Positions 1 through 41,440 of a DNA stretch of 41,440 bases are shown here, piece after piece. Source of the stretch: Bacteroidales bacterium. GTDB lineage: Bacteria > Bacteroidota > Bacteroidia > Bacteroidales > JAIPAP01. The stretch covers positions 1-41,440 of the forward strand of contig JAIPAP010000022.1 in NCBI GenBank assembly GCA_021740045.1, read 5' to 3'. The translations under genes were made by a program, and so were the position numbers. The stretch's first letter is position 1, and every line of letters starts with the position of its first letter. Under the pieces are notes generated by a model. That model saw nothing but the letters and a program-made list of their open reading frames with translations. It was not told where the DNA came from and did not search any database.

Positions 1-444
1 GAATACCGGTTCCATGTTGGCATTGGTGATGCGCACATGTTTCATACGGTCTTCTTCTTTGGCCTTACGGGTCAACTCATGCTTTTTAATAACATCATTC
101 AGGTAATCGTCAACCGATGCACAACCAACAATACCATATTGGGTTTTTTCCCCCATGGTTTGGGCATAAACATAGAGATGCTCCTTATTATCCGGTACCA
201 GCCAGCCCTGGGCCTGGAACTTTTCAAAATTCTCTTTGGCCTTATCATAAACAGGCTGGGAATGAACATCGATATCTTCGGGCAGATCGATTTCGGGCTT
301 AATAATGTGCAACAACGAGTATGGATTACCCTCTGCCTCTTCTCGCGCTTCCTGCGAATTAAGCACGTCATAAGGACGTGAAGCAACTTTGCTTGCCAAT
401 TCCTTTGGCGGCCTTATGCCTTTAAATGGTTTTAATACAGCCAT
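1..444 (-). CDS. DUF1015 family protein, N-terminal part (runs off the left edge)
   Basis: Not in the ORF track because it is truncated. Reverse-strand reading from the CAT at 442-444 gives MAVLKPFKGIRPPKELASKVASRPYDVLNSQEAREEAEGNPYSLLHIIKPEID..., typical of the DUF1015 family next to serA/serC in Bacteroidetes. Confidence 0.9.
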   Translation of the reverse strand, partial: MAVLKPFKGIRPPKELASKVASRPYDVLNSQEAREEAEGNPYSLLHIIKPEIDLPEDIDVHSQPVYDKAKENFEKFQAQGWLVPDNKEHLYVYAQTMGEKTQYGIVGCASVDDYLNDVIKKHELTRKAKEEDRMKHVRITNANMEPVF

Positions 445-561
445 ATTCTTCTTTTTTGAGATGGTTTAATGATTCCGGCTGCAAATTTAACCGTTTGTAA
501 CAGAACTTGCAGAAAAAAACATGATAGAAATAAAATGAACTCCCAATTTTCACCTGTGGGT

Positions 562-975
562 TTAGTCAGCATCCATATTCTGATGATTTTGGTGGCTTCG
601 TTGCAGCGAGCCAATCAAAGCCCCTATCATCTTGGTCATTTCCATTAGTTGATTACGTGAAATTTCTTCATCCTCCTCATTGATATAATCCCTTTTTGCT
701 GCCAGGTAAGTTAGCACAACACATTCACGTATGGCACTTTTGGCCATCTTCAAATAATAGATAAACTGGCTTTTGTTTCTAGCTGAACCCTCGGCCACGT
801 TAATGGATATGTCCCGGGCAACAGTGGAAAAGCGTTCGGCCAATCCGTTCCGTTCATTTTTGGGAAATTTCTCGATAATGGTGTTAATCCAATCAGCATA
901 ATCGATGGACTTGTGATAGATCCTTAGATCTTCAAAACGAAAAAAGGTTACCGACCTGTCAAGTTCCTGTTCCAT
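562..975 (-). CDS. four-helix bundle protein (23S rRNA intervening-sequence / S23-like family)
   Basis: 137 aa; FEDLRIYHKSIDYADWINTIIEKFPKNERNGLAERFSTVARDISINVAEGSARNKSQFIYYLKMAKSAIRE is the family signature. Confidence 0.88.
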   Translation of the reverse strand: MEQELDRSVTFFRFEDLRIYHKSIDYADWINTIIEKFPKNERNGLAERFSTVARDISINVAEGSARNKSQFIYYLKMAKSAIRECVVLTYLAAKRDYINEEDEEISRNQLMEMTKMIGALIGSLQRSHQNHQNMDAD

Positions 976-1247
976 ATTAGTGCAGTGTTTTGGTGTAACA
1001 TAACAATTAGTTTATATGTTAATAGACTGAAAGTGACCATTTTCTTGTAATTCTCTGAAATATTTTCCCTAACTTCTTGACGTAAATGTAAGAAAATATA
1101 ATTTACTAATCAATAGTACCAGAAAATTTTTTGTGGTTATTTAAGATTTTGATGTGGAAATTTATGTTTTGTTTAACTTAATCGGTTAATATTCAACAAA
1201 CATAGCAATAAGATATTTTTATATAAATCACTTTATAAATAAAAAAA

Positions 1248-1271
1248 AAGCCTGCCGGGGAGACAGGCTTT
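1248..1271 (-). terminator. intrinsic terminator of the serC-serA unit
   Basis: Minus strand: AAGCCTG-tctccccgg-CAGGCTT followed by a long T run (A9 on plus at 1241-1249). Confidence 0.8.
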
Positions 1272-1291
1272 AAAATCAAATTAATATTTAA

Positions 1292-2215
1292 TTACTTATT
1301 GACCTGAAATGTATTGTCGCCTTTTTCAAAGTACCCGATAATTTGATTAATGGCAGCAATACCGGCATTAATATTGGCTTCGGAGGTTTGTGCTCCCATT
1401 TTCTTAGGTGTCCAGAAATACCGGCCATCATATTTCCCGGCTATTTCTTCTTTGCAATCCGGGGCTATGTCGGTGATATAGTGAAAATCATCGCGTTCAG
1501 CGAAAACCTTCTTTAACCCTTCCTCATCAATTACTTCTTTCCGGGCTGTATTCACCAGGGTAGCCCCCTTGGGCATTTTGTTCAGCATATCGAAATTGAT
1601 GGATCTTTTGGTTTTTTCATTAGCCGGAATGTGCAGGGAAATATACTGGCATGTGCTGTATAGTTCCTCGGCCGTATTCAAGGCCTCTACGCCATCTTTT
1701 TCAATAATTGACTTATCGATGAAGGGATCAAAAGCATAAACCGCCATGCCGAATCCCCGGGCAATTTCGGCAACCAATTTACCTACATTGCCATAGGCAT
1801 GAATACCCAGGGTTTTGCCACGGAGTTCCGTTCCGGCCTTTCCGTTGAAATGATTCCGGGCATGATAAACCATCATTCCCAATGCCAGTTCGGCTACTGC
1901 ATTGGAATTCTGGCCGGGGGTATTCATAACCACCACACCTTTTTCCGAGGCTGCTTCCAAGTCGACATTATCATAACCGGCACCACCGCGTACTACGATT
2001 TTAAGGTTTTTACCTGCCTCGATCACTTCCCGTGTCACCTTATCACTTCGGATGATCAAAGCATCTGCGTCTTTAACAGCATCAATCAGTTCCGACTGAT
2101 CGCCGTATTTTTCCAGCAACTGGAATTCATATCCCTGATTGGCTGCCTTTTCCTTGATGTTTTCCACCGCTTCAGGGTGAAAAGGCTTAACCGTTGCAAC
2201 TAATATCTTTTTCAT
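1292..2215 (-). CDS. serA: D-3-phosphoglycerate dehydrogenase / 2-hydroxyacid dehydrogenase
   Basis: 307 aa; IVVRGGAGYDNVDLEAASEKGVVVMNTPGQNSNAVAELALGMM, NAD-binding fold and HIPANEKTKRSI; directly downstream of serC. Confidence 0.92.
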   Translation of the reverse strand: MKKILVATVKPFHPEAVENIKEKAANQGYEFQLLEKYGDQSELIDAVKDADALIIRSDKVTREVIEAGKNLKIVVRGGAGYDNVDLEAASEKGVVVMNTPGQNSNAVAELALGMMVYHARNHFNGKAGTELRGKTLGIHAYGNVGKLVAEIARGFGMAVYAFDPFIDKSIIEKDGVEALNTAEELYSTCQYISLHIPANEKTKRSINFDMLNKMPKGATLVNTARKEVIDEEGLKKVFAERDDFHYITDIAPDCKEEIAGKYDGRYFWTPKKMGAQTSEANINAGIAAINQIIGYFEKGDNTFQVNK

Positions 2216-2290
2216 AAGCTTTTGGTTTTTTGGTTCTGAAGAAGAAGCCAGGACAATTTTTATCCTGGCTTATTATCAATTTAGTATCGA

Positions 2291-3361
2291 TTAATGTTTC
2301 TTTTCAAAATCCTGCATAATAGCTATCAATGCCTCAACACTTTCTTTAGGCATAGCATTGTAAATGGATGCCCTGAAACCGCCTACCGACCGGTGACCTT
2401 TAACGCCCACCATGTTATGCTCAGTTGCAAAGTTGAGGAATTCCTTCTCGAGTTCCTGGTATTCATCATTCATCACAAAGGTTACATTCATAATCGAACG
2501 ATCTTCCTTGTTTGGTACCGTGCCCTGGAATAACTTATTACGCTCGATTTCCTCATACAGCATGTTAGCCTTTTCGAGATTGATCTTTTCCATCTCCTTA
2601 ACACCACCCATATTTTTTAGCCAGCGTAAAGTGTGTAGTGCAGCATAAATGGGAAGCACAGGAGGCGTATTAAACAAGGATTCCTTTTTGATATGGGTGT
2701 TGTAATCGAGCATGGTAGGAATTTGACGATCAACATTGCCCAGAATATCATTTTTAATGATCACGAACGTAACCCCCGCAGGAGCAAGGTTTTTTTGTGC
2801 ACCACCATAAATGATCGCATACTTGGATACATCTACCGGGCGGCTGAAGATATCTGATGACATATCGGCTACCAGGGGAATATTTACATCATAGTCTTCC
2901 CTGATTTCGGTACCATAAATAGTGTTGTTGGTCGTAATATGGAAATAATCGGCATCGGCGGGTACGGTATATCCCCTGGGGATGTAGTTGAAGTTCTTAT
3001 CTTTTGAAGACCCCACTTCATCTACTTCACCAAATAAATGGGCTTCTTTGATGGCCTTGGTGGCCCATGAGCCCGTATTCAGATACGCAGACTTTTTGTT
3101 CATCAGGTTGTAAGGAACCATGCAAAACTGCAAGCTGGCGCCTCCACCCAAAAACAGCACCGAATAACCATCGGGAATGTTCAGCAATTCCTTAAACAAT
3201 TGCTGGGCTTCCTGGATAATCGCTGTGAATTCCTTGCTGCGGTGGGATATCTCCATAACCGACAGCCCGATGTTATCGAGGTTTTTTACACCTTTTGCGG
3301 TTTCTTCAATAGTGAAATCAGGAAGAATTGAAGGCCCTGCATAAAAATTATGTTTCTTCAT
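2291..3361 (-). CDS. serC: phosphoserine aminotransferase
   Basis: 356 aa; [73 protein letters not shown]. Confidence 0.96.
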
Positions 3362-3496
3362 AGTTATAAAGTTTTATGGTTTGATTAATGTTTTTGATAT
3401 ACATTAACTGTTGTGATTACCGTAACAAAAGTAAAATAATTTGAATGATTAATGGAAATATAGCCGATAATTTTAGATGTTTGAGTACACGGGGAA

Positions 3497-4456
3497 TCAT
3501 TCGGGTGGGAGCAAACCTTCTTCAGGTTCTCCTTCCTTTTGGGGGGCTTTTTGCTGACGGTCAGACGTTTTTACAGGAATATCGGCATGATAGACCCAAA
3601 AGCCATTTTTAAGCAAAAAAGCGTTATACTGCGATGATTCCGGTACATAATAGCGATAATCGTTTTTCAGATTGGGGTTGAGCGGAACCAGATGGTCGAA
3701 TACAATGGCTTTGAAGGGTTTGGTTTTGGGTCCGAATAAGCCTTTTTTGGCTACCGGTAAGTCTAGCGAAGGTTCATATTTTACGCCCATAGTAGCCTGG
3801 CCTGAGTAATTGAATACAATTCGAAGCGGCCCACGGTTTTCCGGATATTGCCTGAAAACCGGAGCACCAAAAATAGCCTTACCCTGTTCATCGAACCATA
3901 ACACATCAATCACCTTACGGGTGATGCGTGGGGTATAACCATCCCAACCCAGCAAGGTGTAGTAGTTTTTATCACCGGCCCGGTGTTCGATCAATGCATA
4001 ATAATGTGCTCCATACCATTTGCCGGCATGCAGTTGTTCTTCTTCGGGCTGGGTGATGCTGGAGGAGTGGTCTTTTAACAGGATCAGCCTGGTGGAATCG
4101 CGGTTGATTTTTTGCTGGATGAAACCGTAATATTGGAACTTCCCGTTATCCAGGGGCATATTCCAGTTGAAAATACGAAAACTGCCGTCGGGCGAAGCTA
4201 TGCGTGCAATGGTTTCCAGGCTGTCAAAAGCATAGCTGAACGATCCGGGTGTTTGCAGGTTTTCTTTAAGGTAACGCATAAACAACTGGTTAGCTTCTTT
4301 CCGAAGACTATCCGACGGAGCATTCAAAATGAGGGGTGCCACTTTGGCAAGGGAATCTTCTGCCTGTTGAAATGACTGTCCGTAATTTGTATATGGAATA
4401 ACCGTTAATAAAGATGCAATAATGATAAGCTTGGTAAACCTACATAACATTTCCAT
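3497..4456 (-). CDS. exported protein of unknown function
   Basis: 319 aa ORF with an N-terminal hydrophobic signal-like segment; long open frame, no confident family. Confidence 0.75.
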   Translation of the reverse strand: MEMLCRFTKLIIIASLLTVIPYTNYGQSFQQAEDSLAKVAPLILNAPSDSLRKEANQLFMRYLKENLQTPGSFSYAFDSLETIARIASPDGSFRIFNWNMPLDNGKFQYYGFIQQKINRDSTRLILLKDHSSSITQPEEEQLHAGKWYGAHYYALIEHRAGDKNYYTLLGWDGYTPRITRKVIDVLWFDEQGKAIFGAPVFRQYPENRGPLRIVFNYSGQATMGVKYEPSLDLPVAKKGLFGPKTKPFKAIVFDHLVPLNPNLKNDYRYYVPESSQYNAFLLKNGFWVYHADIPVKTSDRQQKAPQKEGEPEEGLLPPE

Positions 4457-4597
4457 ATCTGTGTCCGGGTTTGCTTTTAGTAGTAATTAAACGTACCTGC
4501 CAGGGCTTTATTTTAGCAGCTCGGCTGTCTGCTTGTCTTGAGAACGCTTTTGGAGCCGGGCAACAAAGTGGCTTCAAATATGTTTTGAATAAAAGAT

Positions 4598-5680
4598 ATG
4601 ATGCCTATGAGCAGATTGAGGAAAACCATATCGACACTGGCGACCACCGGGATGCTTTTTCACCACCTGGCAAAGGAGCAAGCCCCAGAGGGCGATCCGC
4701 GAATGGCTGAATACTTTTCCCGCATCAACCGGCAAATTAATGAGGAATACCTCTTCAATGCTTGGTTTACCCCTTATCAAATCCGCATTGCTCTGCAATC
4801 ATTAGCCATGAGTCTCCAACAGCGTCATATTGAAAATTGGATTACTCCCTATCTTCATAAAATAGCATCTTCGAGTCCCAGGCGCGTGGCGCTTATCCCC
4901 AAACCCACTGCACCCATGGAGGAATTCAGAGAAATGGCAACCATATTGCTTACCGGAAACACCTTATTGCTTCGGCTGGTGCCTGAAAATAAGCGGATCA
5001 TAAAAACAGTGGTTGAATTCATGCAGGCTGTCGACCCTGATATGGGTTATATGATCAACCTTTACGAAGAAAAGCTTCCTGACTTCGATGCCGTAATTGC
5101 CACCCGAGCACACAATGACAAAGGTTATTTTAAGGCATACCTGCAAAAATACCCCCATTGGCTCCGTCATAAGCTTCCCGGAATAGCTGTTTTAAGTGGT
5201 AATGAAACCGATGAACAAGTACAAAAACTGGGGATGGATGTACTCCTGTATTTTGGTCTGGCCGAGCATAGCATCTCCAAAATATTCATACCCAATGATC
5301 TTAAGCCGGATCGTATTGTTAATAACTGGCAGGTTTATAGCTACCTCGGCGATCATGATAAATATCGTAACAACTATGATTATCATAAATCGATCTACCT
5401 GGTAAACCGCATCCCTTTTTATGACAATGGTTTTGTGATGCTTAAAGAGGATAAGGCAAACATTTCGCCCACTGGGGTGGTATACTTTGAGTACTATGAT
5501 AATCAGGAACAGCTTCAACATAGAATTCGGAAAATGGAGGAAGCGATCAGTTGCGTGGTTTCGGAAACGAATAGTTATGAAAATGCCTTACCAATTGGTA
5601 AGTCTCACTTTCCCCGGTGGGACCAATGGCGATTGGGGTATAAACTGCTTGAATTCCTTTTGGAACAGGCGAAGGCATAG
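4598..5680 (+). CDS. acyl-CoA reductase (LuxC-like)
   Basis: 360 aa; FTPYQIRIALQSLAMSL, GNTLLLRLVPENKRI, LFGLAEHSISKIFIPND-like segment, ENALPIGKSHFPRWDQW. Matches the Bacteroidetes acyl-CoA reductase type commonly next to serC. The true start may be a nearby Met. Confidence 0.8.
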   Translation: MMPMSRLRKTISTLATTGMLFHHLAKEQAPEGDPRMAEYFSRINRQINEEYLFNAWFTPYQIRIALQSLAMSLQQRHIENWITPYLHKIASSSPRRVALIPKPTAPMEEFREMATILLTGNTLLLRLVPENKRIIKTVVEFMQAVDPDMGYMINLYEEKLPDFDAVIATRAHNDKGYFKAYLQKYPHWLRHKLPGIAVLSGNETDEQVQKLGMDVLLYFGLAEHSISKIFIPNDLKPDRIVNNWQVYSYLGDHDKYRNNYDYHKSIYLVNRIPFYDNGFVMLKEDKANISPTGVVYFEYYDNQEQLQHRIRKMEEAISCVVSETNSYENALPIGKSHFPRWDQWRLGYKLLEFLLEQAKA

Positions 5681-5739
5681 AATAATTTTGAATGATGATC
5701 GTTTTTAACAAAAATTTGTTAAAGAAATCCAATGAGGTT

Positions 5740-5781
5740 TTTGTATAATAGGGAAAAACATTTAATTTTGCACCCTCAAAA
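5740..5781 (+). promoter_or_regulatory. Bacteroidetes-type promoter and start of leader of rpmE2
   Basis: TTTG (5740-5743), 19-nt spacer, TAATTTTG (5763-5770) matches the TTTG / TAnnTTTG consensus; followed by CACCCTCAAAA. Confidence 0.6.
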
Positions 5782-5796
5782 ATAAAGGGAATCAAA

Positions 5797-6075
5797 ATGA
5801 AAAAAGACATTCATCCGAAGGATTACAGATTGGTTGTTTTTAAAGATATGTCAAACGACTATAGCTTTGTCACGCGTTCAACTGTGGAAACCAAAGATAA
5901 GATTACGTGGGAAGATGGTAAGGAATATCCGCTGGTTAAGTTGGAGATATCCCATACTTCACATCCTTATTTTACCGGTAAGATGAAGCTTGTCGATACC
6001 GCAGGGCGTGTGGATAAGTTTAAGAATCGTTACAAAAAGCACTACGAGAAACGGTCGCAACAAGACAGTAAATAA
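5797..6075 (+). CDS. rpmE2: 50S ribosomal protein L31 type B
   Basis: 92 aa; [62 protein letters not shown], no CxxC. Confidence 0.97.
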
Positions 6076-6104
6076 GGACTGGATCAATACTTTATATAAA
6101 TTCA

Positions 6105-6131
6105 AATCCCGGATATATTCGGGATTTTTTT
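6105..6131 (+). terminator. intrinsic terminator after rpmE2
   Basis: AATCCCG-gatatatt-CGGGATT followed by TTTTTT. Confidence 0.8.
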
Positions 6132-6254
6132 GTTTGTACATGCCTGTGAAGTTTGCTTTATAAGTTAATTTCCAATAAATTAAGGAATAATGCAGCTTAG
6201 TATTTCAGCAATTTATACTTTTGAACTGAATATGTAAAACAAAAACCATTAGTA

Positions 6255-7442
6255 ATGAATTACATCCTGTTCGACGATTCAACACGTGATAATTTTCTTC
6301 CGCTGGTATTTATGCGGCCAATGGCCGATATGCGTTTTGGCATTCTCACTTTTCGCGAGAAATGGGAATATATGCTCAAAACCAAAACATCCACGCTTAC
6401 CGAAAGCTATCTTTCCAAGAAATTCCCCATTGTTAAGGAAGAAACGAACATCCTAATAAACGGGACTGTAGCGCCCAGCCGTGAGCTTATTGATGAGATC
6501 CATAAATTGGATTCCAACCAGGCGCTTATTTACAACGAATGTATAATTGCCATGAACCTTTCGGGGCAAGACCTGGAGAAGGGGGCCAGCCGGGATGCAG
6601 GGCGTATTGAGGAGTTCAACCTGAATATGGACCTGTTGATCATAAACAACTCATGGGACCTGTTTGCATTGAATAAAAAGGCCATTGAGCATGATTTTGC
6701 TATGTTGACCGGCGGAAGGAAATCGCAAACAATTAGTCCGAGTAATAATGTAACCGGTATTGATAAGATATTTCTGGAAGAAGGGGCCCGGGTAGAGTTT
6801 GCCACTCTAAATGCTTCCAATGGCCCCATCTATATTGGTAAAGATGCCGAAATTATGGAAGGATCAATGATCAGGGGGCCACTGGCCATGAATGAGCACT
6901 CGGTAACGAAAATGGGAGCAAAAATTTATGGACCGACTACCCTGGGTCCTCATGTGAAGGTAGGTGGCGAGGTGAATAACTGTGTTTTCTTTGGCTATTC
7001 CAATAAAGCACATGACGGATTCCTGGGCAACTCAGTGATCGCTGAATGGTGTAACCTGGGAGCCGACACCAACAACTCCAACCTTAAAAACACCTATGAT
7101 GATGTTAAGCTTTGGAGTTACAAGGATAAAACTTTTGTTAATACCGGTTTGCAGTTTTGTGGCTTGATCATGGGCGATCATTCCAAATGTGGCATCAATA
7201 CCATGTTTAACACCGGAACAGTGGTTGGGGTGAATGCCAATATTTTCGGAGCCGGATTTCAGCGTAATTTCATTTCCTCGTTTTCATGGGGCGGAACAAG
7301 CGGGTTTAAGCCTTATCGCCTCGAAAAAGCTTATCAGGTGGCCGAGGCCGTTTATGAACGCAGGCACAAAGATTTTGATGATATTGAAAAAGAAATTATG
7401 CGAGCCGTTTATGATATGACTATTGCCAATAAACAAATCTAA
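6255..7442 (+). CDS. GlmU-like putative sugar nucleotidyltransferase with left-handed beta-helix domain
   Basis: 395 aa; MNYILFDDSTRDNFLPLVFMRPMADMRFGI and hexapeptide-like repeats (IYIGKDAEIMEGSMIRGPLAMNEHSVTKMGAKIYGPTTLGPHVKVGGEV). Confidence 0.88.
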   Translation: MNYILFDDSTRDNFLPLVFMRPMADMRFGILTFREKWEYMLKTKTSTLTESYLSKKFPIVKEETNILINGTVAPSRELIDEIHKLDSNQALIYNECIIAMNLSGQDLEKGASRDAGRIEEFNLNMDLLIINNSWDLFALNKKAIEHDFAMLTGGRKSQTISPSNNVTGIDKIFLEEGARVEFATLNASNGPIYIGKDAEIMEGSMIRGPLAMNEHSVTKMGAKIYGPTTLGPHVKVGGEVNNCVFFGYSNKAHDGFLGNSVIAEWCNLGADTNNSNLKNTYDDVKLWSYKDKTFVNTGLQFCGLIMGDHSKCGINTMFNTGTVVGVNANIFGAGFQRNFISSFSWGGTSGFKPYRLEKAYQVAEAVYERRHKDFDDIEKEIMRAVYDMTIANKQI

Positions 7443-7548
7443 GGAATGATGCTGCTTTTGATGGCAAGCAATTATGGCAGAATATTTGAACAAGCCGGGT
7501 TCAATTACGCGTTTCTAAATAAATTGACAAACTGACACAAAAGACGAA

Positions 7549-10011
7549 ATGGGAAATCCGATGGATCCAAATAACAATTTCAAATCACTATCCGACTTAA
7601 TTGAAGGCGAAGCCGAATTTGTACCTTTATTATCGCAGGAAGATGAGGACCGTATTAATGCGGAGAAGATACCAGATAGCTTACCTATACTGCCGTTGCG
7701 AAATACGGTTTTATTTCCGGGAGTGGTCATCCCCTTGACGGTTGGGCGCGATAAATCCATCAACCTGATACGCGAGGCTTACCAGGGCAATAAAACCATA
7801 GGGGTAGTGGCCCAGCGAGATGCCAAAATAGAGAACCCCAAACCCGAAGACTTACACGAGGTAGGCACTGTAGCCCAGATCATGAAACTCCTCCACATGC
7901 CCGACGGGAGCAATACTGCCATTATCCAGGGAAAAAAGCGTTTTAAGATCGAGGAGATCGTGCAGGAAAAACCCTATTTTGCTGCGCAGGTATCCGAATA
8001 TGATTCACCAAAATCCGTGGAAAGGGATAAAAAGTTTTATGCCCTCATCGATTCCATAAAAGACCTCTCCAATCAAATCATCAAGTTATCTCCTAATATC
8101 CCTTCTGAAGCTTCGGTAGCGATCAAGAGCATCGAAAGCCCGGTGTTCTTGATCAATTTTGTAGCTTCCAACCTCAATACCGAGATATTTGAAAAGCAGA
8201 AGCTGTTGGAAATATCCGATATCAACGAGCGGGCCAACCTTGTATTATCGCTTCTTACCAAGGAGCTTCAAATGCTCGAATTGAAAAACCAGATCCAGGA
8301 CAAGGTTAAAACCGATATCGATAAACAGCAACGAAACTATCTGCTCAACCAGCAACTCAAGACCATCCAGGAAGAACTAGGTGAAAGTCCTTCCCAGCAG
8401 GAAACAGATGAGTTGAAGAAAAAAGCCGAAAAGAAAAAATGGAGTAAGGAGGTTAAGGAAACCTTCGATAAGGAGCTGGCTAAACTGGAACGTATGAATC
8501 CGGCGGCTGTTGAATATTCCATTCAGCTTAATTATCTCAATGTATTGGTAGACCTTCCCTGGAATGAATACACCGAAGATAATTTCGATATCAAGAAAGC
8601 CGAGGAAGTCCTCGATCAGGATCACTACGGGCTGGAAAAGGTGAAAGAACGTATTGTGGAGTATTTGGCCGTGCTCAAGCTGAAAGGCGATATGCGTTCT
8701 CCTATTTTATGCCTGATGGGCCCGCCCGGTGTGGGTAAAACATCTCTTGGAAAATCTGTGGCCAAAGCTGTTGGCAGAAATTACATCCGAATGTCTTTGG
8801 GTGGCTTGCGGGATGAAGCTGAAATACGGGGGCATCGCAAAACTTATATCGGCGCCATGCCCGGCCGCATAATCCAGAGTATCCGGAGGGCCAAATCGGC
8901 CAACCCGGTTTTTGTACTCGATGAAATCGATAAAGTGATCGGCGGCAATATTAATGGCGATCCGGCATCGGCCTTATTGGAGGTACTCGACCCGGAGCAA
9001 AACAAATCATTTTATGACAACTTTCTCGAAACTGAATTCGATCTTTCCAAAGTCATGTTTATTGCCACGGCCAATACCCTTAACACGGTGCATCCGGCCT
9101 TGCGCGACAGGATGGAGGTGATTAATATCAGCGGTTACCTGGTGGAGGAAAAAATTGAAATTGCCCGCCGCCATCTAGTACCCAAGCAACTTCGTGAGCA
9201 TGGAGTAAAACAGAACCAGCTTACTTTTACCAAAAAACTCCTCGATAAGCTCATCGACGATTACACCCGCGAATCCGGGGTGCGTATGCTGGATAAGTAT
9301 TTGGCCAAGATCATCCGGAATAAGGCCCGGTACATTGTTACCAATGATTCTTACAAGAAAAGCGTGGATGAAGAAGACCTCAAAAAGATACTTGGCCCGC
9401 CCCGGTATCAGCAGGAACGAGATACTACACACTTGGTTCCCGGTGTAGCGGTTGGTTTGGCCTGGACAGCCGTGGGAGGGGAGATCCTTTTTGTGGAGGC
9501 CAGCCTGAGTAAAGGCAAAGGCAACCTCTCTATGACCGGTAACCTGGGCGATGTAATGAAAGAATCGGCTACCATTGCCTTTGAATATCTTAAGTCGCAT
9601 TCGGGTATTTTGGAGATCGATCCGGATACCTTCTCCAAATGGAATGTCCACATTCACATTCCAGAAGGGGCCACACCTAAGGATGGTCCTTCGGCTGGGA
9701 TTACCATTTTTACGGCACTGGCATCGCTGTTTACCCAGCGGAAGGTGAAGGCCAAGCTGGCTATGACCGGCGAGATCACCTTGCGTGGAAAGGTGCTGCC
9801 GGTAGGGGGGATCAAGGAAAAGATATTGGCAGCCCGCCGGGCTAAGGCAAAGAATATCATCATGTCGGAAGACAATGAAAAAGACCTGGAAGACATTAAG
9901 CCTGAATACCTCGAAGGCCTGCATTTCCATTACGTCAATCAAATGATTGATGTAATCGATCTTGCACTTACCAGCGAAAAAGTTAAAGAACCGCTGAAGG
10001 TCGATAAATAG
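7549..10011 (+). CDS. lon: endopeptidase La (ATP-dependent Lon protease)
   Basis: 820 aa; GPPGVGKTSLGKSVAKAVGR Walker A, RDEAEIRGHRKTYIGAMPGRIIQ, catalytic PKDGPSAGITIFTAL. Confidence 0.98.
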   Translation: MGNPMDPNNNFKSLSDLIEGEAEFVPLLSQEDEDRINAEKIPDSLPILPLRNTVLFPGVVIPLTVGRDKSINLIREAYQGNKTIGVVAQRDAKIENPKPEDLHEVGTVAQIMKLLHMPDGSNTAIIQGKKRFKIEEIVQEKPYFAAQVSEYDSPKSVERDKKFYALIDSIKDLSNQIIKLSPNIPSEASVAIKSIESPVFLINFVASNLNTEIFEKQKLLEISDINERANLVLSLLTKELQMLELKNQIQDKVKTDIDKQQRNYLLNQQLKTIQEELGESPSQQETDELKKKAEKKKWSKEVKETFDKELAKLERMNPAAVEYSIQLNYLNVLVDLPWNEYTEDNFDIKKAEEVLDQDHYGLEKVKERIVEYLAVLKLKGDMRSPILCLMGPPGVGKTSLGKSVAKAVGRNYIRMSLGGLRDEAEIRGHRKTYIGAMPGRIIQSIRRAKSANPVFVLDEIDKVIGGNINGDPASALLEVLDPEQNKSFYDNFLETEFDLSKVMFIATANTLNTVHPALRDRMEVINISGYLVEEKIEIARRHLVPKQLREHGVKQNQLTFTKKLLDKLIDDYTRESGVRMLDKYLAKIIRNKARYIVTNDSYKKSVDEEDLKKILGPPRYQQERDTTHLVPGVAVGLAWTAVGGEILFVEASLSKGKGNLSMTGNLGDVMKESATIAFEYLKSHSGILEIDPDTFSKWNVHIHIPEGATPKDGPSAGITIFTALASLFTQRKVKAKLAMTGEITLRGKVLPVGGIKEKILAARRAKAKNIIMSEDNEKDLEDIKPEYLEGLHFHYVNQMIDVIDLALTSEKVKEPLKVDK

Positions 10012-10082
10012 CCGGGAATTTTCTTTATAAGATTATTATGAGCCTATACCGCCGGCAGCTCATGTTTTCCTATCTTTGACCC

Positions 10083-11741
10083 ATGATCAACCGCTTGTTT
10101 ATATGCTTGATAGCGGCGGCTTTGTTATGGCTTGGTGCCTGTAATACCGGTGACGAAAAGGATGATGATCGCAAGGTTTTCCGGTATAATGATGAAGCAG
10201 GCATTTCCTCGCTCGATCCGGCTTATGCCGTGAATCAGCCCAACATATGGGGCTGCATCCAGCTATTTAATGGTTTGGTCCAACTGGACGAAAACCTGGT
10301 AGTTCAGCCTTGCATTGCCAAAAGGTGGGATATTTCGGAGGATGGTACTGAATATACCTTTCATTTGCGCAATGATGTTTATTTCCATAAGGATAAAAAC
10401 GTTTTTCATTCAAAAACAGAGCGAAAAGTTACCGCCGCGGATTTTGTATACAGCTTCAACCGTATTCTTTCTCCAGAGGTAGCATCACCGGGAACCTGGA
10501 TTTTCTCGAATATCAGGAAAGAGCAAGGAGAATATGCGTTCGAAGATTTGAACGACAGCACTTTAAGAATAAGCTTGAAAGAGCCGTTTCCGCCTTTTCT
10601 GGGGTTACTTAGCATGCAATACTGTTCGGTGGTACCTAAGGAAGCTGTAAGGTATTACGGTGAAGATTTTCGCAGCCACCCGGTTGGGACGGGGCCGTAT
10701 TATTTTAAACTATGGAAAGAGGGCATAAAGCTGGTGCTGAGAAAAAACCCCGATTATTTCGAAACCCTTAATGGACAACAACTTCCTTTTCTCGATGCCG
10801 TTTCTGTGACCTTCATTATCGATAAGCAATCGGTTTTCCTGGAATTTGTAAAAGGCAATATTGATTTTATGTCGGGGTTGGACCCCAGTTATAAAGATGA
10901 GATCCTTACCCGCGATGGCCGGTTGAATCCCAAATATTCCGACCGCTTCCACATGATTACACAACCATACTTAAATACCGAGTATTTGGGTATTTTGATG
11001 GATACAGCCCAACAATCCGTTCGGCTAAGTCCGCTGAGCAATCGCAAAGTGCGCCAGGCCATTAATTTCGGTTTTGACCGGAAGAAAATGATGCGCTACC
11101 TGCGCAATAACATTGGAACCCCGGCCAACAATGGAATGGTTCCTCAAGGACTTCCGGCATTTGATCCTTCCGCATCATACGGTTATTATTATGATCCCGA
11201 TACTGCCCGCAAGCTGCTTGGCGAGGCCGGTTACCCCGGAGGGGATGGGTTGCCCCCAATCACCCTCACCACAACCAACGAATACCTTGATTTGTGCAAG
11301 TTTATTCAGCATGAAGTATCGGATATTGGAATTGACCTGGAGATTAATGTTACTCCACCGGCCACCCTTAAGGAAATGAAGGCCAATGCCAAGCTCAGCT
11401 TTTTCCGTGCCTCCTGGATAGCCGATTATCCCGATGCGGAAAATTACCTTTCCCTTTTTTACAGCAAGAATTTCACGCCCCAAGGCCCTAATTACACCCG
11501 TTTTGCTGATAATGAATTCGACCGCCTTTATGAAAAAGCCCGGAATGAAATCAATGACAGCATCCGCCGCCGCTTGTACAGGAAGATGGACAGCCTGGTG
11601 ATGGCCCATTCACCCGTGGTGGTCTTATATTACGACCAGGTAGTCCGTTTTGTGCAAAACAACATTACCGGTTTGGGCAGCAATGCTATGAATCTGTTGA
11701 ATTTAAAAACGGTGCGGAAAGAGCGGAGGCCGGATAGATAG
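10083..11741 (+). CDS. ABC transporter substrate-binding protein, peptide/oligopeptide type (SBP_bac_5), lipoprotein
   Basis: 552 aa; lipobox-like LWLGAC at the N-terminus, GISSLDPAYA, YTFHLRNDVYFHKDKN, HPVGTGPYYFKLWKEG, RKVRQAINFGFDR. Confidence 0.92.
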   Translation: MINRLFICLIAAALLWLGACNTGDEKDDDRKVFRYNDEAGISSLDPAYAVNQPNIWGCIQLFNGLVQLDENLVVQPCIAKRWDISEDGTEYTFHLRNDVYFHKDKNVFHSKTERKVTAADFVYSFNRILSPEVASPGTWIFSNIRKEQGEYAFEDLNDSTLRISLKEPFPPFLGLLSMQYCSVVPKEAVRYYGEDFRSHPVGTGPYYFKLWKEGIKLVLRKNPDYFETLNGQQLPFLDAVSVTFIIDKQSVFLEFVKGNIDFMSGLDPSYKDEILTRDGRLNPKYSDRFHMITQPYLNTEYLGILMDTAQQSVRLSPLSNRKVRQAINFGFDRKKMMRYLRNNIGTPANNGMVPQGLPAFDPSASYGYYYDPDTARKLLGEAGYPGGDGLPPITLTTTNEYLDLCKFIQHEVSDIGIDLEINVTPPATLKEMKANAKLSFFRASWIADYPDAENYLSLFYSKNFTPQGPNYTRFADNEFDRLYEKARNEINDSIRRRLYRKMDSLVMAHSPVVVLYYDQVVRFVQNNITGLGSNAMNLLNLKTVRKERRPDR

Positions 11742-11850
11742 AGAGGGGGATAGTTTCGTGTTTCATTTAGGGGGTACAGGTTTGTTGCTATCACTTGCCA
11801 GCCGGCTTTTTGCATAACCATAAGTGCACTTTCATCCTTGATCCCGCTCT

Positions 11851-11890
11851 CCATGCATCATGCACCTTGCACCATGCTTTATGCTCTTTG
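11851..11890. repeat. degenerate heptanucleotide tandem array
   Basis: CCATGCA|TCATGCA|CCTTGCA|CCATGCT|TTATGCT|CTTTG read directly. Confidence 0.8.
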
Positions 11891-12002
11891 TTCACTGGCT
11901 TCGGTTAGCTCTCCACCCTGCCGTCTCAATGCTCCAATCGCCATTCTGAATTCTCCTCCCACTAGTCCCGGGAAACTTCGGCTTCAAAACGCCAATCTCT
12001 CC

Positions 12003-12056
12003 GTCTCTCAGTCTCTTAGTCTCTCAGTCTCCCAGTCTCCCAGTCCCAGTCTCTCC
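12003..12056. repeat. octanucleotide tandem array, consensus GTCTCYCA
   Basis: GTCTCTCA|GTCTCTTA|GTCTCTCA|GTCTCCCA|GTCTCCCA|GTCCCA|GTCTCTCC. Confidence 0.9.
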
Positions 12057-14194
12057 CTCTCAATCAACACCTTCGCCATTATAGCATCCCAAATATAGTT
12101 CGAGGGGCAGTTGAGCACTTCATTATCGGCGCTGTATGATTCCCAGAAGTTATGATTTTTTGAAAGCTGCGTTTTCACGGCCAGCATCATTTTGCCGGCA
12201 AGTTCTTCAGCCACCTTATCATATCCATAATTCTTCAGTCCTTTAAACACCATATAATCCCACAGCAGCCAAACCGGCCCGTTCCACTTGCAACAGTAAT
12301 CCACATAAGGACTGTACCAGGGATCGGTGGCCGATAGGGTAGGGACTCCATATTTCCGCCAAAAAGTGGCGGTGTCGGTTAACTTATCAATAAGGATGGC
12401 GGCACGCTCTTCGGAAATGGCATTGGCCCATAAAGGCAAAAAGCCAATGATCTCGGGGCGTTTTAGGTCACGCTCCATAAACCGGAATGTATGGTTCTTT
12501 TTATCAACATGATAAAAGAACTGCGTTTCTTCATCCCACATACGTTCATTGATCAGCTTGATGATGTTTTGGGCCTTAGCATTCCAGTTTTGCTTTTCCT
12601 TATCTTTCCCCAATTCATCAGCCATGTAGGCCAGGTGATGTAATTCATTGACCACCATCAGGGAAAGATCCAAGCATTCCAATTCATTCGAAATATCTTC
12701 CTTATCAATATCCAGGTGCCGTTCTTCGGATACCTGGAAAATCACGTTGTACCAGTCACGCACGTTCTCGATCAAGCCATAAGGGCCCCATTCGAAAGTA
12801 CCGTCTTTGTCGTCATCACGGTTTTCATATAGCCAATTCACATAGTTTGTCCCGGAGGCATAAGCATCTTTCAGAAATCCCTTATCCTTGCTAACCTCAT
12901 AAACTTCCCAGTTAATCCAGGAATAAAATGGCGCCGATGTAGTGGGTTCACCTTTATGGGGATAGGCTTGTGTTCCGCGTGGCCCATGGCGATAAGCAAT
13001 AAGTCCGTCATCGCCCTGTTGTTCCATATAAACCCGTTGTGAACCTTGCGCTGATTCCCTGTCAAGATAAGCATAAGCCAGCATGCTGAGTGATTCATGC
13101 AAGACTTGATGACCATGCCCCCAGCCCCATTTGGGCTCACGGGAAAATACATAGAAATTATGGCCGGTTTGACCTGTGGGTGGGAGCATGCAACCCCGGG
13201 CCAGGTTGAACGCACTAAGGTAAACGAGCTTATCTTCGGGATTCGTAAAATCAATCCGTGGGATGGAAGCAAATAATTCGATATTCTTATCAACAAAGGG
13301 TTGAAGATCGACCTGACTAAGCGTAGTGATATCATTTAAAACTGGAGTTATATCACGTTCGCGGCTTTGCCAGCCCCGGGAAAAACGGATGGTTTTTGAT
13401 TCGCCTGTTGCTAATGTCATTCGGGAGTGAAGGGCGACAAAATCATATAGACCGGTGCTTTGCATATTTAGAGAGTCGCTGCGGTCATCGGAATAGTAAT
13501 CGGTTTTAATAATGTTATAGAAATTTTCCCGATTACCCTTATAAGCTCCGTAGGAATATGGCTTTTCATCCAGGGCAAAAATATCGCGGACATCGGCAGG
13601 GTAGGGCGCACCGGCGTATAGGTTACTAATCAGCCGCTTACGCGATTCGAAGTGATGGGTGATATATGCGTTGTGTTTTTTATTAAATCCCTTTACTTCC
13701 AGGGAATCATTACCCAATTCATAAACCGGGTACAACTCGATGATGTGTTTCATATCGGAGAGATTGGATATTTTCATGCTTACCAGGGCCATCGATGAGC
13801 TATAAACCAGAAAAGTTTGATGGACTTTCACTCCTTTCCAAATTTCATAATCAATAACGGCCATATCGGGGAACGAAGCCTTTACAACCGGTTGTTTGTG
13901 ATAATCTTCCGTATTTTCAACCACCACATCATTAACTTCCCAAATAGTATATAAGCGCCCGGATTGATCGCTTGAAAAGCTGAGTGGTTCATCCGGGCGG
14001 TCATAATGCATTTTGTAGCCTTTATCCGCATATAACCGGGATCGCTCCATTGCTGCTGTGTAGGTGGTATAGAGTGGTGCACCTGCTCCGGCATCGACTT
14101 TTAAAAAATCATCATAAATTTTAACTTCTTGTCCGTGTGAACTAATGAATTGAAAAACAATTGCTAAGACAAAAAGAATAAACAACTTTTTCAT
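12008..14194 (-). CDS. exported (alpha/alpha)6-barrel glucosidase, trehalase / GH63 (MGH1-like) type
   Basis: ORF 12008..14221. Likely start is the ATG at 14194 (MKKLFILFVLAIVFQFISSHGQ signal peptide). FYVFSREPKWGWGHGHQVLHESLSMLAYAYLDRESAQGSQRVYMEQQGDDGLIAYRHGP and CCKWNGPVWLLWDYMV. Confidence 0.82.
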   Translation of the reverse strand: MKKLFILFVLAIVFQFISSHGQEVKIYDDFLKVDAGAGAPLYTTYTAAMERSRLYADKGYKMHYDRPDEPLSFSSDQSGRLYTIWEVNDVVVENTEDYHKQPVVKASFPDMAVIDYEIWKGVKVHQTFLVYSSSMALVSMKISNLSDMKHIIELYPVYELGNDSLEVKGFNKKHNAYITHHFESRKRLISNLYAGAPYPADVRDIFALDEKPYSYGAYKGNRENFYNIIKTDYYSDDRSDSLNMQSTGLYDFVALHSRMTLATGESKTIRFSRGWQSRERDITPVLNDITTLSQVDLQPFVDKNIELFASIPRIDFTNPEDKLVYLSAFNLARGCMLPPTGQTGHNFYVFSREPKWGWGHGHQVLHESLSMLAYAYLDRESAQGSQRVYMEQQGDDGLIAYRHGPRGTQAYPHKGEPTTSAPFYSWINWEVYEVSKDKGFLKDAYASGTNYVNWLYENRDDDKDGTFEWGPYGLIENVRDWYNVIFQVSEERHLDIDKEDISNELECLDLSLMVVNELHHLAYMADELGKDKEKQNWNAKAQNIIKLINERMWDEETQFFYHVDKKNHTFRFMERDLKRPEIIGFLPLWANAISEERAAILIDKLTDTATFWRKYGVPTLSATDPWYSPYVDYCCKWNGPVWLLWDYMVFKGLKNYGYDKVAEELAGKMMLAVKTQLSKNHNFWESYSADNEVLNCPSNYIWDAIMAKVLIERERLGLGDWETERLRD

Positions 14195-14275
14195 ATTCCG
14201 TGCTTTTGGCTTCATTAACATGTTGCTAAGATATGAATATCTTTCTATCTTTGGTTACCATAAAACGATAGAACC

Positions 14276-14662
14276 ATGAGAAAGAAACATCTTAACCGGT
14301 TTTTGCTGTTGCTGCTTGTTCCGATTTTATTTTCCTGCAATTCGGCGCCATTGACTATGGTTGACAATGGCTCGGCCATCGATATTGCAAAAGGGGAAAC
14401 CTTCGACCTGGTGCTGGAGAGTACCAAAAAATCTGAAAAGGTGTGGGAACTCAGGGAAATGGATACTTCGGTGGTATCACTGGTGAATGGGCCCATATTC
14501 AATACCAAAAAGCATCTCGACAGCGAGATCATGGAGTATTTATACACCTTTAAGGGAGAACGACCGGGTACCACCACAATTCATTTGGTCCTGCATGATC
14601 CTGAAAATCCGGATAAACCGGCAAAAAAGGACTTTCGACTCACCGTGAAGGTTACGGAATAA
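14276..14662 (+). CDS. small lipoprotein, chagasin-like (I42 peptidase inhibitor) fold candidate
   Basis: 128 aa; lipobox LFSC; GETFDLVLESTKKSEKVWELREMDTSVVSLV ... GERPGTTTIHLVLHDPENP ... DFRLTVKVTE resembles the I42 beta-strand layout, but the canonical NPTTGY loop is not present. Confidence 0.65.
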   Translation: MRKKHLNRFLLLLLVPILFSCNSAPLTMVDNGSAIDIAKGETFDLVLESTKKSEKVWELREMDTSVVSLVNGPIFNTKKHLDSEIMEYLYTFKGERPGTTTIHLVLHDPENPDKPAKKDFRLTVKVTE

Positions 14663-14677
14663 GTTACCAATAGGGGC

Positions 14678-16747
14678 TTAATCCAGAATTATGTTATCCT
14701 GCTGCATATCCACCAGCATGCGGGCTACTATACCTGTCCAGATGTAAGCATGGTTCCAGCCGGCCTGTAAGTCGTCGGCACTGTAGAATTCCCAAAAAGT
14801 ATGATCTTTTTTCAGGTGATAGATCACATTTTTCATGACTCGTTCCGAAAGATCATCAGCCCTTTTGTCATAACCATAATCACGCAATCCGCGAGCAAGC
14901 AAGTACTGCCATTGTACCCAAATGGGCCCGTTCCAATAGCCAATGGGGTTGTAATAGGCATCGGCAGCCGAGAGGGTAGGAACACCGTAAGGCCTGTTAA
15001 ATTCAAACTGATTATCGAAATGCTCCAATAATTTTTTAACCTGAACATCCCTGGCCACGCCGGCCCACATCGGCAGAAAACCGATGATCTCCTTGCGCTT
15101 GAGGTCATTGGGGTTTTCAAAGGTGAAATCCTGGTCTTTCCGGTCCACATTGTAATAAAAGCCGTCCTTTGAATCCCAGCAGTATTGGTTGATTAATTCA
15201 CTACGCTTTCGAGCGGCATTATTCCACTTATCAGCCTCGGCGCCTTTATTCAAAAGATCAGCCATTGCGGCAAGAGAGCGGGCTTCTTTAACCATCATGG
15301 CGTTAATATCCGGTCCTTCGAAATTAGCCGGCCAACCAACTTTATCCCAGACTGCTACCCTGGCATCCCGCACACTTTCCAGCACTGCATGGGCGCCCCA
15401 TTCCAGCAAACCATCCCCATCCTTATCGCGGGTGGAATTCATGTACCGGTAATAAGCTTTTCCCGAGCGATAGGCCTCTTCCAGGAATGCTCTGTTCCCG
15501 CTTATTTTGTAGACTTCCAGGTTTTGATAGTTGAACCACGGCGCCGAACTGGTCATTAGCGAATCGCGCGGAATGTTCTCATTTAAATAAGGCCCAGTGC
15601 GGTAATTGATATACCCGTTTTCATGCTGCCGCTCCATAAAAACCCGCTGTGAATTCATAGCCCCTTCAGGATCCATCAAGGCGTAGGCCACCATCGCCAG
15701 GCTTTCGTGAAAGACTTGCCCACCATAACCCCATCCCCATTTGGGCTCACGCGAAAAAACATAATAATTGTAGCTACATTCTCCTTGGGGTGGCATCATG
15801 CATTGATGCATCAGGGTGAAGGCGCTCCAGTACATCAATTCTTTTTCGGGATCATTAAACTCGATTACAGGGATGCGTTTGTAGCGTTCTTCGGCTGCAC
15901 TTACGATCTCAGCGGGATCAACCTTTGCCAATTGATCAAGTGTCTTTTGTAGCCGGCTTTCACTAAGATCTTCTTCCGACCAGCCATGCATCATCCTGAG
16001 GGTAACAGATGTTCCGGGCTTAAGGGTAATATTCCCTGAATACGCCATTATCTCTGATGAAGCCTCACCGGAAACCTGTTCCTTTAACAACTGAAAAATA
16101 TAGGACTTTTTGTTCCTTAATGGCGCAAGGTGTGTCAAAGCTTCTTTATGCAAGCTAAAGAAACCATACATATCTTCCACCAGGGGAATATCATGTTTTT
16201 TCATCCATCCGTCGCGTGGTTTGTGATGTTTGAACAGATAAGTCCTGCTGGATCCATCCAATGTGACCGGATTTCTTTTTTGATTGTACCGGTATAGGTA
16301 TGGGATCAACTGAAGATTTAATATTTTACAATGGTCATTAGTGATGGTGAGTTCATACCAAGCCCCCCGGGAGCTATACGTATTGAAAACTGCTTCCACC
16401 TTAACGTGCTTAAAAGGACGATAATGAAAGCGTACAATGTCGTTGTAGGATGTGGTGATGACAGGTTCGCCATAAAACTCACCCGGTTGCAGGCGAAAAA
16501 TGCTGTCAACACCTATTCCCATACCCAAATTAACCCCACGTTGTGAGATAAACTCCAGCGGATGCTTTTCATCGAACCACATCATCCGGTAACCCTGATC
16601 CAATTTATAATCAGAGCGGCTCATGGGGGCTGCATAGGTGGTGTATAGCGGATCATTTGCAGTAAGCTGAAGATCAGACAAAAACTGACCTTTTACACTT
16701 GTAAACAGGCTGGCTATAATGCCCATGATAACTAGTATTCGTCTCAT
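14678..16747 (-). CDS. exported (alpha/alpha)6-barrel glucosidase, trehalase / GH63-like; paralogue of the gene at 12008..14194
   Basis: 689 aa; YYVFSREPKWGWGYGGQVFHESLAMVAYALMDPEGAMNSQRVFMERQHENGYINYRTGP; GYWNGPIWVQWQYLLARGL; signal peptide MRRILVIMGIIASLFTSVKG. Confidence 0.82.
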   Translation of the reverse strand: MRRILVIMGIIASLFTSVKGQFLSDLQLTANDPLYTTYAAPMSRSDYKLDQGYRMMWFDEKHPLEFISQRGVNLGMGIGVDSIFRLQPGEFYGEPVITTSYNDIVRFHYRPFKHVKVEAVFNTYSSRGAWYELTITNDHCKILNLQLIPYLYRYNQKRNPVTLDGSSRTYLFKHHKPRDGWMKKHDIPLVEDMYGFFSLHKEALTHLAPLRNKKSYIFQLLKEQVSGEASSEIMAYSGNITLKPGTSVTLRMMHGWSEEDLSESRLQKTLDQLAKVDPAEIVSAAEERYKRIPVIEFNDPEKELMYWSAFTLMHQCMMPPQGECSYNYYVFSREPKWGWGYGGQVFHESLAMVAYALMDPEGAMNSQRVFMERQHENGYINYRTGPYLNENIPRDSLMTSSAPWFNYQNLEVYKISGNRAFLEEAYRSGKAYYRYMNSTRDKDGDGLLEWGAHAVLESVRDARVAVWDKVGWPANFEGPDINAMMVKEARSLAAMADLLNKGAEADKWNNAARKRSELINQYCWDSKDGFYYNVDRKDQDFTFENPNDLKRKEIIGFLPMWAGVARDVQVKKLLEHFDNQFEFNRPYGVPTLSAADAYYNPIGYWNGPIWVQWQYLLARGLRDYGYDKRADDLSERVMKNVIYHLKKDHTFWEFYSADDLQAGWNHAYIWTGIVARMLVDMQQDNIILD

Positions 16748-19700
16748 TATTCACGGTGATTTTTCAGGTGTACAACTATGGTTTTACGAATGTATTGGCC
16801 TTCCTCACCGCATGCTTCAACCTTCAGCAGATCAACATTGCCTTCTTTTTGCATATATTCGGCCTTTTCCACTTTTGTTACAAGCTCCCCGGGATCATAT
16901 AGCCGGAGCTGATCTTTTTCCGCGGCCAGCATTTCTGTTTCAATGATGTATTGAGCTCCATCCAGGTAAGCATCGATAATGCGGATCCCTTTTGATTGAT
17001 AACCCGGCTTGGGATCGGATAAAGCAGGCAAAACGCTGATCCCCGGCTTATAGCTGATCTCCAGTTTATGCGATTGCTTCACCTCCAGGTTGACGCTAAC
17101 CTCTTCTAATTGCCGTTTTTGGTTGATTTGATATTCAAGGGGTTTTCCGTCGAATAAAACATGCTCAACCACAACACCTGGCTCCAGTGCAGGTTGAAAG
17201 TGAACTACAAGCGGATTATCCCCGGAATGATTCAGGGAATAAATTGCCTGTCCGTTTGTTTTGGTCAGCACCAGATGCATGCGGTGATCACCAACTGCAA
17301 TATTCTTCACCGTTACCGTATCCCAATCAAAAGGAAAACGGGGCGATAAGGACAAGGCATCTTCCGGGGCATCGGGTTGCAGGCCCAGCATACCTTCGAG
17401 GGCAGGCTGCAATACCATGGTTTCCGACCAGCATTGATGGCGGCATACGCCTGAGGGTTTGTATTCCTTTCCATGCAATACCTCTTCCACAAAGCCTTTG
17501 GCCCAGTGGCGGTAGACTTTCAGGTTATTCATTACATGGGCATGACCTTGTAACCAGCGATCCTGTTGATATTCAGCAAGAGCGGTCCAACCGGTATACA
17601 AAGGCCAGACACTTCCGGTATGATAACCCCTCGGATTAAAGTCAGGACTTGCTTCACTGATAATACGCACACCCCAATCGGCAGTGTAGTAATTGGAAGC
17701 CAGGTTATTTAAAACCTTTTGGGCTTTTCCGGGTTCGGCATCGGAAAAATAGGTGGGTATGGCCGGCATAATGGTTTGTGCCTGGTGGTAACTGCCGTCT
17801 TTGTACTTTCCATGATAATAGAACCCATGTTCTTCATCCCAGAATTCAGTATTGATGATGGCTATAACCTTTTCCGAATCGTTTCTGTATTTTTCAGCCA
17901 AAGCGGTTTTACCCAGTTTTGTTGCCATATATTCAGCTTGCTCCAGGGCTTCGGCCCAGCACCCTGCAAGATAAAGGGATGTGTGTGATCCGAATAAGCT
18001 GCCACCTTCCACCCAGCCATGCCCAACGTTGGTATTCTCTATCAAATGGTCACCGTCGGTATCGGTGGAATAGCAGAAATCAATGGCTTTTTCAATATGT
18101 GGCCAGCTGTTGCGGATAAACTCCAAATCACCGGAATGATGAAGGTATTTTCCGGCCAATACGATATAAAGCGGGGTGGCATCCGAGGCATCGTAATGCA
18201 CTACACCGGAGGTGGTCAGTTCATGGTATATCTTACCCGACAGATCCTGGTAATCCTGGTAAGTTTCCAAAATTCGTTTAACTTTATGAAAGTCCCCGTA
18301 ATCAAGCAAGGCATAACCGCTCCATTGCCCATCGCGGCCAAAATACCAGGCATAGCCCGGGCGTCCATTCACTTTATGCTCACCGTCCCAGCCACTGGCC
18401 GTTGTAGCATAGCCTGCAACAAGCGATGAAGCCACACCCGGAGTATTAACAAAAAAGCGATCCGAACCAACCACTGACCAGGCATAGCCTTCATTAAACA
18501 CTGCATCAGGACTTTCAATCATTAAGTGCTTGTTCAGCAGCTTTTTGCTATAGGATGCCATTGCTTTCAAAGGGTTTAGTGGATCAACCATCAATGCTTT
18601 AAAAGCATTATGGGCATCATTTAAACTTTGGGTTGAAGTGGAAATCATAACATCCATGTTATCATTCATTTCCAGGTTAAATGACGCAAGAGCATATAAT
18701 TGAAATTTGTCCGTTTTTGTGGTTACCACATGATCATCAAACGGCATTAATGAATCATATCGACCTATCCGGGTATCATAAGGTCGCTTATTCATACCCA
18801 ACACGCACACCTGATCTTCCAGCTTGTTCTTCCAGATAAACGCATTGAAAGCCGAATCCCAGGCATAGTCAATACCTTGAAGCACCTTTCCGGAGTATGG
18901 CCACATCAGCCTTAAGTTGCTTTTAAACCGGATAAATAATTCAGCCGGATATACTCCACGGTATTCGTAATGTACTGTCGATTTGGCATCAACAGGACAT
19001 ACCGAAACTATTTCTTTAAGGTATGCCCGACGAAAACGATAAAGCCTGGAGAAAGCCTCCGGCATAATTTCTACCTGCGGCTTTTCCTGATCAAGCCAAA
19101 AAATGGTATCGGCATAGGAAAAGCGGATACCCACTTCATAATCGCGCAAAGCCATAAAAGGATGTGCCCATATTTCCTCGATACCGCCCTTTTCGCGTCC
19201 CATGATCAACATCTGTTGCCCGGCTACGTCCCAAAAATTATCGGTAGCAAAGCGACGTTCCAGCTTTAATGCGGGTTTAGCTGTATTCCAGGTTTTGGCT
19301 GGAACAAGAGGAATTTTATCAAGGGACGGAGTAAATGATTGCACCTTTTGCTCTCCAAAATGCCAGTAATGCTCCCTTTTGTCTTTTTCCCTCCCGCCAA
19401 GGTATTGAAAAACATTCTGCATAAAGGTTTCAAGGTGAGGCCGGTTGTGATTACCGGCTGAAAAAGCCGTATAGGCACCAACAGCCAGTACCTTTCCTTT
19501 ACCGTATTTATATTCCACCATCAGTTTAGTCGATTCCCTGAGAAATATATAATCCCAATCAACGGCAATCACATTTCCGCTGGCAGGCATTTGGTCTTCG
19601 AAGAATCCATGTTGCCTTACTGTAGTATCACTGGTTGGTTTCCAAACATAAGCGCCTCCATAAAGCCCTTTAAACACAGGATGTGACTTAAAGGCATGCA

Positions 19701-20166
19701 ATCCCAGCTTGCGGCCGTAACCCGAATCCCTGGCTTCTTTTTGCCGGGTTTCAGGCTTGTTTTTTTCCAAGTCCAAATCCATCAGAAAGGGAAAGGCTTC
19801 AAGGGTAAGTAAAATATTCCCGCCTTTTCCGACATATTCTTTCAAGCGGTTAATATGCTCCTGTTTCCGGAAAACCGGCGGCATACCGGTGGTATCATTC
19901 CAATGAAACCAAATTAGATCTTGATTTTGAAGTCTTTTAGGAGCAGTAGTCAACTCATTCAGGGTGTATTTTTCAAAGGCGACCTCATCCAATTGTTTCA
20001 GATAATCAACGGCAGCCCTTAATTCCTTCTCAGCCTGGGGAGAAACATCTTCCGGATAGATCAAAGCAAGAGTTATTGTTTCATTACCGGCAAAAATATG
20101 TTGATTCAACCCCGACAATAACAAGCTTAAAATTATGGATTTCAGTAAAGTAAATCGATTGTTCAT
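16747..20166 (-). CDS. large exported protein: N-terminal glutamine-amidotransferase-like (ThuA/DUF4960-like) domain plus amylo-alpha-1,6-glucosidase-like catalytic domain
   Basis: 1139 aa; N-terminus LALIYPEDVSPQAEKELRAAVDYL...LIWFHWNDTTGMPP...GGNILLTLEAFPFLMDLDL; later GYAWYFGRDGQWSGYALLDYGD, DADGDHLIENTNVGHGWVEGG-type segment, RGYHTGSVWPLYTGWTALAEYQ. Stop overlaps the next gene's start (TAATG). Confidence 0.8.
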   Translation of the reverse strand: MNNRFTLLKSIILSLLLSGLNQHIFAGNETITLALIYPEDVSPQAEKELRAAVDYLKQLDEVAFEKYTLNELTTAPKRLQNQDLIWFHWNDTTGMPPVFRKQEHINRLKEYVGKGGNILLTLEAFPFLMDLDLEKNKPETRQKEARDSGYGRKLGLHAFKSHPVFKGLYGGAYVWKPTSDTTVRQHGFFEDQMPASGNVIAVDWDYIFLRESTKLMVEYKYGKGKVLAVGAYTAFSAGNHNRPHLETFMQNVFQYLGGREKDKREHYWHFGEQKVQSFTPSLDKIPLVPAKTWNTAKPALKLERRFATDNFWDVAGQQMLIMGREKGGIEEIWAHPFMALRDYEVGIRFSYADTIFWLDQEKPQVEIMPEAFSRLYRFRRAYLKEIVSVCPVDAKSTVHYEYRGVYPAELFIRFKSNLRLMWPYSGKVLQGIDYAWDSAFNAFIWKNKLEDQVCVLGMNKRPYDTRIGRYDSLMPFDDHVVTTKTDKFQLYALASFNLEMNDNMDVMISTSTQSLNDAHNAFKALMVDPLNPLKAMASYSKKLLNKHLMIESPDAVFNEGYAWSVVGSDRFFVNTPGVASSLVAGYATTASGWDGEHKVNGRPGYAWYFGRDGQWSGYALLDYGDFHKVKRILETYQDYQDLSGKIYHELTTSGVVHYDASDATPLYIVLAGKYLHHSGDLEFIRNSWPHIEKAIDFCYSTDTDGDHLIENTNVGHGWVEGGSLFGSHTSLYLAGCWAEALEQAEYMATKLGKTALAEKYRNDSEKVIAIINTEFWDEEHGFYYHGKYKDGSYHQAQTIMPAIPTYFSDAEPGKAQKVLNNLASNYYTADWGVRIISEASPDFNPRGYHTGSVWPLYTGWTALAEYQQDRWLQGHAHVMNNLKVYRHWAKGFVEEVLHGKEYKPSGVCRHQCWSETMVLQPALEGMLGLQPDAPEDALSLSPRFPFDWDTVTVKNIAVGDHRMHLVLTKTNGQAIYSLNHSGDNPLVVHFQPALEPGVVVEHVLFDGKPLEYQINQKRQLEEVSVNLEVKQSHKLEISYKPGISVLPALSDPKPGYQSKGIRIIDAYLDGAQYIIETEMLAAEKDQLRLYDPGELVTKVEKAEYMQKEGNVDLLKVEACGEEGQYIRKTIVVHLKNHRE

Positions 20167-20315
20167 GTAACAAAGCCTTTATAATTTCGTATTATAAATA
20201 TAGGGGATTTTCAGCATACTCCACTCAAATTACTGCCACCACTCAAAATTACTTGAATTTCTCGTTGAAAATCATTACCTTAATTGCTTAGTAATCACCC
20301 AAAAAACTTGTTGTT

Positions 20316-21056
20316 ATGAAACCTTTAAACATGCTAAACGTTCTGCTTTTCCTGTTGATACCCCCATTAATGGGGTACAGCCAGGTACAGCAACAATCGA
20401 ATGTCCGCAAGGGACAACGTCCCCAAAATCCCATTGTCATTCATGATGAAGATCAACCAATTGGTGGAGGAGGCGGTTATTTTAAACCGGATATTTGCCT
20501 TGAAGGTGAAGCCGGGAGTATCTACCTGAATGATGAATTTATCGAGGGCGCACTTACCCTGGAAAATGGCTCACAAATAGATGACTTAAGCTACCGTTAC
20601 AACCTGTATACCCAGCAAATGGAGTTCATTAAAGGAGAAGATTCACTAGCCCTGGCCAAGCCATCGGAAATAAGTGAATTACATTTTGATGATCATGTTT
20701 TTGTGTGGGAAAGATTTCTCACCAGGAAAGGGGAAATCAAATGTGGCTATTTTGAACTTCTTAGTGAAGGCAAAATCAACTTATTATTGCGGCGTCAAAT
20801 TGCCTACCATGTGAGTGCCGAATGTGATGGATTGGAACGGTTTACTCCTGATACCTATGTAAGGGTTAACTCGTTTTATTATCAACACGATGATCAGCCT
20901 GCACAAATGCTTAAGCCAAGGGAGCGCCGTTTAATGAAGCTTTTTTCCGATGAAAAGGAAACCATCAGGGGTTTTATGGTTAATAAAGCTATAGATGTTA
21001 ACCGTAAAGAAGACCTAATGAGGTTGTTTAGCTATTATAATGAGATTTGCGAATGA
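20316..21056 (+). CDS. exported protein of unknown function
   Basis: 246 aa ORF with signal peptide (MLNVLLFLLIPPLMGYSQ); no family recognised. Confidence 0.75.
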   Translation: MKPLNMLNVLLFLLIPPLMGYSQVQQQSNVRKGQRPQNPIVIHDEDQPIGGGGGYFKPDICLEGEAGSIYLNDEFIEGALTLENGSQIDDLSYRYNLYTQQMEFIKGEDSLALAKPSEISELHFDDHVFVWERFLTRKGEIKCGYFELLSEGKINLLLRRQIAYHVSAECDGLERFTPDTYVRVNSFYYQHDDQPAQMLKPRERRLMKLFSDEKETIRGFMVNKAIDVNRKEDLMRLFSYYNEICE

Positions 21057-21176
21057 TCAGGCATCATTTTAATACATCTTGTATGAGAGTTGACATACTT
21101 TGGCGTTTTTGGTGCTGGGTATATGAAGAAATCTATTTGAGCGTTATCACCATAGATTCAATAAGAGCGGAACACT

Positions 21177-22115
21177 ATGCCACAATTAACTCTTCGCAGA
21201 GATGCCTATAAAAGATGTACCCTTTGTGCCCGACGATGCAAAGCTGACCGTACCCATACGGGCAGCGGTTATTGCCGCAGCACCGATACAGCCGGAATTG
21301 CTTCCGTTTGCCTGCATAGGGGCGAAGAACCCGTTTTAGGTGGTCAACAGGGTGTGTGTAATGTGTTTTTTGCGCACTGCAATCTGCAATGCGTCTATTG
21401 CCAAAATCACCAAATCAGTAGCAACGATATTGAACCGGTCATCTACCACCGAAACAATGAGCAGATCTTTACGGAAATAAAATCAATTCTCAACCAAGGT
21501 GTAACGGCTTTAGGATTTGTTTCTCCCACCCATTTTCTACCGCATGTTAAATACATCATCGAACAATTACGGCAGTCGGGTTATGAGCCGGTGACCATAT
21601 GGAATACCAATGCCTATGAGCCAGTTGATACCCTTAGGAGTCTCGAGGATTATATCGATATTTATTTACCCGATTTGAAATACATGGATTCGCACATAGC
21701 CTATCGGTATTCGGGTGCAAAGGATTACCCTGTAGTTGCAACAGCTGCCCTTAAGGAAATGTACCGGCAAAAAGGAGCCAATATCCGGTTTGATGACCGG
21801 GATGTGGCGACCGGTGGATTGATCATCAGGCATTTGATTCTGCCCAACAATATCCAAAACAGCCTTGAGGTTTTGCGCTTTATTGCTTTTGACCTCTCGC
21901 CCCGGACCCATATTTCCTTAATGGCTCAATACCATCCAATTGCCGGGCTGGAGAACTATCCCGAACTGCAAAGAACCATCAATCAAAAAGAATGGCAAAC
22001 AGTAGTGGCCGAAATGGAGGCCCTTGGAATGACACGGGGTTGGATACAATCATTCGACAGTGCCGGTTATTACAATCCCGATTTTGACAAGCATCATCCT
22101 TTTGAGTATGAATAA
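21177..22115 (+). CDS. radical SAM protein (PflX-like / putative activating enzyme family)
   Basis: 312 aa; CNLQCVYCQN (CxxxCxxC) and N-terminal CTLCARRCKADRTHTGSGYC. Confidence 0.88.
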   Translation: MPQLTLRRDAYKRCTLCARRCKADRTHTGSGYCRSTDTAGIASVCLHRGEEPVLGGQQGVCNVFFAHCNLQCVYCQNHQISSNDIEPVIYHRNNEQIFTEIKSILNQGVTALGFVSPTHFLPHVKYIIEQLRQSGYEPVTIWNTNAYEPVDTLRSLEDYIDIYLPDLKYMDSHIAYRYSGAKDYPVVATAALKEMYRQKGANIRFDDRDVATGGLIIRHLILPNNIQNSLEVLRFIAFDLSPRTHISLMAQYHPIAGLENYPELQRTINQKEWQTVVAEMEALGMTRGWIQSFDSAGYYNPDFDKHHPFEYE

Positions 22116-22202
22116 TCGATAACACTGGCAAAAAGTGTTTGATCCTGATTAAAAATAACGCCTTATTTAGTACTTTTACACCATAAGAAAGATTAAGCCA
22201 CT

Positions 22203-24368
22203 ATGAAACAAGGTATTCGAATAATATTATGTTTGTTGATATGTGGGATGCTTTATGTCGATCAACTATCAGGACAAACGGCCCGTATCGACAGCCTTAA
22301 GCAAGCCATTGAAAAGGCCCAAGGAAAAGAGCAAGTTGAAATTCTCAATGAGCTCTCCGATGCAATGGCTAATTACGACCCGAATAAGGCACTTGAATAT
22401 GCTTCGAAAGCTGTGGATAAAGCAAAGCAAGTCGGCAACGAGCAGCTGGTTGCCGAATCGCATCAATCCGAGGCTTATGCTTATTATAAAATGGGTGATC
22501 TGAAAAATGCAATTCAAGCCAATGAGGCTGCTTTGAAAACTTACCGGGAACTGGATGATCAACAAAAAGTGGCTGAAGTCATCAATTCCATGGGAGCTTT
22601 ATACACCATGAAAGGTGACCTGGTTAAGGCCAAAGCACAGTTTGATAAAGCTTTAGCCTTGAACCAGGAACTTGGAAATGATGACCGGATCCCGAGTATT
22701 TTAATGAATATCGGGGTGATTTATAAAAAGCAGAGCCGCTATGAGATGGCGCTGGAAAACTTCACAAAAGCCCTTGAGCAATTTGATGAGAATGACAGCC
22801 TTTCAATGGGCAATGCCTACGCCAATATAGGTAATGTGTATGGAAAGTTGGATGAACACACCAAAGCGATCAATATGTTTCAAATGGCTTCCGATATCTT
22901 TGATGCAATAGGCAATAAAAGGGCTTACGCCAAAACCATAAGCAATATTGGTACTACCTATATGGGCATGGATGAACATGACAGAGCCCGTGCCTACTTA
23001 AACGAAGCCAAAAGATTATATGAAGAAATGGGCGCCCAACGAGCCATGGGAAAGATCATATTCAACCTGGCTAACATCGAGAACACCCAGGATAATTATG
23101 AAAAAGCCCTCAAGCATTGTCAGAATGCCCTTTCACATTACCGCAATAATGATAACAAGCTGGGGCAAGTACAATCAAATGTATTGATCGGGATCATTTA
23201 CCTTAGCCAGGATAAACTGCAAAAAGCCGAAAGCTCCTATAATAAAGCCATGCAGATAATGAAAGAAGCAAAGCAGGATTACCTGGAAGAGAAGGGACGT
23301 ATCCACAATGGATTATCACAGATATATGAAAAACGCGAGCAATACCAAAAAGCACTTAATGAATATAAAGCTTATCATCATATAAGGGATAGTATTGATG
23401 AGCAAATGACGTCTGATAAGATAGCCGAGTTGCAATCGAAATTTCAGTATTCGGAACTGGAAAAAGAAAATGAACAGTTAAAAGCCGACAACCTGGCGAA
23501 AAACCTGTCATTGACCAAAAAGCGAAATGAACAAAACCGGTTACTGATTGCCCTGTTGGTAGTACTGCTCTTTGTTGTGTTACTTTTATACTGGTATTTC
23601 TCAAAACGAAAGGCTACCCATATACTTTCGAGGAAAAACAAAGAAATCGAACACCAGAAAAAGGAACTCGAAAAAGCTAATGCAACCAAGGATAAGTTCT
23701 TTTCCATCATTGCCCATGATCTTAAAACACCCTTCAATTCGATTATTGGCTTCGCCGAATTACTCGATGATGAATTTGAATCCCTAAGCGACAACGAAAA
23801 GAAAGAATATATCAAGAACATCCGACATTCTTCCGAGCTTATGCTTGACCTGCTTGAGAATCTCCTGGTATGGTCGCGCGATCAGCAAGGCCGCATCGAA
23901 TGGGCGCCTGAGGATTTTCATTTAAAAGAATTGGTGGACTATACCCGGGAATTGCTGAAAAACCAGGCTAAAAACAAAGGCATCAAACTGAATACATCCC
24001 TACAGGATGATCTGATTGTTTATGCAGATAAAAGTATGATATCAACGGTTTTGCGCAACCTGGTGAGTAATGCCATCAAATTCACCGGCCGGGATGGAAA
24101 AGTGAACATCCAAGGACATATTATCGATAATCAAGCACAAGTAACTGTGTCGGATACCGGAATGGGTATGTCAGAAGACGTTAGAAAACATCTTTTCGAC
24201 GAACACCAGGACATCCGAAGCAACGGTACCGAAAATGAAAAAGGCACCGGCTTGGGATTGATGCTGGCTAAAGAGTTTGTGGAGAAAAATGGGGGGACTA
24301 TAAAGGTAGAAAGTAAAGAGGGAAATGGAAGCGATTTTATTTTCACGCTTCCCCTGGCTAATGGCTAG
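22203..24368 (+). CDS. TPR-containing sensor histidine kinase
   Basis: 721 aa; signal peptide, several TPR units, TM segment LLIALLVVLLFVVLLLYWYF, HisKA FFSIIAHDLKTPFNSIIGFAELL, HATPase motifs NLVSNAIKFT and GTGLGLMLAKEFVEKNGG. Confidence 0.95.
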   Translation: MKQGIRIILCLLICGMLYVDQLSGQTARIDSLKQAIEKAQGKEQVEILNELSDAMANYDPNKALEYASKAVDKAKQVGNEQLVAESHQSEAYAYYKMGDLKNAIQANEAALKTYRELDDQQKVAEVINSMGALYTMKGDLVKAKAQFDKALALNQELGNDDRIPSILMNIGVIYKKQSRYEMALENFTKALEQFDENDSLSMGNAYANIGNVYGKLDEHTKAINMFQMASDIFDAIGNKRAYAKTISNIGTTYMGMDEHDRARAYLNEAKRLYEEMGAQRAMGKIIFNLANIENTQDNYEKALKHCQNALSHYRNNDNKLGQVQSNVLIGIIYLSQDKLQKAESSYNKAMQIMKEAKQDYLEEKGRIHNGLSQIYEKREQYQKALNEYKAYHHIRDSIDEQMTSDKIAELQSKFQYSELEKENEQLKADNLAKNLSLTKKRNEQNRLLIALLVVLLFVVLLLYWYFSKRKATHILSRKNKEIEHQKKELEKANATKDKFFSIIAHDLKTPFNSIIGFAELLDDEFESLSDNEKKEYIKNIRHSSELMLDLLENLLVWSRDQQGRIEWAPEDFHLKELVDYTRELLKNQAKNKGIKLNTSLQDDLIVYADKSMISTVLRNLVSNAIKFTGRDGKVNIQGHIIDNQAQVTVSDTGMGMSEDVRKHLFDEHQDIRSNGTENEKGTGLGLMLAKEFVEKNGGTIKVESKEGNGSDFIFTLPLANG

Positions 24369-24841
24369 TATGGAATTTCTTTAACGGAATTTTTCCAGCG
24401 TTTGAATGCATCGCGGGCTTCCTCCTGCATTATTTGTATCCCTTTTATTGATCGCTCATGGGGTTGGCGGGGAAGTTCTTTATAAATATATGAATCATCA
24501 AATCCTGCATCAGCAGCATCATCGCGGGTGGCAGCATAATAATATTTGCCGGGACGAGCCCAATAAATAGCGCCCAGGCACATCGGACATGGTTCGCATG
24601 AAGCATATATCTCGCAATTTTCGAGCTGGTAGGTACCCAAAACTTCACAGGCTTTTCTTATGGCCACAATCTCCGCATGAGCAGTGGGGTCATTATCGGA
24701 TAACACCCGGTTGCCGGCCTCGGCAATGATCTTTCCGTCTTTTACCACCACAGCACCAAACGGGCCGCCGTTCATTTTTTCAACATTGTTGGCGGCCAGT
24801 TCTATGGCTCTGCTCATAAACTTCTTCTGTTCTTCGCTCAT
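24365..24841 (-). CDS. guanine deaminase / nucleoside deaminase of the cytidine deaminase-like superfamily
   Basis: 158 aa; zinc motifs HAEIVAIRKA and PCPMCLGAIYWA. Confidence 0.9.
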   Translation of the reverse strand: MSEEQKKFMSRAIELAANNVEKMNGGPFGAVVVKDGKIIAEAGNRVLSDNDPTAHAEIVAIRKACEVLGTYQLENCEIYASCEPCPMCLGAIYWARPGKYYYAATRDDAADAGFDDSYIYKELPRQPHERSIKGIQIMQEEARDAFKRWKNSVKEIPY

Positions 24842-24847
24842 TTCAAT

Positions 24848-25543
24848 CTATTCATTAAAATTCCATGAACCCCGCTTGGTGGGGTAGCTCAAGGCTGTTT
24901 CCAGTTTTTGTAAAAATTGTCGCCTATCCATTAATTCGCCACCCATCCGTTTCATATGACCGGTTTCCACCTGTGAATCGATCAAGTGAAAATCCCATGA
25001 TTTTAAGGCTTTGCAAAGGTAATACAAAGCCACCTTGGAGGCATCAGGCTTAAGATGAAACATCGATTCGCCAAAGAACATTTTTCCCAGTGATACCCCA
25101 TACAAGCCACCCACCAATTCATGGTTAAAGTAAGTTTCTACCGAATGGGCATAGCCTTCCTTGTGAAAACGGTTGTAAGCTTGCTTCATATCTTCGGTTA
25201 TCCAGGTTCCATGCTGCCACGGACGCGGTACCCTGGCACATTGGTTGATCACTTCCTTAAAGTTGTGGTCGAATTTCACAGTGATCTGGCTGTTGTTCAG
25301 GGAAGCCCGCAAGCTCTTACTAACTTTCATTTTTTCAGGATACAGAACCATCCTGGGTGCGGGGCTCCACCAAAGTAACGGAAATCCATCTTCATACCAG
25401 GGAAATATCCCCTTACGATAAGCTTCTAAGAGCCTTGGTATGGTCAGGTTTCCGCCAACAGCTACTAAACCCTCTTCATCCGCAGCATCTTCAACAGAAG
25501 GAAATTCCATTTGTTCATCCAGCAAATAAACAGGCCCACTCAT
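24848..25543 (-). CDS. aat: leucyl/phenylalanyl-tRNA--protein transferase
   Basis: 231 aa; EEGLVAVGGNLTIPRLLEAYRKGIFPWYEDGFPLLWWSPAPRMVLYPEKMKVSKSLR; GGLYGVSLGKMFFGESMFHLKPDASKVAL. Confidence 0.97.
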   Translation of the reverse strand: MSGPVYLLDEQMEFPSVEDAADEEGLVAVGGNLTIPRLLEAYRKGIFPWYEDGFPLLWWSPAPRMVLYPEKMKVSKSLRASLNNSQITVKFDHNFKEVINQCARVPRPWQHGTWITEDMKQAYNRFHKEGYAHSVETYFNHELVGGLYGVSLGKMFFGESMFHLKPDASKVALYYLCKALKSWDFHLIDSQVETGHMKRMGGELMDRRQFLQKLETALSYPTKRGSWNFNE

Positions 25544-26679
25544 CGCTTAATTATCATCTTTTTACAAATTGTTTTTTCGGAGCTTGAAAATTCAAGGATA
25601 TATACGCCATCACCCATAAATGACGGTACATTAATTCTGTTACTTCCTGCTATACAGCTAAACACGGTTTGTCCGTGCAAGTCCTTAATTTTCATAATGC
25701 CTTCATGGGTAACGCCGGTTAAGGTAAATGTATTCTTTACCGGATTGGGAGTGATCTTAATTTGTGACAAGGAAGGTGATTGCAGACCGGTCAAGATTTC
25801 TTCCTGTTGATTATCAATTGAAAATGGATGAAACCAAAACTTGTGTGCTCCTTCGGCACCCGGGTAGGGCAGGGAAGTGGTATTGGTTGTAGATAGAGCC
25901 TTAATGTAGTAGTTAACTGTATCTTCTTTTTCGAGACCCTGCAATGTTGTTTGATAGATATTACCTGAGTTCGCCATCAGTTTTTCGGTAAACGGCAAAT
26001 TTGGGTTTGTCCGGTAATACAGCTTCACATTATCAACCGGGTTATGGCTTGTGACAATGCATTTAAATTCTATCTCATCACAAAATGCAACGGGACCGGT
26101 TATCTTCGAATGCCTGATCAATAATTTGTCGGCTTCCGGGATTTCACGGGTAATACAATGAATAGCTCCGTATAAGGGTGTTAGCACTCTTGCATCAACC
26201 AACTCGATGCGATACCCGGGCATAGCTTCCTCATAAATATTCTCAGCAATCGTATCGAATGGCATGTCATAGGAAGGAACGATCACTGCATCATTGATGG
26301 TGAGGGAATTGGTATAAGTACGCATTTCATCATTCAGGGTAGTGGCATACGTTCCATCGTCCTTAGGAGGGGCCGGAACACGTATGATCTTGTAATTCCG
26401 TATACCGGTAGTATCCATGGGGGCAATACCAGGGTAATAAATGATCCATACTTTTGCCGATTCCTGAACAGCCCCGGCAATCGCAGCTGTAACCGGGTTG
26501 CGGCTATAACTGTAGTCCCATGTAAGAAATATCCCCTCACTAGGGTCAAATTCAGCGGGAGTTATGGGGATTGATTGGGCAAACAAACCTTTTTCCACGC
26601 TCAAGACCAGCATGCCTCCCAAAATCAAGAGCAAGAGTTTTTGCATCATCTTAAATGCGTTAGTTATGTAATAGTACAT
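25540..26679 (-). CDS. T9SS-sorted protein with an internally truncated agmatine deiminase / peptidylarginine deiminase (PAD_porph) domain
   Basis: 379 aa; signal peptide; ITPAEFDPSEGIFLTWDYS (deiminase N-terminus); YTNSLTINDAVIVPSY...AMPGYRIELVDARVLTPLYGAIHCITREIP (deiminase C-terminus); C-terminal sorting domain ITPNPVKNTFTLTG...VYILEFSSSEKTICKKMIIKR. Confidence 0.85.
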   Translation of the reverse strand: MYYYITNAFKMMQKLLLLILGGMLVLSVEKGLFAQSIPITPAEFDPSEGIFLTWDYSYSRNPVTAAIAGAVQESAKVWIIYYPGIAPMDTTGIRNYKIIRVPAPPKDDGTYATTLNDEMRTYTNSLTINDAVIVPSYDMPFDTIAENIYEEAMPGYRIELVDARVLTPLYGAIHCITREIPEADKLLIRHSKITGPVAFCDEIEFKCIVTSHNPVDNVKLYYRTNPNLPFTEKLMANSGNIYQTTLQGLEKEDTVNYYIKALSTTNTTSLPYPGAEGAHKFWFHPFSIDNQQEEILTGLQSPSLSQIKITPNPVKNTFTLTGVTHEGIMKIKDLHGQTVFSCIAGSNRINVPSFMGDGVYILEFSSSEKTICKKMIIKR

Positions 26680-26785
26680 AGATTATCTGTTATTCAAAAA
26701 TAACAAATTAACCACACAGTCATGGACCTTGAAGGTTATATTTCAGTTGTGAAAATTCCATTAATATTGCATCAAATATCCAGCT

Positions 26786-27592
26786 ATGAAAGACAAGGTG
26801 ATCATAATAACAGGAGCCAGCTCAGGGATAGGTAAAGCCTTGGCCACCGAAGCGGTGGGAGGGAGCAACAAGATTGTAATGGCTGCCCGAAATCCCGAAA
26901 AACTATCGCAAGCCGCTAAAGATATTGAAAACCAAGGGGCTGAAGTGCTGGTTTTACCCACGGATGTGAGCAAAGAGGAAGACTGTAAAAACCTTATTGA
27001 TAAGGCCGTTGAAAAATTCGGCCGTATCGATGTATTGATCAATAATGCCGGAATTTCCATGCGGGGGCTTTTTGAGGAAACTTCGCTGGAAGTGATCAGG
27101 CGGCTGATGGACATTAATTTCTGGGGCGCGGTATATTGCACCAAGTTTGCTTTGCCTTATCTTCTCGAAACAAAAGGCTCGCTGGTAGGTGTTTCATCTA
27201 TCGCCGGCTATAAAGGTTTACCGGGGCGTACCGGTTATTCGTCCTCCAAGTTTGCCTTGCAGGGTTTTTTAGAAGTCCTGCGCATCGAAAATCTCAAAAA
27301 AGGCTTACATGTGCTCATTGCTTGCCCGGGATTCACCGCTTCCAACATCCGTAAAACCGCCCTGGCTTCAGATGGAAGCCAGCAAGGAGAATCGCCAAGG
27401 GATGAAGGAAAAATGATGTCGGCCCAAGAAACTGCCCGGCGAATTATACGGGCCATCGATAAACGGAATGACAGACTTACGTTAACATCACAGGGAAAAC
27501 TTACGGTATGGCTCAATAAGTTTTTCCCAAAAATGATGGACAAAATGGTATACAACCACATGGCCAAAGAGCCGGATTCGCCTTTTAAATAG
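26786..27592 (+). CDS. SDR family NAD(P)-dependent oxidoreductase
   Basis: 268 aa; VIIITGASSGIGKALA, NNAGIS, SSIAGYKGLPGRTGYSSSKFALQGF. Confidence 0.95.
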   Translation: MKDKVIIITGASSGIGKALATEAVGGSNKIVMAARNPEKLSQAAKDIENQGAEVLVLPTDVSKEEDCKNLIDKAVEKFGRIDVLINNAGISMRGLFEETSLEVIRRLMDINFWGAVYCTKFALPYLLETKGSLVGVSSIAGYKGLPGRTGYSSSKFALQGFLEVLRIENLKKGLHVLIACPGFTASNIRKTALASDGSQQGESPRDEGKMMSAQETARRIIRAIDKRNDRLTLTSQGKLTVWLNKFFPKMMDKMVYNHMAKEPDSPFK

Positions 27593-27629
27593 CCACCAAC
27601 TAGGAACTACGACCTATTATATCAATCTA

Positions 27630-27808
27630 ACCCAAATTGAGCGATTCTCGCTCAACGCCTGCCCCGAAACATCGGGGATTAAGAAATTGTAAGCTTTTCA
27701 CCTCACCCAGTCGGTGAAAAGCCACAATTTCTATCCCGAAAACCTTCGGGACGGGATTATACCTAAGTAATGCGATTTTTCACTGCGTTCAAATCGCTCA
27801 ACTTAGGT
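27630..27808. repeat. fold-back, MITE-like intergenic element
   Basis: Terminal inverted repeats ACCCAAATTGAGCGATT (27630-27646) and the reverse complement of 27792-27808 (ACCTAAGTTGAGCGATT), 15/17 identical; internal hairpins at 27637-27655, 27662-27677, 27682-27732, 27735-27750 and 27761-27808; flanking CTA at 27627-27629 and 27809-27811. Confidence 0.7.
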
Positions 27809-27891
27809 CTAACTCAATCTCACTTCAATCTTCTTAAATGAACAACAGAAGTCTCTTATAGCTCAGAATTCGAATGAACAATCATACCCCC

Positions 27892-28791
27892 TCACGCTCT
27901 TGGATGATAATTCAAAATCTCGCTGCGTAAGTAATCCCGGTCGAGGTGAGTATATATTTCGGTGGTAGTGATGGATTCATGGCCCAGCATTTCCTGGACA
28001 GCCCTGAGATCGGCGCCACCATCCACCAAATGGGAAGCAAAGGAATGGCGAAAGGTGTGTGGGCTGATGTTTTTCTTGATGCCTGCCCTTTCAGCCAGGC
28101 GGTGAGTAATGGTATATACCATCACCCGGGAGATTTTTGAACCTCTGTTATTCAGAAATACAAAATCATCGTTGCCGGGTTTGATTTCAAGATGAGAACG
28201 AACTTCATCGATGTATGTCTTGAGTTGCCTGGCTGCCGCTTTTCCCAATGGGACCAGCCGTTCCTTATCGCCTTTTCCAATAATTTTAATAAAACCATCG
28301 CGAAAATATATATTCGAAATTTGTAAATTGATCAGTTCGGTTACACGTAAGCCGCAACCATAAAGCGTTTCAATAATAGCTTTATTCCGCTCACCCTCAG
28401 GCTTCGACAGATCAATGGCTTTCACCAAAGCTGATATTTCGTTAATGGATAATGTTGTTGGCAATTTACGTCCGATTTTCGGCGACTCCAATAGCTCTGT
28501 AGGATCGGCCTGTATGATATCCTCCATCAGCAAATACTTATAAAATGCTTTAACGGAAGAAATCGCCCGGGCCTGGGTGCGGGCACTGATCTCAAATTCA
28601 TTGAGCCAGCTTAAAAATTCCCGCAGATGAGTTGTTTCAACTTTCATGGGCGAGAGGCCATTATGGCGGATCTCAATAAACGTAGTCAGCTTATATAAAT
28701 CGCGCTGGTAGGCTTCCACCGTATTTTTTGAAAGCGATTTCTCAAATTGCAAGAATGCTTTAAATCCATTTATATAGGCATTCCAATTCAT
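27892..28791 (-). CDS. xerD: site-specific tyrosine recombinase XerD
   Basis: ORF extends to 28905; likely start at the ATG ending at 28791 (MNWNAYINGFKAFLQFEKSLSKNTVEAYQRDL). Catalytic ETLYGCGLRVTEL, HTFRHSFASHLVDGGADLRAVQEMLGHESITTTEIYTH. Confidence 0.93.
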   Translation of the reverse strand: MNWNAYINGFKAFLQFEKSLSKNTVEAYQRDLYKLTTFIEIRHNGLSPMKVETTHLREFLSWLNEFEISARTQARAISSVKAFYKYLLMEDIIQADPTELLESPKIGRKLPTTLSINEISALVKAIDLSKPEGERNKAIIETLYGCGLRVTELINLQISNIYFRDGFIKIIGKGDKERLVPLGKAAARQLKTYIDEVRSHLEIKPGNDDFVFLNNRGSKISRVMVYTITHRLAERAGIKKNISPHTFRHSFASHLVDGGADLRAVQEMLGHESITTTEIYTHLDRDYLRSEILNYHPRA

Positions 28792-28932
28792 TGCTACGAA
28801 TTTCGCAATTTTACCGTTAAGAACGGCAGGTTCAATAAAACATTTGACATCAATCTTCGTTAACATCGGTGAAATTAACACTAAGCAGTTAATAATTTTA
28901 CACAAATAATTGGTTTTTTCGGGTCAAAGCGC

Positions 28933-28951
28933 TAATTTTGCACCCTCAAAA
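28933..28951 (+). promoter_or_regulatory. -7 box and leader start upstream of rpmG
   Basis: TAATTTTGCACCCTCAAAA, identical over 19 nt to 5763-5781 upstream of rpmE2. Confidence 0.55.
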
Positions 28952-28970
28952 TAAAACCATCGGAAAAGTT

Positions 28971-29159
28971 ATGGCTAAAAAACAAAAAGAAGCAAGGGTA
29001 CAGGTTATACTGGAATGTACCGAGCATAAGAAAACAGGGCTTCCGGGGACGTCGCGTTACGTAACGACCAAGAATAAAAAGAACACCCCGGATCGCATGG
29101 AATTGAAGAAGTATAACCCGATTTTGAAAAAGAAAACTGTTCATCGCGAAATAAAATAA
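28971..29159 (+). CDS. rpmG: 50S ribosomal protein L33
   Basis: [62 protein letters not shown]; start trimmed from the ORF-track start at 28938. Confidence 0.97.
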
Positions 29160-29166
29160 ATGAATT

Positions 29167-29322
29167 ATGGCTAAGAAAGTTGTTGCTTCACTTCGTACAC
29201 AAACCGGTAAGGATTTTGCAAAGGTAATTCGCATGGTCAAATCAAAAAAGACCGGTGCTTATGCCTTTAAGGAAAAAATCATGCCCAATGATGAAGTAAA
29301 GGATTATTTGTCGAAGAAATAA
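29167..29322 (+). CDS. DUF4295 family protein
   Basis: Not in the ORF track (51 aa): MAKKVVASLRTQTGKDFAKVIRMVKSKKTGAYAFKEKIMPNDEVKDYLSKK; typical gene between rpmG and ftsY in Bacteroidetes. Confidence 0.92.
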   Translation: MAKKVVASLRTQTGKDFAKVIRMVKSKKTGAYAFKEKIMPNDEVKDYLSKK

Positions 29323-29349
29323 ATCCGGCAGATGATTCGTAGGATATTT

Positions 29350-29383
29350 AAGCTTTTTTCTCCCCGAGAAAGAAGCTTTTTTT
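29350..29383 (+). terminator. intrinsic terminator after the DUF4295 gene
   Basis: AAGCTTttttctccccgagaaagAAGCTT ending in a T7 run. Confidence 0.75.
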
Positions 29384-29501
29384 ATGGTCAGGGCCTCGGT
29401 TGAAATTTTCATGTATTCAATACGTAAGGTGTTCATATTTGATAAAGCATTATCTTTGAACCCTGTTTTTAAGCCCTTTAATCAAGTAAAAAACGAACAA
29501 C

Positions 29502-30464
29502 ATGGGTATATTTTCCGCATTTTCGAAAGATAAGAAGAAAGACCTCGACCAAGGGCTTTCCAAAACCAAGAATAGTGTTTTCTCAAAGCTATCAAAAGCT
29601 GTTGCCGGTAAGTCAAAGGTCGACGATGCTGTTCTTGATGATCTGGAAGAAATCCTAATTACCTCCGATGTAGGGGTGAATACTACTATTAAGATCATCG
29701 AACGCATCGAAAACCGGGTTGCACGCGATAAATATGTAGGCGCCTCGGAGCTGAACAAGATCTTAAAAGAGGAGATTGCTGCTTTGCTTGAGGAAAGCGA
29801 AGATGTAAAAATTGAAACCGGATTTGATTTCCCCAAGCGGAAATATCCTTACGTTATCATGGTAGTGGGCGTTAATGGCGTGGGCAAGACTACCACCATC
29901 GGGAAGTTAGCTTATAAATTCAAGGAAGCCGGAAAATCGGTGCTGTTGGGTGCTGCCGACACTTTTCGGGCGGCTGCTATCGACCAGCTAACCATATGGT
30001 CCGAACGAGTTGATGTGCCATTGGTGAAAAGGAGCATGGATTCCGACCCGGCGGCTGTGGCCTATGATACGTTACAATCGGCTGTTTCAAAAGATTATGA
30101 CGTGGTTATTATTGATACGGCGGGTCGCTTGCACAACCGGGTAAATTTGATGAATGAATTGGGGAAGATTAAAAATGTGATGAAAAAGGTGATCCCGGAT
30201 GCACCGCATGAAGTATTGCTCATCCTTGATGCCTCCACTGGCCAAAATGCCATAGAGCAAGCCAAACAGTTTACCAATGTTACCGAAGTAAATGCCCTGG
30301 CTCTGACTAAACTCGACGGAACTGCCAAGGGTGGTGTGGTTATCGGGGTTTCGGAGCAGTTTAAAGTGCCTGTGAAATACATTGGCATTGGCGAAAAGAA
30401 AGAACATTTGCAGCTATTTAATAAATATGAATTTGTTGATTCACTATTCAGCAAAAACGAATAA
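29502..30464 (+). CDS. ftsY: signal recognition particle receptor FtsY
   Basis: 320 aa; VVGVNGVGKTTTIGKLAYKF, GAADTFRAAAIDQL, IDTAGRLHN, LTKLDGTAKGG. Confidence 0.97.
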   Translation: MGIFSAFSKDKKKDLDQGLSKTKNSVFSKLSKAVAGKSKVDDAVLDDLEEILITSDVGVNTTIKIIERIENRVARDKYVGASELNKILKEEIAALLEESEDVKIETGFDFPKRKYPYVIMVVGVNGVGKTTTIGKLAYKFKEAGKSVLLGAADTFRAAAIDQLTIWSERVDVPLVKRSMDSDPAAVAYDTLQSAVSKDYDVVIIDTAGRLHNRVNLMNELGKIKNVMKKVIPDAPHEVLLILDASTGQNAIEQAKQFTNVTEVNALALTKLDGTAKGGVVIGVSEQFKVPVKYIGIGEKKEHLQLFNKYEFVDSLFSKNE

Positions 30465-30474
30465 GAACTATTAA

Positions 30475-31794
30475 TTGAAAGAAAAGAACCTTCCCCGGCG
30501 TATCAATTTTATAACTCTTGGATGTTCCAAAAACTTGGTCGATTCCGAAAAGATAATGGGTCAGTTTAGGGCTGCCGGCCTTAATGTGGTGCACGAAGAT
30601 AAGCCCGAAAGGGGTGATGTTGTTATTATTAACACCTGCGGTTTCATCCACGATGCCAAAGAAGAATCAGTGAGTACTATATTGGAGTATTCAAGTGAAA
30701 GAGAAGCGGGAAATCTTAGCGGGCTTTATGTTATGGGATGCTTGTCGCAACGCTATAAGCAAGAATTGCAGGAGAACATTCCCGAAGTGGATGGATTTTT
30801 CGGGGTGAATGATCACCGGCAAATAATCGAGACCCTGGGCGTGGATTATAAGAAAGAGCTTATCGGTGAACGCTTCTTGATCACACCTGCTCATTATGCC
30901 TATCTGAAAGTTGCCGAAGGATGTAATCACCATTGTTCTTTTTGCGCCATTCCACTCATCCGCGGTAAGCATCATTCAAAGCCTATAGAGGAATTAATAA
31001 ACGAAGCTAAAGCCCTTGCCGGCAAAGGGGTTAAGGAATTGATCCTGATTGCCCAGGATCTTACTTATTATGGATTGGATCTCTACAAGAAAAGGGCTTT
31101 GGCCAATTTGCTCCGGGAATTATCCAAAATAACACAATTCCGGTGGATACGGCTACATTATGCTTACCCTGCCCAGTTTCCATTTGATGTATTGGAAGTC
31201 ATGAATGAACACCCCAACATCTGTAAATACCTGGATATCCCATTGCAGCACATTAGCGGAGATTTACTCAAATCTATGCGCCGCGGGATTGGGCAGAATA
31301 ACACTGAAGAACTCATTCATACAATTCGCCGGAAGGTGCCGGGGATAAATCTACGGACCACCTTTATGGTAGGCTATCCCGGTGAAACGGAAAAGGATTT
31401 TAATGCGCTTAAAGATTTCATACAACGGATGCGCTTTGAGCGTATGGGAGTTTTTGCCTATTCCCATGAAGAGAATACCGCAGCCTACCAATTGGAAGAA
31501 ACCGTTGCCGATGAAGTGAAACAAGCCAGGGTGGATGAACTCATGGCTTTGCAACAGCAAATCTCCGCTGAAATCAACCGAAATAAAACCGGAACTATTC
31601 TCCCCGTTGTTATCGATCGCCGGGAAGGGGAATATTTAATCGGGCGCACCGAAGTCGATTCCCCGGAAGTTGACAATGAAGTGTTGATCAAAACTTCCGG
31701 TCATGATGAAAAGATTGGTGAATTTGTTGATGTTCGGATTACCGCTGCCTCCGACTTTGACCTTTACGGAGAATTTTCCCAGCCGGGCCTATAA
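30475..31794 (+). CDS. rimO: ribosomal protein S12 methylthiotransferase RimO
   Basis: 439 aa from a TTG start; INFITLGCSKNLVDSEKIM, CNHHCSFCAIPLIRGKHHSKP, YPGETEKDF. Confidence 0.96.
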   Translation: MKEKNLPRRINFITLGCSKNLVDSEKIMGQFRAAGLNVVHEDKPERGDVVIINTCGFIHDAKEESVSTILEYSSEREAGNLSGLYVMGCLSQRYKQELQENIPEVDGFFGVNDHRQIIETLGVDYKKELIGERFLITPAHYAYLKVAEGCNHHCSFCAIPLIRGKHHSKPIEELINEAKALAGKGVKELILIAQDLTYYGLDLYKKRALANLLRELSKITQFRWIRLHYAYPAQFPFDVLEVMNEHPNICKYLDIPLQHISGDLLKSMRRGIGQNNTEELIHTIRRKVPGINLRTTFMVGYPGETEKDFNALKDFIQRMRFERMGVFAYSHEENTAAYQLEETVADEVKQARVDELMALQQQISAEINRNKTGTILPVVIDRREGEYLIGRTEVDSPEVDNEVLIKTSGHDEKIGEFVDVRITAASDFDLYGEFSQPGL

Positions 31795-31857
31795 GCCTCA
31801 TTTTGATTTCACAAAGAAGCTTTGTAGCTTTGAAGATATAATCTTAATAAGAAAACC

Positions 31858-32661
31858 ATGAGAATGATTACTTTTTTGCTTCCGGCTATTGTGCTATTGT
31901 TTGCATCATGCGATGCCCAAACCGATAAATCGTCCAGTAAAAAAACTGTTACCACCGATACCATGAATGTTAAAGATGATAGTGGATTAAAGCAGGGTTA
32001 CTGGGAAGAAAAGCGGGGACAATATATCTATAAAGGCGATTATATCGATGGAAAAAAAACAGGCAATTGGGTTGCCTATCACCCTTATGGTTTAATACAT
32101 ACCGTGTCGCATTATAAAAAAGGAGAGAAACAAGGCCTCGATTTGCGCTTTAACCGCGATGGATACCTTGAACTGGAAAGGCATTTTAAAAACGGCCGTA
32201 TCCATGGTACTGTCAGGGAGTTTTTTGAAGGAGGGAAGGTAGCTGAGATCAGGAATTATAATGATGGGCAACTGCATGGTTTGGTGAAGAAATATTATGA
32301 AAAAAGCCGGGGCATCACCATGGAAGAATCTCATTATAAAAAAGGGAAAAAGCATGGTGTATCGAAATGGTGGGACCGGCATGGGAATCTGATCGCACAG
32401 TACAATTATGAAGAAGGCGAGTTTGAAGGCCTGCAGCGCACTTTTCATAACAACGGCCGCACCATGACCAGTGAACACTACAAGGATAACATTCTTCATG
32501 GAGAATATAAGGAATTCTACCCCAGGGGGAATGTAAAGGTTGAAGGGCAGTATAAAAACGGTGAAAAAGACGGTGACTGGATAAAGTATGATCAGCGTGG
32601 TAAAAAGGTTCATACTGCTGTATACGAAAATGGGGAAATTGTGAAGAAAACCAGGCATTAA
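31858..32661 (+). CDS. lipoprotein with MORN-like repeats (YwqK-type)
   Basis: 267 aa; lipobox LLFASC; repeated GxxHGxxxxxxxxGxxxxxxxYKNGxxxG units (NGRIHGTVREFFEGGKVAEIRNYNDGQLHGLVKKYYE). Confidence 0.88.
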   Translation: MRMITFLLPAIVLLFASCDAQTDKSSSKKTVTTDTMNVKDDSGLKQGYWEEKRGQYIYKGDYIDGKKTGNWVAYHPYGLIHTVSHYKKGEKQGLDLRFNRDGYLELERHFKNGRIHGTVREFFEGGKVAEIRNYNDGQLHGLVKKYYEKSRGITMEESHYKKGKKHGVSKWWDRHGNLIAQYNYEEGEFEGLQRTFHNNGRTMTSEHYKDNILHGEYKEFYPRGNVKVEGQYKNGEKDGDWIKYDQRGKKVHTAVYENGEIVKKTRH

Positions 32662-32736
32662 ATGTTTTGTATGATCTTTTCAAAGATTTTTTAAACAACT
32701 CATAGCAATCATTATCAATTACCTGCAAGCTTTGTT

Positions 32737-32764
32737 CCGGCATTGTTTAACATTGCCGGTTTTT
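32737..32764 (+). terminator. intrinsic terminator after the MORN-repeat gene
   Basis: CCGGCATTGTT-t-AACATTGCCGG (one mismatch) followed by TTTTT. Confidence 0.75.
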
Positions 32765-32782
32765 CGGCTTCATTATAATTTA

Positions 32783-32790
32783 TACATTTG
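32783..32790 (+). promoter_or_regulatory. candidate -7 box upstream of the cobalamin riboswitch
   Basis: TACATTTG matches TAnnTTTG, 5 nt before the riboswitch P1 stem; no clear -33 TTTG seen. Confidence 0.45.
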
Positions 32791-32795
32791 CACCT

Positions 32796-32982
32796 GTTAA
32801 TGGTGCGCTTGATTGATAAACTGATGATCAAGCCATAATAGGGAACCGGGTTAGAATCCCGGACAGTTCCCGCTGCTGTGAACTCCATTAGCGTTTCGGT
32901 AACCGCTTGCCACTGTATCGCCTCAGGCGATATGGGAAGGCCACCGGAACAGGAGTAAGTCAGAAGACCTGCCATTAGTAAC
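32796..32982 (+). ncRNA. cobalamin (AdoCbl-type) riboswitch
   Basis: Conserved core visible: GGGAACCGGGTTAGAATCCCGGACAGTTCCCGCTGCTGTGAAC, GCCACTG, GGGAAGGCCACCGGAACAGGAGTAAGTCAGAAGACCTGCC; P1 pairing GTTAATGG / CCATTAGTAAC. Confidence 0.95.
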
Positions 32983-33104
32983 TATCAAAGCTTTCGGGAT
33001 AAAAGCTGAGAGATAATGACACTCCTATTCATTACTTCTCCTTTTTTTCCTGATGGTTTTGTGGTTTTACAATTGAATGTATGTTAAACCAAAAAACCAT
33101 TATC

Positions 33105-34793
33105 ATGAAGAAATTTTCCATCGCAACAGGAATTATTATCCTGATTTTAACAACAATTCAGTTAGCTGCCCAAAACAAAGTACTACTGGTTAATGGCGGG
33201 CAATATGGTAATCCCGATGAAAACCCCAATGCTTTAGTCATCGATCCTGAAACCGGTAATTACTCAGTGATAGACACACTTGCTTCCCCCTCGGTACAGG
33301 ATGTTTTGGTTGAAGAGAATACAGCGTACATTGCCGCGCAGGATTCAATTTACAAATATGCTGTTGAAAACGGTGAGCAGCTTGCTGCAGTTAGCTTTGG
33401 CTCCATCAGCACAGTATCATTGAAGATTTATGGCGATTATTTGCTGGTAGGCAACTGGTATGGTTCAACGGATAACAATTTAAGGGTGTTCCAAAAAGAT
33501 GATTTGAGTTTTGTAAAAAGCATCGAAGGGGTAACAAAAGGGGCCAAAGATATGGTGATTGCCGGAGATAGCGCTTTTGTGACACAGAATTACACCTCAA
33601 CCAGTTGGACAGACTCGGCCGGCTATTTTGCAGTGGTCGATCTTAAAGACCTTGAATTTACAAGAAACATCTATATTGATAACGATGATGAAGACCTTGG
33701 CAGGCTTACCATTTATAACAATATGATCACCGCCTTAAATCCATACAGCAATACGATAACTACTTATAATATCAACAGCGGCGAAGCGGAAACAAATAGC
33801 TTTCCATATTCGGTTGATGTTAATGATTACGGCTCACAAATGGTTAGAGAGGGGAATATGCTTTATTTCGCTTTCAACAGTGGCTTGGGATCCTTTAACC
33901 TGGAAACCCAGGAAGTTGTCAATGAACAGATTATTGATACCATGATTACGGCCTTTACCATGGATACGGTTGCCGGCAGGTTTTTTGTTACCCAAACCGA
34001 TTATGCCAGTTATCGGCGGGGCCTGGTTTATTCACAAGACGGAAGTTTTATAAAGGAATTCCCCGTGGGCTATTCCCCCGAGGTTTTAACGCTGCTTTAT
34101 GAAGAGGAACTATTCACTTTTGATGACATTGAATTCTGGATTGGTGAGGGATCAAAAAAGGCTTGTTTTGTAATTGACTGGAATGACAACCTTGATCCGG
34201 TTTCGCTGGCGTGGGGTTACCGCTGGGATGGCGAAGCCAATGCAGAAGCCATGATGCAGGCTATTAATGAAACCGACCCCTATCTCCAAATTGCCATGGG
34301 GGGTGGTTTTTTGAATGATATCCTGTATGACCTCCATCAAGATGGATCATGGTCGCATAGCGGAATTGGCGGTGATCCTGATTATTGGAGCACCTGGAGC
34401 AAGGGCCCCTCATCCGAATGGGAAATGAATACCGGCCTGGGAACAAGCCTGAACAACGGCGCCTGGTTTGGCTGCTCCTATGGCTTTGAACCGGAAGCCA
34501 CACCTCCCGATCATCCTGAAGCCGCTCCCAATACTTTAACCGGCCTGGATGAAAGCAATGATCAGCTTCTGATTGATATAAATACCTTGAGTGATCAAAT
34601 TTCTGTCAAATCCCATAAAACGACCGTTAAAAGCTGGCGTATCGTCAATTTGTCGGGAAAGACTACCCTGAAGCAGGATTCATTAGCAGACAAAGCATTG
34701 CAAATTGGCATTCAGGGCCTGCCCAGTGGCGTATATTTGCTGAAACTGGAAACTGGGGAAGGAAATTTTTCACATAAATTCTACAAGAATTAA
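33105..34793 (+). CDS. T9SS-sorted surface protein: N-terminal beta-propeller (YncE/BtuG-like) plus a 'GYRWDG' domain plus C-terminal sorting domain
   Basis: ORF 33081..34793; likely start MKKFSIATGIII at 33105. Propeller-like repeats (NALVIDPETGNYSVIDTLASPSVQDVLVEENTAYIAAQDSIYKY...), FWIGEGSKKACFVIDWNDNLDPVSLAWGYRWDGEANAEAMMQAI, C-terminal LSGKTTLKQ...GLPSGVYLLKLETGEGNFSHKFYKN. Confidence 0.85.
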   Translation: MKKFSIATGIIILILTTIQLAAQNKVLLVNGGQYGNPDENPNALVIDPETGNYSVIDTLASPSVQDVLVEENTAYIAAQDSIYKYAVENGEQLAAVSFGSISTVSLKIYGDYLLVGNWYGSTDNNLRVFQKDDLSFVKSIEGVTKGAKDMVIAGDSAFVTQNYTSTSWTDSAGYFAVVDLKDLEFTRNIYIDNDDEDLGRLTIYNNMITALNPYSNTITTYNINSGEAETNSFPYSVDVNDYGSQMVREGNMLYFAFNSGLGSFNLETQEVVNEQIIDTMITAFTMDTVAGRFFVTQTDYASYRRGLVYSQDGSFIKEFPVGYSPEVLTLLYEEELFTFDDIEFWIGEGSKKACFVIDWNDNLDPVSLAWGYRWDGEANAEAMMQAINETDPYLQIAMGGGFLNDILYDLHQDGSWSHSGIGGDPDYWSTWSKGPSSEWEMNTGLGTSLNNGAWFGCSYGFEPEATPPDHPEAAPNTLTGLDESNDQLLIDINTLSDQISVKSHKTTVKSWRIVNLSGKTTLKQDSLADKALQIGIQGLPSGVYLLKLETGEGNFSHKFYKN

Positions 34794-34795
34794 TC

Positions 34796-35779
34796 ATGAA
34801 TAAGAAATCAATTATAATACTCGAACTTCTTCTGTTTATTTGTTCATTGAGTATGGCTCAGTTTCCTCCTGCCGCAGGGCAGGAGGGGACCACTGCCATC
34901 CATGCCGAAAGTGCGGCTTTTATTGAATGGGCCGTATCGTGTGAGATCGATCGGGGTTGGATCAATGTTGATGATCAGGAGCAGGGAAAAGCTACCCACG
35001 GAACTAATGCAGAGGGCATTGGCAAACCCGATAATAGCGTAGTTAGCCTGGGCGATGGTGGAAAAGCCACCTTAAGTTTTGATATCCCCATCATTGATGG
35101 CGAAAACTGGGATTTTGCTGTTTTTGAAAACAGTTTTTCCGATTATTTTCTGGAACTGGCCTTTGTTGAAGTAAGTTCCGATGGGGAGCATTTCTTTCGC
35201 TTCCCTGCCATTTCCTTAACTCAAACCGAAACTCAAATCGGGGGCTTTGATTCCCTGTATCCAACCAATCTCCACAACCTTGCTGGAAAATACCGGGGCT
35301 ATTATGGAGTGCCCTTCGATATAGCCGAATTACCAGATACATCCCTTCTGGATAAAGATAGCATAGTCGCCGTAAGGCTGGTTGATGTGATAGGAAGCAT
35401 TCACCCCGATTATGCTACTTATGACAGTGAAAGCAACATTGTAAATGATCCGTGGCCCACGGTTTTTGAATCGTCGGGATTTGACCTCGATGCCGTTGGT
35501 GTGATCCATAACCGGAACTCTTTAGGCCTGAGTGATCCGCATGATGAGGAAAATATGAGGGTATATCCCAATCCAGCACACAATTATTTAAAACTGGAAA
35601 CAGGAAATAATAACATTGATGAAATCAGGATAGTTAATCTTGAAGGGCGGCCCATTAAATATTTCAAGGCAATGGATTCAAAAGCACGAATCGATATTAG
35701 TGATCTTGAAAGGGGGACATACCTGCTAAGGATAACTGCCGGGGAAAACCGTTATAACAAATTGGTCATCTGCAAATAG
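34796..35779 (+). CDS. T9SS-sorted cell-surface protein (VSLGDGGKATLSF...DFAVFENSF...GFDLDAVGVI family)
   Basis: 327 aa; signal peptide; LSFDIPIIDGENWDFAVFENSFSDYFLELAFVEVSSDGEHFFRFPAISLT and FESSGFDLDAVGVIHN; C-terminal YPNPAHNYLKLETGNN...GTYLLRITAGENRYNKLVICK. Confidence 0.85.
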   Translation: MNKKSIIILELLLFICSLSMAQFPPAAGQEGTTAIHAESAAFIEWAVSCEIDRGWINVDDQEQGKATHGTNAEGIGKPDNSVVSLGDGGKATLSFDIPIIDGENWDFAVFENSFSDYFLELAFVEVSSDGEHFFRFPAISLTQTETQIGGFDSLYPTNLHNLAGKYRGYYGVPFDIAELPDTSLLDKDSIVAVRLVDVIGSIHPDYATYDSESNIVNDPWPTVFESSGFDLDAVGVIHNRNSLGLSDPHDEENMRVYPNPAHNYLKLETGNNNIDEIRIVNLEGRPIKYFKAMDSKARIDISDLERGTYLLRITAGENRYNKLVICK

Positions 35780-35789
35780 GGGAGATAAG

Positions 35790-37709
35790 GTGTTTAAGAT
35801 TCAAAGCGTTTTAGGTTTATTTATTTTGCTTTTAACTACGCACTTCGGCATGGCTCAAAACGATACGTTGAGCCTGAAAGCGGTGGAAATTAAAAGTACG
35901 GTGATCGAAAAGATCAGCGGTTTTAAAAAGACCGAGATCGATTCGGCCACGCACAGTCTGAACCGGGCTGAGGATTTATCGGACATTCTGGCCCGTCATA
36001 CACCTGTATTTATTAAAAGCTATGGACAGGGGATGTTGGCTACATCCTCGTTCAGGGGTACCGGAGCTTCACATACGCAGGTGCTATGGAATGGCATGAC
36101 CATTAATTCCCCCATGCTGGGCCAGGTTGATTTCTCAACCATTCCGGTGTTTTTCACCGATCGCATTTCGCTTTATCATGGTGGCAGCTCGTTGGCATTG
36201 AATTCGGGGGCCCTTGGCGGGAGCATTAACCTGGAAAATGTGGCCAATTGGAAAGCCAATTCAGGATTAGCTATTTCGCACCGGCAAGGCAGTTTTAATA
36301 CGCAATCATCATTTATGGAAATCAGGGTGAAGGAGAACAATATTCTAACAACCACCCGCTTGCTTCATAAGTCGTCTGAAAATGATTTTCCGTTTAAAAA
36401 TAATGCCATTTCAAGGGAACATCCCCCGGTTGATCACCGTAAGAATGCCTCCTTTGATCAATATGGTATTATGCAGGAGGTTTACCATCAAACCGAAAAA
36501 AGTGGTATTTTTAGTGTAAAAGCCTGGTGGCAGGATCATTTTCGCGAGATCCCAACTCCCCTGCTTGTTCCTGTATTTAAGCAACACCAGGAAAGCAAGG
36601 CCTTAAGGAGTGCTGCGCAATGGGACTTGAAGAAAAACAAAACGGAATACATGGCCAGGGCCGGTTACCAAAACGAACGCCTGGATTATTATAACGGCCT
36701 TTCAGGGCTAAACAACACCAACTGGGTGAGTAGCTTTTTCGGTGATTTTAAGATCAAACAGCAATTTGAAAAATTCAGGATGAATGCAGCCATCCGGCAT
36801 GAACATCATAGCGTGGAAGCTGATAATTATGCTTCGGATAAAACCAGGGATAAAACCTCGCTGGTGGGGGGAGCAAGGTATTTGTCAGGGAACCGGTTTT
36901 CGGCATTCATTCAGATAAGACAGGATTATGCCGATGATGAATTTTTGCCGATCATTCCTTCACTAGGATTCGACCTGCTGATAGCCAGGGATTATAACCT
37001 TTTTCTCAAAGCCAATGCTTCCCGTAATTATCATTTGCCTTCATTAAACGATCTTTACTGGAGCCCTAACGGCAATCCAAACCTGGAACCTGAGGAAGGA
37101 TATTCGGTGGAAACCGGCTTTATGATCAAGGAATTGAAAATGAAGAAGACACGCTTCAATGCGGAGATCACCGGATTTTATTCCCACATTAATAATTGGA
37201 TTCATTGGAAGCCCGATGAGATATATAGTTATTGGAGGCCATCCAATTTGCGGAAGGTAAGGTCACATGGCTTGGAATCATCGGTCGATATAGGGTTTTA
37301 CCTTGGAAATTTCCGTTTGACCTATAAGGGCGGATATACCTTCACTGTTACGGAGAATGGAGCAGCCATTGTGGATAATGATGCCTCCGTTAACAAACAA
37401 CTAATTTATATTCCACGTCATATGCTCCATTCCATCATAAGGATGAATTACCGGAAATGGTATGTTTCATATGGCACGCATTACACGGGAAAGCGTTTTA
37501 CCACAAGCGATAATTCACGATATATGCCCTCATACTGGATAGCCGATTTTTCAGTTGGATGGCAGCCGCAAGTGCGCGGAAACCGCTTTGTTATCCAACT
37601 GGATGTGAATAACCTGTGGAATAACGATTACCAGTCGGTTGCCTGGCATCCGATGCCTGGCAGAAACATTCATCTTAAAATAGGTTTAAGGATCGATAAT
37701 ACCGAATAA
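35790..37709 (+). CDS. TonB-dependent outer-membrane receptor, BtuB-like
   Basis: 639 aa from a GTG start; plug SSFRGTGASHTQVLWNGMTINSPMLGQVDFSTIPVFFTDRISLYHGGSSLALNSGALGGSINLEN; barrel strands RNYHLPSLNDLYWSPNGNPNLEPEEGYSVETGF; last strand near the C-terminus. Confidence 0.9.
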   Translation: MFKIQSVLGLFILLLTTHFGMAQNDTLSLKAVEIKSTVIEKISGFKKTEIDSATHSLNRAEDLSDILARHTPVFIKSYGQGMLATSSFRGTGASHTQVLWNGMTINSPMLGQVDFSTIPVFFTDRISLYHGGSSLALNSGALGGSINLENVANWKANSGLAISHRQGSFNTQSSFMEIRVKENNILTTTRLLHKSSENDFPFKNNAISREHPPVDHRKNASFDQYGIMQEVYHQTEKSGIFSVKAWWQDHFREIPTPLLVPVFKQHQESKALRSAAQWDLKKNKTEYMARAGYQNERLDYYNGLSGLNNTNWVSSFFGDFKIKQQFEKFRMNAAIRHEHHSVEADNYASDKTRDKTSLVGGARYLSGNRFSAFIQIRQDYADDEFLPIIPSLGFDLLIARDYNLFLKANASRNYHLPSLNDLYWSPNGNPNLEPEEGYSVETGFMIKELKMKKTRFNAEITGFYSHINNWIHWKPDEIYSYWRPSNLRKVRSHGLESSVDIGFYLGNFRLTYKGGYTFTVTENGAAIVDNDASVNKQLIYIPRHMLHSIIRMNYRKWYVSYGTHYTGKRFTTSDNSRYMPSYWIADFSVGWQPQVRGNRFVIQLDVNNLWNNDYQSVAWHPMPGRNIHLKIGLRIDNTE

Positions 37710-37713
37710 AGTC

Positions 37714-38802
37714 ATGAAGTTTATCTTAAACAGCTTAACATACGTTCTTATTTCTACACTGGTCTTCACAACAGCCTGTTCCGATGATGATTTCGGGGAA
37801 GTGAGTGTGGAGAATTCTCTTATTGATATTGAGGAAGGTGTATTTATTGTGAATGAAGGGAATTTTGGTCAGAATTCAAGTTCCATTTCATTCTTTAGTT
37901 ATGATTCACTATCCGTGACCAATAATGTATTTTTTAATGCCAATAACCGCCCCCTGGGCGATGTAACCCAGTCAATGACCATCATTGACACCCTTGGATT
38001 TGTAGTGGTTAACAATTCGGGCAAAATCGAGGTGATGGATCTTGATAACGGCAATTCCGTTTCTACCATCAGCGGGCTCCCTTCACCCCGTGCAATTATT
38101 CAAATAAACCGGGCTAAGGCTTATGTAAGTGATTTTAGGTCCGATTCCATCGCAATTATTGATGTGAATAACTTTTCAATCACCGGTTATATTAATTTGG
38201 GCAGAACTTCGGAGTGTTTTATGAAGTTCGCCGGGGTTGTTTTTGTATGTAATTGGTCGGAATTTTATCAACCGGATAAGAAAAATGACCAGGTTGTGGT
38301 AATTGACGCTGTCACCAATCAGGTTATCGATTCCATAAGGGTTGTTAAAGAGCCCAACAGCATGGTTATTGATAATAACGGAAAACTTTGGGTGCTCAGC
38401 AGCGGGGGATTTCAAAACGATGAAACACCGGCTTTGCAATGCATCGATCCAATTGAGCGGAAGATTGATAAAAAGTTCCTTTTTCCCGATGTCAATTCCT
38501 CTCCTGAGGACTTGGTTATTAATAAATCGGGCGATACCTTATTATTTGTAAATAACGACATCTATAAAATGCCCGTATCAGCTGCTGCATTGCCATCAAC
38601 ACCTCTGGTTCAGGCTAATGAGCGTAATTTCAAAGCCATGGATGTCGACCCTGAAACTTCCCGGATATTTACGGCCGACGCTCTTGATTACCAGCAAAAA
38701 GGAATTGTGTATGAATATACCTTTCAAGGTGATGAAGTACGTTCATTCCGGGCAGGCATTATTCCGGGCGATTTCGCATTTTATCACCGGCACAAGGAAT
38801 AG
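37714..38802 (+). CDS. surface lipoprotein beta-propeller, YncE/DUF5074 family, BtuG-like
   Basis: 362 aa; lipobox VFTTAC; FIVNEGNFGQNSSSISFF, IAIIDVNNFSITGYINLGRTSECFMKFAGVVFVCNW, DQVVVIDAVTNQVIDSIRVVKEPNSMVIDNNGKLWVLSSGG. Confidence 0.85.
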   Translation: MKFILNSLTYVLISTLVFTTACSDDDFGEVSVENSLIDIEEGVFIVNEGNFGQNSSSISFFSYDSLSVTNNVFFNANNRPLGDVTQSMTIIDTLGFVVVNNSGKIEVMDLDNGNSVSTISGLPSPRAIIQINRAKAYVSDFRSDSIAIIDVNNFSITGYINLGRTSECFMKFAGVVFVCNWSEFYQPDKKNDQVVVIDAVTNQVIDSIRVVKEPNSMVIDNNGKLWVLSSGGFQNDETPALQCIDPIERKIDKKFLFPDVNSSPEDLVINKSGDTLLFVNNDIYKMPVSAAALPSTPLVQANERNFKAMDVDPETSRIFTADALDYQQKGIVYEYTFQGDEVRSFRAGIIPGDFAFYHRHKE

Positions 38803-38925
38803 CAGCCTGTAAACAAGTCTATTATGGCCCGATTCGATAGGGAAACAAAAAAATAAATGAAACATAAACTTAAGTTAATCATTTATTCACCATATTTTTC
38901 GTTATTGCAGTAAAAAGATTTTGTT

Positions 38926-39153
38926 ATGGAACACGAGAAACTGCAAGTTCGTCAAAGCCTTATCAATCTTTTCGAATCGGCCAGTGATATTTTTGTCGAT
39001 CCGGCTACCAAGGAATGTGAGGTAAAGGTATCGGTTGATGAGTACCAGGGCGAAATTTCCGGTTTACTATATGATAATAACGTGAAACTGGAAATGATTG
39101 ATTATTGGGATACCTATCCCTACAAATATGTATTCAGCTACAAAACAGTTTAA
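38926..39153 (+). CDS. small protein of unknown function (75 aa)
   Basis: Isolated ORF with a plausible upstream region; acidic, no family recognised. Confidence 0.6.
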   Translation: MEHEKLQVRQSLINLFESASDIFVDPATKECEVKVSVDEYQGEISGLLYDNNVKLEMIDYWDTYPYKYVFSYKTV

Positions 39154-39219
39154 CAAACTGAAATGTAGCTGAGTAAGAAACTTTTTTTTATGGTATGCCC
39201 CATTAAAGATGTGGGCATA

Positions 39220-39534
39220 TCAGCACATTTTGACCAAGCGTTCACCCCAGGAATCTCTTTTCTTCATTTTGAATTTCAGCTCATTGCCATGGCTGGTTAT
39301 CAGGTTAAGTCCATTGGAAGCAAACAGTCCTGTTTTAAAATACATGATTTCCTTAAGTTCACCGGGCATTAGCTCCAGGTCATGATCTTTCGGTTCTTGA
39401 TCGCTTGATTTGAAGTACAAGCGCTGGTTGGTCAGAATAAGTTTGCCTTTTATTTGCTCTTCTTTGTTAACAAGCCGATTGGTATCGCCGGCTTTAACAA
39501 CAACTTCGTTAGGTTTCAGATCTATCTTCATCAC
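39220..39534 (-). CDS. GRAM/PH-like domain protein
   Basis: 104 aa; IKGKLILTNQRLYFKS...LELMPGELKEIMYFKTGLFASNGLNLITSHGNELKFKMKKRDSW. Confidence 0.72.
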   Translation of the reverse strand: MMKIDLKPNEVVVKAGDTNRLVNKEEQIKGKLILTNQRLYFKSSDQEPKDHDLELMPGELKEIMYFKTGLFASNGLNLITSHGNELKFKMKKRDSWGERLVKMC

Positions 39535-39733
39535 AATCGGTTTTAATGATTCACCGGAAGATATGCCACTATTATGCCAATTGCTTTAAGCGATTAAATA
39601 CCAGTATTTAACACGTTGATTTGTCCGGGATCGTTCAATGCGATTCGTTCGCTGGTGAACAGTGTAATGTTCGATTAGGTACAGCTCAAAGCTATTAATA
39701 CTAATTTCAGGGCCGGAAAATCAACCGGCTAAC

Positions 39734-39761
39734 AAAAAAGCCGGTTTCATAAACCGGCTTT
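39734..39761 (-). terminator. intrinsic terminator of the cold-shock gene
   Basis: Perfect 11-bp stem AAAGCCGGTTT-atg-AAACCGGCTTT on minus, followed by T's. Confidence 0.85.
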
Positions 39762-39786
39762 GTTTCACCCTACTGATAAAGATGTT

Positions 39787-39999
39787 TTATTCAACAACCA
39801 AATGTACATTTGTTGCTATAGGCCCTCTTTTTCCTTCGGTAATTTCATACGAAACCGTATCGCCCTCTTGCAGTTCTCTTGTATTGCCATCTCTGACCAC
39901 ACCTGTGCGATGAACAAATAGATCGTTTTGGCCTTCACGTTCAATAAAGCCATAACCCTTTTGGATGTTGAACCATTTAACTCTGCCTGTAAATTCCAT
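39787..39999 (-). CDS. cold-shock domain protein
   Basis: 70 aa; FTGRVKWFNIQKGYGFIEREGQNDLFVHRTGV...EGDTVSYEITEGKRGPIATNV. Confidence 0.96.
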   Translation of the reverse strand: MEFTGRVKWFNIQKGYGFIEREGQNDLFVHRTGVVRDGNTRELQEGDTVSYEITEGKRGPIATNVHLVVE

Positions 40000-40151
40000 G
40001 ATAATAACAATTTAATATGTAATCTGATAAATTAATTAAAACCCCTGTTCAACAGGAGTTCTACCCCTTCGATTTAATAAAAGCCTTAACAACATAAAAT
40101 CAACATATTGTTAATCAAGTGGTTAAATCTCTTCTCATTAAATCTAATTCA

Positions 40152-40159
40152 CAAATATA
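40152..40159 (-). promoter_or_regulatory. candidate -7 box of the cold-shock gene
   Basis: Minus strand TATATTTG matches TAnnTTTG; implies a ~150-nt leader. No -33 TTTG at the expected distance. Confidence 0.4.
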
Positions 40160-40285
40160 GGTTATTTTTAATACATTCACTATTTTCATCCAAATTTTTT
40201 ACTTTACTTACCCTCAAATAAACTTTATTGAGGGGAAATTGTTCTAAAACCGATAATTTTCAATATTAAAAAACCGGAATTTTTT

Positions 40286-40702
40286 ATGAGCACAAAAGTA
40301 GATGTTACCTGGAAAGAAGAGATGTCATTTGAAGCAGAAGTGAATAATCATAAGTTGACTATCGATGCCGACGAAAAGGTTGGTGGAAAGGATAAGGGGC
40401 CGCGTCCCAAGCCGCTATCGTTAGCCTCGCTTGGTGGATGCACTGGTATGGATGTGATTTCAATCCTTAAAAAAATGCGGGTAGAAGTGGATTCTTTCCG
40501 AATTTCAGTAGATGCGGAACAAAACGATGAACATCCAAAGCATTACAATAAAATTCATATAACCTATAGTTTTAAAGGCAAAGACCTTCCTTTTGATAAA
40601 TTGGAAAAGGCGGTAAATCTTTCACAGGAAAGGTACTGCGGGGTTTCCTATATGCTGGGCAAAGCCGCAGAAATTACACACGAAATTAAGGTTGAAGAAT
40701 AG
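40286..40702 (+). CDS. OsmC family protein
   Basis: 138 aa; PKPLSLASLGGCTGMDVISILKKMR...EKAVNLSQERYCGVSYMLGKAAEI. Confidence 0.94.
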   Translation: MSTKVDVTWKEEMSFEAEVNNHKLTIDADEKVGGKDKGPRPKPLSLASLGGCTGMDVISILKKMRVEVDSFRISVDAEQNDEHPKHYNKIHITYSFKGKDLPFDKLEKAVNLSQERYCGVSYMLGKAAEITHEIKVEE

Positions 40703-40722
40703 TGTTTTACTAAGATAATGGA

Positions 40723-41397
40723 TTAAATGTTTTGTTTGGCCAGTATGTATTTCGTGCTGGCCAATTTTTTGATCAATTCCAACAATTCACTCATGATCAT
40801 AGCTGTAGCGCCCCAGATAAGGTATTCATTAATTTTGTAACAAGGCGCTTTTATGACGATATCACGAACCATGAGTTCTTCAAGAAACACCGAATCTTCA
40901 TGCAACAAATCATCCAATGGGATTTCAAGAATTTCTTCCACTTCCACAGGATCTTTAGTCATTGGCGGGCGTTGTTGTGCATAACCGACTACCGGGGTAA
41001 CCAAAAAATCGCTCGGGGGAATGTATAAGGGCGATAATTCGCCCAATATCCTGACGTTTTCGGGATCAATTCCAAGTTCTTCCCTGGTTTCCCTAAGGGC
41101 GGTGGCTATATCACTTTGATCTGCGGCTTCCCGCTTACCTCCCGGAAAACTGACCTGTCCACTGTGAACACCGCCATAATCGGGGCGAAGCATCAAAACA
41201 GTGTATACTTTGTTATTGTAAGGATATAGTAAAATTAACACGCTTCCTTTCTTGGTTACACCAGTGGGCTTATAGTCTTTCAATAATTCCATCCTGTTCG
41301 ATGGAGCCATGATTCGCTGGGCTTCCATACCGGGAAGCGAATCTTGAATGGCTATTTTTAATTCATCTATAAGTTGATTGAACACTATTATCATCAT
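40723..41397 (-). CDS. NUDIX hydrolase (CoA pyrophosphatase-like)
   Basis: 224 aa; Nudix box GGKREAADQSDIATALRETREELGI preceded by GQVSFP. Confidence 0.93.
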   Translation of the reverse strand: MMIIVFNQLIDELKIAIQDSLPGMEAQRIMAPSNRMELLKDYKPTGVTKKGSVLILLYPYNNKVYTVLMLRPDYGGVHSGQVSFPGGKREAADQSDIATALRETREELGIDPENVRILGELSPLYIPPSDFLVTPVVGYAQQRPPMTKDPVEVEEILEIPLDDLLHEDSVFLEELMVRDIVIKAPCYKINEYLIWGATAMIMSELLELIKKLASTKYILAKQNI

Positions 41398-41440
41398 CTT
41401 GTCCGTTCCTTGTTAGCTTTCCCTTAATATAAATAAAAGG

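Follow-up and report, generated by a model that had tools for sequence, protein, structure and literature searches.

A cobalamin-riboswitch operon of a Bacteroidales bacterium joins BtuB and BtuG to two candidate T9SS-exported corrinoid-capture proteins

What might two secreted proteins do at the head of an operon that ends in a B12 receptor and its surface partner? The question is raised by a window of 41,440 nucleotides (the whole stretch of DNA analysed), in which a cobalamin riboswitch precedes four genes: two for proteins with type IX secretion system (T9SS) tails, here P1 and P2, one for a BtuB-type receptor, and one for a BtuG lipoprotein. Loci of B. theta place several high-affinity surface binders (BtuG, BtuH, BtuJ, and BtuK1) beside BtuB, and include a BtuG propeller fused to a BtuH domain (BtuG1/BtuGH) (PMC12751083, PMC10404256). 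The BtuBG loci of B. theta (PMC10404256, PMC8941943, PMC12751083) share with the window a cobalamin riboswitch, BtuB and BtuG homologues, and extra surface proteins in the operon; there the extra proteins are lipoproteins, whereas P1 and P2 are predicted T9SS cargo. The reading preferred here, and judged very probable from sequence and predicted structure, is that of a B12-repressed outer-surface corrinoid-acquisition operon, in which P1 and P2 would be additional T9SS-exported corrinoid-capture proteins feeding BtuBG. The features of the operon are as follows.

32784 to 32990, + strand: cobalamin riboswitch aptamer (RF00174)
33008 to 33048, + strand: terminator-like hairpin and run of seven T, between the aptamer and P1
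33105 to 34793, + strand: P1 (562 aa), signal peptide, BtuG-like propeller, P1C domain, T9SS type A tail
33177 to 34085, + strand: propeller of P1 (residues ~25-327), distant BtuG paralogue
34095 to 34559, + strand: P1C domain (residues ~331-485), one copy, probably a divergent DUF4430/transcobalamin-beta-like domain
34590 to 34790, + strand: T9SS type A sorting domain of P1
34796 to 35779, + strand: P2 (327 aa), signal peptide, BtuH-like domain (fold-level, remote), T9SS type A tail
34853 to 35533, + strand: ligand-binding-type domain of P2
35561 to 35776, + strand: T9SS type A sorting domain of P2
35790 to 37709, + strand: BtuB-type TonB-dependent receptor (gene 3, 639 aa, GTG start), TonB plug and barrel
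37714 to 38802, + strand: BtuG surface lipoprotein (gene 4, 362 aa), DUF5074 propeller

The aptamer matches the complete RF00174 covariance model (positions 1-189) at 100.4 bits by cmscan, against a gathering threshold of 31.5 (E 4e-24). Between the aptamer and P1, RNA folding places a stem at 33008-33040 (-8.0 kcal/mol, z -2.8) that is more stable than nearly all shuffles and is followed by CTTTTTTT. This hairpin is likely the expression platform, and together with CTTTTTTT it is consistent with an OFF switch that acts through transcription termination. The four downstream genes, all on the plus strand, are separated by 2, 10, and 4 nt, a spacing that suggests co-transcription. Two properties of the leader had escaped the initial annotation, namely the hairpin with its T-run and the uniqueness of the riboswitch: across the full assembly (161 contigs totalling 3.9 Mb, 97% complete) no second cobalamin riboswitch was found.

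Genes 3 and 4 clearly belong, by sequence homology, to the BtuBG system known from Bacteroides. Gene 3 encodes a TonB plug and barrel whose best PDB match is B. theta BtuB (8bmx_C, E 1.5e-85), with 8p97_A and 8p98_A also among the best; its TIGR01779 score lies below the equivalog cut-off (99.1 vs 599.7 bits), and this model is still the top-scoring one among all NCBIfam models. Gene 4 starts 4 nt after btuB, matches PF16819, and has B. theta BtuG partners as its nearest solved relatives (8p97_B, E 2.6e-62; 3dsm, E 6e-61). By eye, its N-terminus carries a lipobox ending in TTAC, followed by an acidic SDDD.

Both P1 and P2 end in T9SS type A sorting domains that exceed the curated cut-offs of TIGR04183 (34.0 and 47.0 bits, respectively; cut-off 23) and PF18962 (29.6 and 52.5 bits; cut-off 27). 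The T9SS translocon protein SprA is encoded in the genome (2691 bits), and secretion of both proteins by this route is predicted. The genome also holds two B12-dependent MetH activation domains or genes, and a search of it for CbiC found none; it thus looks like that of a corrinoid user unable to make B12 de novo. The main elements named in the initial annotation hold up, namely the riboswitch, the four close-packed same-strand genes, the two T9SS tags, the BtuB-like TonB receptor, and the BtuG-like lipoprotein. Its remark that the window lacks btuFCD and cobalamin synthesis genes agrees with a scan of ten of the larger products, in which neither btuFCD nor a corrin-synthesis gene was seen.

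The N-terminal part of P1 is related to BtuG at a distance. Alignment by hhalign of separate, independent P1-propeller and BtuG sets gives a probability of 99.3 (E 2.8e-20) over 295 columns that run collinear from end to end at 14% identity. BtuG was the only propeller family compared, and the end-to-end collinearity carries more weight than the score because propellers resemble one another. Single-sequence phmmer finds no BtuG match for P1, and such searches recover only the T9SS tail. In place of the lipobox that marks BtuG as a surface lipoprotein, P1 carries this tail. The description of P1 in the initial annotation as a propeller protein with a T9SS C-terminus missed the domain between propeller and tail (residues ~331-485).

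This domain, P1C, comprises some 150 residues and is absent from Pfam as such. Relatives carry one, two, or three copies together with a T9SS tail. Elsewhere among relatives P1C is joined to P2 (L083), forms a lipoprotein-like protein of 262 aa (L161), and precedes a DUF5074 propeller in proteins of 1105 and 1442 aa (L160 and L159, respectively), the opposite order to that in P1. Relatives with two copies match Pfam DUF4430 (PF14478; E 1.9e-13 in L044), as do 7 of 25 single domains of the family. The copy in the window, which is too divergent for such a match, gives none against Pfam DUF4430; hhalign connects the subtype to which it belongs with the DUF4430-like one (type A vs type B) at 99.6% (E 1.8e-23). 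No homology was found between P1C and P2.

The AF2 model of P1C (pLDDT 72.5) has the order E-E-E-H-E-E(hairpin)-E-E-E, with the hairpin straight after the helix. Its Foldseek matches in the PDB are weak (3u7z, 2pmv, 3kq4, and 8ixt; E 0.05-0.13). They include 3u7z, a DUF4430-type protein, as well as 2pmv, which is human intrinsic factor (probability 0.94), and other intrinsic factor/transcobalamin chains (E ~0.05 or above). Many binary-toxin pore chains match the model about as well, and with E values of ~0.05 and above the fold by itself would be too little to support the relationship. A profile of all P1C members finds nothing in the PDB, and that of the DUF4430-like subset finds chance matches only. 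Taken with the DUF4430 matches of its relatives, P1C is probably a domain distantly related to the beta domain of human intrinsic factor and transcobalamin. Burroughs et al. described a transcobalamin-like clade that is defined by a hairpin after the helix and includes a beta-propeller fusion in Clostridium, and they predicted B12 scavenging for its bacterial members (PMC1796856). P1C resembles this SLBB/DUF4430 group in the PF14478 matches of its relatives and perhaps also in the beta-grasp-like strand order and post-helix hairpin of its model. In transcobalamin and intrinsic factor the beta domain is C-terminal and has an alpha/alpha toroid as its partner, whereas P1C is accompanied by a BtuG-like propeller or by further copies of itself, within Bacteroidota B12 operons.

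P2 has no Pfam domain apart from its T9SS tail. The AF2 model of its ligand-binding-type domain (pLDDT 90.9) finds BtuG1, which includes a BtuH domain, and two BtuH2 chains at Foldseek ranks 1-3 of 350,542 PDB chains. The E values are 2.2e-4 to 2e-3, but the TM scores are 0.41-0.45. Weak E values also link the model to carbohydrate-binding modules (CBM32 and others). One P2 profile matches the BtuH region of 8blw_B (E 0.0015), whereas a domain-only profile yields no PDB matches. P2 and the BtuH domain (7BIZ, 8BLW) occur in the same kind of locus; their likeness is confined to the fold (TM about 0.4), and P2 lacks the lipobox and PKD domains and has a T9SS tail instead. On its model, P2 may be called remotely BtuH-like, a weaker label than BtuH. 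In two relatives (L060 and L085) P2 is joined to DUF4465, for which B12 binding has been demonstrated with eight divergent family members (PMC13398666). P1 and P2 themselves lie outside this DUF4465/BtuJ family (PMC13398666, PMC12751083). A Pfam search found no DUF4465 match in P1, P2, or the genome, which differs in this respect from B. theta with its BtuJ/DUF4465. Structure prediction, the check first suggested for P1 and P2, yields fold evidence that points toward known B12-binding folds.

The genomic surroundings of relatives provide a second line of evidence. With P2 as query, 84,980 species genomes yield 30 loci, 27 of them with at least ~1 kb upstream; a same-strand cobalamin riboswitch lies upstream in 26 of these 27, and BtuB or BtuG lies within the fetched stretch in 23 of the 30. 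P1, used as a query independently of P2, has relatives in 12 other genomes and a riboswitch (Rfam or core motif) at 11 of these loci, the exception being L157. The core-motif regex finds 42 of 53 known sites and misses 11; it is less sensitive than Rfam, and its negatives are weak. The related loci come mostly from metagenome-assembled genomes. These counts bear directly on the proviso in the initial annotation that homologues lying apart from riboswitches, BtuB, and BtuG would speak against a corrinoid role, and their outcome favors the interpretation given there.

A class-wide sample of Bacteroidia gives a strong P2 match in roughly 115-120 of 395 genomes. Among 77 P2 genes from genomes with a BtuG match among the matches listed, 51 lie on the same strand within 6 kb of BtuG, all except one of them (50/51) upstream of it. 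Twenty of the remaining 26 were examined; a cobalamin/AdoCbl riboswitch accompanies 11, and nine have none, some of these being stand-alone and some truncated by contig ends. No BtuGH fusion occurs among the matches listed in the class-wide BtuG search. The association between P2 and the riboswitch spans Bacteroidales, Flavobacteriales, Chitinophaga-type genomes, and a contig labelled Deltaproteobacteria (L068), on which a DUF4465-like gene adjoins the P2 gene downstream of two cobalamin riboswitches. Both proteins of this pair bear PEP-CTERM-like tails instead of T9SS tails, which suggests that the capture domains stay together while the export tag changes. The wider P2 superfamily includes T9SS proteins of other genomes that have no riboswitch motif, some of them in tandem arrays, and no BtuB or BtuG nearby with one exception (L135); the P2 fold is thus not specific to B12.

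In the preferred reading, scarcity of B12 would let transcription pass the terminator-like hairpin. The surface lipoprotein BtuG and the TonB-driven channel BtuB would form the uptake gate, as in their close B. theta relatives, with P2 as a remote BtuH-like candidate binder. P1, which combines a BtuG-like propeller with a domain probably related to the beta domain of transcobalamin and intrinsic factor, probably holds B12 by virtue of this two-domain make-up, either at one site per domain or between the domains. The comparable B. theta protein BtuG1/BtuGH is likewise a BtuG-type propeller with a second domain, and in P1 a transcobalamin-like domain would take the place of BtuH. The initial annotation had cast both proteins as extra corrinoid capture/release factors; riboswitch context and folds favor capture, and release finds no support. 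A more speculative extension, offered tentatively by analogy with the human B12 carriers, in which an alpha/alpha toroid and a beta domain clamp the corrinoid, would make P1 a composite carrier whose propeller and beta-grasp domain clamp one corrinoid, with T9SS delivering it outside in a retrievable form.

A variant compatible with the preferred reading is that P1 and P2 are released as siderophore-like B12 carriers ("corrinophores") and are not anchored to the surface. Type A T9SS cargo may be released or anchored, and in B. theta vesicle-borne BtuJ exerts its effect at a distance; such cargo is, however, commonly attached to lipopolysaccharide, and surface sorting is also suggested by the PEP-CTERM-like tails of the two L068 proteins, so that release is considered rather unlikely. 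Less probable still is a role for P1 and P2 as non-binding structural or assembly partners of BtuBG, serving in docking, lid control, or vesicle release. This would follow the precedent of B. theta BtuL, a member of such loci that does not bind cobalamin and promotes vesicle release, and of BtuK2, which does not bind either, and it would suit the branches of the wider P2 superfamily outside B12 loci. Against it stand the BtuH B12-binders as the nearest solved folds of P2, the joining of P2 to DUF4465, and the pairing in P1 of a BtuG-like propeller with a transcobalamin-like domain. The view that P1 and P2 are general surface cargo of the T9SS, such as adhesins or glycan binders, and lie in the operon by chance, which the weak CBM32 matches and the tandem arrays without B12 genes might suggest, is highly improbable given the riboswitch association across the groups named above.

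T9SS-tagged DUF4465 B12-binders have already been reported, so the concept of a T9SS-exported B12-binder is not new. What appears new on sequence and model evidence is the P1C family, a probable relative of the transcobalamin beta domain that is associated with B12 operons in Bacteroidota. The repeated joining of P1C to BtuG-like propellers is likewise new, as is the riboswitch-linked P2 family, which is widespread and has no Pfam domain. Among open-licence papers, none was found that places the P1C or P2 family in a B12-capture role.

If the preferred reading is correct, the B12-capture repertoire would gain P1C and P2, two extracellular families not annotated for such a role, and the B12 uptake operons of Bacteroidota would contain a domain distantly related to that of the human B12 carriers. 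One export route (lipoprotein, T9SS, or PEP-CTERM-like) could stand in for another with the capture domains retained, and the handover of B12 from surface capture proteins to BtuBG would become testable with new binders.

Besides the terminator-like hairpin, the leader of the window operon carries a second, strong predicted hairpin (33049-33102) whose 3′ end lies just ahead of the start codon (33105) of P1, the BtuG-like propeller protein with a T9SS tail. Where the aptamer begins on its 5′ side, TACATTTG (32783-32790) matches by eye the Bacteroides −7 promoter consensus TAnnTTTG, with no exact −33 TTTG seen on the same inspection; a computed scan left it off its list.

Elsewhere in the window, 25543-26679 encodes a T9SS-tagged protein that matches PF04371 (Porphyromonas-type peptidyl-arginine deiminase family) in its C-terminal part only, and three neighboring proteins at 12011-20166 (−) have MGH1/trehalase-like glycoside hydrolase domains.

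Loci fetched from other genomes place relatives of P1 and of P2, the BtuH-like T9SS protein, in several settings.

Compared loci and their features
L011:1258-2508 (−), P1-propeller homologue
L011:2605-2785 and 2831-2898, cobalamin riboswitch and S15 leader
L050:4912-7218 and L051:4693-7008, tandem P2 pair, one riboswitch locus each
L134:2966-10738 and L136:989-10658, P2-core-related tandem arrays
L068:1935-5404, locus on a contig labelled Deltaproteobacteria

The L011 homologue lies directly 3′ of the cobalamin riboswitch, a site adjoined by the S15 leader on the opposite strand. In both tandem pairs, the first P2 gene has an additional C-terminal region (~430 aa).

P2 relatives also occur apart from B12 genes, none of which was found near the two arrays of 4-5 tandem paralogues (469-804 aa, at least one T9SS-tagged); several genomes of one family hold at least seven matches each. 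P2 genes stand alone at L137, L141, L149, and L153, with no riboswitch, BtuB, or BtuG in the fetched stretches around them.

At L068, two cobalamin riboswitches and one c-di-GMP-I-GGC riboswitch precede a candidate DUF4465-like gene, which contains the MNTPAY motif, and a P2 gene. Both products end in PEP-CTERM-like tails, an arrangement that suggests inter-phylum transfer with a swap of the export tag.
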